53,709 nt of DNA, taken from NCBI GenBank assembly GCA_016879935.1, contig JAACJQ010000202.1:1-53709 (forward strand), given 5' to 3'. This document shows, piece by piece, positions 1 to 53,709 of this stretch (its first letter is position 1; each line of letters begins with the position of its first letter). A program made the translations under genes and the position numbers. The DNA is from Archangiaceae bacterium (GTDB lineage Bacteria > Myxococcota > Myxococcia > Myxococcales > Myxococcaceae). The notes beneath the pieces were generated by a model. That model was not told the DNA's origin. It did no database searches and saw only the letters and a list, made by a program, of their open reading frames with translations.

Positions 1-115
1 CGCGACGGCTGGTGGCTCCGCGATGGCTGGTGGATCCGCGACGGCTGGTGGCTCCGCGATGGCTGGTGGCTCCGCGACGGCTGGTGGCTCCGCGACGGCT
101 GGTGGCTCCGCCGGT
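1..115 (+). repeat. 18-bp tandem repeat (Ala-Gly-Gly-Ser coding)
   Basis: Six consecutive 18-bp units start at 8, 26, 44, 62, 80 and 98, and the array runs off the left window edge. Each unit reads GCTGGTGGCTCCGCGACG with single-base variants (ACG/ATG at the last codon, GGATCC in unit 2). In the gene it encodes AGGSAT or AGGSAM, a flexible low-complexity linker directly ahead of a PKD domain. The unit length is a multiple of three, so copy-number change would not break the frame. Confidence 0.9.
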
Positions 116-3100
116 GGTTCGGTGTCGCTCCCGCCGGTGGTGGTCATCGCTCCGGTCTCTGCGACGACGGCTGGCGCGCTCGTCATCGTCGACGGCACGG
201 GAACCAGCGACCCTGAAGGTGACGCGCTCACCTTCTCGTGGAGCTTTGGCGACGGTGGGCGTGCTGGTGGCTCGACGGCCGCCCACGTCTACGGCTCCGC
301 TGGCACCTTCACCATCACGCTCACCGTTCGCGACGCGACGGGCGCACGAGCCAGCGCGACCACGACGGTGATGGTGGCTGCGGGCCCCACGCCGGGCACT
401 CCGGTTCCTGTCACCGTGAAGGTGAAGGACCTCACGGGCGCATTGCAGGCTGGCGCGACGGTGAGCCTCGTCGGAGGAACTGCCAGCGCGACGACGAACG
501 CGAGCGGCCTCGCGACGCTGCAGGTGCCACGTGGCGTCGCTCAGACGCTGCGCACGGTGAAAGCGGGCTTCGCCTCGAAGGTCTCGGTCGTCGCGCTCAC
601 GAACACGCAGACCTCAGGTCACCTCGACGTGGTGTTGCGCGCGCGTGAACCCTCCGACACCGTCGACGCAACGACCGGCGGCATCGTGACGGGGTTCAAC
701 GGCGCGGTGCTCGAGCTGCCTGCGGGTGCGCTCGTCGATACGAACGGCGTGGCGGTCACGGGCTCCATCGAGGTCGCGCTCACGCCGGTCGACGTCGCGC
801 GCAACGCCGACGCGTTTCCCGGCGCGTATTTCGGCATATCGCCCTCGGGCACGAGCGGGCGGCTCGCGAGCTACGGCACCACCGAGTTCTCGCTCACGCA
901 GAACGGAGCCCCGCTGAACCTCGCGCCTGGCCGCACCGCTACCATCGAGCTGCCGATGGACGTCGACCGCCAGCTCAACGGGAGCGCCATCACCGTCGGC
1001 ACCGGCGTGCTCCTCTGGTCGCTCGACGAGACGACGGGCCTCTGGGTGCACGAAGGCTCCGGCACGGTCGTGGCCTCGACGAGCATGACCGGGCTCTCGC
1101 TGCGCGCAACCGTCGGTCACTTCAGCTGGTGGAACGCCGACACCTTCGTCCTCACGCGCGCGAACCCGCAGCCGCAGTGCTGCATCGACGGCGACTTCGA
1201 CGGCCTCTGCGATGCCAACGGCACTCCGGAGTACTGCTGGCTGCGCGGCACCACGAGCTGTCCCAACGGGCCCGCGTGTCCTGCCGTGCCGGCGTTGCCC
1301 ACGACGGTGGCCGAGACGTTCATTCCCGGAAGCGGAGGCGTCGCGCTGCCGGTGCCCGCGAACGTGCCGGTGTTTCTCATCGCCGACGCTCCGAACGGCA
1401 CGCACCACGGCGTGCTCCAGTACATGGGGCTGCCGAACGCGAACGACGTGCCCGTGATTCTGATGACGCCGACGGGCATCGATGGTGGAGCCGTCGATGT
1501 CACGCTGCCGAGCGTTCAGACCGGCACGTTGACGACGCCGGCTGATCAGCACGTGTACCGCTTCGTCGGCCAGGCCAACGACTTCCTCGCGGTGCGGGCG
1601 TTCCGCGCGAACGGCCTGCCGCTCGAGGGCACGGTGCGCGTCGATGGCCCCAGGGGCTACACGCACGACCAGGTCGCCTTCGGTTACGGAGGCACCGTCA
1701 GCCGCGGCGGCACCATCACCATGCGCTTGCCGTTCTCGGGGCAGTGGCTCGTCTCGGTGAAGGGCACGGCTGGCCTGCCCAACGCGTACTCGCTCTCGCT
1801 GTCGACGACTCCGGCTGGAGTCTTCATCACCTCGACGTCACCTTCGTACGGAGCGGTCGATGTGCCGCTCGACGCGGGCGTGTGGGCGCAGTTCTCGGGC
1901 TCGCTCGCTGGAACGCCGACCGCCAGCAACACCTCGGGTCTCTTCATCGGGAGCGTGACCGAGGTTGGCCAGACGCGCGCGTTGTCGTCGCAGCAGCTCG
2001 TCATCAACCGGCCCGCGCCGCTGTTCGCCGACACGAACTATTCGCTCGCCGTCATCGGCAGCCAGCTGTCCACGGGCTTCATCGTCGGCACTGGCGTCGA
2101 TGGTGGGCAGGCCGACTGGCAGGGGCGGGTGATGATTCCCTTCCGAACCGCGCGGGTGCCGGGCGAGCCGTCGGTCGTCGAGCGTGATGTTTCGTCTCGC
2201 CGCGCGGCCGCGATGTTCGACGATGGCCGGCGCCTGTTCGCGTGGGGAGACAACGAGCTCAAGGTCGCCAGCTACACGCCCGACGCAGGGTGGACGGCGC
2301 CGCAGGTGCTCAGCGGTGGCACCAACTGGATTCCGTGTCTGGCGACCAATGGCTCGCGCGCGCTGCTGGCCAGTGCGCAACAGGGCGCCGTGAGCACCTC
2401 GTGGTGGAACGGGAGCCGCTTCAGCCCTGTCATCTCGCTCGGCAGCGGTGTTCCCACCGCGGTCGTCGGCTGCGCGCTCTCGTCGACGCAGGGCCTCATC
2501 GCGTATCAGTCGAACGGCTCTCCGCTCACGACCCAGACGTGGCTTGTCGCGTCGTCGGCCGATGGTGGCTGGCAGGCGCCGCTGCTGGCGATGAGCGATG
2601 GCGGCACCATGCAGGGCAAGATTCCCGCTGCGATGAACGCCGCTGGAGCCGGCCTCGTCGCGTGGGCCCGGCTGGGCCCCAATGGCCGCACGCTCGACAC
2701 CGCGCGCCTCACTCCCACGGGCTGGGTGGTCGAGCCCGAGACGGTGTTGGTGGCGAACCAGCCGCAGTCGCTCGGCGTCGGCGTCGACGACGTCGGCACG
2801 ATGGTGGTGACGTGGTTCGACGCGGTGGGGCTGACCTACCGGGCCATCGTTCGTGTCGGCGGCGTGTGGAGCGCTCCGACGACGGTCTTCGTCGCCACGT
2901 CGAACCCCATCGCGTGCACCAACAGCGACGTGCAGGTGGTGCCGACGGCGGGTGGAGGCTTCACCGTCTTCGCCTGCGTCGGAACGATGGTAGGCGTGCA
3001 GGTGCTCGCGCGTTCGTGGAGCGGCGGCATGTGGGGCACGACCGACGTGGTGGCGACGGTGGCGGGCGCAGGGCCGCTCCTCGTGAAGGCCGACCACGCC

Positions 3101-3283
3101 GGCCTGGCGTGGTTGCCCTCGGACACGGCCGGCCGCGGGTTGCGCGCCAACGGCACGTGGGGCCCGCTCTTCACGCAGCCGGGGCCGGGAGTGAACGGCA
3201 CGCTCCCCGTCGTGAGCCCGGGCGGAAGGACCGGCTTCGTCTACGACCTCGACTCGCACGAGGCGTTCCTCGAAGGGCCCTGA
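2..3283 (+). CDS. Large secreted PKD-domain protein, 5' truncated
   Basis: The frame is open through the left window edge, so the true start and any signal peptide lie outside; the in-frame ATG at 23 falls inside the repeat and is not a credible start. Order visible: AGGSAx linker; a PKD domain (about residues 38-118 counted from 23, with the SWSFGDGG motif); a carboxypeptidase-regulatory-like beta-sandwich (about 125-205); a long beta-rich region with a Cys cluster (QCCIDGDFDGLCD, about 385-420), reminiscent of Ca-binding DxDxDG loops; then a C-terminal half of repeated 'sialidase/propeller-like' strands (ARMFDDG, SSADGGWQAP type). Probably a surface lipoprotein or secreted adhesin-like protein of the myxobacterial type. 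It ends 4 bp from the convergent gene at 3288. Function is not recognised beyond the domains. Confidence 0.85.
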   Translation, partial: ATAGGSAMAGGSATAGGSAMAGGSATAGGSATAGGSAGGSVSLPPVVVIAPVSATTAGALVIVDGTGTSDPEGDALTFSWSFGDGGRAGGSTAAHVYGSAGTFTITLTVRDATGARASATTTVMVAAGPTPGTPVPVTVKVKDLTGALQAGATVSLVGGTASATTNASGLATLQVPRGVAQTLRTVKAGFASKVSVVALTNTQTSGHLDVVLRAREPSDTVDATTGGIVTGFNGAVLELPAGALVDTNGVAVTGSIEVALTPVDVARNADAFPGAYFGISPSGTSGRLASYGTTEFSLTQNGAPLNLAPGRTATIELPMDVDRQLNGSAITVGTGVLLWSLDETTGLWVHEGSGTVVASTSMTGLSLRATVGHFSWWNADTFVLTRANPQPQCCIDGDFDGLCDANGTPEYCWLRGTTSCPNGPACPAVPALPTTVAETFIPGSGGVALPVPANVPVFLIADAPNGTHHGVLQYMGLPNANDVPVILMTPTGIDGGAVDVTLPSVQTGTLTTPADQHVYRFVGQANDFLAVRAFRANGLPLEGTVRVDGPRGYTHDQVAFGYGGTVSRGGTITMRLPFSGQWLVSVKGTAGLPNAYSLSLSTTPAGVFITSTSPSYGAVDVPLDAGVWAQFSGSLAGTPTASNTSGLFIGSVTEVGQTRALSSQQLVINRPAPLFADTNYSLAVIGSQLSTGFIVGTGVDGGQADWQGRVMIPFRTARVPGEPSVVERDVSSRRAAAMFDDGRRLFAWGDNELKVASYTPDAGWTAPQVLSGGTNWIPCLATNGSRALLASAQQGAVSTSWWNGSRFSPVISLGSGVPTAVVGCALSSTQGLIAYQSNGSPLTTQTWLVASSADGGWQAPLLAMSDGGTMQGKIPAAMNAAGAGLVAWARLGPNGRTLDTARLTPTGWVVEPETVLVANQPQSLGVGVDDVGTMVVTWFDAVGLTYRAIVRVGGVWSAPTTVFVATSNPIACTNSDVQVVPTAGGGFTVFACVGTMVGVQVLARSWSGGMWGTTDVVATVAGAGPLLVKADHAGLAWLPSDTAGRGLRANGTWGPLFTQPGPGVNGTLPVVSPGGRTGFVYDLDSHEAFLEGP

Positions 3284-3296
3284 GCCGTCACACGGC
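3284..3296. terminator. Small hairpin at convergent junction
   Basis: Arms GCCGT and ACGGC around a CAC loop, sitting in the 4-bp gap between two convergent genes and including the stop codon of the minus-strand one. No T-tract follows, so any terminator role is inference. Confidence 0.3.
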
Positions 3297-3521
3297 GAGT
3301 TCGTCTTCGGCGAAGTCGGCGAGCCACGTCGTGGCGCCATCGCCGCGCTCGCAACACTCGACGACGAAGCGGTCGGCGTGCCCGTCTGCGCGCAGCACGT
3401 CGACGAGCGTGCCCACGTCACCGACGCTGGGAACGCGTGTGTTCACCCTCCACGCGTCGCGATTCTGGCCGTCGCTCAGCTTCACCACACGCACGAGCGC
3501 GAATGGGCGAAGCGTCGACAC
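3288..3521 (-). CDS. Small DUF4926-like protein
   Basis: 77 aa, GTG start at 3521, 4 bp after the stop of the thioredoxin-like gene, so the two are probably co-transcribed. The central pattern, a 'GDVGTLVDVL' turn followed by 'RFVVEC...G...TWLADFAEDEL', resembles the DUF4926 fold (short SH3-like beta barrel: GdvGtVvev...yeVEF...G.....l). DUF4926 proteins are often found as solitary small proteins or putative immunity proteins; nothing here tells which. No signal peptide. The family assignment is from pattern only. Confidence 0.7.
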   Translation of the reverse strand: MSTLRPFALVRVVKLSDGQNRDAWRVNTRVPSVGDVGTLVDVLRADGHADRFVVECCERGDGATTWLADFAEDELAV

Positions 3522-3525
3522 CTGA

Positions 3526-4002
3526 TCAGTTCGGCTTCGCGTCGGCGAGCAATGTCTTGAGCCGCGGCACCAGGTCGTCGACCGCTCCGGGGCCCTTCAC
3601 CGAGCCCTCGATGTGTTTGCCGGTCGCCTTCCCATCGGGCCCGGGCAGCGCGAAGACCGGAATGAACTGCGACTCGTAGCCCGACAGCAGCATGCGCTCG
3701 GCGTCGGCCTGGGCATCGAAGGCGACGAGGTCGAGGGCGCCGACTTTTCCGGTCAGCTCTCCGCGGTCGACGGCCTCGTGGAAGTAGCGGCACGGCTCGC
3801 ACCACGGCGCGCCGGCGTAGAGCAGCACGCGGCGGTTTTCGGCCTTCGAGCGCTCGAGCTGGCTGGCGAGAATCGTCGAGACCGGCCCATCCATCGGTGG
3901 GGTGATGAAGCGCACGGTGGCGTTCGGGTCGATGGCGGGAGCAGGCGGCGGCTGCTTCGTGCAGGCGAGGACGAGGCAACCGCAGACGGCGATGAGACGC
4001 AT
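3526..4002 (-). CDS. Thioredoxin-like lipoprotein
   Basis: 158 aa. I chose the ATG at 4002 because it places a textbook lipoprotein signal (MRLIAVCGCLVLAC, lipobox LVLAC, Cys then Thr) at the N-terminus; the longer frame adds 12 residues with no signal logic. A thioredoxin-fold domain follows, with the active site APWCEPCRYF and the cis-Pro region (SQFIPVFALPGPDG). Expected to be a membrane-anchored periplasmic thiol-disulfide protein, possibly reductive given the WCxPC context. The stop codon lies inside the palindrome CTGATCAG (3522-3529). The small DUF4926-like gene follows 4 bp downstream. Confidence 0.88.
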   Translation of the reverse strand: MRLIAVCGCLVLACTKQPPPAPAIDPNATVRFITPPMDGPVSTILASQLERSKAENRRVLLYAGAPWCEPCRYFHEAVDRGELTGKVGALDLVAFDAQADAERMLLSGYESQFIPVFALPGPDGKATGKHIEGSVKGPGAVDDLVPRLKTLLADAKPN

Positions 4003-4070
4003 GACACGGACGTTCGCCGAGCCTGCGCACCGTCGCAACTCTCGCGCACCTGGGAGACACTCCGAACCGC

Positions 4071-4505
4071 GTGGTGACCCTGCCCGAAGACACGGCCTTT
4101 CTCGACGCGGCGCGTGCGGCCGTCATCGCGAGCGGGTTGATGCGGGCGCCCCGGTTCGAGGCCAGCGGCCGCTTCGTCGAAGGCACGCTCCAGCTCGACC
4201 TGCTCAACGCGTGGCACCGCGCGAGCCTCGCCGAGCTCATCGCACCGAAGACGTTGGTGAGCGCGTGCTCGTTTGGCCGCATCGACCTCGTGGAGCGCGC
4301 CATCGCTCGCCACGACGCCCTCGACCCGGCGACCATCGAGGCCGCCATCGGCGCGTTCGTCGTCACCGACCTGCACGTGGCCTGCGTCGAGCAGCTGTTC
4401 GCCGCGGGTGTTCCGCATCATCGCTCCCACCTCGAGACGTGGAGAGCGGAGTCGACGGGCAGCGAACACGACCGCCGTCTTCTCGAGCTGCTCCAACGCG
4501 CATGA
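4071..4505 (+). CDS. Ankyrin-like hypothetical protein
   Basis: 144 aa, GTG start (GTG GTG ACC). No signal peptide. The stretch around residues 60-115 (SACSFGRIDLVERAIARH and VACVEQLFAAGV) has the helix-turn-helix spacing of degenerate ankyrin repeats but lacks clear TPLH motifs, so this is only a resemblance. Its stop overlaps the ATG of the next gene by 4 bp (ATGA), indicating translational coupling to the TIGR02996-type protein. Divergent from the thioredoxin-like lipoprotein across 68 bp. Function unknown. Confidence 0.7.
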   Translation: MVTLPEDTAFLDAARAAVIASGLMRAPRFEASGRFVEGTLQLDLLNAWHRASLAELIAPKTLVSACSFGRIDLVERAIARHDALDPATIEAAIGAFVVTDLHVACVEQLFAAGVPHHRSHLETWRAESTGSEHDRRLLELLQRA

Positions 4506-5131
4506 CCGAAGCCGACCTGTTGGCTGCCATCGCCGAGACGCCCGACGCCGAGGAGCCGCGCCTCGTCTACGCCGACCTGCTCGCTGAACGGGGTGACCCG
4601 CGTGGTGAGCTGATGCACCTGCAGCTGAAGCTCGCGAAGCAGGAAGACGCTGCGGTTCGACGACGGGAGCGCACACTCATCGAGCAGCACCACGAACGAC
4701 TGCTCGGAACGCCGTTCTCGCCCGACATCACCTGGAGCTTCGACCGCGGCTTCCCCACCGGCCGCTTCGCGCACGCGGGCGTGTTCGTGACGGTGCGCGA
4801 CGGCCTCTTTGGGTGTCTGCGGTGCTTCGCCGATGGCACCGCCATCAAGGTCTCCATCGGCGGCGCCTTCGGGGTGAGCTCACTCGCGCGGGTCGTCGAG
4901 TGGTTCGTGCGCGGCTACCACGACTCGGGCCCGTACGAAGTGGCGCTGGTCGAGAACGCCTCGCCCTCGTTCACGAGCACCATCACGAGCAGCGCCGGCA
5001 GCGTCGAGTATCGCGGCATCATCTCGGGGCGCGTCATCACCCTCGACTGGAAGAGTCACATCAACGGCGCGTCGGGGCAGGACCGCTTCGAGTTGATGGG
5101 CACACAGCTGTGTGACGGGCGGCTCCCCTGA
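4502..5131 (+). CDS. TIGR02996 domain-containing protein
   Basis: 209 aa. The ATG at 4502 was chosen because it gives the ATGA overlap with the upstream gene and starts exactly at the TIGR02996 consensus (MTEADLLAAIAETPD...RLVYADLLAERGDPRGEL), a ~45-aa module found at the N-terminus of many myxobacterial and planctomycete proteins, often before leucine-rich repeats. Here the rest (residues 60-209) is a beta-rich region without recognisable leucine-rich repeats. A cytoplasmic protein of unknown role. A second TIGR02996 protein lies 1 kb away on the other strand (6185-7150). Confidence 0.85.
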   Translation: MTEADLLAAIAETPDAEEPRLVYADLLAERGDPRGELMHLQLKLAKQEDAAVRRRERTLIEQHHERLLGTPFSPDITWSFDRGFPTGRFAHAGVFVTVRDGLFGCLRCFADGTAIKVSIGGAFGVSSLARVVEWFVRGYHDSGPYEVALVENASPSFTSTITSSAGSVEYRGIISGRVITLDWKSHINGASGQDRFELMGTQLCDGRLP

Positions 5132-5172
5132 CGATGGATGCGTGAACGAGGCGGGGTTGCTAGTGGTGCGCG

Positions 5173-6156
5173 ATGAACGCGCCGCTTCGCTGGAGTCTGC
5201 TCGACCTCGCCACCGTCGCTCCCGGGCAGTCGGTCGGTGAGGCGCTCGCCAACACCGTCTCACTGGCGCAGCACGCCGAGCAGCTCGGCTTCGAGCGCGT
5301 CTGGTACGCCGAGCACCACAACTTCGCCTCCATCGCGTCGTCGTCGCCGGCGGTGTTGATTGCCCACGTCGCTGCGCACACGAAGACAATTCGACTCGGC
5401 GCCGGCGGCATCATGTTGCCCAACCACGCGCCGCTCACCATCGCCGAGCAGTTCGGCATGCTCGAGCACCTGCACCCCGGGCGCATCGACCTCGGCCTCG
5501 GCCGCGCGCCCGGAACAGACCAGGCCACCTTCCGCGCGCTGAGACGCCGCCCCGAATCGGCCGACGCGTTTCCCAACGACGTGCTCGAGCTGCAGGCGTT
5601 CCTCGACGACGAGTCGGCGATTCCCGGCGTGCACGCGAACCCGGGGAGAGGCACCCACGTGCCGCTCTACATCCTCGGCTCCTCGTTGTTCGGCGCGTCG
5701 CTCGCGGCCGAGCTCGGGTTGCCCTACGCGTTCGCCTCGCACTTCGCGCCGCACGCCCTGGAAGAGGCGGTCTCGCTCTATCGCGCCCGGTTTCGGCCGT
5801 CGGAGCAGCTGAAGGCGCCGTACGTCATCGCGGGCCTCAACCTCGTCGCGGCGCCGACCCGTGCGCAGGCCGAGGCCGAATTTCATGTACGCAAGCGCGG
5901 CATGGTGTCGGCGTTGTTCGGCCGCGGTCGAACGCTCTCGGACGACGAAGGTGATGCGCTGCTTCGTTCTCCAGCAGGCGAGCAGGTCGCGCAGATGCTC
6001 TCGTGCGCCGCCGTCGGCACGCCTGACGAGGTGAAGCGCACCGCAGAGACGTTCGCCGTTCGCGCGCAGGCCGACGAGCTGATTCTCGCGCTCGGGTCGC
6101 CGACGCTCGAGGGGCGGGTGCGGTCGATGGACCTGCTGCACGCGTCGCTGCGTTGA
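5173..6156 (+). CDS. LLM-class flavin-dependent oxidoreductase
   Basis: 327 aa, full length for the luciferase-like monooxygenase family. TIM-barrel signatures include [10 protein letters not shown] near residue 42, the '[25 protein letters not shown]' region, and [10 protein letters not shown]. These place it with the YhbW/MsnO8-like branch that uses reduced FMN from a partner reductase. The substrate cannot be read from sequence; no dedicated reductase or pathway gene lies alongside, so it appears to be a stand-alone oxidoreductase. ATG start at 5173. Convergent with the leucine-rich protein at 6185. Confidence 0.92.
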
Positions 6157-6181
6157 GGCCTGACCGATACGCGTTCTCTCA

Positions 6182-6198
6182 CCGTCAGCTGGTGACGG
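6182..6198. terminator. Hairpin at convergent junction
   Basis: Perfect 6-bp arms CCGTCA and TGACGG with a 5-base loop, placed between the flavin oxidoreductase and the convergent leucine-rich gene and containing the stop codon of the latter. No T-run follows; a bidirectional terminator is possible but unproven. Confidence 0.35.
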
Positions 6199-7150
6199 AG
6201 ACCCTCGAGCCGAACGCCTTCACGGCCGCCGCCTCGACCTGCGGGCTCACGTGCAGGTGCTCGAGCGTGGTGCTCGACCCACCCAGCCCCTGAAGGTCCT
6301 TCTCCGTCAGCCCCGTGCTGCGAACCCGGAGCCGTTTCAGTGAGCGGCCTCTGCGGAGCACCAGCTCCACCGAGCGCGCCGTGATGCCTTCGTTCCACCC
6401 GAGCTCGAGGCTCGTGAGCTGGGGAAAGAAGGGCGCCTCGACCAACGCCTCGACGCAGGCGTCATCGAGCTGCGCGTCGTTGAGCTCGAGGGCCTCGAGC
6501 GCGGGGAACACGGCCCTGGCGAGCACCGCTGCTCCAGCGGGGCCAAAACGATTGCCGGCGAGGCGAAGCGAACGAAGTCGGCTCCACTGCGGCGTGCCGA
6601 ACGCTTCGAGTGCGTTGGCGTCGAGCTTCTGAAAGCCCACGTCGAGGCGGCGCAGTCGGGCGGTCGTCGGCTCCAGCGAGGTCGCCTTCAGCTGCGCCGG
6701 CTTCAGCGCCGTCAGCGCAACGTCGACCAGCGGCGTCGTCGCGAAGATGGTCTGTCGCCCCGAGATGAACTTCGTCGCGTCGGCCACCACCCCGCTGACG
6801 AACCCGTTGTCCCACTTCCAGGTTCGCACGAACGCGCGCATCGGCTCGAGCCAGGCCTTCGCGTACGTCTTGAGCAGCTTCGCCTCGCGCGCCTGCAGCT
6901 CGGCCGGGTCGCCCTGGAAGATGGGCTTGTTCCACGAGGTGCCCTTCGCGCCGTGGAGCGGCCGCCCCAGCGCGCATTGGAGCTGAATGAACTCACCACG
7001 AGGGTCGCCGCGCTCGACGAGCCAGTCGGCGAACACCAGCCGGCTCTCGAGGTCGTCTGCGTCGGCGAGCACGGCGTCGAGCAGCTTCTGGCCTGTCGAG
7101 TCGAGCGGCAGGTTCGTCGGAGGAGGTGGTGTCTTCGCGGCGCGGGCCAT
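6185..7150 (-). CDS. TIGR02996 + leucine-rich repeat protein
   Basis: 321 aa. The N-terminal TIGR02996 module spans about residues 18-62 (LLDAVLADADD...RLVFADWLVERGDPRGEF). From about residue 165 there are leucine-rich repeats of the RI-like type (RLRSLRLAGNRFGPAG, LEALELNDAQL, LTSLELGWN, LKRLRVRSTGL). This is the classical architecture of the family; such proteins are thought to be cytoplasmic binding scaffolds, of unknown partner. It starts 21 bp after the hipB stop on the same strand, so it may be transcribed with hipAB. Confidence 0.85.
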   Translation of the reverse strand: MARAAKTPPPPTNLPLDSTGQKLLDAVLADADDLESRLVFADWLVERGDPRGEFIQLQCALGRPLHGAKGTSWNKPIFQGDPAELQAREAKLLKTYAKAWLEPMRAFVRTWKWDNGFVSGVVADATKFISGRQTIFATTPLVDVALTALKPAQLKATSLEPTTARLRRLDVGFQKLDANALEAFGTPQWSRLRSLRLAGNRFGPAGAAVLARAVFPALEALELNDAQLDDACVEALVEAPFFPQLTSLELGWNEGITARSVELVLRRGRSLKRLRVRSTGLTEKDLQGLGGSSTTLEHLHVSPQVEAAAVKAFGSRVSVTS

Positions 7151-7171
7151 CGCCCGAAGGCTACCGGAGCG

Positions 7172-7558
7172 TCACGCCTTCGTCGGCTTTCGTCGTCGCG
7201 TGCCCGAGAGCGCGGCCTTCAGCGCAGCGAGGCGCTGCTCGTCGTCGACGGTCGCGATGGCCGGTGGCTCCATGCGGGGAAAGACGATGCCCACCGCGCC
7301 GCCGAACGGCTTCAGCACCCGATTCAGGGTGTCGAGCGTGGGGTTCGCGTCGGGCCGCTCCTCCAGCTTCTGCAGCGCTGCGGTCGAGACTCCGACGATG
7401 CGCGCGAACGTCTCGCGGTTCTTCTTCAGCACGACGGCGCGCAGGAACCGCACGGCCTCGCCGAAGCGCCACTCACCCGAGTGCACCAACCTCGCGACGT
7501 CTTCGAGCAGCGCCTTTCGCTGCAGCGGGCCCATCGCAGCGAGCGCTTCACGGTTCAC
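7172..7558 (-). CDS. hipB: HipB-like XRE antitoxin
   Basis: 128 aa from the GTG at 7558, chosen because it overlaps the hipA stop by 4 bp (GTGA); an upstream GTG (7570) and a downstream ATG (7534) are alternatives. The XRE/HTH_3-like helix-turn-helix lies at about residues 45-95: NRETFARIVGVSTAALQKLE, then TLDTLNRVLKPFGG, ending in a short beta-strand GIVFPR as in HipB. The C-terminus is basic (SGTRRRKPTKA). It should bind and silence HipA and repress the operon. The gene is downstream of its toxin, the reverse of the usual hipB-hipA order. Confidence 0.8.
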   Translation of the reverse strand: MNREALAAMGPLQRKALLEDVARLVHSGEWRFGEAVRFLRAVVLKKNRETFARIVGVSTAALQKLEERPDANPTLDTLNRVLKPFGGAVGIVFPRMEPPAIATVDDEQRLAALKAALSGTRRRKPTKA

Positions 7559-8841
7559 AGCAGCCCCCACGTGCGCAGCCGCGCTTCGGTCTGGTTCAAG
7601 CCGAGCGCGGGAAACTCCAGCGTCTCACGCGGCAACCCGAGCTCGCGCAGCAACGCGGGGAGCGTCACCAGTCGTTCAGCGAGCTCACGCAGGCCCGCGC
7701 GCACGAAGCCCTCGTTCTCACCGAAGGTCGGCAACAGCCCGCGCCAGTCGACCTCGCCGCCCTTCTCGAAGTCGCGCCACTGGGTCGTGCGGGTGATGCC
7801 CTCGAGGTCCATCTTCATGGGCGCGAAGTCGTAGACGGGCGCGAGCCACACCGAGTCGGCGCTCTTGAGCAGCGCCGTGTTGCGTCCGTGGTTGTCGGAG
7901 TTGCCGAAGACGAGGTTGAGCACGTCGCGCTGCACGTACTCGAGGAGCAGCCTCGGCCAGTCGGCGGCGGGCACGAGCGTACGCAGCGCGCGCAGCACGT
8001 CCTGGTGACGCAGCCTCGCGCCTGGCCGTGCGCCGAGCAGTGAGAACATCGACTCCACGCCGAGGCGAACTTCGCGGCCTTCATGCCGACGCACGTCGAA
8101 GCGCGGCAGCCACAGGCTCGGGCCCGCTTCACCTTCGTGAAGCTCGAGGCCCTCTTCCGAAATCGTCGCCACACCCAGCCTCGTGAGCGCGCGGTAGAAG
8201 ACGTACTCGGAGCGGAGAATGAGCTGGTCGCGCTCACGCCTGCTTCGCGCGAACTTCACCAGCACGTGTGCGGCCTGGCTCTCGGGTTCGTCCTGCCACA
8301 CGTCGATCCACACCTGGTCTGCCTCACGCCTCAGCAGCAGCTTGGGGGAGTCACCGCCAGCGCCCGTCGCTCCGCCCACCTGCGCGCCGTGATCAGCCGC
8401 CCACGCGATGAACCCCTGCTCACGGTCGATGACCTGCTGCGCAGCGAATCGCCGAGGCGTCTCGGTCTTCGGTGGCACGGCCTCGGCGATGCGAAGGTTC
8501 CCGACGGGCGCCACCGTTCCCTGCTGGAGCAGGCGGAAGTCGCTCGCGAGTGCGTCGGCCAGATTCAGCCGGTCGAGCCACCACCGACGCGCGCTGCCCA
8601 TGGGCCTGAGGTCATCGAGAAACGCAGGCCACGTCGGGAGGCTCGCGGGCCCAAACTCGAGCGGCAGGGTGACGCTGGTGCCGACGTCGAACCGCGTCGT
8701 TCCCACCCAGCGGTCGAGGTACTCGTAGGCGTACTCGAAGTAGGAGCGGGCCTGGTCGCCAGCGAACTCCTCCGGGAACTCGAGCGTCGCAGCCGCCTGC
8801 CACGCCCCGTCGAGAAGTGCTTCGAACGTGACGGAGGCCAT
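7555..8841 (-). CDS. hipA: HipA-family Ser/Thr kinase toxin
   Basis: 428 aa, close to the family norm (about 430-440). An N-terminal couple_hipA-like segment (residues 55-82, including LPTWPAFLDDL) precedes the kinase. Visible motifs: GGDSPKLLL (162-170), the Gly/Ser-Pro-Lys nucleotide-binding and autophosphorylation loop; the catalytic loop GNSDNHGRN (313-321) with Asp316; and the metal-binding Asp338 in APVYDFAPM. HipA kinases inactivate GltX in Escherichia coli and cause growth arrest/persistence; the target here is not known. All catalytic residues look intact. It precedes hipB with a 4-bp overlap. No strong Shine-Dalgarno is seen before the ATG at 8841. Confidence 0.9.
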   Translation of the reverse strand: MASVTFEALLDGAWQAAATLEFPEEFAGDQARSYFEYAYEYLDRWVGTTRFDVGTSVTLPLEFGPASLPTWPAFLDDLRPMGSARRWWLDRLNLADALASDFRLLQQGTVAPVGNLRIAEAVPPKTETPRRFAAQQVIDREQGFIAWAADHGAQVGGATGAGGDSPKLLLRREADQVWIDVWQDEPESQAAHVLVKFARSRRERDQLILRSEYVFYRALTRLGVATISEEGLELHEGEAGPSLWLPRFDVRRHEGREVRLGVESMFSLLGARPGARLRHQDVLRALRTLVPAADWPRLLLEYVQRDVLNLVFGNSDNHGRNTALLKSADSVWLAPVYDFAPMKMDLEGITRTTQWRDFEKGGEVDWRGLLPTFGENEGFVRAGLRELAERLVTLPALLRELGLPRETLEFPALGLNQTEARLRTWGLL

Positions 8842-8889
8842 CGATGCTTAAAGTATCAAAACCCTGTTCGATTTGGTGCGGTTCACCTT

Positions 8890-8948
8890 CTTTAGTGCAC
8901 GAAGGCGTCAGATTCTGCTGCCGTTCAGGTACTTCAGTACACGAACGC
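8890..8948. promoter_or_regulatory. Candidate HipB operator pair (direct repeats)
   Basis: Two 17-bp direct repeats, CTTTAGTGCACGAAGGC (8890-8906) and CTTCAGTACACGAACGC (8932-8948), match at 14 of 17 positions and start 42 bp apart, i.e. about four helical turns. The first carries the palindrome GTGCAC, and the second overlaps the dyad GTACT-TC-AGTAC (8929-8940). They lie in the unusually AT-rich 107-bp region directly upstream of hipA, where an autoregulatory antitoxin would bind. Operator function is inferred. Confidence 0.5.
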
Positions 8949-9809
8949 TCACCGCACCGAGACGAGGGTCGGAGCGACCGGAGGCGTCGCCGGCGTGTTC
9001 TGCGCGATTGCGTTCTTCACGATGGAGGTCGGCACGACGGCGACGCCGGCGAAGATGCCGAACGCGCGCGACGTGGGCAGGAAGCCGGCCTCGACGCCCG
9101 CGCTGAACGCAATCTGCGGAATCGGGTTGATGTTGAGCGACACCCACCAGCCGCCATCGACCGGCACGCGCTCGGCGTCGCCATAGAAGCCCCACGGGCC
9201 AGTCGAGGCGCCCCACACGTCGGTGAAGTTCCACGTCGCAGTGAGTGACGCTCCGCCGCGCGGCGCCGGCGTGCCTCCCAGGTCGAACGCGTTGAAGGTG
9301 AGCGTCGCGTCGAAGACCAGCTTGCCGAACGTCTTGCTCGCGTAAAGCCACGCCGAGAGGTCGATGGTCTGCTGCAGCGCCTCACCATCGAAGCGCGTCG
9401 GCACCGACACGTGGAGCGACGTCGAGACCGTCGGCGCGAACTCGCTCTCGTCGACGAAGACGTACTTGCCCGCGAGCGACACGCCGTCGAACGCGTGGCC
9501 ACCGAGCGTGTTGGCCCACACCAGCATGTTCGCCGTCGCCAGCTGCAGCTGCAGGTGGTCGGTGAGCGAGTACTTGAGAATGAGGTTGCTGCCGTGCACG
9601 AGGTCGAAGCTCGTGCCCTGCGCGTCACCCGAGTAGTTCGTTTCGATCTCGAAGTGCCCCGCAGGCACGATGCCCGCTGCGCAGCACGGGCTCGGCGGAA
9701 CCGCTTCCACCTCGGGCGGAACGCCGGTTTCGTCGTTCACCGAGCCGACCTGGGCAAAAGACGACCACGCCACCATGACGGTGGCCAACGACAGCATTCG
9801 TTTCGACAT
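8949..9809 (-). CDS. Putative outer-membrane beta-barrel protein
   Basis: 286 aa with a Sec signal peptide (MSKRMLSLATVMVAWSSFAQ, cleavage near residue 19). The mature part is a succession of amphipathic strands with aromatic belts (HFEIETNYSG, LILKYSLTDHLQLQL, WLYASKTFGKLVFDATLTF, WGFYGDAERV, GWWVSLNINP), resembling the 'transporter/MetA-pathway' outer-membrane barrel family. A CC pair occurs near residue 42. Probably a 12-strand or similar outer-membrane channel; substrate unknown. It is transcribed toward hipA but 107 bp separate them. Confidence 0.7.
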   Translation of the reverse strand: MSKRMLSLATVMVAWSSFAQVGSVNDETGVPPEVEAVPPSPCCAAGIVPAGHFEIETNYSGDAQGTSFDLVHGSNLILKYSLTDHLQLQLATANMLVWANTLGGHAFDGVSLAGKYVFVDESEFAPTVSTSLHVSVPTRFDGEALQQTIDLSAWLYASKTFGKLVFDATLTFNAFDLGGTPAPRGGASLTATWNFTDVWGASTGPWGFYGDAERVPVDGGWWVSLNINPIPQIAFSAGVEAGFLPTSRAFGIFAGVAVVPTSIVKNAIAQNTPATPPVAPTLVSVR

Positions 9810-9980
9810 TGGGAGGGCTCCGGGAGGGAGAGACCCTTCACCCCGTTGCAGGCTTTGCGCCGATCACCTTCGCCAGTCGTTTCGCGATGACACAGCGAGG
9901 TCGGGGAGGGTCGGCGAAACCGGCCGGGTCCATCGCTGCACGGGGGCGCTTCGACCTCGCGCGAAGGTCGACGCAGACTC

Positions 9981-9992
9981 AGCTGATCAGCT
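9981..9992. repeat. CTGATCAG-type palindrome (12-bp AGCTGATCAGCT)
   Basis: A perfect 12-bp palindrome in the 241-bp non-coding stretch between the barrel gene start and the histidine kinase stop. It is one of twelve CTGATCAG octamers in the window; no gene is seen in this stretch. Confidence 0.8.
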
Positions 9993-10050
9993 CGTCTTCA
10001 GCAGCAGGTGTGCGTGGAGCGAGAATGCAGGCCGCCATCCGACACGTGCG

Positions 10051-11322
10051 TCAGCCGTGCTCCCTCGCCAGAGGCAAGCGAACCGTGACGCACAGCCCGG
10101 GGCGCTGGTTCTCCACCGTGACGGAGCCACCGTGCGCCTGCGCGATGCGCCTGGTGAGCGAGAGGCCCAGACCGAGCCCGCCGGGGCTGGCACTTCGGGC
10201 GCGCTCTCCACGAAAGAAGGGCGTGAAGAGCCGCTCGAGCTCGGATTCTGGAATGCCGGGGCCCGAGTCGCTCACGCGCAGCACCCACGCTCCGTCCGCA
10301 ACGGCGCACTCGAGCCGAATCGGACTCGCCCCGTGCCGAGCCGCGTTCTCGAGCAGGTTGTCGATGGTGCGGCGAACGAGGCCCGCGTCGGCCAGCGTCG
10401 CCACCTCGGCGTTCGTCACCTCGAGGCTCACGGCGGGCCAGCGCTCGCGGAAGCGGCTCGTACAGGCCTGCACGAGCTCGTTCAGCTGACACGGCTCGAG
10501 ACGAAGAGGCAGCTCCACCGGCCCACCCAGCCGCGCGAGCATGAAGACGTCGTCGATGAGGCGCTCGAGCTCGGCCAGGTCTTCGCCCACCTCGGCCAGC
10601 ACCGACTGCGCTTCGGAGGGAGCGGTCTCGCCAATCTCCAGCGCGACCCGAACCCGCGCCAGCGGCGTACGAAGCTCGTGGGAGACGTTCGCGAGCAGCT
10701 CGCGCTCCGTCGTTCGTGCACGGGCGAGGTGTGCGGCGAGGCGGTCGATGCGCTGGGCCATCTCTCCGAGCTCGTCCTTCCGCTCGATGCCAGTCCTCGC
10801 GGCGTAGTCACCCGCGGCGAGCTGCGCGACGGCCTTCGCCATCGAGTCGATGGGCCGTGCCACGGTGCGTGACAGCACCACCGCCATCACGAACAACCCC
10901 AGCACGCTGAGGCCCACCAGGAAGAAGGCCTGCCGGCCGGGCCAGGCGAGCGGCGCGCGCACCGCCACCAGCGTGCCCGAGCGCGTCACCGAGAAGAGCT
11001 CTGCGCCGCGTGCGAACCGGCCCGTCGCCACCAGCTGCGCCCGCTCGTCGTCACGCAGGGGCGCGGGCGCTTCGCCTCGCACCAGCTCGACCCCGTCAGC
11101 GCGCGTGACGCGAATGCCCGCGGCCCACTCGGTGGCGCCCCACTCGAGGGCGGCGCGCAGGCTCGCCTCGTCGTCTGCCACCTGGCCAAGCCACTGGGAG
11201 AGCAGCTCGGAGCGCGCCGACGGCCACACGCCGATGGGCAAGGAGCGCAGCGCGAACAGGCCGGTCATCACCACCACCATCTGCACGAGCGCCACGGTCC
11301 AGATGCGCCAGAACAGACTCAT
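10051..11322 (-). CDS. Sensor histidine kinase
   Basis: 423 aa. TM1 at about 5-25, a ~105-residue periplasmic sensor region, TM2 at about 132-151, HAMP to about 203, then HisKA with phospho-acceptor His215 in SHELRTP, N-box DNLLENAARH (from 321), G1 box SDSGPGIP (351-358), G2 box GGLGLGLSL. All motifs are intact, so it should autophosphorylate and signal to the response regulator whose gene precedes it with a 4-bp ATGA overlap. The periplasmic domain gives no recognisable ligand type. The organisation is that of CpxA/EnvZ-like kinases. Confidence 0.95.
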   Translation of the reverse strand: MSLFWRIWTVALVQMVVVMTGLFALRSLPIGVWPSARSELLSQWLGQVADDEASLRAALEWGATEWAAGIRVTRADGVELVRGEAPAPLRDDERAQLVATGRFARGAELFSVTRSGTLVAVRAPLAWPGRQAFFLVGLSVLGLFVMAVVLSRTVARPIDSMAKAVAQLAAGDYAARTGIERKDELGEMAQRIDRLAAHLARARTTERELLANVSHELRTPLARVRVALEIGETAPSEAQSVLAEVGEDLAELERLIDDVFMLARLGGPVELPLRLEPCQLNELVQACTSRFRERWPAVSLEVTNAEVATLADAGLVRRTIDNLLENAARHGASPIRLECAVADGAWVLRVSDSGPGIPESELERLFTPFFRGERARSASPGGLGLGLSLTRRIAQAHGGSVTVENQRPGLCVTVRLPLAREHG

Positions 11323-12020
11323 TCGTCGTCTCCTGGTGGTGCGAAGACGTAGCCGGCGCCACGCACGGTGCGCAGCCAGCGTGGCCGTTCGGGCTCCTGC
11401 TCGAGCTTCTGGCGAATGCGGAAGATGGTGACGTCGATGCTGCGGTCGAAGGACTCCTCGGTGGAGCCGCGCGCGAGCTCGAGCAGCCGCTCCCGGCCCA
11501 CCACCCGGCCTGGCCGCGACGCGAGCGCGTAGAGCACCGCGAACTCTCCCGCCGTCAACCGCACCGGGCGCTCGTCGATGCTCACCGTCAGCCGCGCCGG
11601 GTCGATGACGAAGCCTCCGTAGCGCACCTCGGGTTTCGTCGCCGTCACCTGCCCACGCGAGCGGCGCACGTGCGCCCGCACCCGAGCCACCAGCTCTCGC
11701 GTGGAGAACGGCTTCGAGACGTAGTCGTCGGCGCCACTCTCGAGCGCCAGCACCTTGTCGGCTTCGTCGGTGCGCGCGCTGACCACCACGATGGGGGTCT
11801 CGAGGCGCTGCCGCAGGCGCCTCGTCACCTCGTGGCCATCGACTCCCGGCAGCCCGAGGTCGAGCAGCACCAGGTCGACGTGCGTCGTGGCCAGCGTCTC
11901 GAGCGCCGCTTCACCCGTGCCGACGACCGTCGACGTCATGCCGTGCTGCTCGAGGCCCCGCATCACCAGCCGGGCCAGGCGGGTGTCGTCTTCGACGATG
12001 AGCACGTGAAGCGAAGGCAT
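11319..12020 (-). CDS. OmpR-family response regulator
   Basis: 233 aa from the ATG at 12020, which places the receiver start MPSLHVLIVEDD at the N-terminus; the longer frame upstream is implausible. Receiver residues: acidic pair D11-D12, phospho-acceptor Asp54 in VLLDLGLPGVDGHE, Ser81, Lys103 in YVSKPF. The C-terminal winged-helix DNA-binding domain (about 132-228) ends with RTVRGAGYVF, typical of OmpR/PhoB. It is first in an operon with the histidine kinase and divergent (106 bp) from the copper monooxygenase lipoprotein gene, a plausible target. Confidence 0.95.
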   Translation of the reverse strand: MPSLHVLIVEDDTRLARLVMRGLEQHGMTSTVVGTGEAALETLATTHVDLVLLDLGLPGVDGHEVTRRLRQRLETPIVVVSARTDEADKVLALESGADDYVSKPFSTRELVARVRAHVRRSRGQVTATKPEVRYGGFVIDPARLTVSIDERPVRLTAGEFAVLYALASRPGRVVGRERLLELARGSTEESFDRSIDVTIFRIRQKLEQEPERPRWLRTVRGAGYVFAPPGDDE

Positions 12021-12126
12021 GGTGATGACGCCGCTCCTTGCACCGCGCGACGCGCAACTGAAGGGCCGAAATCTTTCGTCATCGAGACGACATGCCGGAG
12101 GAATGGAGGCGGGCGAGCGTTCGGGC

Positions 12127-13446
12127 ATGCGATTGCTCCTGCTGATCAGCTGTCTGCCGCTGCTGGCGTGCCCCGAGAAGGCGAGGGAGCCGTTGCCGCC
12201 CATCGCCGACGTGTGCAGCCGGCCGAAGCGCTCCACGCCCGACTTCGCGGCCGACGTCGCGCCGCTGTTGGGCAGGCACTGCACGACCTGTCATCGCGCG
12301 GGCGGCATCGGGCCCTTTGCGCTCGAGAGCAGCACCGCGGCCGCCACGTTCGCGACCGCCATCAAGGCCTCGGTGTGCGCTCGCCACATGCCGCCCTGGC
12401 CGCCGCACCGCGACTGCAACCAGTTCACGCACGACCGCTCGCTCAGCGACGACGAGCTGCTCACGCTGCGCGATTGGGTCGACGACGGCGCGAAGGTGCC
12501 AGCCACGCCGATGAGCCTGAGCGCGACGGCCCCGACGTCTGGCCCACGCGCCGACGCCGTGCTGACGCTGCCGGCGCCCTACGTGCCGGTGACGAGCCCC
12601 GACGACTACCGGTGCTTCGTCTTCGACCTGCCCTTCGACGACGAGCGCTTCATCACCGGCTTCGGCGTGCGCCCCGACCGCCGCGCGAGCGTGCACCACG
12701 TCGTGGTGTTCAAGGTGAGCGCCGACCGCGCGCAGCCAATGGTCGAGGCGCAGGCGGCGTCGACCGATGGGCCCGGCTACCCGTGCTTCGGTGGGCCCAG
12801 CCCCGCTGTGAAAGGAGCGAAGGTGACGGCGAAGGGCCTGCCGTCGATGGTGGGCATCTGGGCGCCGGGGGTCGAAGGCGTCGACTTCCCCGCTGGCACC
12901 GGCATCAGGTTGCCACCGGGCAGCAAGCTGGTCGCGCAGGTGCACTACAACGTGCAGACCCCGAACCCCGAGGCTGACCGCTCGAGCATCACCCTCGAGC
13001 TCGAGCCCACCGTGACGCGCGAGGCCTTCATGATTCCGTTCGGCAACCCGTCGTGGGTGCAGAGCGGCACCATGACGATTCCAGCGCGCGCGCGTGACAC
13101 CGCGCACTTCTTCCGCCTGAGCGCGTCGACGTTGACCAACCGCGCGAGCAAGAACGTGCTGTCGGCCTCGGAGCCGGTCGAGCTGCTGGGCCAGATGCTC
13201 CACATGCACACGCGCGGGTCGTGGGCGTCCTTCTCGGTCGAGCGCGCGTCGGAGTCGGTCTGTGCGCTCAACATTCCCGCGTGGGACTTCCACTGGCAGG
13301 GCATGTACTTCTTCGAGAAGCCCATCGTGGTGCAGCCCAGCGACGAGTTTCGTATCGAGTGTCACTTCGACAACAGCGGTGGCGACGAGGCGCTAACTGG
13401 GGAGAAGGCACCAACGACGAGATGTGCGTGGGCTTCTCGTACGTGA
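12127..13446 (+). CDS. Copper type II monooxygenase-like lipoprotein, 3' frameshift
   Basis: 439 aa as read from the ATG at 12127, chosen for its lipoprotein signal (MRLLLLISCLPLLAC, lipobox LLAC). A c-type haem motif CTTCH (52-56) precedes a peptidylglycine-monooxygenase-like double sandwich: CuH ligands His190-His191 (VHHVVVF) and His273 (QVHYN); CuM ligands His359 and His361 (LHMHTRG). The family's CuM methionine sits in an 'EMC' motif near the C-terminus. Here 'WGEGTNDEMCVGFSYVT' is encoded at about 13398-13445 but in another frame, which stays open to a TGA at 13461-13463. The annotated frame instead ends in an unrelated tail after residue 418. This is either a sequencing error or a real inactivating indel. 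Divergent from the two-component system. Confidence 0.8.
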   Translation: MRLLLLISCLPLLACPEKAREPLPPIADVCSRPKRSTPDFAADVAPLLGRHCTTCHRAGGIGPFALESSTAAATFATAIKASVCARHMPPWPPHRDCNQFTHDRSLSDDELLTLRDWVDDGAKVPATPMSLSATAPTSGPRADAVLTLPAPYVPVTSPDDYRCFVFDLPFDDERFITGFGVRPDRRASVHHVVVFKVSADRAQPMVEAQAASTDGPGYPCFGGPSPAVKGAKVTAKGLPSMVGIWAPGVEGVDFPAGTGIRLPPGSKLVAQVHYNVQTPNPEADRSSITLELEPTVTREAFMIPFGNPSWVQSGTMTIPARARDTAHFFRLSASTLTNRASKNVLSASEPVELLGQMLHMHTRGSWASFSVERASESVCALNIPAWDFHWQGMYFFEKPIVVQPSDEFRIECHFDNSGGDEALTGEKAPTTRCAWASRT

Positions 13447-13483
13447 CGTCGGTCGCGCGGTGACGTCGATGCGGGTGTGACGG

Positions 13484-13945
13484 TCAGCGCCGAACACGAG
13501 CGGTGAGCGCCTTGAGGAAGTTGCGGAGGAACTGGTCTCCGCACGGGCGGAAGTTGCGGTGGTCGGCTTTGCGAAAGAGCGCGCTCAGCTCGGGCCGTGA
13601 GACCTCGAAGCCGGCCGACTTCATCATCTCGACGAGGTCTTCTTCTTTCAGCTCGAAGGCGACGCGCAGCTTCTTGAGCACGGTGTTGTTGGTGACGTTG
13701 GCTTCGGCGGGGTGCGAGTGCCCCTCGGGCGGAGGACCACGCCGGTGAATGACGAGCCCGTCGAGGAACTGGCCGAGCGTGGTGGCGTCACAGAGCACGA
13801 AGCCTGCTTCGTCTTCGCGTTTGAGGAGCGCGGTCACGTGTTTCGGCGTGACGCTGCCACCACCGAGCCGAATGATGTCGCAGAGGCCCGCGTCACCCAC
13901 GTCGAGCATGAACCGCACGCTGCGCAAGACATCGTTGCCAATCAT
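13484..13945 (-). CDS. DUF1456 family protein (YehS-like)
   Basis: 153 aa from the ATG at 13945, where the conserved opening MIGNDVLRSVRFML begins. Two tandem DUF1456 halves are visible: residues 1-62 and 85-150, each with an 'N..VL..LR.A..L...D...M....G' pattern and a later 'L..LF....H.NFR.C.D..LR.FL' signature. YehS-type proteins are cytoplasmic and of unknown function. A much longer reading frame upstream was rejected because its sequence is low-complexity and has no family match. Confidence 0.92.
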   Translation of the reverse strand: MIGNDVLRSVRFMLDVGDAGLCDIIRLGGGSVTPKHVTALLKREDEAGFVLCDATTLGQFLDGLVIHRRGPPPEGHSHPAEANVTNNTVLKKLRVAFELKEEDLVEMMKSAGFEVSRPELSALFRKADHRNFRPCGDQFLRNFLKALTARVRR

Positions 13946-14008
13946 GCGGCTGCTTCTACCGGTGGTGCGGCGCCGAGACGCTGAGGAAAGTGGGGCTATG
14001 GTTCGCGC

Positions 14009-14989
14009 GTGAACAGAGCGGCCCTGCTGGTGGTGTTCGTGGTGTCGACATCCACCTGCGGCACCCGGCCGAGGGTGACGGCCAGCGAGTACTGTGAACA
14101 GCTGCCGGTCGCGCTGTGTGAGTTCTATCGCCGGTGCGGCGTCGCAGACCCCCAGGCGAGCTGTGCGGCGATTCTCTCGTTCAGCGACCCACTGGACGAG
14201 CCGGTGAATTGCAGGAACTTCGGAATGCCGTTCGAGCCGGAAGGCGCCGCCAGGTGTCTCGCGGTGTTTCGCGACCAGAGTTGCGGCACCTCGAGTGCCT
14301 TCTGCAATCCGTCGTTTTCTTCGGTCGAAGGCGCCGCGTGCGGCACGGGCTGTGGCCCCGGCCTGACGTGTTCGGGGTCGTGCGGGCGCGGCACCTGTGT
14401 GGCGCGCTGTGACGCGCGCACTGGCGCGGGCTGCGCTCCAGGCGGGGTGGGAGAGGTGTGCTCTCGAACGGGCAACCCCGCCTGCGCGGCAGGCCTGCGC
14501 TGTGTGGCAGACCGCTGCCAACTCGTCCCGCCTGCGCCGGAAGTGACCTGCCTCGTCGATGGTGACTGCGCATCGGGCGCGAAGTGTGACGTCGTCGAGC
14601 GCCGGTGCAGCTTTGGCCGCAAGCTCGGCGAAGCGTGCGACCCGTCATCGCGTTGCCTGCGCGGCCTCTCCTGCTCCTCGAACAGGTGTCTTCGAATCGT
14701 CGACGTTGGTGCGGCCTGCGGCCCGGGTGAGGAGTGCCCGACCGGCACCTTCTGCAAGGGCGTGTGCACTCCGCTCGGAGACGCGGGAATGCCGTGTCCC
14801 TGCCTTGGAGGGCTCTCGTGCGTCGGCGCCACCTGCGTTCGGCAGGTGGTCGCTGAAGGAGCGTCGTGCTCGCTCGACGCTCCAGCGCCTGCATGCGACA
14901 CAGGCCTGCAGTGCATGTTCGTCGGCGACGCCGGGGTGAGAACCTGCGTGCGCACCGAGTCGACCATGACGCCGTCGACGTGCCCCTGA
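14009..14989 (+). CDS. Cys-rich secreted protein
   Basis: 326 aa with an N-terminal signal peptide (MNRAALLVVFVVSTSTC; the TSTC sequence is only a weak lipobox). About 44 cysteines are arranged in short repeated CxxGxxC-type modules (CLRGLSCSSNRC, CPTGTFCKGVC, CLGGLSCVGATC), similar to the Dickkopf-like Cys-rich proteins common in Myxococcota. It shares an 'RRCGVADPQASC' segment with the second Cys-rich gene at 47766 (KRCGLADPMASC), so the two are paralogues. Probably an extracellular, disulfide-stabilised protein. GTG start with only a weak ribosome-binding site. Confidence 0.8.
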   Translation: MNRAALLVVFVVSTSTCGTRPRVTASEYCEQLPVALCEFYRRCGVADPQASCAAILSFSDPLDEPVNCRNFGMPFEPEGAARCLAVFRDQSCGTSSAFCNPSFSSVEGAACGTGCGPGLTCSGSCGRGTCVARCDARTGAGCAPGGVGEVCSRTGNPACAAGLRCVADRCQLVPPAPEVTCLVDGDCASGAKCDVVERRCSFGRKLGEACDPSSRCLRGLSCSSNRCLRIVDVGAACGPGEECPTGTFCKGVCTPLGDAGMPCPCLGGLSCVGATCVRQVVAEGASCSLDAPAPACDTGLQCMFVGDAGVRTCVRTESTMTPSTCP

Positions 14990-15088
14990 GAACTGCAGAA
15001 TTCACCCCCGAAATTCTCCCGCGCTTGCGTAGCGGCTTTGCACTTCGCTCAGGAGCCGAGAACGGCGCGACGCAGACAATGACTGCGT

Positions 15089-15910
15089 ATGTCCTACCAA
15101 ATCAGATCAGGCGACACGCTCTCGGGAATCGCAGCTCGCAACCACACGACGGTCGCCGCGCTGCTTCGCGCGAACCCCCAGATTCGCAACCCCAACCTCA
15201 TCATCGCGGGCCACCGGCTCAACCTGTCCGGCTCGTCCGACAGCTTCCCGCCTGCGCCCAGCGGCGGTGGCGCCCGCTACACCGTTCGTCCCGGTGACAC
15301 GCTCTCGGCCATCGGCGCGCGCTTCGGCGTCAGCTACCAGTCCATCGCGGCCGCCAACGGCATCGCGAACCCGAACCGCATCTACTCGGGCCAGCAGCTC
15401 GTGATTCCCGGCCGCGGAAACCCGACGCCGACGCCGACGCCCGGCCCCACGCCGACGCCCACGCCCGGCCCCGTCTCTGGCATCGAGAACCGCCCCGGCG
15501 TTCGTGGCACCGCGCGCCAGGCCATCGACTTCTTCATGTCGAAGGGCCTCACGCGGGCGCAGGCCGCGGGCATCGCCGGCAACCTGCTCCACGAGTCGGG
15601 CTTCAACCCGAGCGCGGTCGGCGATGGCGGCACCTCGTTCGGCATCGCGCAGTGGCACAACGGTCGTGGCGCAGCGATGAAGCAGTGGACGGCCGCGCAC
15701 GGCTACTCGCCCACCTCGTTCAAGGGCCAGCTCGAGTACCTGTGGCACGAGCTCAACAACAGCGAGAGCAACGCGCTCGGCAAGCTGCGCCAGACGAGCT
15801 CGCCGTACGACGCGGGCATGGCGTTCTGCCGGTACTTCGAGCGCCCGGCGGTCATCAACCCCGCGCGTGGTCAGGCCGCCGAGCGGTTCTATCGCGAGAG
15901 CCTGAGCTGA
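15089..15910 (+). CDS. LysM + phage-tail-type lysozyme
   Basis: 273 aa. Two LysM repeats (residues 2-46 and 63-108), a Pro/Thr linker (112-128), then a phage tail lysozyme-like domain (about 140-273) with the likely catalytic Glu169 in NLLHESGFNP followed by the GTSFGIAQWHNGRG loop. This is a muramidase expected to bind and cut peptidoglycan. There is no signal peptide in front of the first LysM, so export would need another route. The stop codon TGA is half of the palindrome GCTGATCAGC and abuts the stop of the convergent gene with no gap. Confidence 0.9.
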   Translation: MSYQIRSGDTLSGIAARNHTTVAALLRANPQIRNPNLIIAGHRLNLSGSSDSFPPAPSGGGARYTVRPGDTLSAIGARFGVSYQSIAAANGIANPNRIYSGQQLVIPGRGNPTPTPTPGPTPTPTPGPVSGIENRPGVRGTARQAIDFFMSKGLTRAQAAGIAGNLLHESGFNPSAVGDGGTSFGIAQWHNGRGAAMKQWTAAHGYSPTSFKGQLEYLWHELNNSESNALGKLRQTSSPYDAGMAFCRYFERPAVINPARGQAAERFYRESLS

Positions 15911-15915
15911 TCAGC
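15906..15915. repeat. CTGATCAG palindrome shared by two stop codons
   Basis: GCTGATCAGC, a 10-bp perfect palindrome. TGA (15908-15910) ends the lysozyme gene on the plus strand and TCA (15911-15913) is the TGA stop of the minus-strand gene, so the two genes abut. Confidence 0.9.
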
Positions 15916-16426
15916 CTCGCCGCGTCTCGTCGTCGAGCCGCAGCCCGAGGGTTGCCGAGAGCCTGCGAGCCACCTTCATCGCCTGCGCCTCGTCCTCCAG
16001 CACGGTGAGTTCCATGCCGCGCGCGACGTTGACCGAGAACCGCCGGCCACCCTTCGCCTGCGCCACCCGCACTACGACCGACGCAGCCGGCGGTAGCGGC
16101 GGGCGCTCGACGGACGACCAGCCGAAGAGCTGCAGCCGGTTCTCGAGCCCGTCGCGGCCAAACGACTTCTCGTGCACCGTCGCGCCAATGAGCAGCACCA
16201 CGGGCAGGCTGATCAGCCCGAGCACGATCGCCAGCACGACCATCACCAGGTCATGATGTCGAAGCGCGCTGAACGCCATCACCACCGCAGGCAGCGCCAG
16301 CGCCACCGCCAGCCCGCGTCGAACCGGCCCCGGCGTGCTGCGGACGACCACCCGGTTGGCGGCGAACGAGACCTCACTGAGGCCCAGGTCCAAGGCGCTG
16401 CGCAACAGGCTGTCGGTGGCGCTCAT
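15911..16426 (-). CDS. Small two-TM membrane protein
   Basis: 171 aa from the ATG at 16426 (MSATDSLLRSA); the longer frame upstream was not used because it has no coding character. Two adjacent transmembrane helices (about 36-52 and 57-80, ALPAVVMAFSAL and VMVVLAIVLGLISLPVVLLIG) resemble a PH-like membrane protein with a C-terminal beta-rich cytoplasmic part (FSVNVARGMELTVLEDEAQAM). Function unknown. It lies between two peptidoglycan hydrolase genes but on the opposite strand. Confidence 0.8.
   Translation of the reverse strand: MSATDSLLRSALDLGLSEVSFAANRVVVRSTPGPVRRGLAVALALPAVVMAFSALRHHDLVMVVLAIVLGLISLPVVLLIGATVHEKSFGRDGLENRLQLFGWSSVERPPLPPAASVVVRVAQAKGGRRFSVNVARGMELTVLEDEAQAMKVARRLSATLGLRLDDETRRG
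16207..16218. repeat. CTGATCAG palindrome (12-bp GGCTGATCAGCC)
   Basis: Perfect 12-bp palindrome inside the coding region of the two-TM protein, 300 bp from the copy at 15906 and 320 bp from the copy at 16531. Confidence 0.8.
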
Positions 16427-16571
16427 CCTCGGGGTTGTGGTGCACGGGCCGGGCGACGCGAAAGAAAATTGCCCGAAAATGCGGGTCGTTCTGCCAAGCC
16501 GCTTGGCGGAATGAGGACGGGCAGGCGTCACTGATCAGCGGACAATGGGTCACCTGCTGCGGGGAACCACC

Positions 16572-17633
16572 ATGTCCACCAAGATCTCGAACTCACGCCA
16601 CTCGACGGTTCCGGCCCGCACCACGAAGCCTGCTCCGACGGTGACGACGGCGACCCGCCCGGGCTTCCTGCGCGACGAGATGTCGACCGGTCGAGGCCGG
16701 GCGCACCGCAGCTCGGCGCAGCACTCGGTGGGGCAGGCTCCGGCGACCCCCGAGCAGCAGGTGCAGCGCGCGTTCGATGCGCAGATTGCCAACCTGCAGC
16801 GCGCGGTGGCCAACGGCGTTCCCGGAGCGCAGGAAGAGCTCGCCAACGTGCTGCGCGACCGCGCCGGTGTCGGCGCGGCGATGAGCGACCTCGAGCAGAA
16901 GATCGCGGCGAACGAGAACCCGGCGACGTGGGCGAACGTGAAGCCGGAGAGCCTCGCGAAGGCCGAGCAGGCCGAGGCGCGGGCGCAGCTGAAGAAGCAG
17001 CTGAACGACCTGAAGACCTTCGGCGTGAAGGTCGCGAAGATGACGCCGAAGGAGCGTCAGGACCTGCAGAACTTCTTCCGCCTCGCGAAGGAAGACCCCG
17101 AGGCGTTCAAGCGCTTCGTCGACGCGAACAAGCCGGGAGCGCAGGCTCCGACACAGCCGCCGGTGCAGGGCTCGACGCCCGTCACGCCGAGCGCGTCGAC
17201 TGGAGCGCCCGCCAACATTCAAGCGGCCATCGACTTCGGGCTCTCGCAGCAGGGCGCTCCGTACGTCGGCGGCGCGAGCCCGTTCCGCTTCGGCAAACCG
17301 GGCGACGGCAACACGTACCAGATGGAGGGGCAGAAGGCGTACGTCTCGCCGAAGGGCGTCGTCGGCTACGACTGCTCGGGCCTGATGGTGACGATGCTGA
17401 AGAAGGCCGGCATCGACCTGAGCGGCATGGCGAGCAGCCGCGCGATGAAGGCCCGGTTGCCGCAGGTGCCGAAAGATCAGCTCCAGCCGGGCGACCTGCT
17501 CGTGAAGAACGGCCACGTCGCGATGTACATCGGCAACGGGCAGATGATCGAATCGGTGCCTGGCGGCGTGCACGTGACGTCGGCGAGCACGTACATCAAC
17601 GACCCGGCGTACAGCGGCCATCGGCCCGGCTAA
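16572..17633 (+). CDS. NlpC/P60 family peptidase
   Basis: 353 aa from the ATG at 16572, preceded by GGGGA; an in-frame ATG nine codons upstream is less likely. The N-terminus is disordered and basic (1-55), followed by a long helical/coiled-coil region (60-185), a Pro/Thr linker and an NlpC/P60 domain (about 215-353) with Cys268 in YDCSGLM, His315 in NGHVAMYIG and a third polar residue near His334. It should hydrolyse gamma-glutamyl-diaminopimelate bonds in peptidoglycan. No signal peptide is present, as for the neighbouring lysozyme. A CTGATCAG octamer lies 41 bp upstream of the start. Confidence 0.9.
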   Translation: MSTKISNSRHSTVPARTTKPAPTVTTATRPGFLRDEMSTGRGRAHRSSAQHSVGQAPATPEQQVQRAFDAQIANLQRAVANGVPGAQEELANVLRDRAGVGAAMSDLEQKIAANENPATWANVKPESLAKAEQAEARAQLKKQLNDLKTFGVKVAKMTPKERQDLQNFFRLAKEDPEAFKRFVDANKPGAQAPTQPPVQGSTPVTPSASTGAPANIQAAIDFGLSQQGAPYVGGASPFRFGKPGDGNTYQMEGQKAYVSPKGVVGYDCSGLMVTMLKKAGIDLSGMASSRAMKARLPQVPKDQLQPGDLLVKNGHVAMYIGNGQMIESVPGGVHVTSASTYINDPAYSGHRPG

Positions 17634-17690
17634 TCGACTCCGACGGTTCAGGCTTGCCAGCTGCCGGCCGGCGCGCTCCACGGGAGTCGA

Positions 17691-17918
17691 CAGAAAACCG
17701 GGAGATGAAGCCGGAAGCGAAGACGCGAGAGGTCGCGTACCGTCTTGCCCTTCACCACTGCCGAGCGCGACCGCGAGGTCTGAGCGAAGGCGGAATCGAC
17801 CAGAAAACCGGGAGATGAAGCCGGAAGCGAAGACGCGAGAGGTCGCGTACTGTCTTGCCCTTCATCACTGCCGAGCGCGACCGCGAGGTCTGAGCGAAGG
17901 CGGAATCGACCAGAAAAC
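17691..17918. repeat. 110-bp tandem repeat upstream of aceA
   Basis: Two complete copies (17691-17800 and 17801-17910) differ at two positions only (C to T at 17741/17851 and at the matching CAC/CAT further on), followed by an 8-base partial third copy. Each copy contains an inverted repeat GGTCGCG...CGCGACC with a loop of about 28 bases. The 336-bp stretch 17634-17969 holds this repeat, a 5' dyad and the ribosome-binding site of aceA, and no convincing gene; the minus-strand frame across it is repetitive and lacks coding character. Confidence 0.9.
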
Positions 17919-17937
17919 ACAGTTGCTCTCCGATGAT

Positions 17938-17955
17938 GACAGGAGGACACCTGTC
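17938..17955. promoter_or_regulatory. Inverted repeat GACAGG-N6-CCTGTC before aceA
   Basis: Perfect 6-bp arms with a 6-bp spacer, ending 3 bp before the GGAGG ribosome-binding site (17959-17963) and 14 bp before the aceA ATG. It could be an operator or a 5'-leader hairpin controlling translation; sequence alone does not decide. Confidence 0.4.
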
Positions 17956-17969
17956 GCCGGAGGCACACC

Positions 17970-20222
17970 ATGACAGCGTCGTTCGAGCAGGAAGTGCAGA
18001 GCACCGAGGCCTGGTTTGCGAGCCCTCGCTTCAAGGGCATCGTTCGCGTGCACACCGCGCGTGAAGTCGTCGAGCAGCGTGGCGCCATCAGGCAGGACTA
18101 CGCGATTGCCAAGGGCGCGGCCGAAGGCTTCTGGGCGCGCCTGCTCGAGCTCTACGCGCAGGGCAAGTGCATCACCACGTTCGGCCCGTACTCTCCGGGT
18201 CAGGCCGTCACGATGAAGAAGCTCGGCATCGAGGGCATCTACCTCGGCGGCTGGGCGACGAGCGCCAAGGGCTCGATGCAGGAAGACCCGGGCCCCGACC
18301 TCGCGAGCTACCCGCTGAGCCAGGTGCCGAACGAAGCCGCGCCCATCGTTCGTGCGCTCCTCACCGCTGACAAGAACCAGTTCCACACGCGCGCGCGCAT
18401 GAGCGACGAAGCTCGCGCCGCGACGCCTGAGGTCGACTTCCGCCCCTTCATCATCGCCGACGCCGACACGGGTCACGGTGGCGACGCGCACGTGCGCAAC
18501 CTCATTCGCCGCATCGTCGAGGTCGGCGTGCCCGGGTACCACATCGAAGACCAGAAGCCGGGCGTGAAGAAGTGCGGGCACCAGGGCGGCAAGGTGCTGG
18601 TGAGCGAAGACGAGCAGCTCAAGCGGCTCTCGGCGGCGCGGTTCCAGCTCGACATCATGGGCGTGCCGGGAATCATCGTCGCGCGCACCGACGCCGAGTC
18701 GGCCACGCTGCTCGACGGCCGTGGTGACGAACGAGATCAGCCGTTCGTGCTCGGCGCCACCAACACGCGGCTCCCCACGTTCCGCGCGGCGCTGCTGGCG
18801 ATGCTCCGTCAGTACCGCAAGGCCGGCATCGGAGAGCTGAGCGGTCACCTGCTCTACGCCGTGTCGGAGGCCGAGTTCGCGGCAGCCGATGCGTGGCTCG
18901 AGAAGAACGGGCTCGCGGCGCTCGTCGTCGAGGCAGCGGCCGAGTTCAAGAAGAAGGCCGTGAAGAACGTCGACGACGCGCTCGACAAGGGCTTCGACAA
19001 GCTCGTCGATGCCTGGCAGGTCGAGGCGGGCGTGAAGACGTACGGAGAGGCCGTCGCCGAGGCGATGACGTTCCGCGCGACCGAAGGCGTTCAGTTCCCC
19101 ATCACGCCGGCGCAGTGGCTCGAGTTCGCCGGGCACGTCGGTTGGTACGAGGCGCAGGAGAAGGCGCGCTCGATGGGCATCGACGTGAAGTGGGACTGCG
19201 AGCACGCGAAGACGCCCGACGGCTACTACCAGGTGCGCGGCGGCCTCGAGTACGCCATCGCCAAGTCGCTCGCCGCGGCGCCGTTCTGCGACATCTTGTG
19301 GATGGAGACGAAGACCGCCGACCTGCACGAGGCGAAGAAGTTCGCCGACGCGATTCACGCGAAGTTCCCCGGCAAGATGCTCGCGTACAACCTGTCGCCC
19401 TCGTTCAACTGGGACACGACGGGCATGAGCGAAGACGAGATGCGCCACTTCCCCGAAGAGCTGGGCAAGCTCGGCTTCGTCTTCGACTTCATCACCTACG
19501 GTGGCCAGCAGATCGACGGGCTCGCGGCCGAGGAGTTCGCCTCGGCGCTGAAGCAAGACGGCATGCTCGCGCTCGCGCGGCTGCAGCGAAAGTTCCGCCT
19601 GCTCGAGTCGCCGTACCGCACGCCGCAGACGCTCGTTGGAGGTCCGCGCGCCGACGCAGGCTTGAGCTCCATCTCGGGTCGCACCGCGACGACGAAGGCG
19701 ATGGGCAAGGGCTCGACGCAGTTCCAGCACCTCGTGCAGACCGAGGTGCCGCCGAAGGTGCTCGAAGACTGGCTCGAGCTGTGGCGCAAGCAGCACGCCT
19801 TCACCGGCAAGCTGAAGGTCTCGCTGCGGCCCAACACCGCGGGCGCCGACCTGCTCGAGCTCGCGCTGCTCTCGGGCGACAAGAAGGTGCTCAACGTGGT
19901 GTTCAACACCATCAGAGACCGCCGCGGCCGCAGCATCGTGTCGGTGCGCGACCAGAACAACTTCGACCTGTCACTGCGCAAGAAGCGCCTGATGACGCTG
20001 GTGCAGCTGTTCTTGATTCACCGGTACAAGGCTGACGCGGTGCACTTCCTCACGCCGACGGAAGACAACCTGAAGCAGTGTGAAGGCATGAAGGCGCGCG
20101 GCATCTTCAAGTCGGTCGCGACCGAGATTGGCGAGATCATCGTCACCGAGGTGGTGAAAGACCGCGTGAAGGAGCTCGTCGCCAGCGACAAGGCGGCCCT
20201 CGAAGCGTTGATCAAGGGCTGA
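17970..20222 (+). CDS. aceA: Isocitrate lyase, long (ICL2-type) form
   Basis: 750 aa, much longer than the ~430-aa Escherichia coli enzyme and near the ~765 aa of mycobacterial ICL2. The catalytic motif KKCGH is at 200-204 (Cys202), the metal-site segment [13 protein letters not shown] around 161-173, and YHIEDQ at 190-195. The C-terminal ~150 residues form an extra domain as in ICL2, where it binds acetyl-CoA and activates the enzyme. It cleaves isocitrate to succinate and glyoxylate in the glyoxylate shunt, needed for growth on acetate or fatty acids. GGAGG lies 6 bp before the ATG. Malate synthase is not in this window; a YaaH-type acetate transporter is at 37593. Confidence 0.96.
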
Positions 20223-20249
20223 GGCGTCGTCGCACCACGGAGGAGTCCG

Positions 20250-20786
20250 ATGTCGTCGAGCGACGCGGTCGAAGCGGTGCTCCTCTGGGGCTTTCGGGTG
20301 GAGCAGCCGGGCAGCCCTGCCGTGGAGGTCGTCAGACTCGATGCCGTCTGCGACGGCGAGTGTGTCGCCATCGGGCACGGTGTTCCGTTCGAAGCGAAGA
20401 CCTCGAGCGCGTTGCTCGGTGTGGTGCTCGCGCGCTTCGAGACGGAGCTGCACGAAGAGCTGCCGGGCATGTCGCTCGCGCTCGACCTGGCCGACGCGGG
20501 CGAAGCGGGCGCGCTCCCCGGAATCGCCGTGACGGCGGCAGCGCTGCGTGCAGGGAAGAAGCGGCTCGCCCCGGTGAAGCAGGCAGCGCTCGAGCGTGCG
20601 GCCGCGCAGGGCCTGAAGGTCTTCGACGTCGACAAGCCACGAGCGTTTCTGCTGGTGCGCGGCCTCGGGGCGGCGACGGTGATTGTCGGCGAAGAGCGCT
20701 TCACCACCACGTTCGAGGGAGACCCGAAGGTCGTGCCCGCGACGAGCGACCTGTCGCTGTGTGCGTGGGGTCACTCCGGGAGTTGA
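20250..20786 (+). CDS. Hypothetical protein downstream of aceA
   Basis: 178 aa, ATG with a strong GGAGG ribosome-binding site, 27 bp after aceA, so probably co-transcribed. No signal peptide or membrane segment. The chain alternates beta strands and Ala/Glu-rich helices (AALERAAAQGLKVFDVDKPRAF...). No family is recognised. The position suggests a role with isocitrate lyase expression or glyoxylate metabolism, but that is inference from context only. Confidence 0.7.
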   Translation: MSSSDAVEAVLLWGFRVEQPGSPAVEVVRLDAVCDGECVAIGHGVPFEAKTSSALLGVVLARFETELHEELPGMSLALDLADAGEAGALPGIAVTAAALRAGKKRLAPVKQAALERAAAQGLKVFDVDKPRAFLLVRGLGAATVIVGEERFTTTFEGDPKVVPATSDLSLCAWGHSGS

Positions 20787-20864
20787 CCGGTGAGAACCGT
20801 CGCGGTGCGTCGGGAGCGTCGGCGACGACTGCATCTGAGCGCTCGCTGAAGTACACGCCTGCAC

Positions 20865-23447
20865 GTGCACAGACTGCTCCTCTGCTGGTGCCTGCTCTCG
20901 TCGCTGGCCTTCGCGCAGACGCTGACGAAGGCACCGACGCTGCTCAAGTCGGTCGAGCCCACGTTTCCCGCCGAGCTGATGGACGCGGGCACGGGCGCGA
21001 GCGTGGTGATGGACATCGACATCGCCGCCGATGGCACCATCGTCGCGGTGAAGGTGGTGCAGAGCGCGGGCGCAGCGTTCGACGACGCCGCCGTCGCCGC
21101 CGCGAAGCAGCTCGTCTTCACGCCGGCCGAGGTCGATGGGCAGCCGGCTCCGGTGCGCATTCAGTTCACGTCGAACTTCACCGTGCAGCAGCAGGTCGTC
21201 GAAGCGCCCGTCGTGCAGGACGCGGGCGTGCCGGTGGTGAACTTCGTCGGTCGCCTCAAGACGGCTGGTACGCGCGAGCCCGTCGTCGCCGCAGCGGTGC
21301 TGGTTGGAGACAAAGAGGCGTTCACTGACGACCAGGGCCGCTTCGAGGTGATGGACGTTCCCTCCGGGCCCGTGCGCGTGAGCATCACCGCTGCTGGCTT
21401 CGAGAACTTCACCGAGACCGAAGACGTGAAGCCCGGAGAGCGCACCGAGGTCACGTACGTGCTGCGCAAGTCGGGCGCGAACGAGACGGTCGTGCGTGGC
21501 GTGAAAGACCGTCGCGAGGTGACGCAGGTGCGGCTGACGCAGTCGGAGTTCCGCATGGTGGCCGGTACCAACAACGACGCGTTCAAGGTGGTGCAGAACC
21601 TGCCCGGAGTGGCGCGGTCTCCGTTCGGCGGCGGGCTGCTCGTGGTGCGCGGCTCGAAGGCGTGGGACTCGCGCATCTACGTCGACGAGATTCAGATTCC
21701 CCAGCTGTTCCACTTCGCCGGCGTCGTCGCCACCTACAACTCGGCCAACATCGAGAGCATCGCGTTTCAGCCCGGCAACTTCGGCGTCGACTACGGGCGC
21801 AGCATCGGTGGCCTCATCACCGCCGACGCGAAGACGCCCTCCAAATCTGGGGTGCACGGCTTCGTCGACGTGAACGTGTTCGACGTGTCGGCGATGGTCG
21901 AAGCGCCGCTCTCAGACACCTGGAGCGTCTCGGGCTCGGCCCGCTACGGCCTCGCACAGTACGTGCTGCCTGCCGCGATTCGCACGTTCGCACCCACGGC
22001 GTCGGTCGGCTTCGGGCTCGCGCCCGAGTATTGGGATTACCAGCTGCGCGCCGAACGCAAGACGGCCAACTCGAAGAACCGGCTCTTCGTCGCCGCGTTC
22101 GGCTCCTCCGACCGCTGGGCATTCCTCTCGCCGAACCCGCTGCTGGACCCCGACGTCGAGGGCAACCAGGTCTCGGCTGGAACCACAAACCTGTACAACC
22201 GCCTCGTCTTCGGTGTCGACCACAAGCTGGCCGAGCGCCTCACCTTCATCTCGCGCAACGCCATCGGCTTCGACGTCAACACGCAGTCGAGCACCGTGCA
22301 GGAGATCTTCTTCCGCAACACGCAGGTGCCCATACAGCTGCGCGAGCGCTTCAAGCTCGACGTGCCCGAAGCGAAGCTGGTGCTGAACGCGGGCCTCGAC
22401 GCGCTGGTGACGCCGACGACCTTCGACGCGCAGCGCCCGCCGCAGTTCCGCCCGAACCAACTGCCCGACCCGTACGTCACGCGGCGCCTCATCGCAGAGA
22501 CCGAGCGGGGTGTGTACGTCGAGCCCGGAGTCTTCATCGACGCGACGTGGACGCCGGTGGAGTCGCTGCAGGTGCGCGGCGGCCTGCGCCTCGACGGCGA
22601 GCTCGCGGTGATGCGTAAGGTCTGGGTGAACCCGCGCCTCTCGGTTCGCTACAGCCCGCTCGACTTCCTCACGTTGAAGGCCGGCGCGGCGATGTACCAG
22701 CAGCCGCCCGACTATCGCACCGGCCAGCTCTCTCCCGTCTTCGGCAACCCTGGCCTCAAGCCCGAAGGCGCGTGGCACTTCACGGCGGGCAGCGAGCTGC
22801 GACTGTTCAAGTTCGTCGAGCTCGACGTGCAGGGCTATTACAAACATCTCTTCGACCAGGCGCGGTTGTCATTGGCGTCGGGCGGCAGCGACATCTCGAT
22901 TCCCGGCGCCGAGACCCGCTACACGAGCGATGGCAAGGGCCGCGCGTACGGCGGCGAGGTGCTGGTGCGCGTGCGCCCCACGAAGTTCTTCCAGGGCTGG
23001 GTGTCGTACTCGTTGAGCCGCTTCGAGCGTGACGGGTACGGCGGCGTCGAGTTCGCGCCGGGGCCGCTCGACCAGCCGCACAACCTCATCGTCGTCGGCA
23101 GCGTGCAGTTGCCGTGGAACCTGAACGTCGGAGCCCGCTTCCGCTACGCCTCGGGCCCGCTCATCACGCCCATCGCCACGTCGCTCTTCGACGCGCAGGC
23201 GAACCTGTACGTGCCGATTCCCGCGTTGCCCTGGAGCCGCCGCCTGCCGGACTTCCTGCAGCTCGACCTGCGCATCGACAAGAAGTTCGTCTTCGAGAAC
23301 TGGAGCCTCGTCGCGTACCTCGACGTGCAGAACGCGACCAACCGGCAGAACCCCGAGGCCCTGTTCTACAACTTCAATTATTCCGAGAGCGCGTTCGTGT
23401 ATTCGATTCCAATTCTGCCGACGCTCGGCCTGCGAGGTGAGTGGTGA
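20865..23447 (+). CDS. TonB-C domain fused to TonB-dependent receptor
   Basis: 860 aa, GTG start. Signal peptide 1-17 (MHRLLLCWCLLSSLAFA). Residues ~25-113 match the TonB C-terminal (energy transducer) fold: VEPTFPAELMDAGTGASVV, VDIDIAADGTI-like strand, SAGAAFDDAAVAAAKQLVF.PAEVDGQP. Next a carboxypeptidase-regulatory-like domain (~124-207), a plug domain (~215-330, including LPGVARSPFGGGLLVVRG and IYVDEIQIP), then a 22-strand-type barrel ending in Trp (GLRGEW). The gene is translationally coupled to the lipoprotein gene (TGATG overlap). Receptor and transducer-like module on one chain is unusual and hints at receptor-receptor coupling or a plug-associated signalling module. Substrate unknown. 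Confidence 0.88.
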   Translation: MHRLLLCWCLLSSLAFAQTLTKAPTLLKSVEPTFPAELMDAGTGASVVMDIDIAADGTIVAVKVVQSAGAAFDDAAVAAAKQLVFTPAEVDGQPAPVRIQFTSNFTVQQQVVEAPVVQDAGVPVVNFVGRLKTAGTREPVVAAAVLVGDKEAFTDDQGRFEVMDVPSGPVRVSITAAGFENFTETEDVKPGERTEVTYVLRKSGANETVVRGVKDRREVTQVRLTQSEFRMVAGTNNDAFKVVQNLPGVARSPFGGGLLVVRGSKAWDSRIYVDEIQIPQLFHFAGVVATYNSANIESIAFQPGNFGVDYGRSIGGLITADAKTPSKSGVHGFVDVNVFDVSAMVEAPLSDTWSVSGSARYGLAQYVLPAAIRTFAPTASVGFGLAPEYWDYQLRAERKTANSKNRLFVAAFGSSDRWAFLSPNPLLDPDVEGNQVSAGTTNLYNRLVFGVDHKLAERLTFISRNAIGFDVNTQSSTVQEIFFRNTQVPIQLRERFKLDVPEAKLVLNAGLDALVTPTTFDAQRPPQFRPNQLPDPYVTRRLIAETERGVYVEPGVFIDATWTPVESLQVRGGLRLDGELAVMRKVWVNPRLSVRYSPLDFLTLKAGAAMYQQPPDYRTGQLSPVFGNPGLKPEGAWHFTAGSELRLFKFVELDVQGYYKHLFDQARLSLASGGSDISIPGAETRYTSDGKGRAYGGEVLVRVRPTKFFQGWVSYSLSRFERDGYGGVEFAPGPLDQPHNLIVVGSVQLPWNLNVGARFRYASGPLITPIATSLFDAQANLYVPIPALPWSRRLPDFLQLDLRIDKKFVFENWSLVAYLDVQNATNRQNPEALFYNFNYSESAFVYSIPILPTLGLRGEW

Positions 23448-24643
23448 TGCGAGCCTGTCTGCTGGTGAGCGCACTCGTGTTGTCCGCGTGCACGAACGCG
23501 TCCTTCTCGCCCGAGACGCTGGTCAACGACCTGCGCGTGCTCTCGATTCAGGTCGAGCCGCCCGAGGTCGGCCCGGGTGAGAACGCGAAGCTGTCGATTC
23601 TGAAGACCGACCAGCCCGGTGTCGTGTCGAGCCTCATCTGGGTGGGCTGCGAGCCCGACCCGCAAGACCTCGGGCGCTCGGCCTGCAACGACGCGGCGAT
23701 TCTGTTGAGGCCCACCGAGATCGTGAACTACCCGCCGGGGCTCCAGCTGCTCGGCTTCGGGCTCACCGCGCAGTACCGCTCGACGGCGACGGTGTTCGAC
23801 GTGCTCCCGGCCGACAGCCTCATTCGTCGCACGGGCACGGTCGGCCAGGTGCTGGGCCTCGTCATCGGAGAAGACGTCGACCCGCTCGCGACGGGCGAGA
23901 AGCTGCGTGGCTACTTCGCGCGCATCGAAGCGAAAGAGACGCCCGTCGTCGTCTCGCTCACGCGCGTGCTGGTGAGTGAGAAGCCCGCCGCGCAGCGCAA
24001 CAAGAACCCGGGCATTGTCGACCTCTTCGTCGATGGCGCGAAGCACCCGCGCGGTGGCCGCATTCCGGTGAAGGCAGGCGCCAGGCTCGCGCTCACGGTG
24101 CAGGTGCCAGACGACGTGCGCCAGACGTACGTCGAGCCGCAGCCGAGCGGCGACGTGCAGAAGGTCGAGACGGTCGTCGGCGCCTGGTACTCGAGCAGCG
24201 GCCGCTTCAGCCGTGAGCGCTTCGACGTCACCACCACCGACGCGACGACGTTCATCGCGCCCGGCTCGACGGAGTTCCCCGACGACCCCGTGCCCGAGCG
24301 GCGCACCGGCACCGTGTGGCTCGTCGTGCGCGACAACCGCGGCGGCCAGTCGTTCGACCGCTACCCGTTCTTCGTCTGCGACCCGTCGTTGCCGAACCCG
24401 GCCGTCACCTCCATCGCTCCGCCGGCGATGCCCGATGGGCCGGTGGTGGTGAGTGGAGAGAACCTGAGCTCGGTGCTCGACGTCGTGGTTGGTGACGTCG
24501 CGCTCGGCCGTGGCTCGTACAACTCGGCGACGAGCTCGTTCGTGGGTGACGCACCTGCGCTTCCGTCGGGCAGCTACGCGGTGAAGGTGCGCGGTCGAAA
24601 CTGCAACGACGCCGACACCGGGCTCCGCTACGTGGTGCCGTGA
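23447..24643 (+). CDS. Lipoprotein with C-terminal IPT/TIG-like domain
   Basis: 398 aa from the ATG at 23447, which overlaps the receptor stop by 1 bp (TGATG); lipobox LVLSAC. Beta-sandwich regions follow, one with an Ig-like pattern (LRVLSIQVEPPEVGPGE), and the C-terminus (~325-398, VTSIAPPAMPDGPVVVSGENLSS) resembles an IPT/TIG domain. Coupling to a TonB-dependent receptor suggests a surface accessory lipoprotein, analogous in position to SusD-like partners though with no sequence relation. Substrate unknown. Confidence 0.82.
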   Translation: MRACLLVSALVLSACTNASFSPETLVNDLRVLSIQVEPPEVGPGENAKLSILKTDQPGVVSSLIWVGCEPDPQDLGRSACNDAAILLRPTEIVNYPPGLQLLGFGLTAQYRSTATVFDVLPADSLIRRTGTVGQVLGLVIGEDVDPLATGEKLRGYFARIEAKETPVVVSLTRVLVSEKPAAQRNKNPGIVDLFVDGAKHPRGGRIPVKAGARLALTVQVPDDVRQTYVEPQPSGDVQKVETVVGAWYSSSGRFSRERFDVTTTDATTFIAPGSTEFPDDPVPERRTGTVWLVVRDNRGGQSFDRYPFFVCDPSLPNPAVTSIAPPAMPDGPVVVSGENLSSVLDVVVGDVALGRGSYNSATSSFVGDAPALPSGSYAVKVRGRNCNDADTGLRYVVP

Positions 24644-24867
24644 TGACGGACGAGCGCGGCGAGCTGATTCACGAGTACCCGCGAACGTTCTCATTCAAGA
24701 ACTGGCCCTTCTTCGTCTTCCTGCTGTTCCTCGCAGGGGTGCTCGCCACGTTCGCGACCGTCGCGGGCAACGTGAAGGCGCCGTGTTGCTCTTTCTCGGT
24801 GTGCTCCTGCTTCCAGTGCCCTTCTTCTTCGGGACGTGGCTCGTGCAGCGTTGGCGCGCGACGCTGA
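24643..24867 (+). pseudogene. Membrane protein, N-terminal part (frame 1)
   Basis: The ATG at 24643 overlaps the lipoprotein stop by 1 bp (TGATG). The first ~46 residues are coherent: a charged N-terminus (MTDERGELIHEYPRTF) and a transmembrane helix (NWPFFVFLLFLAGVLATFATV). After about 24780 the frame turns into a Cys/Ser-rich string (CSFSVCSCFQC) that looks like an out-of-frame read-through. The coherent continuation is in the frame starting at 24783, so this and the next entry are most likely one gene split by an indel or by a sequence error. Confidence 0.6.
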
Positions 24868-25124
24868 GCGGCCTCTACGAGAAGGGCCTGCTGGTCGACT
24901 TCAAGGGAGCGACGCACTTTCTTCCCTGGGACTCGTTCGTCGAGCTGCGCACCTGGCGTGAACGAACCGATGCTGACTCGCTCGTCGAGGTGGAGCGCCG
25001 TGTGATGCAGCTCACCTCTCGCTCGGGCGTCGTCATCACGCTGACGCACGAACTCGCGTTGCAGCTCGTCGGCGAGCGCGTGCGGCTGACCCCCATCGAC
25101 GAGGGGCTCAAGGCAGGGCTGTAA
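24783..25124 (+). CDS. Membrane protein, C-terminal part (frame 3)
   Basis: 113 aa from the GTG at 24783: a hydrophobic helix (LLFLGVLLLPVPFFFGTWLV), then an RW-containing PH-like beta domain (LYEKGLLVDFKG, LPWDSFVELR, SGVVITLTHEL) resembling small two-TM proteins of the DUF6585 type. It gives the second helix and soluble domain missing from the frame-1 fragment, supporting a single ~160-aa gene interrupted near 24780. No slippery heptamer is present at the junction. It closes the receptor operon; a hairpin lies at 25135-25153. Confidence 0.7.
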   Translation: MLLFLGVLLLPVPFFFGTWLVQRWRATLSGLYEKGLLVDFKGATHFLPWDSFVELRTWRERTDADSLVEVERRVMQLTSRSGVVITLTHELALQLVGERVRLTPIDEGLKAGL

Positions 25125-25134
25125 AGCGCGGGTG

Positions 25135-25153
25135 GGCGCGAGTGGAGCGCGCC
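25135..25153 (+). terminator. GC-rich hairpin after receptor operon
   Basis: Arms GGCGCG and CGCGCC with a 7-base loop, 11 bp after the membrane-protein stop. No T-run follows. A terminator role is plausible from position only. Confidence 0.35.
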
Positions 25154-25278
25154 TGTCGCGGGGAGTGATCAGTCGAGTTCACCCCTGCTCGCGCTCCAGG
25201 CGCCCGTGTTCAGGGCGTTCCGGTCGCTCGCGGTTCGCTGCGCTGCCGTGGCCACGTCCTTGCTCTGGGGCTCGGCTC

Positions 25279-26364
25279 ATGAACCGCTTCTCGCTGCTGG
25301 TGTTCCTGGTGCTCACGGCCTGTGGCTCCGGTCAGGTCGCGATTCACGACCCGGCCATGCGCGCGGCCGCAGGCGGGTCGGCGGCGGCTGCAGGCGGCAC
25401 AATCGCTGCTGCGGGTGGAAGTGCGGGCGGCGCCATCGTGACTGCCGGCGGAGCGGCTGGCGGAGCGGTGGTGACGGCAGGCGGCTCGGCGTCGGGTGGC
25501 GGCTCTGTCGCGCTCGTCGACGAAGCGACGGTGGTCTCGTCGTCGCTCCCCACCTCGTTGCCGTGTGCTCAGCTCGTCACCGTGCGCGTCACCGTGCGCA
25601 ACACGGGCACGACGACGTGGACCGCTGCCGAGGGCTACAAGCTCGGCGCCGTCGGAGACTCCGACCCGTTCGGGCCCGGCCGCATCACGCTGCCCGTCAC
25701 CGCGTCGATTGCACCCGGCCAGACCTGGGACTTCCAGGTGCCGCTGCAGGCGCCCAACGGCTCGACCACGGGCACCTCCGACTGGCGCATGGTGCGTGAG
25801 AACGTGCGGTGGTTCGGCGACGTCGCGAGCAGCTCGGTCAGCGTATCGTGCGGCCCGCCCACCTTCGACCTCTCGACCGTCATCATTCAGGGAGCACCCA
25901 TCGGAGCGCCCGACGTGCGCAGCTTCGCCGTGACCAGCGACATCACCGACTTCGGCTTCCGCCCCGATACGATGTTCATCGACCACACGCGCCGCGGGCA
26001 GTGGCCACCTGTCGTCATCGCGCCCGACGGCACCACGCAGGAGGCGACGGTGTGGATCTTCTTCCGCATCGGCGGCGTCTGGTACGGCACCGGCGGCGAA
26101 CGGCTGCGCCCCAACCAGACGCAGAAGCAGCTCACCAGGGCCTCCGACATCGGCCCGGGCTGGCTCTACGACCCGAACCGCTGGGGCCCGATGACGAACT
26201 ACGTGCCGGCCGTGGGCGACTACGTCGGCGTGATGGTGGTGGCCGGCTCGACGCGCTCCGACGCGAACAGCCCGGTGCAGGAGCGCACGAAGGTCTCGCT
26301 CTTCCAGTGGCCCGCCGACTACCAGGACGTCTCGTTTCCACCCTTCGCGTGGACCGAGCCCTGA
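25279..26364 (+). CDS. Lipoprotein with NBR1-like Ig domain
   Basis: 361 aa from the ATG at 25279, giving a clean lipobox (LVLTAC); a longer frame upstream has no signal. Residues ~30-78 are an Ala/Gly/Gly/Ser/Thr repeat linker like that at the left window edge. Residues ~80-190 resemble the NBR1 'four-tryptophan' Ig-like domain found in several bacterial surface proteins (LVTVRVTVRNTGTTTWTAAEG, WDFQVPLQAPNG, WRMVRENVRWFG). The C-terminal region (~195-361) is beta-rich (WPPVVIAPDG, VWIFFRIGGVWYG, GDYVGVMVV). Probably an extracellular carbohydrate- or protein-binding lipoprotein. It ends 3 bp from the convergent OmpA gene. Confidence 0.8.
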   Translation: MNRFSLLVFLVLTACGSGQVAIHDPAMRAAAGGSAAAAGGTIAAAGGSAGGAIVTAGGAAGGAVVTAGGSASGGGSVALVDEATVVSSSLPTSLPCAQLVTVRVTVRNTGTTTWTAAEGYKLGAVGDSDPFGPGRITLPVTASIAPGQTWDFQVPLQAPNGSTTGTSDWRMVRENVRWFGDVASSSVSVSCGPPTFDLSTVIIQGAPIGAPDVRSFAVTSDITDFGFRPDTMFIDHTRRGQWPPVVIAPDGTTQEATVWIFFRIGGVWYGTGGERLRPNQTQKQLTRASDIGPGWLYDPNRWGPMTNYVPAVGDYVGVMVVAGSTRSDANSPVQERTKVSLFQWPADYQDVSFPPFAWTEP

Positions 26365-26367
26365 TGA

Positions 26368-27576
26368 CTACTTCGCGAGCGACACCTCGACGCGGCGATT
26401 GAGCGCGCGGCCCTGCACCGTCACGTTGTCGGCCACCGGCTTCGTCTTGCCGAAGCCCTTCGACGTCAGCTGCGACGCCTTCACGCCGTGCTCGGTCAGC
26501 CACTTCATCACCGCCACCGCGCGCCGATTCGACAGGTCGAGGTTGTACGCGTCGGTGTTCGTCGCGTCGGTGTGGCCCTCGATGGTGACGGCGAGCTGGG
26601 TGCCCGAGAGCAGGGTGGCCAATTCCTTCAGCGTCGCCTCCGACTCCGGGCGCGGCACGTCGCTGTTGACGTCGAACCGAATGCCGTAGAGCGCGACGTG
26701 GCCCTTCTTGCGCAGCTGCCGCTCGAGCTGGCCCTTGCGTGACACCTTGCACACGGGCGGCGCGTCGCTGGCCTCGCCGCTCCAGATGTTGGCGAGCTCG
26801 CCGTTCTCGAACCACACGCCCCAGAAGCCCTGCTGGCCGGCCTCGTCCTTCACCGAGGCGAACGTGCCCGTGCCTTCGCGTGTCGAGCTCTCGCCTTCTT
26901 CGTACCAGGTCAGCTGCACGACGCGGCCCGAGACGGTGCCCCACAGAAGGCCGACGATGCTGCCGTAGTCGTAGCAGCCGAAGACCTGGTCGCCTTCCTG
27001 CTCGAAGCGCATCGGCCCGTAGTTCGAGGTGTAGACGCCCGCGAACGAGCGCATCGGCGACGGCGCGTTCCGCGTGCCCAGCAGATCGAGCTCGGCGACC
27101 TCGGTGTACTCGGCGTGCCCGTGGTTCCCCACGATGTCGACCTTCACGCGCGTCGCGGTGGTGCCCTTCGGCAGCGGGAAGCTCTTCTTCGCGTGCTGCG
27201 CGACCTCGAAGGTGCCGAGGCTCTTCCACGCGCCTGCGCCGTTCGCGACCGAGAGCGTCAGCTTCTTCACCGAGATGCCGGGGTAGCTGGCTTCTTCGGT
27301 GGTCGACGCATCGACGACGAAGGTCTCGAGCGTCCACGCGCCGTCGAGCTCCCACTCGAAGCTCGCGCCCGATGGCTCCCCGCTCGCCGAACACCACCCG
27401 GTGGGGCTGCCATCAGCGAGGCGCCACGCGGCCCACGCTCCGACGCCCGAGCCGTAGCTGCCGCTCTCTTTCACCAGCATCGTGCCGTTGTTGAAGTCGA
27501 GCGCGTCGAGCTTCTCGGGAGCAGGTGCTTTGGGGGGAGCTGCGACGACGAGGACGAGAGCGCTGGCCAGAAGCAT
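26368..27576 (-). CDS. OmpA-family protein with N-terminal discoidin-like domain
   Basis: 402 aa. Weak signal at the N-terminus (MLLASALVLVVAA). Residues ~45-165 have a discoidin/F5-8C-like beta-sandwich pattern (GAWAAWRLADGSPTGWCSASGEP, TRVKVDIVGNHGH). A middle beta-region (175-290) is followed by an OmpA-like domain (~300-402) with the peptidoglycan-binding signatures TIEGHTDATNTDAYNLDLSNRRA and RALNRRVEV. Expected to be a periplasmic/outer-membrane protein anchored to the wall. Divergent from the beta-helix lipoprotein gene at 27655. Confidence 0.9.
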   Translation of the reverse strand: MLLASALVLVVAAPPKAPAPEKLDALDFNNGTMLVKESGSYGSGVGAWAAWRLADGSPTGWCSASGEPSGASFEWELDGAWTLETFVVDASTTEEASYPGISVKKLTLSVANGAGAWKSLGTFEVAQHAKKSFPLPKGTTATRVKVDIVGNHGHAEYTEVAELDLLGTRNAPSPMRSFAGVYTSNYGPMRFEQEGDQVFGCYDYGSIVGLLWGTVSGRVVQLTWYEEGESSTREGTGTFASVKDEAGQQGFWGVWFENGELANIWSGEASDAPPVCKVSRKGQLERQLRKKGHVALYGIRFDVNSDVPRPESEATLKELATLLSGTQLAVTIEGHTDATNTDAYNLDLSNRRAVAVMKWLTEHGVKASQLTSKGFGKTKPVADNVTVQGRALNRRVEVSLAK

Positions 27577-27599
27577 GGGTTGTGGACCTCGATGGAGGA

Positions 27600-27611
27600 A
27601 GCAGATCTGCT
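27600..27611. promoter_or_regulatory. Palindrome in divergent promoter
   Basis: AGCAGATCTGCT is a perfect 12-bp palindrome in the 78-bp gap between the divergent OmpA-family and beta-helix lipoprotein genes. It could bind a dimeric regulator of both; this is inference from symmetry and position. Confidence 0.3.
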
Positions 27612-27654
27612 GTACTCCTCCTTCCTGCTAGCGTCGACGCGTTCCCAGAACCGA

Positions 27655-28809
27655 ATGAGAACCCTCCTCCTCGCCTGTCTGCTCCTCGTGGCATGCAACC
27701 CCATCATGCCCTTCCAGGCGTCTGCGCCTGCGCCCGAGGGCTTGATGTGCGACCGCATCATCGTGCCGCCGAAGTCGTTGAGCGACACGCTCGCGGCGGC
27801 GAAGGCCGGTGACTGCGTCATTCTTCCGAGCGGCACGTGGTCGGGCAGCTTCGTGTTGCCAGAGAACGTGAGCCTCGCGGCGAGTGAAGGCGCCGACGTG
27901 ACGCTGACGGGCGGAGACCCGGTGCTCACCATCAAGGGCGGCAAGCGCTCGACGGTGCAGGGCGTGCGGGTGGTCGCAACCGGCGTGTCGGGCGTCGCCA
28001 TCGAGCCCGGGCCGGTGTCGCTCATCGGCGTCAAGATCGCCCAGGCGCAGCGCAACGCGCTCTCGGCGACGTGCACGAAGGACTGCACCGACCGCGACGT
28101 GGTGTTGACCGACTGTGAGCTGACGCAGAGCGCGGTGGGGCTGCGCGTCGTCGGCTCGAAGGTGCGCGTGGAGCGTGGCCGCATCGCCGAGGCCGCGGGC
28201 AAGGCCCTCTCGGCCGGCTCAGGTGTCGTGGCGAGTGACGGCGCGAACGTGTCGCTGAAGAGCGTCTCCATCGAGCAGAACGAGAACATCGGCGTGTTGC
28301 TCGACGGCGCGGCGACGCGAGCGACCCTCGACGGCTGCACCATTCGCAACAACGCCGGCCGTGGGGTGTGGGCGCAGGGGCAGACGGCTCCGGAAGGTGA
28401 AGCGACGGTGACGGTGACGGGCGGCGAGGTGAGCGGCAACTCCCTCATCGGCATCGGCGCGCGTGAGAGCTCGGGCCTCGTGATTCGACAAGCCCAGGTG
28501 CTCTCGACGAAGGCCGTGCGCGTGCCCATCGACATCTCGCGCTTCGAAGACGTGGGCGATGGCATTGGCTTGTTCACGGGAACGCGTGGCGCCACCGTCG
28601 AGGCCGTCGTGCTGACGGGCAACGCGCGCGCCCAGGTGCTGGCCGATGGGTCGGGCGCCGACGTGAAGGTCTCGGGCACGATGTCGGGCGGCCTGTTCCG
28701 CGTCGTCGTGCAGCGCCAGCTCGCGCCGGTGATGGTCGAGCAGAGCCTCCTCGATGCGCCAGCCGCCGAGCTGACGGTGAAGGCCGCCTCCATCGGGCTG
28801 GAGCCGTGA
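27655..28809 (+). CDS. Right-handed beta-helix lipoprotein
   Basis: 384 aa from the ATG at 27655, which gives a lipobox LLVAC; the longer frame upstream is not credible. The body consists of regularly spaced rungs (VVLTDCELTQSAVGLRV, LKSVSIEQNENIGVLLDG, LDGCTIRNNAGRGVWAQG, VTGGEVSGNSLIGIGARESS) typical of right-handed parallel beta-helix (pectate-lyase/DUF1565-like) folds. No catalytic Asp/Lys set is recognisable, so adhesive or structural use is as likely as polysaccharide cleavage. It overlaps the next gene by 4 bp (GTGA). Confidence 0.85.
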   Translation: MRTLLLACLLLVACNPIMPFQASAPAPEGLMCDRIIVPPKSLSDTLAAAKAGDCVILPSGTWSGSFVLPENVSLAASEGADVTLTGGDPVLTIKGGKRSTVQGVRVVATGVSGVAIEPGPVSLIGVKIAQAQRNALSATCTKDCTDRDVVLTDCELTQSAVGLRVVGSKVRVERGRIAEAAGKALSAGSGVVASDGANVSLKSVSIEQNENIGVLLDGAATRATLDGCTIRNNAGRGVWAQGQTAPEGEATVTVTGGEVSGNSLIGIGARESSGLVIRQAQVLSTKAVRVPIDISRFEDVGDGIGLFTGTRGATVEAVVLTGNARAQVLADGSGADVKVSGTMSGGLFRVVVQRQLAPVMVEQSLLDAPAAELTVKAASIGLEP

Positions 28810-31214
28810 AAGGGACGCTGGTCGCAGGCCTCGGTCTCTTTCTGCTGGCGTGCCCGTCACAACCACCACCCTCGAGCTGCGACGCGAACTGTGTCGTCGA
28901 CGCTGGGCTCTCGGGCTGCGCGCCGGGAACGTTCAAGAACGCGAAGGGGCAATGTCAGAGCGCCGGCTTCACCGCGTGTGACGGCGGCTTCGTCACCGAC
29001 TCCACGGGGTGGACGTGTCAGGCGAACGTCGCGGCGTGCGATGCGGGCTCGTGGGCGTTTCCCGGAGAGGCCTGCAGCGCGCTCGGCTGGGTGCAGTGCC
29101 CTTCGGGCTTTCGCGCGAACGGCTCGACGTGTGAGCCGATTCTTCCCAACACGCCCTGCACCGGAGCCACTCGCGCGGCCCTCGGTCAGAGCAGCTGCGT
29201 GCCCATCGGAGATTGCAACGCGGCGTTTCCTCCAGCGAACGCCACCCACTTCGTCGACCCCGCAGGCCCCATCGATGCGACGCACTTCCGCACCATCGCC
29301 GCGGCGCTCGCGGCCGCTCCCGACGACGCCGTCATCGCCATCTCGCCCGGCGCGTACCAGCAGACCCTCACGCCCACGAAGCCGGTGAAGCTCGTCGGCC
29401 AGTGCGCCGACCGCGTGACACTCATTGGAAGTCCAGCCATCGACCTGCAGCGCACGCGGGTCGAGGTCGAGGGCGTGACGATTCGAGACTCCATTCTCGG
29501 CGCGCGCGTCGAGCTGGGCGGCTCGCTCACGCTTCGCCACGTGGTGCTCGACGAGAACCAGCGCTCCGGGCTGCAGGCCATCGACCGGGGCACGCGTGTG
29601 GTGCTCGAAGACGTCGTCGTGCGTGGAACGGGACCTGACCCGGCGACGAGCACGTTCGGCCAGGGTGTCGCCGCAGGCAATGGCGCCAGCGTGTCGCTCA
29701 CCGGCGTCGAGCTCACCCGCAACGGAGAGACTGCGCTCTTCCTCAACAACCCCTCGACGACCGCGACGGTGACTGACGTCGTCATCTCCGAGACGAAGCC
29801 GCGCGCGAGCAACGGCCGGCTGGGGTGGGGCATCGCCGCGCAATCGGGAGCCTCCTTCACCGCCACCCGCCTCGTCGTGCAGGACAGCCGGGGCGTCGGC
29901 ATTCTCGTCGCTCAGGGCGGCAGCACCGCGATGTTGACCGACACGCTCGTTCGTCGCGTCGCAGCCAGCACCGACGCGATGGGCGCTCCGTTCGGCTTCG
30001 GCGTCTCTGCGCAGGCGGCGACGGTGACGTGGAACGGCGGCGGCGTGGAGGACGTCGTCGGCGGGCTCGTCGACGTGCAGGGCGCGACCGGCTCCTTCAC
30101 GATGCGCGACGTGTCGGCGAGCGGCGTGCGTTCGGGCACGGCGCCACGCTTCGGCTTCGAGGCGCGCAATGGCTCGAAGTTGGCGGTGACACGCTCGGCG
30201 CTGAGCGACGCGGCGAGTTCGGGGGTCGTGTCGTTCGACCGCTCGCAGGTGACGCTCGACCACTTCGCCGTCACGAACGTCACCGGCATCGGCGTACGCG
30301 CACAGGGCGGAGACGTGACCGGCTCCTTCGTCGACGTGCACGGTCACACGGAGGCCGGCGTGCTCGCGTCGTTGGGCGCATCGCTGAACTTCTCGAGCTG
30401 TGTGCTCGGTGGAGCCACGCCGGGTGGCGCCGATGGTGGGCTCGGCGTCGGAGCGAGCGCGAGTGAACGCGGGTTGCTCGAACTCTCGGGCTGTCTGCTG
30501 GTCGAGAACATCACCGCAGGCCTCTACGTGCGCGACGTCGGCTCGCAAGCGGTCGTGACGAACACCGAGGTGCGCGGCACGCGCCTCGACCGCGCTGGTG
30601 AGTTCGGTCAGGGCGTCATCGTCGAGCATGGCGCGAACGCGTCGCTCGAAGACGTCTCGCTCCGCGAAAACCACACGGCCGGCCTGCAGGTGCAGATGGT
30701 GTCGAGCACCCTGACGGCGAACCGGGTGTCGGTGATGAACACGCTCCCTCGCGGCGATGGCACCAGAGGCCGTGGGGCGAACGCCGCCTTCGGTGGAGCG
30801 CTCGCCGTCACCAGCTCTGCCTTCCTCGACAACCAGCAGGTCGGCCTCTTCGCGCACGAGTCACGCATCGACGCGACGGACTGTCTCGTGAAGGGAACGC
30901 GCGCCGACCCCGACGGGCGCTACGGCAACGGCTTCGAGGCCCTGACCCAGGCCGCGGTGGTGTTCGTGCGTGGCGCGGTCGAGACGAGCGCCGGCATCGC
31001 CGCCGTCTTTGGCGGAGGCGCTGGTGTCATCGACGGCGTCAGGCTCGCAGGCAACGCCATCGCGCTGCACGCGCAAGACGGCTCCTCCATCATCGAGACC
31101 GCCACCGTGCCGGCGATGCTGGGCACGCAGCAGGTCATCGTCACGCCCACGACGACGTTCGAGAACAACCAGTCGAAGACGAGCGCCGACGAGGTGACGG
31201 TGCCCGCACCCTGA
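28806..31214 (+). CDS. Right-handed beta-helix lipoprotein, larger paralogue
   Basis: 802 aa, GTG at 28806 overlapping the previous stop by 4 bp (GTGA), so the pair is translationally coupled. Lipobox FLLAC. A Cys-rich N-terminal segment (~20-130, CDANCVVDAG, CDGGFVTD, CSALGWVQCPSGF) precedes a long series of beta-helix rungs to the C-terminus, with repeated 'VEVEGVTIRDSILGARV' and 'LVVQDSRGVGILVAQGG'-type motifs and periodic Asn ladders. A paralogue of the upstream gene with roughly twice as many rungs. Likely a surface-displayed fibrous lipoprotein; ligand unknown. Its stop forms a hairpin with that of the convergent regulator. Confidence 0.87.
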   Translation: MKGTLVAGLGLFLLACPSQPPPSSCDANCVVDAGLSGCAPGTFKNAKGQCQSAGFTACDGGFVTDSTGWTCQANVAACDAGSWAFPGEACSALGWVQCPSGFRANGSTCEPILPNTPCTGATRAALGQSSCVPIGDCNAAFPPANATHFVDPAGPIDATHFRTIAAALAAAPDDAVIAISPGAYQQTLTPTKPVKLVGQCADRVTLIGSPAIDLQRTRVEVEGVTIRDSILGARVELGGSLTLRHVVLDENQRSGLQAIDRGTRVVLEDVVVRGTGPDPATSTFGQGVAAGNGASVSLTGVELTRNGETALFLNNPSTTATVTDVVISETKPRASNGRLGWGIAAQSGASFTATRLVVQDSRGVGILVAQGGSTAMLTDTLVRRVAASTDAMGAPFGFGVSAQAATVTWNGGGVEDVVGGLVDVQGATGSFTMRDVSASGVRSGTAPRFGFEARNGSKLAVTRSALSDAASSGVVSFDRSQVTLDHFAVTNVTGIGVRAQGGDVTGSFVDVHGHTEAGVLASLGASLNFSSCVLGGATPGGADGGLGVGASASERGLLELSGCLLVENITAGLYVRDVGSQAVVTNTEVRGTRLDRAGEFGQGVIVEHGANASLEDVSLRENHTAGLQVQMVSSTLTANRVSVMNTLPRGDGTRGRGANAAFGGALAVTSSAFLDNQQVGLFAHESRIDATDCLVKGTRADPDGRYGNGFEALTQAAVVFVRGAVETSAGIAAVFGGGAGVIDGVRLAGNAIALHAQDGSSIIETATVPAMLGTQQVIVTPTTTFENNQSKTSADEVTVPAP

Positions 31215-31223
31215 CCGGGTCAG
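31211..31223. terminator. Hairpin spanning two stop codons
   Basis: Arms CTGAC and GTCAG with a 3-base loop. TGA of the beta-helix gene is in one arm and the stop of the convergent regulator in the other. No T-run, so terminator function is uncertain. Confidence 0.35.
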
Positions 31224-32074
31224 CGCAGGCGGTGGCCAAGCCCGTCGAGCAGCATCGTCAGGCCGCGCTCGAAGAGCCGGTCGAGGTCGAGGTCGAAGGC
31301 GCCCAACCCCTTCGACATTCGGGTGAACGCCGGAAACCGGCCCGACGCCGCGAGTGACGCGAACGCCTGCGCCTGCCGGTCGACGTGCTCCTCGTCGCTC
31401 ACCCCGCTCTCGCTGCGGGCGTGCTCTTCGAGCTCGAGGTTGACGGCGAGGCCCTGAACGAAGCCGTGCAGCACCAGGTGCAGCTCGAGCTTTTCGGCCT
31501 CGCGCAGCGTCGTCGCCTCGAGCGCCTGCAGCACGAAGTCGGTGAACCGAATTGCGTTCTCCATCGGCTGAGGCCGGTTCATGGCCGACAGGCGCGCGAG
31601 CCAGGGGTGTCGCCGCATCAGCCTCCACTCGGCCCGCGCCGCCGCCTCGAGCGTCGCACGCCAGCCCTTCGAGGCGCGGGGCAGCGGTACCTCACCGAAG
31701 ACCGCGTCGGCCATGAGCGCGAGCAGCTCCTCCTTGTTCCGCACGTGCCGATAGAGCGACATCACCGGAGCGCCGAGCTTTGCGCTCACCCCACGCAGGG
31801 AGACGGCCTCGAGGCCTTCGTGGTCGGCCACCTCGATGGCGGCGCTGACGATGCGCTCCGTCGAGAGCAGCGAGCCGGCCACCACCGTTCCTGACCGGGG
31901 CACCGCCTTCACCTTTCCACGCTCCTTCAGCAGGCGAAGCGCATGGGCCGCCGTCACGGTCGAGACCTTCCACCGTCGCGCGATGGCGCGGGTCGAAGGA
32001 ACGGGGCTGCCGGGCGTGAGCTGACGCTCGGCGATCCGCTGCTCCAGTGCGTCGGCAATCTCGAGAGCCTTCAT
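31220..32074 (-). CDS. GntR-TetR chimeric transcription regulator
   Basis: 284 aa. Residues 1-66 form a GntR-type winged helix (ADALEQRIAERQLTPGSPVPSTRAIARRWKVSTVTAAHALRLL). A TetR N-terminal helix-turn-helix follows at ~70-115 (IVSAAIEVADHEGLEAVSLRGVSAKLG...LYRHVRNKEELL), then a TetR_C-type ligand-binding helical domain to the end. This GntR-plus-TetR architecture is known but uncommon, chiefly in actinobacteria. It should bind DNA with either or both heads and respond to a small hydrophobic ligand. Divergent from an alpha/beta hydrolase across 113 bp holding a candidate operator. Confidence 0.88.
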   Translation of the reverse strand: MKALEIADALEQRIAERQLTPGSPVPSTRAIARRWKVSTVTAAHALRLLKERGKVKAVPRSGTVVAGSLLSTERIVSAAIEVADHEGLEAVSLRGVSAKLGAPVMSLYRHVRNKEELLALMADAVFGEVPLPRASKGWRATLEAAARAEWRLMRRHPWLARLSAMNRPQPMENAIRFTDFVLQALEATTLREAEKLELHLVLHGFVQGLAVNLELEEHARSESGVSDEEHVDRQAQAFASLAASGRFPAFTRMSKGLGAFDLDLDRLFERGLTMLLDGLGHRLR

Positions 32075-32078
32075 GAGG

Positions 32079-32092
32079 CTGTATTAGTACAG
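32079..32092. promoter_or_regulatory. Candidate TetR-type operator
   Basis: CTGTA-TTAG-TACAG, perfect 5-bp arms with a 4-bp spacer, 5 bp upstream of the regulator start codon and within the 113-bp divergent region. The position fits autoregulation by the GntR-TetR protein; it has not been shown. Confidence 0.5.
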
Positions 32093-32187
32093 AAACGACC
32101 CAGCCTCAGGGTCATCGATGGCCAATCGGTGCGTATGGTGTACGGCATCGAGATGCGTGCGGCGTACGCAACGCGGAGAGGTCGAAG

Positions 32188-33027
32188 ATGGAGAGCTGGG
32201 TTCCGGGGTTCGTCGAGGTGGGTGGTGGGCAGCGGCTCCGTGTCTGGCAGAAGGGCCGCGGCCCCGCGCTGCTCGTCGTCGGTGGTGCCCTTCGCAGCGG
32301 GCTCGACTACCGACGCTTCGGCGACACGCTGAGTGATTCGTTTCGCGTGACGCTGCTCGACCGCCGGGGGCGTGCTGGAAGTCCCGCCATGGTCGAGGGG
32401 CACTCGATGGAGCTCGAGGTCAGCGACCTGTGTGCGGTGCAGGTCGCGACCTCGGCGCAGCACGTGTTCGCCCACAGCTTCGGCGGGCTCGTCACCCTCG
32501 AGGCCGCCGCTCGTGGCGCGGCGTTTCGAAGGGTCGTGCTGTACGAGCCTGGCGTCTCCATCGACGGCAGCATCGCGACCTCGTGGGTGCCCCGCTACCT
32601 CGAGCTGCTCGCGTCGGGCGACCGACGACGGGCGTTCGCGTGGTTCGTGCACGGCTCAGGGCAACTCCCACGCGCCATGGCGTGGCTTCCGCTCTGGTAC
32701 CTGACACTCGTGCTGCGGCTGGCGCTGCGCGGTGAGCGATGGGCTGGCATGAATGCGCTCCTCGAGGCGAACGCGTTGGAGCACGAGCTGGTCGCACGCC
32801 AGGGCTCGCTCGAGCTCACGCGCTTCTCGGGCATCGACGCGGCCGTGCTCCTCCTCGGCGGCAGCAGGAGCCCCAGGTGGATGACGGTGCTGCCCTTCGA
32901 GGCGCTTGGGCGGGTGCTGCCACGAGTGGAGCGGGAGATGCTCGCAGGCCTCGGCCACCTGGCGCCCGACGACGAAGCGCCCGTGGTGGTCGCCGAGCGC
33001 GCCAGCCGCTTCTTCGCTGCGCCGTGA
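32188..33027 (+). CDS. Alpha/beta hydrolase
   Basis: 279 aa. The oxyanion region LLVVGGALRSG near 30, the nucleophile elbow AHSFGG with Ser97, an aspartate in the later strand region (LLLGGSRSPRW), and the catalytic His in AGLGHLAP near 257 are all visible. It should be an esterase/lipase-type hydrolase of small hydrophobic esters or lactones. A hydrophobic segment at ~170-185 may cap the site. It is divergent from the GntR-TetR regulator, which probably controls it. Convergent with the FHA-kinase gene. Confidence 0.88.
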   Translation: MESWVPGFVEVGGGQRLRVWQKGRGPALLVVGGALRSGLDYRRFGDTLSDSFRVTLLDRRGRAGSPAMVEGHSMELEVSDLCAVQVATSAQHVFAHSFGGLVTLEAAARGAAFRRVVLYEPGVSIDGSIATSWVPRYLELLASGDRRRAFAWFVHGSGQLPRAMAWLPLWYLTLVLRLALRGERWAGMNALLEANALEHELVARQGSLELTRFSGIDAAVLLLGGSRSPRWMTVLPFEALGRVLPRVEREMLAGLGHLAPDDEAPVVVAERASRFFAAP

Positions 33028-33064
33028 GCGTCAGAGCGACCCAGAAGAGGCAGCGCCGCGTGGG

Positions 33065-35158
33065 CTATTTGAAGGGGTTGTCCTGCAGCTTCGGCGTCGC
33101 GGGCTTCGGCTTCGACTCGGTCTTCGCGGGCGGCGGCGGGGTCGGGTCGCCGAAGTCGGGAGCGGCCTTCAGCTCGCCGGGCTTCTTCTCGGGTCGGGGC
33201 TCGGGCTTCGGCTCGACCTTCTTCTTCACCGGCTCGAGCTTCATCGACACCGACGACACGTCGGCCGACACCATCACCTTGCGCTGGGCCGGCTCGTAGC
33301 CCGCCAGCGTAAGCGTCAGCTCGACGACCTCACCCGGCTTGCGCTTGAGCGTGTACGGCGTGTTGCCCAGCACGATGCCGTTCTCCTGCACCTCGGCCGC
33401 GGGCGGCACCGACTCGATGCGCAGGGCGACCTCGACGGGCGGCGCGGGCTCGACCGGCTTCGGCTTCACGGGCTCGACGGGCTCGGCCTGAATCACCTCG
33501 ATGGTCGGCTCGACGGTGGTGCTGCTGAAGATGACGCCGCCACCCACGAGCAGCACCAGCACCAGTACGCCGGCGATGACGAGCGGTGCCTTCGACGAGG
33601 GCGCGGGCGTGCCCGGCTGCGAGGCCTCGGCGTCGAAGGCCACCGGCTCCGAACGCGCGATGGTGGGCGCGGGCTCGACGGTGAGCGGAGCGCTCGTCGC
33701 GAGCGGCGCGCGGGTGGGCGTCGGCCCCCGGGCAGGCGTCGGCGCGGTGCGTTTGCCCGAGCGCGGCGGCGCGGGCGTCGGCGTGCGCTCCTTCGTCTGG
33801 CCGCCAGCGGGCGGCACCTGGAAGTCGTTCGTCTTGAGGGTGCGCGCGAGGCGGTCGAGCGTCTCGACGATGTCCTTCATCGCCTGCGGTCGGTCGGCCG
33901 GGTTCTTCTCGAGCATCGCGAAGACGAGGTCGTTGAGCTCGGCGGGAATCCACTCGGGGAGCGGCGGCGGCGGCTCCGTCACCTGCTTCACCATCACGAT
34001 GGGCGGCGTCTCGCCCGTGAAGGCCGGCTTGCCCGTGAGCAGCTCGTGAAGAATGAGGCCCAGCGAATAGATGTCGCTGCGGGTATCGACGGGAATCGCC
34101 TTGGCCTGCTCGGGCGACATGTACTGCGGCGTGCCGACGACGATGCCCGCCGCCGTCTGGCCGATGCTCTCGTTGTCGACCTGAACGCGCGCGACGCCGA
34201 AGTCGAGCACCTTCACGAGGTCGGGGTTGCCGGGGCGCTGCAGCACCATGACGTTGTCGGGCTTCAAGTCGCGGTGAACGATGTGCAGCTCGTGCGCAGC
34301 GGCCAGCGCGCGCGCCACCTGCAACGTCAACGCGACCGCGCGGCCCGGTGACTGCTGGCCCTGCCGGTGCACGAGGCTCGACAGCGTCATGCCGTCGAGG
34401 AACTCCATGACGAAGAAGAAGCGGCCCTCGGCGGTCTTTCCGAAGTCCGAGATGTCGACGATGTTCGGGTGGCCGATGCGGCTCGCGGCGACGGCTTCGA
34501 TTTTGAAGCGGTTGACGAACTCCTGGTCGGCGTTGAGGCCAGGCAACATCACCTTCATCGCCAGCGCCTTGCCCAGCTCGATGTGCTCGACCTTGTACAC
34601 CTCACCCATGCCGCCGGCCGCGATGCGCGCAGTGACGCGGTAGCGGCTGTCGATGGTGTCGCCGGTCGAGAAGCGGCCCGAGCCCGAAGGCGACGACGAG
34701 ATGGGCGGAGCGCCCGCCGGGGCGTCGAGCGGCCGGCCCAGCGGCGTGGCCTTGAGCGCGGCGAGCCCGCCTTCTGCGTTGGGAGGGTTCGACGCGAGGT
34801 GCATCGGCGTCGGGCGGCGCTGCGTGGTGTCGAGCTGGTCCGAGGCGGCCGTGTCCTCCATCGAGACGAGCATCATCTCGACGCGGCCCACCCGAATGAT
34901 GGAGCCCGAGACGAGCGAGGCCTTCGTCACCACCTTGCCGTCGACCCACAGCAGGCTCGCGCCGGTCAGGTCTTCGACCTCGAAGTCACCGCCTTCGTCG
35001 CGCCGCACCGCCGCGTGCACCTCACGCACCATGTTCGGTGGGAAGCGCACGGCGCAGCTTTCTCCGGAGCCGATGGAGAAGCGGTTCGACGGAATGGGCA
35101 CACGCTGGCCGCGCTCGGGGCCCTCCCGCACGACGAGCTCGTACGGAATGTCGCTCAC
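33065..35158 (-). CDS. FHA-Ser/Thr kinase-PEGA membrane protein
   Basis: 697 aa, GTG at 35158 overlapping the TPR-PEGA gene stop by 4 bp (GTGA). FHA-like domain ~24-98, degenerate (no canonical Arg/Ser-His set: VREVHAAV). Kinase domain ~173-435 with GAGG-like loop AAGGMGEVYKV, Lys202, HRDLKPDN (295-302), DFG (319-321), TPQYMSPEQ; all catalytic residues present. A Pro-rich juxtamembrane linker is followed by TM ~526-546 and a PEGA domain ~576-642, then a Lys/Pro-rich tail. A Hanks-type receptor kinase of the kind that drives myxobacterial development signalling. Its partner lies directly upstream. Confidence 0.93.
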   Translation of the reverse strand: MSDIPYELVVREGPERGQRVPIPSNRFSIGSGESCAVRFPPNMVREVHAAVRRDEGGDFEVEDLTGASLLWVDGKVVTKASLVSGSIIRVGRVEMMLVSMEDTAASDQLDTTQRRPTPMHLASNPPNAEGGLAALKATPLGRPLDAPAGAPPISSSPSGSGRFSTGDTIDSRYRVTARIAAGGMGEVYKVEHIELGKALAMKVMLPGLNADQEFVNRFKIEAVAASRIGHPNIVDISDFGKTAEGRFFFVMEFLDGMTLSSLVHRQGQQSPGRAVALTLQVARALAAAHELHIVHRDLKPDNVMVLQRPGNPDLVKVLDFGVARVQVDNESIGQTAAGIVVGTPQYMSPEQAKAIPVDTRSDIYSLGLILHELLTGKPAFTGETPPIVMVKQVTEPPPPLPEWIPAELNDLVFAMLEKNPADRPQAMKDIVETLDRLARTLKTNDFQVPPAGGQTKERTPTPAPPRSGKRTAPTPARGPTPTRAPLATSAPLTVEPAPTIARSEPVAFDAEASQPGTPAPSSKAPLVIAGVLVLVLLVGGGVIFSSTTVEPTIEVIQAEPVEPVKPKPVEPAPPVEVALRIESVPPAAEVQENGIVLGNTPYTLKRKPGEVVELTLTLAGYEPAQRKVMVSADVSSVSMKLEPVKKKVEPKPEPRPEKKPGELKAAPDFGDPTPPPPAKTESKPKPATPKLQDNPFK

Positions 35159-36096
35159 GCGCCCTCGAGGAAGAAGAGCACCACGGCGGCGGCAGCAGCG
35201 ACGCCGGCGGTGATGAACGAGACGGTGGCCGCCGTGCCCATCGAGTACGCGCCGGTGTACAGCGACGTCGCCTGGTCTCGGGTGCGGTTCGGGTCGAGCA
35301 TCTTCAGCTGAGCCTCGTTGCCCTTCATCACCGCGGTGAACGCGAGGCCGAGGCCAGCCGCGACGCCAGCGGTACCGGCCGCGACCCAGGTGAAGAGCCG
35401 CTTGCGCGGCGCCGGCGTCGGAGCGTCGACGATGAGGGCCGGCGGCGGCGGCGGCGTGAGGTCGGGCTCGCGCGCATCGGTCGGCTTCACGGGGTTGGAA
35501 GGCTTCACGGGGTCGGCGGGCTTCACCGGGTCGGCCGGCTTCACCGCGACGACCGCCGAGGCGCGCAGCGAGACGGTGAGCTCCATCGAGCGCGTGGCCG
35601 ACATGGCGAACGCCCGCTCGTACGAGTCGAACCCCGTCGCCGAGATGGTCACCTTGTGCGACCCCGGCGTGATGGTGGCTGACGCAGGCGAGGTGCCGAT
35701 GTCTTTGCCATCGACCGACACCCGCGCGGTGGCGGGCTCGACGTAGACGAGCAGGTGCTGCGTGCCCTGCTTCTGCAGCCGCTGCTCGATGGAGTCGATC
35801 GCGGCGGCCACCTCGTCGGCGTCGGTCGCCTGCGGAGACTGGCGCAGGTACTCCTTGTACGACGTCATCGCGTGCACGAGGTCGCCGAGCTGGTCCTGGC
35901 AGCGGGCGATGTTGAAGACGGTGGCGGGGTGGGGCTTGGCGGCGAACGACTCCTCGAACTTCGCGAGCGCGTCTTTGTACTTGCCGGCGGAGTACAGGCC
36001 CTGGCCCTTCATGAAGGCATCACGCGCCACGGCCGTGGGGTCGGCGAACGAGACCGCCGCAAGGAGGAGCGCACACAGGGTGAACCAACGAGCCAT
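35155..36096 (-). CDS. TPR-PEGA membrane protein
   Basis: 313 aa, signal peptide 1-18 (MARWFTLCALLLAAVSFA). Tetratricopeptide repeats at ~25-90 (DAFMKGQGLYSAGKYKDALAKFEES, ATVFNIARCQDQLGD), a PEGA domain ~114-178, a repeated KPADPVKP linker, and two TM helices near 236-256 and 285-310. The PEGA domain matches that of the kinase encoded 4 bp downstream, so the two probably sense or bind related cell-wall or surface ligands, with this protein possibly the sensor input. Divergent from the second kinase gene. Confidence 0.88.
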   Translation of the reverse strand: MARWFTLCALLLAAVSFADPTAVARDAFMKGQGLYSAGKYKDALAKFEESFAAKPHPATVFNIARCQDQLGDLVHAMTSYKEYLRQSPQATDADEVAAAIDSIEQRLQKQGTQHLLVYVEPATARVSVDGKDIGTSPASATITPGSHKVTISATGFDSYERAFAMSATRSMELTVSLRASAVVAVKPADPVKPADPVKPSNPVKPTDAREPDLTPPPPPALIVDAPTPAPRKRLFTWVAAGTAGVAAGLGLAFTAVMKGNEAQLKMLDPNRTRDQATSLYTGAYSMGTAATVSFITAGVAAAAAVVLFFLEGA

Positions 36097-36254
36097 CGGA
36101 GAGCCCCCAAAACACGACGTGAAGCGGCGCGCCAGTGTAGCCCATCAGGACGGGCCGGGGCCTGCTTCATACGGCGCGCGCTGCGCATGATCAGCTTCAC
36201 CACCTCGGCACTGTCGGGCGCGAAAGCTCGGTGATTGACTCCCCACCGGGGACA

Positions 36255-37508
<1,254 letters not shown>

Positions 37509-37592
37509 TCAGCCGCGGCGGGGCTGGCTGCGCGGCCCGCTTTCCCATATGCGCGCCTCGGTTTTCCAACGCCACGCACCGGGAGCGTCTTC

Positions 37593-38228
37593 ATGTCAGG
37601 CCCAGCACCAGCAGCGAATGCCCCACCGCCGATGTTCGGAGAGCCGACGCCGCTCGGCCTGCTCGGCTTGTCCATCGGGTGCGCGGCGCTGGTGCCCATC
37701 GCGTTCGGGTGGTTGCCGAGCGAGCCGGCGAAGATCGTCACGATGATGAAGACGGCGTCGTGGTTCTGTCTGCTGTTCGGCGCGGGCTGTCAGTTCCTCG
37801 CGGGGCTCATGTCGCTGGCGAACAAGAACACGCTGGGCGGCACGCTGCTGACGACGTTCTCGTTCAACTGGGTCTTCAACTGGTACGTGCTCGACGAAGC
37901 GAGCCAGGGCCGCGGCGTCGACTCGTCGGTGATGCTCAGCGTCGACGTGACGTTCATCATCATCTTCGTGGTGCTGACGTACGCGTTCGGGTTCTTCTCG
38001 AAGCTGCTCTTCTTCTTCCTCGTCGACATCGACGTGCTGTACCTCGCGCGCATCGGCAAACACTTCGCGGTGCCGGGCACGGGCCCGCTGGTGGGCGTGG
38101 CGACCATCGTGTTGATGGTCATCGCGCTGTACATCTCGTTCGCGTTGCTGGTGAACCCGGCGGCCGGGCGAGCGGTGTTCCCTGCGTCGGGGCCGATGTT
38201 CAAGCCGACACCTCCGCCGGCGGTCTGA
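37593..38228 (+). CDS. YaaH/GPR1-family acetate transporter
   Basis: 211 aa. The N-terminal motif EPTPLGLLGLSIG matches the NPAPLGL(M)G signature of the YaaH/SatP/GPR1/FUN34 family, and the fold is six hydrophobic helices with an internal FLAGLMSLANKNTLGGTLLTTF segment matching the family's second conserved block. Family members import acetate/succinate with protons. This would feed the isocitrate lyase of the glyoxylate shunt, encoded 17 kb away, but they are not adjacent and the link is inference. The gene is isolated between the kinase and the TPR lipoprotein. Confidence 0.85.
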   Translation: MSGPAPAANAPPPMFGEPTPLGLLGLSIGCAALVPIAFGWLPSEPAKIVTMMKTASWFCLLFGAGCQFLAGLMSLANKNTLGGTLLTTFSFNWVFNWYVLDEASQGRGVDSSVMLSVDVTFIIIFVVLTYAFGFFSKLLFFFLVDIDVLYLARIGKHFAVPGTGPLVGVATIVLMVIALYISFALLVNPAAGRAVFPASGPMFKPTPPPAV

Positions 38229-38255
38229 AGCGCTCGCGCCTCGGAGTCAGGAGCC

Positions 38256-39749
38256 ATGCTCACGCATTCACGCTGGTGCCTGCTGCTCCTCCTGGGGGCC
38301 TGTGCTCACCGAAGCGGGCACGAGGTGGCGACGGTGTTCGCGGACGAAGCGAGAGAAATCTCGAGGCTCGAGCACAGTGATTCACCAGAGCAGCAACTGC
38401 AGATGGTGGTGGCCCTGCAGCGCGCCCGCTTGTTCACGCTGGCCTTCATCTACGGTTCGGGGGTCGCGAAGTCGTCGGGCCCGCAACGCCTGGCGGCACT
38501 GGAGACGCTCGTCCGACTTCAGGAGCAGCGCCAGGACGACTTTCTCATTCCCTCGATGCTCGAGCGTTTGTCGCGTGAGCAGGGGCTGAGCGGGCTCTCG
38601 GCATTCGCGGTCGAGCGCGTCACGTGGTTCAACGCGCGCATCGCGTATCATCGCGGTCTGCTGTCGCAGGTGGTCGCGCTCTGCGAGCAGATTCCTCCGA
38701 CCAGCATCGACTTCGCGAGAGCGCAGTACCTGATGGGTCTCGCGCTCGCCGACGAACGCCTCGAAGGCGGGGCCGGGAGGGAGCGGGCGCTCGGCGTGTT
38801 CGGTCGACTGGCCGAGGGCGTCGACCAGAACCAGACTGGAGCCGAAGTCGTTCATGCGCAGAGCCTGTTGGCGCTGGGCCGACTGGCGTACGCGAGGCGA
38901 GAGTGGGCCGCGGCGACCGCCTGGTACGAGCGGGCGGCGAAGCTGCCTTCAGTGCGGACGACCGCGCTGTTCGAGCAGAGCCTCGCGCTCCTTCGCGCAG
39001 GTGACTTCGTTCGGTCGGTCGCGCTGCTCCGCAGCGACGAGGTGCGCGAGTCGGGAATCGCCGAGGTCGCGCTCACCGAGGCGATGGCGTTGCACTTCTC
39101 GCGAGATGCGACCTCGGCCGAGGCAGCCCTCACCCGGGCGGCAGGCACCGCCCCCAACGTCGACTGGTCGAACGCAGCCCCCGGCCGCGCGCTCGAGGTC
39201 TGCAAGACGGGCCAGGGCGGCTCACCGCTGGAGTTGAAGCTGGCTCGCGAGAATCCCCGGCTGACGCGATTGCTGGCGAGCCTCGAGGCCGCAGAGAGCG
39301 AGCGCCGCGTCGTCTCACAGGTCGAGTCATGGCAACACGACTCGACGGCTTCCGCCTTCGATGGCTATCTCGGACAGAACCTCGAGACGCTTCGCCAGGT
39401 CGCCGACAGGAGGTGCCTCAACGAGTTCAGGAATCAGCAGGCTGCGGTCGACACCAGCAGAGGCCTGGCGGAGTTGGTGGGCATCGAGGTGGCCCTGGCG
39501 CGACGTGACCTCGACACTGCCATCGCGCGAACCGAGTCCGTGCTGTCACGCCTGCCGTCGAAGAGCGTGTCGACCTCCGAGATGCTGTTTCGGTTGATGG
39601 CGTTGAAGCAGGCGAGGTCCGAGGTTCTGAAGGGCGCGGAGGCGCAGGAGGCTCATGCTCAGGTCGTCGCGTTGCTCGAGCGCATCGTCGATGGAGACCC
39701 GGCCTTCGAGCGGCTCGATGAGGCCAGGCGACTGCTGAACGAACCGTGA
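38256..39749 (+). CDS. TPR-repeat lipoprotein
   Basis: 497 aa. Lipoprotein signal with lipobox LLGAC. Tetratricopeptide-like helical pairs run through the chain (ISRLEHSDSPEQQLQMVVALQRARLFTLA; AQYLMGLALADERLEGGAGRERALGVF; ALGRLAYARREWAAATAWYERAAKL; VALARRDLDTAIARTESVLSRL). It is expected to be an outer-membrane-anchored periplasmic scaffold for protein-protein interaction. It ends directly before the Ser/Ala repeat protein. Confidence 0.85.
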   Translation: MLTHSRWCLLLLLGACAHRSGHEVATVFADEAREISRLEHSDSPEQQLQMVVALQRARLFTLAFIYGSGVAKSSGPQRLAALETLVRLQEQRQDDFLIPSMLERLSREQGLSGLSAFAVERVTWFNARIAYHRGLLSQVVALCEQIPPTSIDFARAQYLMGLALADERLEGGAGRERALGVFGRLAEGVDQNQTGAEVVHAQSLLALGRLAYARREWAAATAWYERAAKLPSVRTTALFEQSLALLRAGDFVRSVALLRSDEVRESGIAEVALTEAMALHFSRDATSAEAALTRAAGTAPNVDWSNAAPGRALEVCKTGQGGSPLELKLARENPRLTRLLASLEAAESERRVVSQVESWQHDSTASAFDGYLGQNLETLRQVADRRCLNEFRNQQAAVDTSRGLAELVGIEVALARRDLDTAIARTESVLSRLPSKSVSTSEMLFRLMALKQARSEVLKGAEAQEAHAQVVALLERIVDGDPAFERLDEARRLLNEP

Positions 39750-39810
39750 TGTGGTGGCGCTCGGCACCTGGCGCTTCGACAGCAGCGGCGAGTTCGGCGA
39801 CACTGGCGGC

Positions 39811-41439
39811 GTGGATCCACTGCGTCGGTTCGTTCGCCAGCTCGCCCGCCTCGCGCGTGGCGCTGACACGAACAAGCCCTCGCCAGTCGAGCCGACGACA
39901 CCGAAGCCGCAGACGGCTCCAGTCGACACCTTCGAGCCCGCGCCTGCGAAAGCGGCTCTGCAGCCCGCCACTGGTCCACGCAGTCTCGTCGCCGCGTATC
40001 GCGCAGACACCTTCTCGGGCTTCGTCGATGGCTTCGAGGGAGCCGTCAGAGCTCCGGTCAACCTGAGCGGCGGCCTCGAGCCCATCACGCCCGACGCGTT
40101 CGAGGTGACAAAGCCGGCTCCCATCGCGGTGAGCACGGGCTTCGTGGCGTCGCTCGACGACTTGTTTCCTGGAGAACCGTCGACCGATGCCACGCCTCCA
40201 GCGAGTGACCCGACGTCGTTCAACGCCTCACTCGCAGATCTCGGGCTGAGCGAGCCAGAGGCGTCGACCGGAGCGCTCGACGCTGCTGCGACGTTCGCGG
40301 AGGCGATGGAGCGCTCGACACCCGGTGAGGCGACGACCACCGGCGACGACGCCGCGGCGACCGCTTCGTCGCAGCTCTCGTCGAGTTCAGAGGCCTCGGC
40401 GGTCGCGGAGCCTGCGCTCATCGCGTCGTCGGCCCGGCCGACAGCGGACCCGGTGACCTCGTCGAGTTCGGCGGCGTCGGTGGTCGCGGAACCTGCGCTC
40501 ATCGCGTCCTCGTCGGACCTGTCGACGGCGGCTCCGGTGGCCTCTCTTCAGCTCTCGTCGAGCTCGGCCTCGGTGGTCGCGGAACCTGCGCTCATCGCAT
40601 CGGCGGCTCCGTTGGCCTCGTCGCAGTCGTCGAACTCGGCCTCGGTGGCCGCAGAGCCTGCGCTCATCGCGTCGTCGGCCCTGCCCACGGCGGATACGGT
40701 TACCTCGCCGCAGCCCTCGTCGAGTTCTGCGGCGTCGGTGGTTGCGAAGCCTGCGCTCATCGCGTCGTCGGACCTGCCGACAGCGGATCCGGTGGCCTCG
40801 TCGAGTTCTGCGGCGTCGGTGGTCGCGGAACCTGCGCTCATCGCGTCGTCGGACCTGCCGCCGGCGGCTCCGGTGGCCTCGTCGCAGCTCTCGTCGAACT
40901 TGGCCTCGGCGGTCGCGGCACCTGCGCTCACCGTGTCGTCGGACCTGCCGGCGGGCTCGCCACAGCTGTCGTGGAGTTCGGCGGCGTCGGTGGTCGCGGA
41001 ACCTGCGCTCATCGCGTCGTCGGACCTGCCGACAACGGCTCCGGTGGCCTCGCAACAGCTCTCGTTGAGTTCAAAGGCGTCGGTGGTCGCGCAGCCTGCG
41101 CTCATCGCGTCGTCGGACCTGCCGGCGGTCTCGCCACAGCTCTCGTCGAGTTCGGCGGCGTCGATGGGCGCCGAGCCTGCCGGCTCACCAGCATTCCCGT
41201 CGTCGATTCCGACAGCTGTGCCTGCGTCTGCGGATCGCTCGTCGGAGGCCCTGGTCGCAGAGGCCGTCGCGTCGCCTTCGCCGTCGCCTCATCTTTCGCC
41301 TTCCGCAGGTTCGGCGGAACCCTCGTCGGTCGATCGTGCGGTGTCCTCGAACCCGCTCGCGCAGCCCGTCGACGCATCAGCGGTCGACCTCGAGGAAGAC
41401 CTCGTCGCCCTCGCCGAGGCGCTCGTCGGCAGGCCGTAG
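39811..41439 (+). CDS. Ser/Ala-rich repeat protein, unknown family
   Basis: 542 aa from the GTG at 39811, where a helical N-terminus (MDPLRRFVRQLARLARGAD) begins; a GTG at 39751 would add 20 non-descript residues. No signal peptide. Residues ~20-190 are Pro/Thr/Ala-rich with acidic patches. Nine imperfect repeats and a degenerate tenth follow (40393-41238), each with a core ASVVAEPALIASSDLP and a Ser-rich spacer. The C-terminus is an acidic amphipathic helix (DLEEDLVALAEALVG). The composition is low-complexity but codon choice is normal for the window, and the frame is free of stops through all repeats. I recognise no family. Confidence 0.75.
   Translation: MDPLRRFVRQLARLARGADTNKPSPVEPTTPKPQTAPVDTFEPAPAKAALQPATGPRSLVAAYRADTFSGFVDGFEGAVRAPVNLSGGLEPITPDAFEVTKPAPIAVSTGFVASLDDLFPGEPSTDATPPASDPTSFNASLADLGLSEPEASTGALDAAATFAEAMERSTPGEATTTGDDAAATASSQLSSSSEASAVAEPALIASSARPTADPVTSSSSAASVVAEPALIASSSDLSTAAPVASLQLSSSSASVVAEPALIASAAPLASSQSSNSASVAAEPALIASSALPTADTVTSPQPSSSSAASVVAKPALIASSDLPTADPVASSSSAASVVAEPALIASSDLPPAAPVASSQLSSNLASAVAAPALTVSSDLPAGSPQLSWSSAASVVAEPALIASSDLPTTAPVASQQLSLSSKASVVAQPALIASSDLPAVSPQLSSSSAASMGAEPAGSPAFPSSIPTAVPASADRSSEALVAEAVASPSPSPHLSPSAGSAEPSSVDRAVSSNPLAQPVDASAVDLEEDLVALAEALVGRP
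40393..41238 (+). repeat. Ten imperfect in-frame protein repeats
   Basis: Repeat units start at 40393, 40474, 40567, 40639, 40732, 40813, 40903, 40984, 41077 and 41158. Spacings are 81, 93, 72, 93, 81, 90, 81, 93 and 81 bp, all multiples of three (24-31 residues). The core codes for A-S-V-V-A-E-P-A-L-I-A-S-S and is the best conserved part; the Ser/Pro/Gln-rich spacers vary in length. Confidence 0.9.
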
Positions 41440-41447
41440 GGAGCGTT

Positions 41448-41468
41448 GGCTCAGACGCCGAGTGAGCC
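41448..41468. terminator. Hairpin at convergent junction
   Basis: Arms GGCTCA and TGAGCC with a 9-base loop between the Ser/Ala repeat protein and the convergent zinc-ribbon gene, containing the latter's stop codon. No T-run follows. Confidence 0.35.
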
Positions 41469-41852
41469 GAGCCAGTCCTTCACGTCCTGCTGAACCTGTG
41501 CCTCCGCTCGTCCTTCCGCCTGCTTCGTCACGTCGGCGCGAATGCGCACCTGCTGGCCACCGTTGATGGCGCGCAGTTCTCCGTCATCGAGGAACACGCC
41601 GCCGCACTTCAGGCAGAACTCGACGCGCAACCCGCCCACCTCGGCTGCGCGCATGGCCACCGTGCAGCTCGGGCAGCGACGCGACGTCTCGAGCGGGTCG
41701 AGCTTCGCGGGAGGCCGCCTTCCCAGCACCTGCTCGAGCTCACCACCGTCGAACCAGAGCCCATTGCAGAAGGTGCAGCGGTCGAGCTCGACCGCGCCAG
41801 CGTGAAACGACTTCATCGCCGCAGTGCAGGCGGGGCAGGTGCGCGCGCTCAT
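41451..41852 (-). CDS. Two-zinc-ribbon protein (zf-TFIIB type)
   Basis: 133 aa from the ATG at 41852, which overlaps the upstream stop by 1 bp (TGATG); the long frame above it is not coding. Two CxxC...CxxC zinc ribbons are visible: CPACTAAM...CTFCNGLWFDGGEL (1-40) and CPSCTVAM...CLKCGGVFLDDGEL (60-93), matching the zf-TFIIB fold. The rest is an acidic/helical tail. Cytoplasmic, last gene of the minus-strand cluster 45462-41451. Partners unknown. Confidence 0.87.
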   Translation of the reverse strand: MSARTCPACTAAMKSFHAGAVELDRCTFCNGLWFDGGELEQVLGRRPPAKLDPLETSRRCPSCTVAMRAAEVGGLRVEFCLKCGGVFLDDGELRAINGGQQVRIRADVTKQAEGRAEAQVQQDVKDWLGSLGV

Positions 41853-42814
41853 CACTTCGCCTCCAGGCTGAGGCGCACGCCGGTGAGCTTGAGCTTCTCG
41901 GGAGACATCGGCTTCACCGCCTCGTGCGACGTGCAGACGCGCACCGACCCGGCGTAGTCGCTCGGCGACGTCGTCAGCTCGACCTGCCACTTGCCCACCT
42001 TCACCGGCTCGGCCCTCGCGGTGAGCACCACGAGGAAGTTCGCGTCGCACGGGTTCTCGAACGTCACCTGCGCGAGGCCCAGCTCCTTGAACAGCGCCGC
42101 GCCGTCCATCGGCTTGGCGAACGACAGCTCGATGAACTTCGAGTCGGTGACGTTGAACGAGTACGTGACGCGCTCGTCGTCCCACTGGGAGCCGTTGCGG
42201 TTCGAGGCGCGCTTCTGCAGCTCGTCGACGAACTTCGTGAGCATCGCCGCGGTACCGTCCTTCACGATGGAGACGATGCTCTTGCGGGTCACTTCGAGGC
42301 TGGCCGCGTCCCAGTCGGGGGTGACGAGCGCGGGCCGCGAGAAGCTCCAGGTGAGCGTCTTCGTCGCGTCGGCATAGACGAGGCGGCCGGCTTCCCACAC
42401 CACGGCGTCCTTCACCTTCGAGCTCTTCGCGCGGCGCACGTGCCGGAAGGTGTCGAGCACGTCGGCGCCCTGCTTCTCGTCGAGCTGAATGGTGAGCGTG
42501 CTGACCGGCGGGTTCTTGTCGTCACCCACCATCGCGTTGCGCACCGTCTCGAGCTTCACGCTCTTCACGCCGAGCCGCGCCGCCAACTTCTTCTCGAACT
42601 CGGCGACGGCCGCGTCGTGGCTCGGCGCCGTGCCCGGAAAGTCCTTCAGGTCGCCCAGCGCAGGGACGAACTCGTTCAGCCGGTCACCCGGAACGGCCGA
42701 GAGCGTCTGCACGAGCACTTCTCCAACCGCGGGTGTCTTCGGCGGCGGCTGCTTCGCCCACGCACCGACCGACACCACTGCACAGACCGCGACGACCCAG
42801 CGAAGCACGTGCAC
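41852..42814 (-). CDS. Secreted protein of unknown family
   Basis: 320 aa. I chose the GTG at 42814 (AGGAG 6 bp before it) over the longer frame at 42841. N-terminal signal peptide (MHVLRWVVAVCAVVSVGAWA). The remainder is alpha/beta with no recognised domain: several beta strands and a helix rich in Lys/Glu, two Cys near the C-terminus (NPCDANF and VRVCTSHE) that could form a disulfide. It is translationally coupled to the zinc-ribbon gene downstream. Function unknown. Confidence 0.75.
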   Translation of the reverse strand: MHVLRWVVAVCAVVSVGAWAKQPPPKTPAVGEVLVQTLSAVPGDRLNEFVPALGDLKDFPGTAPSHDAAVAEFEKKLAARLGVKSVKLETVRNAMVGDDKNPPVSTLTIQLDEKQGADVLDTFRHVRRAKSSKVKDAVVWEAGRLVYADATKTLTWSFSRPALVTPDWDAASLEVTRKSIVSIVKDGTAAMLTKFVDELQKRASNRNGSQWDDERVTYSFNVTDSKFIELSFAKPMDGAALFKELGLAQVTFENPCDANFLVVLTARAEPVKVGKWQVELTTSPSDYAGSVRVCTSHEAVKPMSPEKLKLTGVRLSLEAK

Positions 42815-42853
42815 GGAGGACTCCTGGAGAGAGGAACTCACGGACTCTAGCGA

Positions 42854-43387
42854 CTAACGAACGGCCTTCTTGAGAAGTTCCGCCAGCCACGCAGCGAGAA
42901 TGGCCCGCATCGGCGCCGAGGCGTACTCCTTCACGAACGCCCTGAGCGCGGCCGTCGACTCCTCCGCGAGGCGTTCGTCTGACAGGTCCTGGTTGCGGGT
43001 CGTGATGGCTTCCCACCCGTCGCGGAAGACGCGCAGTTGCTCCAGCAAGCCCTCGCGCGTCGTCGCCAGCTTGAACGTCGGCCCTTCGACCAGCTTCATC
43101 AGCGTCCCCGGGTTCTTTCGAATCCACACCAGGGCGGGGTTCGAGAGCGGGCGCGGCGGAGCGGCGGGGCGGCGGGGCTTGCGGGGCTTGCGGGTCTTCG
43201 CGCTCTCTCTGCGAACGTACAACCCGCGCGCGAGGCGGCCCTTCGGCAGCCACCGTGGGCTCCCTGACTTGCCGATGACCACCTGCCAGGTGTGACCGTC
43301 TTTTCCTGTCATCGTCGCGCCGGGCTCGAGCGAGGCAGGGTTTCGAGCCGGTGGTGAAAATTCTGTGCGTTGGAGAGGTTTGCGCAT
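42854..43387 (-). CDS. Basic hypothetical protein
   Basis: 177 aa from the ATG at 43387, which overlaps the methyltransferase stop by 1 bp (TGATG). A beta-rich N-terminal segment (TGKDGHTWQVVIGKSGSPRWLPKG) is followed by a strongly basic Pro/Lys/Arg linker (KTRKPRKPRRPAAPPRPL) and an all-helical C-terminal half (LLEQLRVFRDGWEAITTRNQDLSDERL). No signal peptide. The basic linker suggests nucleic-acid or ribosome contact; this is inference. No family recognised. Confidence 0.7.
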   Translation of the reverse strand: MRKPLQRTEFSPPARNPASLEPGATMTGKDGHTWQVVIGKSGSPRWLPKGRLARGLYVRRESAKTRKPRKPRRPAAPPRPLSNPALVWIRKNPGTLMKLVEGPTFKLATTREGLLEQLRVFRDGWEAITTRNQDLSDERLAEESTAALRAFVKEYASAPMRAILAAWLAELLKKAVR

Positions 43388-44277
43388 CACGCGTGCCGAA
43401 GGGCGAGGGCCTGCACCAGCCACACCTCGAGGAAGCGGCTCGAGTTGCGGCGCAGCCAGGGAAGGCCGTCGGTCGACTCCGAGACCTCGAAGCCACAGCG
43501 CTCGGCGAGGTGGAAGAGGGTGTCGTCGTCTCCATCGGGGCTGCCGAGCGACGGGCCGGGTGACGACACGAGCAGCGACGCCTTCGCCTTCAACGCGAGC
43601 TTCGCCGAGGTGAAGAAGGCCTCTGGGTCGTCGAGCAGGTCGACCACGTTCTCGGCGACGAGCCCATCGAGCGAGCGCGGCTTGAAGGGCAGCGCCTGCG
43701 CGTCGAGCACCACGGGGACTGCGCCACTTCGCCCTGCCGCATGCAGCACGGCGCGCAGCGAGACATCACCGACGACGAGGGAGCGGCGCTTCGAGTGCAG
43801 GTGCATCGCCGTCAGCCCCGCGCCACAGCCCACCTCGAGCACCACGCCCTCGGGAGCCCGGTGCTCGAGCCACAACGACGCCGACTGGGCCTTCGCCACG
43901 ACGAGCAGCTCGGCCAGCGCATCGGCTCCGGGCCCTTCGCAGAGCGGCTCGTCGTTCGCACCGCCGCCTTCGGCGCTCGTCCAGTCGTCCGAGAAGCGCG
44001 CGGGCTCGGCTCCGGCAGCGGCGTCGGCGAACGCGCGCAACGTCGCGACGACCTGCTTCGACGAACGCTCCACCTCGGCCAGCGCCGACAACGCCGCGTC
44101 GTAGAACGTCGCGCACCAGCGCGCGGGCTCTGGCACCAGCACGGGAACGCCCGCGAGCACCGGGTACGGCCCACAGTCTCGACACCGCACGACCGTCGCC
44201 TTCGCCGAGAAGCCAACGAGCGCCCGGCCACAGCGGGGGCACGCCAACACCGACACCGCCCACTTCGGAATCGTCAT
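43387..44277 (-). CDS. SAM-dependent methyltransferase with N-terminal zinc ribbon
   Basis: 296 aa from the ATG at 44277; an in-frame GTG three codons upstream is the alternative. N-terminal Trm112-like zinc ribbon (CPRCGRALV...CRDCGPYPVLAGVPVLVP, ~15-50). Class I methyltransferase domain at ~140-270: motif I VVLEVGCGAGLTAMHL, motif II region LVVGDVS, the VVLDAQALPFKPRSLDGLVAENVVDLLDDP segment with the post-I and IV motifs. It should methylate an unidentified substrate. It is coupled to the basic hypothetical downstream, hinting at joint work on a nucleic acid or protein substrate. Confidence 0.88.
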   Translation of the reverse strand: MTIPKWAVSVLACPRCGRALVGFSAKATVVRCRDCGPYPVLAGVPVLVPEPARWCATFYDAALSALAEVERSSKQVVATLRAFADAAAGAEPARFSDDWTSAEGGGANDEPLCEGPGADALAELLVVAKAQSASLWLEHRAPEGVVLEVGCGAGLTAMHLHSKRRSLVVGDVSLRAVLHAAGRSGAVPVVLDAQALPFKPRSLDGLVAENVVDLLDDPEAFFTSAKLALKAKASLLVSSPGPSLGSPDGDDDTLFHLAERCGFEVSESTDGLPWLRRNSSRFLEVWLVQALALRHA

Positions 44278-44301
44278 GCGCTTCACGTCACACGAAACTG
44301 A

Positions 44302-45462
44302 TCAGAAGGGAACGTTCGCCTGCAGGTGCCGCGCGAGCTCGACCAGCTCGGGCCGATTCTTCTGCTCGACCACGAAGCGTCCCTGGAACGCGGCGATGCC
44401 CAGTGGCTCCGGCGAGCCAGCCTCGAAGACCGTGCCGTTGTCGACGAGGAACACCCACAGCTCGTACCGCGGTTGCTTCTTCGCGGTGGCGAGCGCGACC
44501 TTCCAGTGAAGCACTTCGACGCCGTCGACCGAGGTCTCGGTCTCCTTCGCTTCCCACGTGAAGAAGGCCCTCGGCGTCGCGTGCTTCTTGCCGCTGTACT
44601 TGCTCGCCGCGACGAGGAACTGCTTCTTCGTTCGTGCGTCGAGCGCCTCGATGCCGGCGAGGTCGTACGAGGTTCGCCCGAAGAAGACGTACTGACCGGG
44701 CTTCACCTTCTCTTCGACGACGCGCGCGGGCTTCGGCGGTGGAGCCGCCTTCAGCTTCATCACCTGTTTGACCCGCGCGGGCACTGGCGCGTCGCCGAAC
44801 GAGGCCACGATGGCGGGGCCAACCCAGTCACGCAGGTTGCGTTCGGGCGACTGGAGCATCTCGTCGCACCATCGCTCGGCCCAGGCCGCCCGCTCGGCAG
44901 GAGAGACGGCCGCGACCGCCGCCACGAGCGGGTTCCCCCACGCCGTGATGCCGTACGCGCGCGCTTTCAGCTCCGTCCACAGCTCGAGCCATCGAAGCGG
45001 CGTCAGCTCGAAGAAGCCCTTCGTGAGCCACGCCTGCGTGTCGGGCCGGCTGGGCTTGTTCGCGTACGCGCGCCCGTACTTGTCGAGCGCGAACTTGAGC
45101 ACCTTCCATCGCGGGTGCTGACCCTTGCCGAACGCGGGGCAGCTGATCAGCTCCTCGAGCACACCGCCCTTCGCGAGGCCCAGGAGTCGTCGGCGCGAAC
45201 GAACATCGGGTGGCAGGCCACGGTGCGCCCAGTTCACGCCGCAGTCGATGCTGCACAGCCGCTCCAGCATCAGCCGCTCGTTCTTCGGCAACGCATCGAC
45301 GTCGAGGGGGTTGCTGACGAACGCGTTGGAGCCGCCGCGTCGTGATGGAAACCAGCGCTCCTGCACGTCGTTCAAATACGCGGGTGGCGGCGGAGCGGTC
45401 GGGCCCACGGCAGTCGGCAGCGTCTCGAGCAAACGAAGGTCGGCGAGCGCGTCGTTCCGCAT
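44302..45462 (-). CDS. Hypothetical protein, first gene of minus-strand cluster
   Basis: 386 aa, ATG at 45462. Largely helical N-terminal two-thirds with several conserved-looking Trp/Arg residues (ERWFPSRRGG, CSIDCGVNWAHRGLP), then a beta-rich C-terminal domain (~245-386) that contains PGQYVFFGRTSYDLAGIEALDARTKKQ-type features and ends in QANVPF. No signal peptide or TM. No family recognised. Its stop lies in a CTGATCAG octamer (44298-44305), and the gene starts 24 bp upstream of the methyltransferase on the same strand. Confidence 0.75.
   Translation of the reverse strand: MRNDALADLRLLETLPTAVGPTAPPPPAYLNDVQERWFPSRRGGSNAFVSNPLDVDALPKNERLMLERLCSIDCGVNWAHRGLPPDVRSRRRLLGLAKGGVLEELISCPAFGKGQHPRWKVLKFALDKYGRAYANKPSRPDTQAWLTKGFFELTPLRWLELWTELKARAYGITAWGNPLVAAVAAVSPAERAAWAERWCDEMLQSPERNLRDWVGPAIVASFGDAPVPARVKQVMKLKAAPPPKPARVVEEKVKPGQYVFFGRTSYDLAGIEALDARTKKQFLVAASKYSGKKHATPRAFFTWEAKETETSVDGVEVLHWKVALATAKKQPRYELWVFLVDNGTVFEAGSPEPLGIAAFQGRFVVEQKNRPELVELARHLQANVPF
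45141..45152. repeat. CTGATCAG palindrome (12-bp AGCTGATCAGCT)
   Basis: Perfect 12-bp palindrome inside the coding region of the first gene of the cluster, identical in sequence to the intergenic copy at 9981. Confidence 0.8.
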
Positions 45463-45595
45463 GGCGAGGGTCTACTTCCTCGACGCAGCGGGGCATCGGG
45501 CCCACTGCCTTTCGGGTGGCGCGCCGCGTCGCCTCCGCCTATCGCAGCCGTCACGCGCGGGTACACTGCGCGCGCTTCTTCAGCCCAGAGGTTCC

Positions 45596-46240
45596 ATGAA
45601 ACAGACGTCTCTTCTGCTCGCGCTCGGTCTGGCGCTCACGCTGGTCTCGCTGCCAGCTCGCGCGGCCCGGCTCTTGTTGCCCGATGACCTGCCGGCGTCT
45701 GCTTCGCCTGCCGCGACCACGCCGTCTGCGTCGACCAGCGTCGAGCGTCATTCGCCGCCCTCGTTCGGGCTGCAGTTCGGCGTCGCCGCCGGAGCGGGTC
45801 TCATCGGTGCTCCCGTCGGGTTCCTGCTCGCGAACCTGCTGGGCAACCTCAGCATCTCGCTCATTCCCACCGCGATTCTCGGCCTCGTGCCCATGGGCCT
45901 CATCGCGCCGGCCTTCACGGCCATCGCTGCCTGGCTCTTCGGCAACTGGAACCTCACCGAGGCCGACGGCAGGTTCAGCTTCTGGTTGGGCTTCGCGGCA
46001 GCGGCCATCGTGCACATCGCGGCGACCGTCATCGCGGGGTTCGTCGGCGTCTCGCTCGCCGGCATTCCCGGCCTCATTCTCTTCAGCGTCATCGACGGCG
46101 CGGCCATGGGCGGCGCAGCGGTCGGCACCATGCGCTTCTTCCGCAAAGAGCCCGCGGCGACGGCGACCCCGGTGATGCCCTCGTTCGTTCCCAACGTGAG
46201 CGCGACCACGATGGTGCCGCTCACCACGATTCCCTTCTAG
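45596..46240 (+). CDS. Membrane protein with signal peptide
   Basis: 214 aa from the ATG at 45596; the longer frame upstream has no coding character. Signal peptide 1-23 (MKQTSLLLALGLALTLVSLPARA), then four to five transmembrane helices rich in Gly/Ala (FGVAAGAGLIGAPVGFLLANLLG, GLVPMGLIAPAFTAIAAWLFG, WLGFAAAAIVHIAATVIAGFVGVSLAG). Small inner-membrane protein of unknown function. A TACACT box (45562-45567) is a plausible -10 element with the transcription start about 25 bp before the ATG. Eight bp from the next gene, probably co-transcribed. Confidence 0.8.
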   Translation: MKQTSLLLALGLALTLVSLPARAARLLLPDDLPASASPAATTPSASTSVERHSPPSFGLQFGVAAGAGLIGAPVGFLLANLLGNLSISLIPTAILGLVPMGLIAPAFTAIAAWLFGNWNLTEADGRFSFWLGFAAAAIVHIAATVIAGFVGVSLAGIPGLILFSVIDGAAMGGAAVGTMRFFRKEPAATATPVMPSFVPNVSATTMVPLTTIPF

Positions 46241-46248
46241 AGGCCGAC

Positions 46249-47421
46249 ATGAACCGCATCGTGATTGGAACCATCGTGTTGCTCGCGTCGCTCGCGCAGG
46301 CGCAGCAGTGCCGGGCGCGCGCGAGCTGGCCGACCGAGAAGTGGCCCGAGGCGCTCGTCAACGCGACCGCGAAGGCCGCCGAAATCAAGGCGCTCGAAGA
46401 CTACGCCTTCACCATCGTCGGCAAGCCCGAGGAGCGAAAGGGCTACCGCACCAACGGCCTCGTCGTCGTGAAGAACGGCGCCATCGTCTACGAGAAGTAC
46501 GCGCGCGGGTGGGACGAGAACAAGCGCCACCTCTCGTGGTCGGTCGCCAAGAGCGTCTCGAGCACCCTCGTCGGCGTCGCAGTGAACCAGGGCCTGATGA
46601 CGCTCGACGAGTCGCTGTGCAAGCAGCTGCCCGAGTACCAGTCAGACCCCGTCGTCTGCGGCATCACGGTGAAGAACATCATCACCTTCGGCTCGGGCCT
46701 GCAGTGGCAGGAAGAGTACGAAGACGCCGGCTACCAGGTGTCGAGCGTGCTCGCGATGCTGCTTGGCTCGGGGCACAAGGACCAAATCAAGCACGTGCTC
46801 ACGCACCGCAAGCTGCACGAGCCCGGCACCCAGTTCGTCTACTCGACCGGAGACGCGCACGTCGTCGGCACGCTCGCCAAACGCGCCCTCACCGCGAAGC
46901 ACGGCGCGAACGCGTTCTGGACGCAGCTCTTCGAGCCCATCGGCATGAAGCGCGTCGTCTTCGACGAAGACCCGGCCGGCAACCCGCTCGGTGGCAGCTA
47001 CGTGTACGCGACGCCGCGCGACTTCGCGAAGCTCGGCTACCTCATGCTGAACGACGGCTGTTGGAATGATCAGCGGCTGCTCCCGGTCGGCTGGGTGCAG
47101 CAGGCGACTGCGGTGAGCGACACGTTCCGCGCGAACCGCGGCGACTGCTCGAACGCGACGCCCGCCGGAGAGTACAAGCTGCCCTGCGAAGACACGCCCA
47201 ACGGCTACATGTGGTGGCTCAACCGCCCGCCTGCGGCCGGCGTCGACAAGCCGTGGAAAGACGCTCCAGACGACACCTACGCAGCCCTCGGCCACTGGGG
47301 CCAGCGCATCATCGTCATCCCCAGCGAAGACCTCGTCATCATGCGCACCGGTGACGACCGCGAAGGCAGCATTCCCGTCAACGACCTCGTGAAGTTCGTG
47401 CTGCCGGTGGTGAAGCCATGA
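46249..47421 (+). CDS. Serine hydrolase, beta-lactamase/class C fold
   Basis: 390 aa, signal peptide 1-18 (MNRIVIGTIVLLASLAQA). The active-site motif SVAK (Ser98-x-x-Lys101) is followed by the Tyr-x-x motif YST (198-200) and an HWG (KTG-equivalent) near 347, the layout of class C beta-lactamases and esterase/D-aminopeptidase relatives. Extra Cys pairs (CNG/CKQL, C...C) suggest periplasmic disulfides. Ser hydrolase with unknown substrate; true beta-lactamase activity is possible but unproven. It overlaps the small lipoprotein gene by 4 bp (ATGA). Confidence 0.87.
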   Translation: MNRIVIGTIVLLASLAQAQQCRARASWPTEKWPEALVNATAKAAEIKALEDYAFTIVGKPEERKGYRTNGLVVVKNGAIVYEKYARGWDENKRHLSWSVAKSVSSTLVGVAVNQGLMTLDESLCKQLPEYQSDPVVCGITVKNIITFGSGLQWQEEYEDAGYQVSSVLAMLLGSGHKDQIKHVLTHRKLHEPGTQFVYSTGDAHVVGTLAKRALTAKHGANAFWTQLFEPIGMKRVVFDEDPAGNPLGGSYVYATPRDFAKLGYLMLNDGCWNDQRLLPVGWVQQATAVSDTFRANRGDCSNATPAGEYKLPCEDTPNGYMWWLNRPPAAGVDKPWKDAPDDTYAALGHWGQRIIVIPSEDLVIMRTGDDREGSIPVNDLVKFVLPVVKP

Positions 47422-47729
47422 AGACGAACACGCTCCTGCTGGGCCTCGCGCTGCTCCTCGCGGCCTGCGCCGACGACAACTCCAAGCTGCGCACCTACGA
47501 CAACAACGACCTCGAGCTCGCCGTCGGCAACGCCGCGAAGATGACCTGCACCTGCCGCTTCGTCATGGAGATGGACGAGGCCTATTGCAAAGACTGGGTG
47601 CGCGCGTCGCCGAACGTGGCGCGGTTCAACATCGACCTCGAGAAGAAGGTCGTCGACGCGTCGGCCTTCATCTCGTGGACGGCGCGGGCGCACTACGTCG
47701 ACGATCTGCACGGCTGCGTGCTCGAGTAG
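47418..47729 (+). CDS. Small lipoprotein
   Basis: 103 aa. Lipobox LLAAC (MKTNTLLLGLALLLAACADD). Three further cysteines (TCTC, YCKDW) near the middle and one at the C-terminus could coordinate a metal or form disulfides. ATGA overlap with the serine hydrolase, so it is likely expressed with it. No family recognised. Confidence 0.75.
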   Translation: MKTNTLLLGLALLLAACADDNSKLRTYDNNDLELAVGNAAKMTCTCRFVMEMDEAYCKDWVRASPNVARFNIDLEKKVVDASAFISWTARAHYVDDLHGCVLE

Positions 47730-47765
47730 TTGAATGTTCGGGGGCCCGGCTCGTTCAGAGGCGCC

Positions 47766-48818
47766 ATGTCGCCGCTGCGAGCCGTGCTTATCGTGTGCTT
47801 CTCGTGCGCCGGCTGTCTTCAGGCCGTGCAGGAGTGCCCTGAAGGTGGTTGTCCCCAGCCCTCCACGACGCTCTCGTTGACCGAGGCGTGCACACGTCAA
47901 CGCAACGGCTTCTGGTGCGAGACGCCGAAGCGCTGTGGCCTGGCCGACCCGATGGCGTCGTGCGAGGCCATCAACAAGAACGTCACCTCCGCGCCTGACG
48001 AACTCTGCTGGTACGAGGAGCAGCAGGCCCTCGACGCCGGTCGCCTGAAGTACGACCCGAAGGCTGCGGCCGAGTGTGTCGCCGCGCTCGAGCAGCTGCC
48101 GTGCTTCTCGTCATCGGCGCCGGCGGCGTGTGAGCGGGTGTTCACCGGGTTGCAGCCGCTGGGCTCGACGTGCTTCTCGGGCGCCGAGTGCGTGAGCGGC
48201 GCCTGGTGCGACCGCTCTGCGTCGTGCCCTGGCCGCTGTGTCGCGTTGGCCGATGCCGGGGTCGTCGTGCCAGACGCGCTGGGCTGTGCGCGAGGGCTGG
48301 CCGCCGCCGAACAGCAGGACGGTGGGTGGCGCTGCGTCGCGCCCGTGCCTTCGGGTGCGGTGTGCCGTCAGCCTCGTGAGCAGCTCCTCGGCGCGGCCTG
48401 CCAGTCGCCGACCGACGCGTGCTCCTTTCCCTTCGACGGTGGTGTCGGCCGCTGTGAGCCGTTTCGTTCGCAGCTCGGAGCTCGAGGCGCCGCGTGCGAC
48501 CTCTCACGACGGTGTCAGCGGGGCCTCGCCTGCCGCTTCGTGCCCGGAGAGACGATGGGCCGCTGTCAGAACCTCATTCCACTCGGAGCGTCCTGCCAGC
48601 ACGATTTCAACGGCTGCGAGGTGGGGGCGATGTGCGGGCGAGCCCTCACCTGTGTTCCCGAGCCGCGCATCGGTGAGGCCTGCACCGCCACCTGCGTGAA
48701 GGGGACCCGCTGCGAGGGAGGCGTCTGCCAGCCCCTCGGCCAGCTCGGCGGCGCCTGCCCCTGCGCCCACGGACTTCAGTGCGTGGAGAACCGCTGTCAG
48801 CCACAGCGCTGCAACTGA
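47766..48818 (+). CDS. Cys-rich lipoprotein
   Basis: 350 aa from the ATG at 47766, giving a lipoprotein signal (MSPLRAVLIVCFSCAGC, lipobox CAGC); the GTG or ATG further upstream (47730) only adds 12 residues. Repeated Cys-rich modules (CFSGAECVSGAWCDRSASCPGRC, CRQPREQLLGAACQSPTDACSF, CSFPFDGGVGRC) resemble the Dickkopf-like Cys-rich proteins of myxobacteria. It shares the segment KRCGLADPMASCEAI with the paralogue at 14009 (RRCGVADPQASCAAI). Extracellular, disulfide-rich; function unknown. Confidence 0.8.
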   Translation: MSPLRAVLIVCFSCAGCLQAVQECPEGGCPQPSTTLSLTEACTRQRNGFWCETPKRCGLADPMASCEAINKNVTSAPDELCWYEEQQALDAGRLKYDPKAAAECVAALEQLPCFSSSAPAACERVFTGLQPLGSTCFSGAECVSGAWCDRSASCPGRCVALADAGVVVPDALGCARGLAAAEQQDGGWRCVAPVPSGAVCRQPREQLLGAACQSPTDACSFPFDGGVGRCEPFRSQLGARGAACDLSRRCQRGLACRFVPGETMGRCQNLIPLGASCQHDFNGCEVGAMCGRALTCVPEPRIGEACTATCVKGTRCEGGVCQPLGQLGGACPCAHGLQCVENRCQPQRCN

Positions 48819-48877
48819 GGGCCGTGTGAGGAGCAAGTGATTGACGTCGCGGGTGAGCGCTCGCACGCTCCGCCGGC

Positions 48878-49825
48878 ATGAAGCGCCTGGCCCTCTTCGT
48901 CATCGCGGGTTTCACCGCGTGTCCGAGTTCCTCCACGACCGAGACGTGGGAGCCCGTGATGGGGCAGGTGGACTTCGCCATCGAGCAGCTCCACTTCGAG
49001 CCGAACGGAGCGATGCACGCGGTCGAGACCCTCACCGGCCGCACCATCGACCGCAACGCGACGTGGAACGGGTGGACGCCGACGCCCGGCTTCGTCGGCA
49101 ACCAGCGCCCGCTCCAGCCCTCGCTGTTCCGCCTCTGGGACGTCAACGGCAACGTCTACGTCTCGAACGGCGTCATCTATCGCGCGAAGCGGGGCACCTC
49201 GCAGTGGCAGCTCGTGCCCGGCAGCGTGGGGCGTCAGCTGCTCACGGTCGACGCCGCTGGCAACGTCTTCGCGTCGAACCCCTCGGTGAGCGTGCTGCCT
49301 GTCGGCGCGACGACGTGGGTTCCGACGGCCGCCGTCACGCGCATCGACGCGAAGGGCAGGGCGTTCGCGGGCAACGTCTGGCTCGACGGCACCACCACCG
49401 TGACCGACGACCAGCTGAGCCCGCTGGCGCGCTTCGACGCGAACGGAGACGTGCTCGACGCCATCGACGACGGCGCGAACGTCACCGTCACCCGCCGCGA
49501 GTTCGCGAAGACCGCGAAGACCGAGCTCGCGAAGTTTCCGAAGGTCGACGCGCTCGAGTTCGTGGGCTGCGGCCTCGAAGGCACCTGCGTCTTCGTGAAG
49601 GACCGCACCGAGGTCATGCTCGCCCGGGGCACCGCGGCGCTGCGCCAGGTCGGCTCCATGAGCGTCACCTCGAAGGGCGAGGCGCTCAACTTCTCGGGCG
49701 TCGGCTTCACCGTCGGCCCCGATGGCCTCTTCTACCTGTGGGACCGCTCCGGTCAGACCACCACCTTCAGTCGCGTGTACCGGCTGCGACCAGGCACCGC
49801 GCCATGGCCAGGAGAAGGCTCATGA
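48878..49825 (+). CDS. Lipoprotein paired with RCC1 protein
   Basis: 315 aa. Lipoprotein signal (MKRLALFVIAGFTAC, FTAC box, then Pro). The mature part is a beta-propeller-like string of strands with repeated 'W..DVNGNVYVS', 'GNVFASNPSVSVLPVG' and 'FAGNVWLDGTT' motifs. Translationally coupled (ATGA) to the RCC1-repeat lipoprotein that follows, so the two probably act together at the cell surface. No family assignment beyond the propeller-like look. Confidence 0.75.
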   Translation: MKRLALFVIAGFTACPSSSTTETWEPVMGQVDFAIEQLHFEPNGAMHAVETLTGRTIDRNATWNGWTPTPGFVGNQRPLQPSLFRLWDVNGNVYVSNGVIYRAKRGTSQWQLVPGSVGRQLLTVDAAGNVFASNPSVSVLPVGATTWVPTAAVTRIDAKGRAFAGNVWLDGTTTVTDDQLSPLARFDANGDVLDAIDDGANVTVTRREFAKTAKTELAKFPKVDALEFVGCGLEGTCVFVKDRTEVMLARGTAALRQVGSMSVTSKGEALNFSGVGFTVGPDGLFYLWDRSGQTTTFSRVYRLRPGTAPWPGEGS

Positions 49826-52062
49826 GAGCGCTCCTCGCGGTGGCCCTCGTCGCGGTCGCCGGTTGTCCCGCTGGCACCGAGCCACGGCCCTTCGGGCTCG
49901 AGACGCACCAGGTGACGCTCTCGCGTGGTGGCGCGGCGCACGTTGGCTTCCGCGTCGCGCGGCACGACGCCGGTGGCGGCCCGTCGTTCTCGGTCACGCC
50001 CGAGGGCAAGGGGCTTCAGCTCGACGTCTTCTCGTTCGTGCTCGAGGCCGATGCGTGGGCTGGCATCGCGACCGTCTCGGCGAGCGCGCAGGTCGAGCCG
50101 GGCGAGTACACGGCGGTGCTCGCAGGCGAGACGTTGCAGGTGACGGTCGCTCCGCCGCCAGCCGTCACGCTCGACCCGAAGACGATGCGCCGAAGCACCG
50201 TGGCGAAGAGTGCTCCCGGGCTGACCGCCGCGCTCTCTGACGATGGAACGGTCTGGCAGACGGTTGGCGATGGCGGCGTCTCGCGCGTGGAGTCGCTCTC
50301 GGGCGTTCGCGCCATCAGCATGTTCGGGCCCGGCAGCGTCGTTGCCGTGACGCTCGAAGGAAAGGCCGTCGACGTTCGTGCCACGCAGGCCGAGTCGCTC
50401 ACGCTGCAGAGCGACGGCACGGTCGCGAACACCACGCTCACCAACCTCGCTGCGGTGCGGCCGTACTTCGTCGTGTTGCCCGGCAACGTGATGGCCTCGC
50501 AAGACAGCTTCCTCTCGACCGACGGCACGCTGTTGGCTGGAACGGAGCAGGGCGCCGCGCCCGTCGATCCGCGGGTCACCGGCGTCGTCGACGTGATTCC
50601 CACCGCGAAGGCGTGGCTCACGGCCGATGGCACCGTGTTCGCGCAACAGCAGACGAGCCCGTTTCGCGTCGTGCCTGTCTTTCAGCGCGAGGGCCTTCGT
50701 GCGCTGGAGGGTGATGGCTACCAGACCTTCAGCGGGCAGACGGCCGAGTACCGCCACCACGCGCTCTGGGTCGCCGACGGGCTCGCGTGGTTCCAGCCGT
50801 CCGAGATGCCGCTGCGGGTGCTGACGCTGCCGGGCGGCGGCGAGGTGCGTGACGTGTTCGTGCGCGACCGCTGGTGGTTCCTGCTCGGCGCCGACGGGAG
50901 GCTGTTCGAAGGAGACAAGCTCTTGCCGTTTCCCTCCGTGCGGCCCGCCGCGCCCGCGCCCGATGTCGGCGTGTTCTGTGACCCGATTCCCTTCACTCCC
51001 GGCGGCACGGTGCAGGTGGCGCTGCGAGTGGCGCGTGACGGCTTCGACGGAGCATTGACCCTCACGCCGCGCTCGTTGCCCTCCGACGTCACGGTGCCGG
51101 CGGTCTCGATTCCCGCGGGCGCGACGACGGCGACGCTGCCCGTGGCGTTCGCGTCAAGCGGCGTCGTGAGGCCGTTCGACCTCGAGTTCGCGCTCGTGGG
51201 TGAAGGGCTGACGCGCACCACGTTGCTGCCAGTCGAGCTGCCGCGAGGGCCGCGGCGCGTGACGGTGGCGAGCGACCTCGTGCTCAAGCGCGACGGTACG
51301 GTGTGGCGCCTTCCCCTCGCTGGCCCGCCGACGCAGGTGATGGGGCTGTCGAACATCGTCTCCATCACCTCGAACATGGCGCTCGACGCCGATGGAGCCG
51401 TGTTCAGCTTCGGTCAGAACCAGCGCGGCGAGCTCGGGCGCGGCACGTACGGTGTGGCTGATCAGGTCCCCGGGCGCGTGACGGGTGTTCCGAAGGCGGT
51501 GGCCATCGCGTTCAGTAACGGCGCGGGCTCGCTCACGTCGTTGGTGCTCGATGAGCAGGGGCAGGTGTGGCGCTTCGGTTCGACGTCGACGACCGACCCG
51601 GGCACGGTGACGCCGACGCTGGTGGCGGGGCTCCCGCGCATGGTCGACGTCAACGGCGACGCGAGCCCAGCCGCCCTCGATGCCTCGGGAGCCGTGTGGC
51701 TCGTGAATCGCCCGAAGCAATTCATGAACGCGCCGGTCAACCGCATCGGGCTCGTGCTCGATGGCGCGCCCGCGACGGTCGACCAGAGCTACGGCGTGCC
51801 CGGTTCGGGCCGGCTCAACCAGACGGTGAAGGTGCTCTGGTACACGGGCTTCGCGACGCTCACCGATGGCCGCGGCGTGTGGTCGCTCGCGACGGGCGCG
51901 GGCTTGTCGTTGATGGCGTTCCTGCCGGGGTCCGAAGGAGCCGTCTACGCGTCACGCGAAGGCGTGGTGGTGAAGGCCGATGGCACCGTGTGGCGGCGGC
52001 CGACGAACGGGCCCGCGTTGCAGCAGGTGGCCGGCATCAGCGACGTCGCGATTCCACGGTGA
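49822..52062 (+). CDS. RCC1-repeat lipoprotein
   Basis: 746 aa from the ATG at 49822, overlapping the upstream stop by 4 bp (ATGA); the frame is open further upstream but without coding character. Lipobox VAGC. Beta-rich N-terminal half with an Ig/Hemolysin-like domain (RGGAAHVGFRVARHD, LTPRSLPSDVTVPAVSIPAGATTATLPVAF) and a C-terminal half holding RCC1-type propeller repeats (VFSFGQNQRGELGRGTYGV, VWRFGSTSTTDPGT, VTPTLVAGLPRMVDVNGD). RCC1 propellers usually bind protein partners; here outside the cell on a lipid anchor. Repeated 'DGTV(W/A)' strands occur throughout. Confidence 0.82.
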   Translation: MRALLAVALVAVAGCPAGTEPRPFGLETHQVTLSRGGAAHVGFRVARHDAGGGPSFSVTPEGKGLQLDVFSFVLEADAWAGIATVSASAQVEPGEYTAVLAGETLQVTVAPPPAVTLDPKTMRRSTVAKSAPGLTAALSDDGTVWQTVGDGGVSRVESLSGVRAISMFGPGSVVAVTLEGKAVDVRATQAESLTLQSDGTVANTTLTNLAAVRPYFVVLPGNVMASQDSFLSTDGTLLAGTEQGAAPVDPRVTGVVDVIPTAKAWLTADGTVFAQQQTSPFRVVPVFQREGLRALEGDGYQTFSGQTAEYRHHALWVADGLAWFQPSEMPLRVLTLPGGGEVRDVFVRDRWWFLLGADGRLFEGDKLLPFPSVRPAAPAPDVGVFCDPIPFTPGGTVQVALRVARDGFDGALTLTPRSLPSDVTVPAVSIPAGATTATLPVAFASSGVVRPFDLEFALVGEGLTRTTLLPVELPRGPRRVTVASDLVLKRDGTVWRLPLAGPPTQVMGLSNIVSITSNMALDADGAVFSFGQNQRGELGRGTYGVADQVPGRVTGVPKAVAIAFSNGAGSLTSLVLDEQGQVWRFGSTSTTDPGTVTPTLVAGLPRMVDVNGDASPAALDASGAVWLVNRPKQFMNAPVNRIGLVLDGAPATVDQSYGVPGSGRLNQTVKVLWYTGFATLTDGRGVWSLATGAGLSLMAFLPGSEGAVYASREGVVVKADGTVWRRPTNGPALQQVAGISDVAIPR

Positions 52063-52156
52063 GCCGAACCCTGCGAGCCCTGCACCGTCGCTGCGCACGC
52101 TCTTGCGCAACTGAACTCGCTCGGAATGCGCCTGCCCGTTCGTCGTTTCGACCGGC

Positions 52157-53425
52157 ATGCCCACCGACGTGCTGCCCCGCTTCGACTCGATGCTGCCGCC
52201 TCCGCTGCGTGACGCCCTCGCTGGTCTCGAGCGACGCCAGGCCCTTCGCGCCCCGACCGGCCTTCGCTTCGCGTTCGCTGATCAGCTCGCCGCGCTGAAC
52301 GGAGCCGCCTGGGATGAGGTGACGCGCTCACGTGGGCTCATGCTCTCTCGTCGCTACCTCGAAGCGCTCGAGTCAGCCCGCACGCCGAACGTCGAACACC
52401 GCTACGCGCTCGGCTTCGACGGCACGCGGCCCGTGCTCGCGATGGCCATGCAGATTCTCGACGTGGGCATCGACCGCCTGCGTCCCGCCTCGAAGCACGT
52501 CATCGAAGGGCTCGACACCGACGCGCTCGAACAGTCGGTGCGTCAGCGCGTGCTCGTCTGCGGCAACCTGCTCTCGGCTGGCCTCGATGGCGTCGCGTTC
52601 GCGGCGGGCCTCGACGAAGACCTGGCGTGGCGCGCCGTCGGAGAGGTGCTCTATCGCGTGCGCCGCGCCGAGAAGCTCAACGGCCACACCAACCTCGTCG
52701 TGGTGAAGGACCTCTCGACGTCGCAGCGCAACGAGAGCCGCACGCTCGAAGGGCTCGCCTATCGCCCGATGGAGGGCGGCGCGACGATGGTGCTCTCGCT
52801 CGAGCCCGAGTGGACGAAGCACGACGACTACCTCGCGAGCATGCTCTCGAAGTACCGCAGCGCCGTGAAGCGCAAGGTCTACGCGCCCATCACCGACGCT
52901 GGCTGTCGGGTCGTTCGTCTCACGCCCGACGAGGTGCAGCGGCATGCCGAGCGGTTGCAGTCGCTCCACCTTGCGGTGCAGGACAACGCGAACGTTCGGC
53001 CTGTCACCGTGTCGAGCGAGTACTGGCCCGCGATGGCGAAGCTCGAAGACGCGTGCGTGTTCAACGCGGTGATGCGCGGTGAGGAGGTGCTCGGGTTTCT
53101 GCTCGTGCAGCTCGATGGAGACGAAGCGCACGCGGCGCAGATTGGCTTCGACCGCGAAGCCGCGAAGGAGCTGCCGCTGTACCTTCGTCTGCTCCACACC
53201 ACCGTCGAGGTGGGGCTCGCGCGAAAGTGCCGCCGGGTGGTGCTCGGCCGAACCGCGCTCGAGCCGAAGGCGCGCATGGGCGCGAAGCCCGTCGACACGT
53301 TCATGTGGGTTCGTCATCGCGTGCCCGTCGTCAACGCGCTCACGCGTGGGCTGGTCGACCTCGTTCGGCACCAGCCCGCGCCAGACATCGACCCGTTCAA
53401 GCGGGCTGATTCGTCACCGGCCTGA
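52157..53425 (+). CDS. FemAB/GNAT-like N-acyltransferase-like protein
   Basis: 422 aa. N-terminal helical region (1-195), then a GNAT fold of the FemAB/peptidoglycan-interpeptide or DUF482 type (~200-405): TMVLSLEPEWTKHDDYLASMLSKYRSAVKRKV, then FLLVQLDGDEAHAAQIGFDREAAKELPLYLRLLHTTVEVGLARKCRRVVLGRTALEPKARMG. The 'AQIGFDREAAKE' and 'LGRTALEPK' segments match the acyl-CoA/tRNA-substrate face of this superfamily. Likely a cytoplasmic acyltransferase; substrate not known. It carries a CTGATCAG octamer at 52278. Confidence 0.8.
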   Translation: MPTDVLPRFDSMLPPPLRDALAGLERRQALRAPTGLRFAFADQLAALNGAAWDEVTRSRGLMLSRRYLEALESARTPNVEHRYALGFDGTRPVLAMAMQILDVGIDRLRPASKHVIEGLDTDALEQSVRQRVLVCGNLLSAGLDGVAFAAGLDEDLAWRAVGEVLYRVRRAEKLNGHTNLVVVKDLSTSQRNESRTLEGLAYRPMEGGATMVLSLEPEWTKHDDYLASMLSKYRSAVKRKVYAPITDAGCRVVRLTPDEVQRHAERLQSLHLAVQDNANVRPVTVSSEYWPAMAKLEDACVFNAVMRGEEVLGFLLVQLDGDEAHAAQIGFDREAAKELPLYLRLLHTTVEVGLARKCRRVVLGRTALEPKARMGAKPVDTFMWVRHRVPVVNALTRGLVDLVRHQPAPDIDPFKRADSSPA

Positions 53426-53511
53426 CGCCAGAGCCCTGACACACGCCGCCCACCCTCCGGAAGTCCGGGAGCGGCCCTGCGCTTGCTGAGCGCATCGGCA
53501 CGGGAGGCGTC

Positions 53512-53709
53512 ATGCACAAGGGTTTGTCACTCACGCTGGTGGTGGTGGTGGGCTGCGGAGCCGAGGTGTCGGTCCCTGAGGCGCTCAAACCAACACCCTC
53601 GGCGCCAACGGAGTGCCACGTCTTCACCGGTGCGGGCTCGATCGTTCCCGAGTCGCTACCCGCCGAGAAGAAGCCCTCTCGTTGTGACGACCCCGCGCTT
53701 CAGGGTGAG
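53512..53709 (+). CDS. Lipoprotein, 3' truncated by window
   Basis: ATG at 53512 with GGGAGG 5 bp upstream; the frame is open to the window end (66 codons). Signal MHKGLSLTLVVVVGC, lipobox VVGC, then a Pro/Glu-rich stretch. The rest lies outside. Function cannot be told. Confidence 0.75.
   Translation, partial: MHKGLSLTLVVVVGCGAEVSVPEALKPTPSAPTECHVFTGAGSIVPESLPAEKKPSRCDDPALQGE

Follow-up and report, generated by a model that had tools for sequence, protein, structure and literature searches.

The open reading frame at positions 39811-41439 (forward strand) of the 53,709-nt stretch analysed here, referred to as the window and corresponding to contig C143 of a 9.5-Mb genome, is almost certainly a real gene. 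It starts with GTG and encodes a 542-residue protein that orthologues and dN/dS assign to the long form of a largely disordered protein family, named DxFE after one of its motifs. The ends of this protein are conserved and the repeat-bearing linker between them is not, a layout that points to a tether and not to a repeat-based structure.

An in-frame GTG is also present at 39751, upstream of the start at 39811. We favour the latter because the block GAGTTCGGCGACACT (39790-39804, forward strand), 6 nt 5' of the codon, is identical in the four orthologues, and conservation stops above it. Within the genus, orthologues were found in three further genomes, G004 (E=3e-31), G006 (E=3e-28) and G002 (E=9e-26), and the frame, whose loss in relatives would have refuted the first-pass annotation by its own account, is kept in all four same-genus genomes. 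A block of 58 codons aligns without gaps among them, with dN/dS values of 0.21-0.46 that indicate purifying selection. Neither Pfam (E<=0.01) nor NCBIfam (E<=0.1) contains a family matching the window protein. The profile built from alignment A1 recovers the window gene with E=1.9e-38, the window sequence being itself a row of that alignment, and the profile-independent pairwise match between the window and G004 has E=3.3e-31. Members were detected with this profile in 21 of 96 Myxococcaceae genomes; an initial search of the order beyond this family, covering 24 genomes, returned one marginal match only. From these comparisons we hold with high confidence that this is a Myxococcaceae-specific family, as defined here, previously unlisted in Pfam and NCBIfam.

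Members of the family present, in this order, an N-terminal amphipathic helix, DxFE, DGFE..R.PVxLSGG and FxASLDDL, and the window protein has all four elements. Its basic N-terminal helix (residues 2-15, DPLRRFVRQLARLA; 39814-39855, forward strand as for all features that follow) reaches a hydrophobic moment of 0.95 and is conserved as LRRLV/LRSLAR. Next comes the DTFE motif (residues 39-42; 39925-39936), of which D39, F41 and E42 are invariant in alignment A4. The conserved core block, supported by alignments A1 and A4 and by purifying selection (residues 61-118; 39991-40164), contains DGFEGAVRAPVNLSGG (residues 73-88) and FVASLDDL (residues 111-118). A second FxASLxDL copy, FNASLADL, can be read from the translation at residues 137-144 (40219-40242), other family members having one to three copies. 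At the opposite end, an acidic helix (residues 527-539; 41389-41427) lies within EDLVALAEAL, an instance of the motif (P/E)EDL(V/I)ALAE(A/V)L found in all four orthologues, beyond which the reading frame of G004 continues. Conservation across the orthologues covers the N-terminal helix, DTFE, DSF.GFVDGFE..R.PVDLSGG, FxASLDDL and, at the C-terminus, PEDLxALAEALL.

AlphaFold2 gave a confident prediction only for residues 2-15 (pLDDT about 88) and 527-539 (about 80), both helical, basic and acidic respectively, in agreement with the oppositely charged terminal helices noted earlier. Across the repeats pLDDT is about 35-45 with no secondary structure, and 440 of the 542 residues score below 50. 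Six sequences were used as input and this shallow alignment limits the prediction, although the composition agrees with it; the protein is thereby predicted to be intrinsically disordered apart from its two end helices. The absence of a signal peptide also held, the most hydrophobic 11-residue window in the first 45 residues scoring just 0.07 on the Kyte-Doolittle scale.

Besides the long form, the family comprises short forms of about 145-150 residues that end at FxASLDDL and have no tail, one of them encoded on contig C259 of the window's own genome. The short-form locus consists of a response regulator, a histidine kinase, a 240-residue signal-peptide protein, a signal-less protein of about 500 residues and the short gene, followed in many loci by DUF2752 and PlsY; L021-L027, L106 and L110 are conserved loci of the short protein with the response regulator-kinase arrangement. 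The two-component system was discarded as a partner of the short form, as it is near (2.5-9 kb) in several loci but not adjacent. In G067 (L045/L108) a tailed form of 308 residues occupies the slot that holds a short form in G066 (L106), which shows the long form to be a short form with a tail added. Tail repeats differ from member to member, for instance VEQPVS in G066 and EGGMSTESLM in G003. Genomes resembling Archangium and Cystobacter encode a related architecture, MSIRRIG..DGYETAQRELVDLKGG..D.F.ASLDDI, with the last element occurring twice.

The pattern D.F[ED]....PV.L.GG is also found in proteins that are unrelated outside the motif. One such protein in the window's genome combines it with PG_binding_1 and a transpeptidase-like C-terminus; elsewhere it accompanies Peptidase_C39_2, LysM with GH19, LysM with a CHAP-like domain, Peptidase_S8, or RTX repeats with Peptidase_M91, all of them domain contents of extracellular type. 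A hydrophobic N-terminal segment is absent from all the motif-bearing proteins examined. The first DNA pattern used for the motif admitted GAC alone and misses the GAT codon of the window gene. That the motif is shared outside the family to an extent beyond chance is likely; it is short, however, and its role may be to bind something that has no connection with export. Among individual loci, L207:2-1495 (reverse strand) encodes a signal-less protein with a DGFE N-terminus, RTX calcium-binding repeats and a Peptidase_M91 'effector' domain, with L209, L210, L213 and L214 as relatives (Pfam was run on L207 alone), and L170:8296-8787 (reverse strand) encodes a glycine-rich protein of 163 residues with DKFE..PVNLNGG at its C-terminal end and a likeness to harpins seen by eye only.

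A promoter-like element, TCGACA-N17-GACACT (39776-39804), ends 6 nt before the start codon of the window gene. Short-form genes have CAAC-N16..18-CGACAAT located 5-7 nt before the ATG, the short paralogue in the same genome bearing CAAC-N17-CGACAAT. GACANT exactly 6 nt upstream of a start occurs in just 7 of the 474 genes called in the collected loci, all of them family members. Within the genus, the CAAC/CGACAAT pattern gave 21 matches against none in the reversed control, including a cysteine-motif family of about 500 residues present in all seven genomes. The related box CGCAAC-N14..17-GCGACAAT was matched 101 times in the 96 Myxococcaceae genomes, against 17 times in the reversed control, whereas outside that family 49 genomes of the order gave 5 matches and their control 2; the window gene lacks the exact box and has only the variant GCGACACT, without CGCAAC.

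We tallied the 27 genes downstream of the box with a coding score above 40. The motif, written as [DST][SGTAR]F[EDQ], falls within the first 130 residues in 17 of these 27 genes, compared with 19 of 451 in the background, counts that indicate a trend and not a calibrated probability because the expression was relaxed after examples had been seen and several loci are homologous; for the latter reason the associated p-value of 6e-15 overstates independence. A hydrophobic N-terminus is predicted for only one of the 27, as opposed to 187 of 474 background genes. Domains encoded behind the box include Peptidase_S8, LysM, CHAP and RTX repeats with Peptidase_M91. The box is probably a promoter, putatively one recognised by a sigma factor. 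Loci L195-L224 and L174-L194 have it ahead of genes for proteins that lack a signal peptide, have N-termini rich in P, T and A and carry a motif resembling DxFE. L177, L202, L205 and their relatives form a signal-less family of about 440-500 residues with a Cys..His..Asp pattern like that of cysteine proteases; the members tested (L177 and L205) have no Pfam match, and some g16 members carry lineage-specific DDG(V/I)GRK tandem repeats in a disordered N-terminus. Searches of the open-access literature found no description of either the DxFE motif or the CGCAAC-GCGACAAT box.

Our preferred reading, which we advance tentatively and rate a little short of evenly balanced, is that the product of the window gene is disordered, acts as a tether or accessory protein and is probably exported together with other DxFE proteins. 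The N-terminal helix, DxFE, DGFE..PVxLSGG and FxASLDDL would act as recognition elements. Through them the protein would be brought to the inner membrane, or else would share a partner or an export route with other proteins that have the DxFE motif. The long tail would behave as an acidic entropic linker that lengthens and shortens by tandem duplication, and the C-terminal acidic helix would hold a second partner at the far end of this flexible spacer. We infer membrane contact and tethering from these features, and export of the window protein itself may be judged about equally likely to be right or wrong. No secretion genes were found beside the loci inspected. A broader proposal, which we regard as rather doubtful, is that DxFE..PVxLxGG and CGCAAC-N14..17-GCGACAAT mark a single Myxococcaceae-wide regulon of exported proteins without signal peptides, comprising wall hydrolases, proteases and effector-type enzymes, in which the motif would be the targeting signal for an undescribed route and the window family would supply the non-enzymatic disordered members.

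The same elements could instead serve in the cytoplasm, with the N-terminal helix lying on the inner membrane, DxFE and FxASLDDL binding cytosolic partners and the tail acting as a spacer, and we consider such a scaffold or adaptor a distinct possibility, though short of probable. The lack of a signal peptide, the strongly basic and amphipathic character of the N-terminal helix, the repetition of FxASLxDL in several members and the cytosolic appearance of the Archangium- and Cystobacter-like members, with their coiled-coil-like middles, all agree with it. It accounts poorly for a motif common to enzymes that act on substrates beyond the cytoplasm and to an RTX calcium-binding protein, and for a box that precedes genes almost never endowed with a hydrophobic N-terminus and yet, in many cases, with wall- or protein-degrading domains.

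The layout of the short-form locus raises another alternative, in which the short protein would be a small co-exported or chaperone-like partner of its neighbour of about 500 residues and the long form a duplicated, re-purposed copy. The short gene does adjoin this conserved signal-less protein, which has a DGF motif, and a beta-barrel-like signal-peptide protein lies beside it as well; nevertheless, no conserved neighbour is found around the four long forms, in the window or in the orthologous loci, and we consider this reading improbable. Since no neighbour is shared, the lipoprotein gene upstream in the window (38256-39749) appears to be incidental. The first-pass annotation had described that gene as encoding a TPR lipoprotein: a lipobox-like N-terminus is indeed present, but its TPR matches remain below the Pfam cut-offs (best E=0.044) and the linkage is not conserved. 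An operon with it was rejected on the grounds of the three orthologous loci and of the promoter-like element found close to the start instead. Further upstream, 37593-38228 encodes a membrane protein whose weak likeness to acetate uptake transporters does not reach the cut-off (AceTr_1, E=1.1e-6), and in 33065-37508 two Hanks-type kinases, one of them with FHA and PEGA, flank a TPR/PEGA protein.

The repeats had been taken by the first-pass annotation as the working part of the protein, possibly forming an intracellular filament or a scaffold with many identical binding sites. The long Ser/Ala-rich array it described is present: Tandem Repeats Finder (TRF) and a comparison of the cores delimit 72-93-bp units at 40385-41180, with array scores up to 503, far above chance. 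Nine cores match VVAEPALIAS(S), spaced by 27, 31, 24, 31, 27, 30, 27 and 31 residues, and one further copy has decayed to MGAEPAGS, so the earlier count of ten repeats at 24-31-residue spacing is fair. The regularity of the unit and its conserved hydrophobic core are what speaks for a function of the repeats. Comparison of the orthologues, however, leads us to reject them as the functional core, as the ends stay conserved while the repeats are replaced. Where the window repeats lie, G002 has four copies of another, unrelated repeat ('ATDEVASASARLAPTADGTTTPDASEAVPFAVVP'); G006 has about five copies of an equally unrelated 32-residue repeat ('HEAAPATTEGDARAAPTAGPDAAAVNLGPLAP'), and in the corresponding stretch of G004 no repeat is evident. 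The unconserved stretch measures 277-406 residues across the orthologues, and all four long forms maintain a net charge of -27 to -30 without conservation of sequence. At the DNA level the 60-nt cores have a mean identity of 0.78, and their differences from the consensus are spread almost equally over the three codon positions (21, 24 and 29), the pattern that tandem duplication under weak constraint should leave. With no fold predicted by AlphaFold2 across the repeats either, a filament or a multivalent scaffold built from them is very improbable, and the array is very likely a lineage-specific, fast-changing linker.

That the frame is a spurious product of a G+C-rich repeat, as its omission by a hexamer gene caller and a long overlapping antisense open reading frame might suggest, is refuted by the frame-conserving orthologues, by dN/dS values under 0.5 and by the presence of conserved ends on either side of linkers that are not conserved, and is exceedingly improbable.

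By description, the DxFE proteins resemble those with WHIX, RIX or MIX in having a common N-terminal motif ahead of unrelated effector-type domains; RIX and MIX are further N-terminal export-marker motifs. WHIX is the N-terminal export-marker motif of type VI secretion system (T6SS) effectors (PMC12135965). Assignment to the T6SS effector class was abandoned because no T6SS genes were recognised by eye in ten gene-called neighbourhoods of motif genes. With RTX proteins and other type I secreted proteins the likeness is limited to the L207 group, which has RTX repeats and Peptidase_M91; such repeats are absent from the window protein.

A comparison within the myxobacteria is offered by PopC of Myxococcus xanthus, whose N-terminal part has neither signal peptide nor recognisable domain (Nat Commun 2019, PMC6434023), and which accumulates in the periplasm and is secreted full-length, its crossing of the inner membrane being an open question (PMC6434023). 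The window protein is likewise, by description, a myxobacterial protein without a signal peptide; it differs in lacking a protease domain and, having no Peptidase_S8 match in Pfam, is not a PopC-like secreted protease. Related subtilases of Myxococcus- and Corallococcus-like genomes carry a DGFE/DGFD motif in a disordered N-terminus, several with the GCGACAAT box upstream; we do not equate any of those found with PopC, as their sizes do not match its stated 50.8 kDa. In predatory myxobacteria, secretion without a signal peptide is known for one protein at least, and its passage through the inner membrane is described as open (PopC, PMC6434023); a short N-terminal motif and a promoter box that jointly single out signal-less proteins with extracellular-type domains would give a testable handle on such a route.
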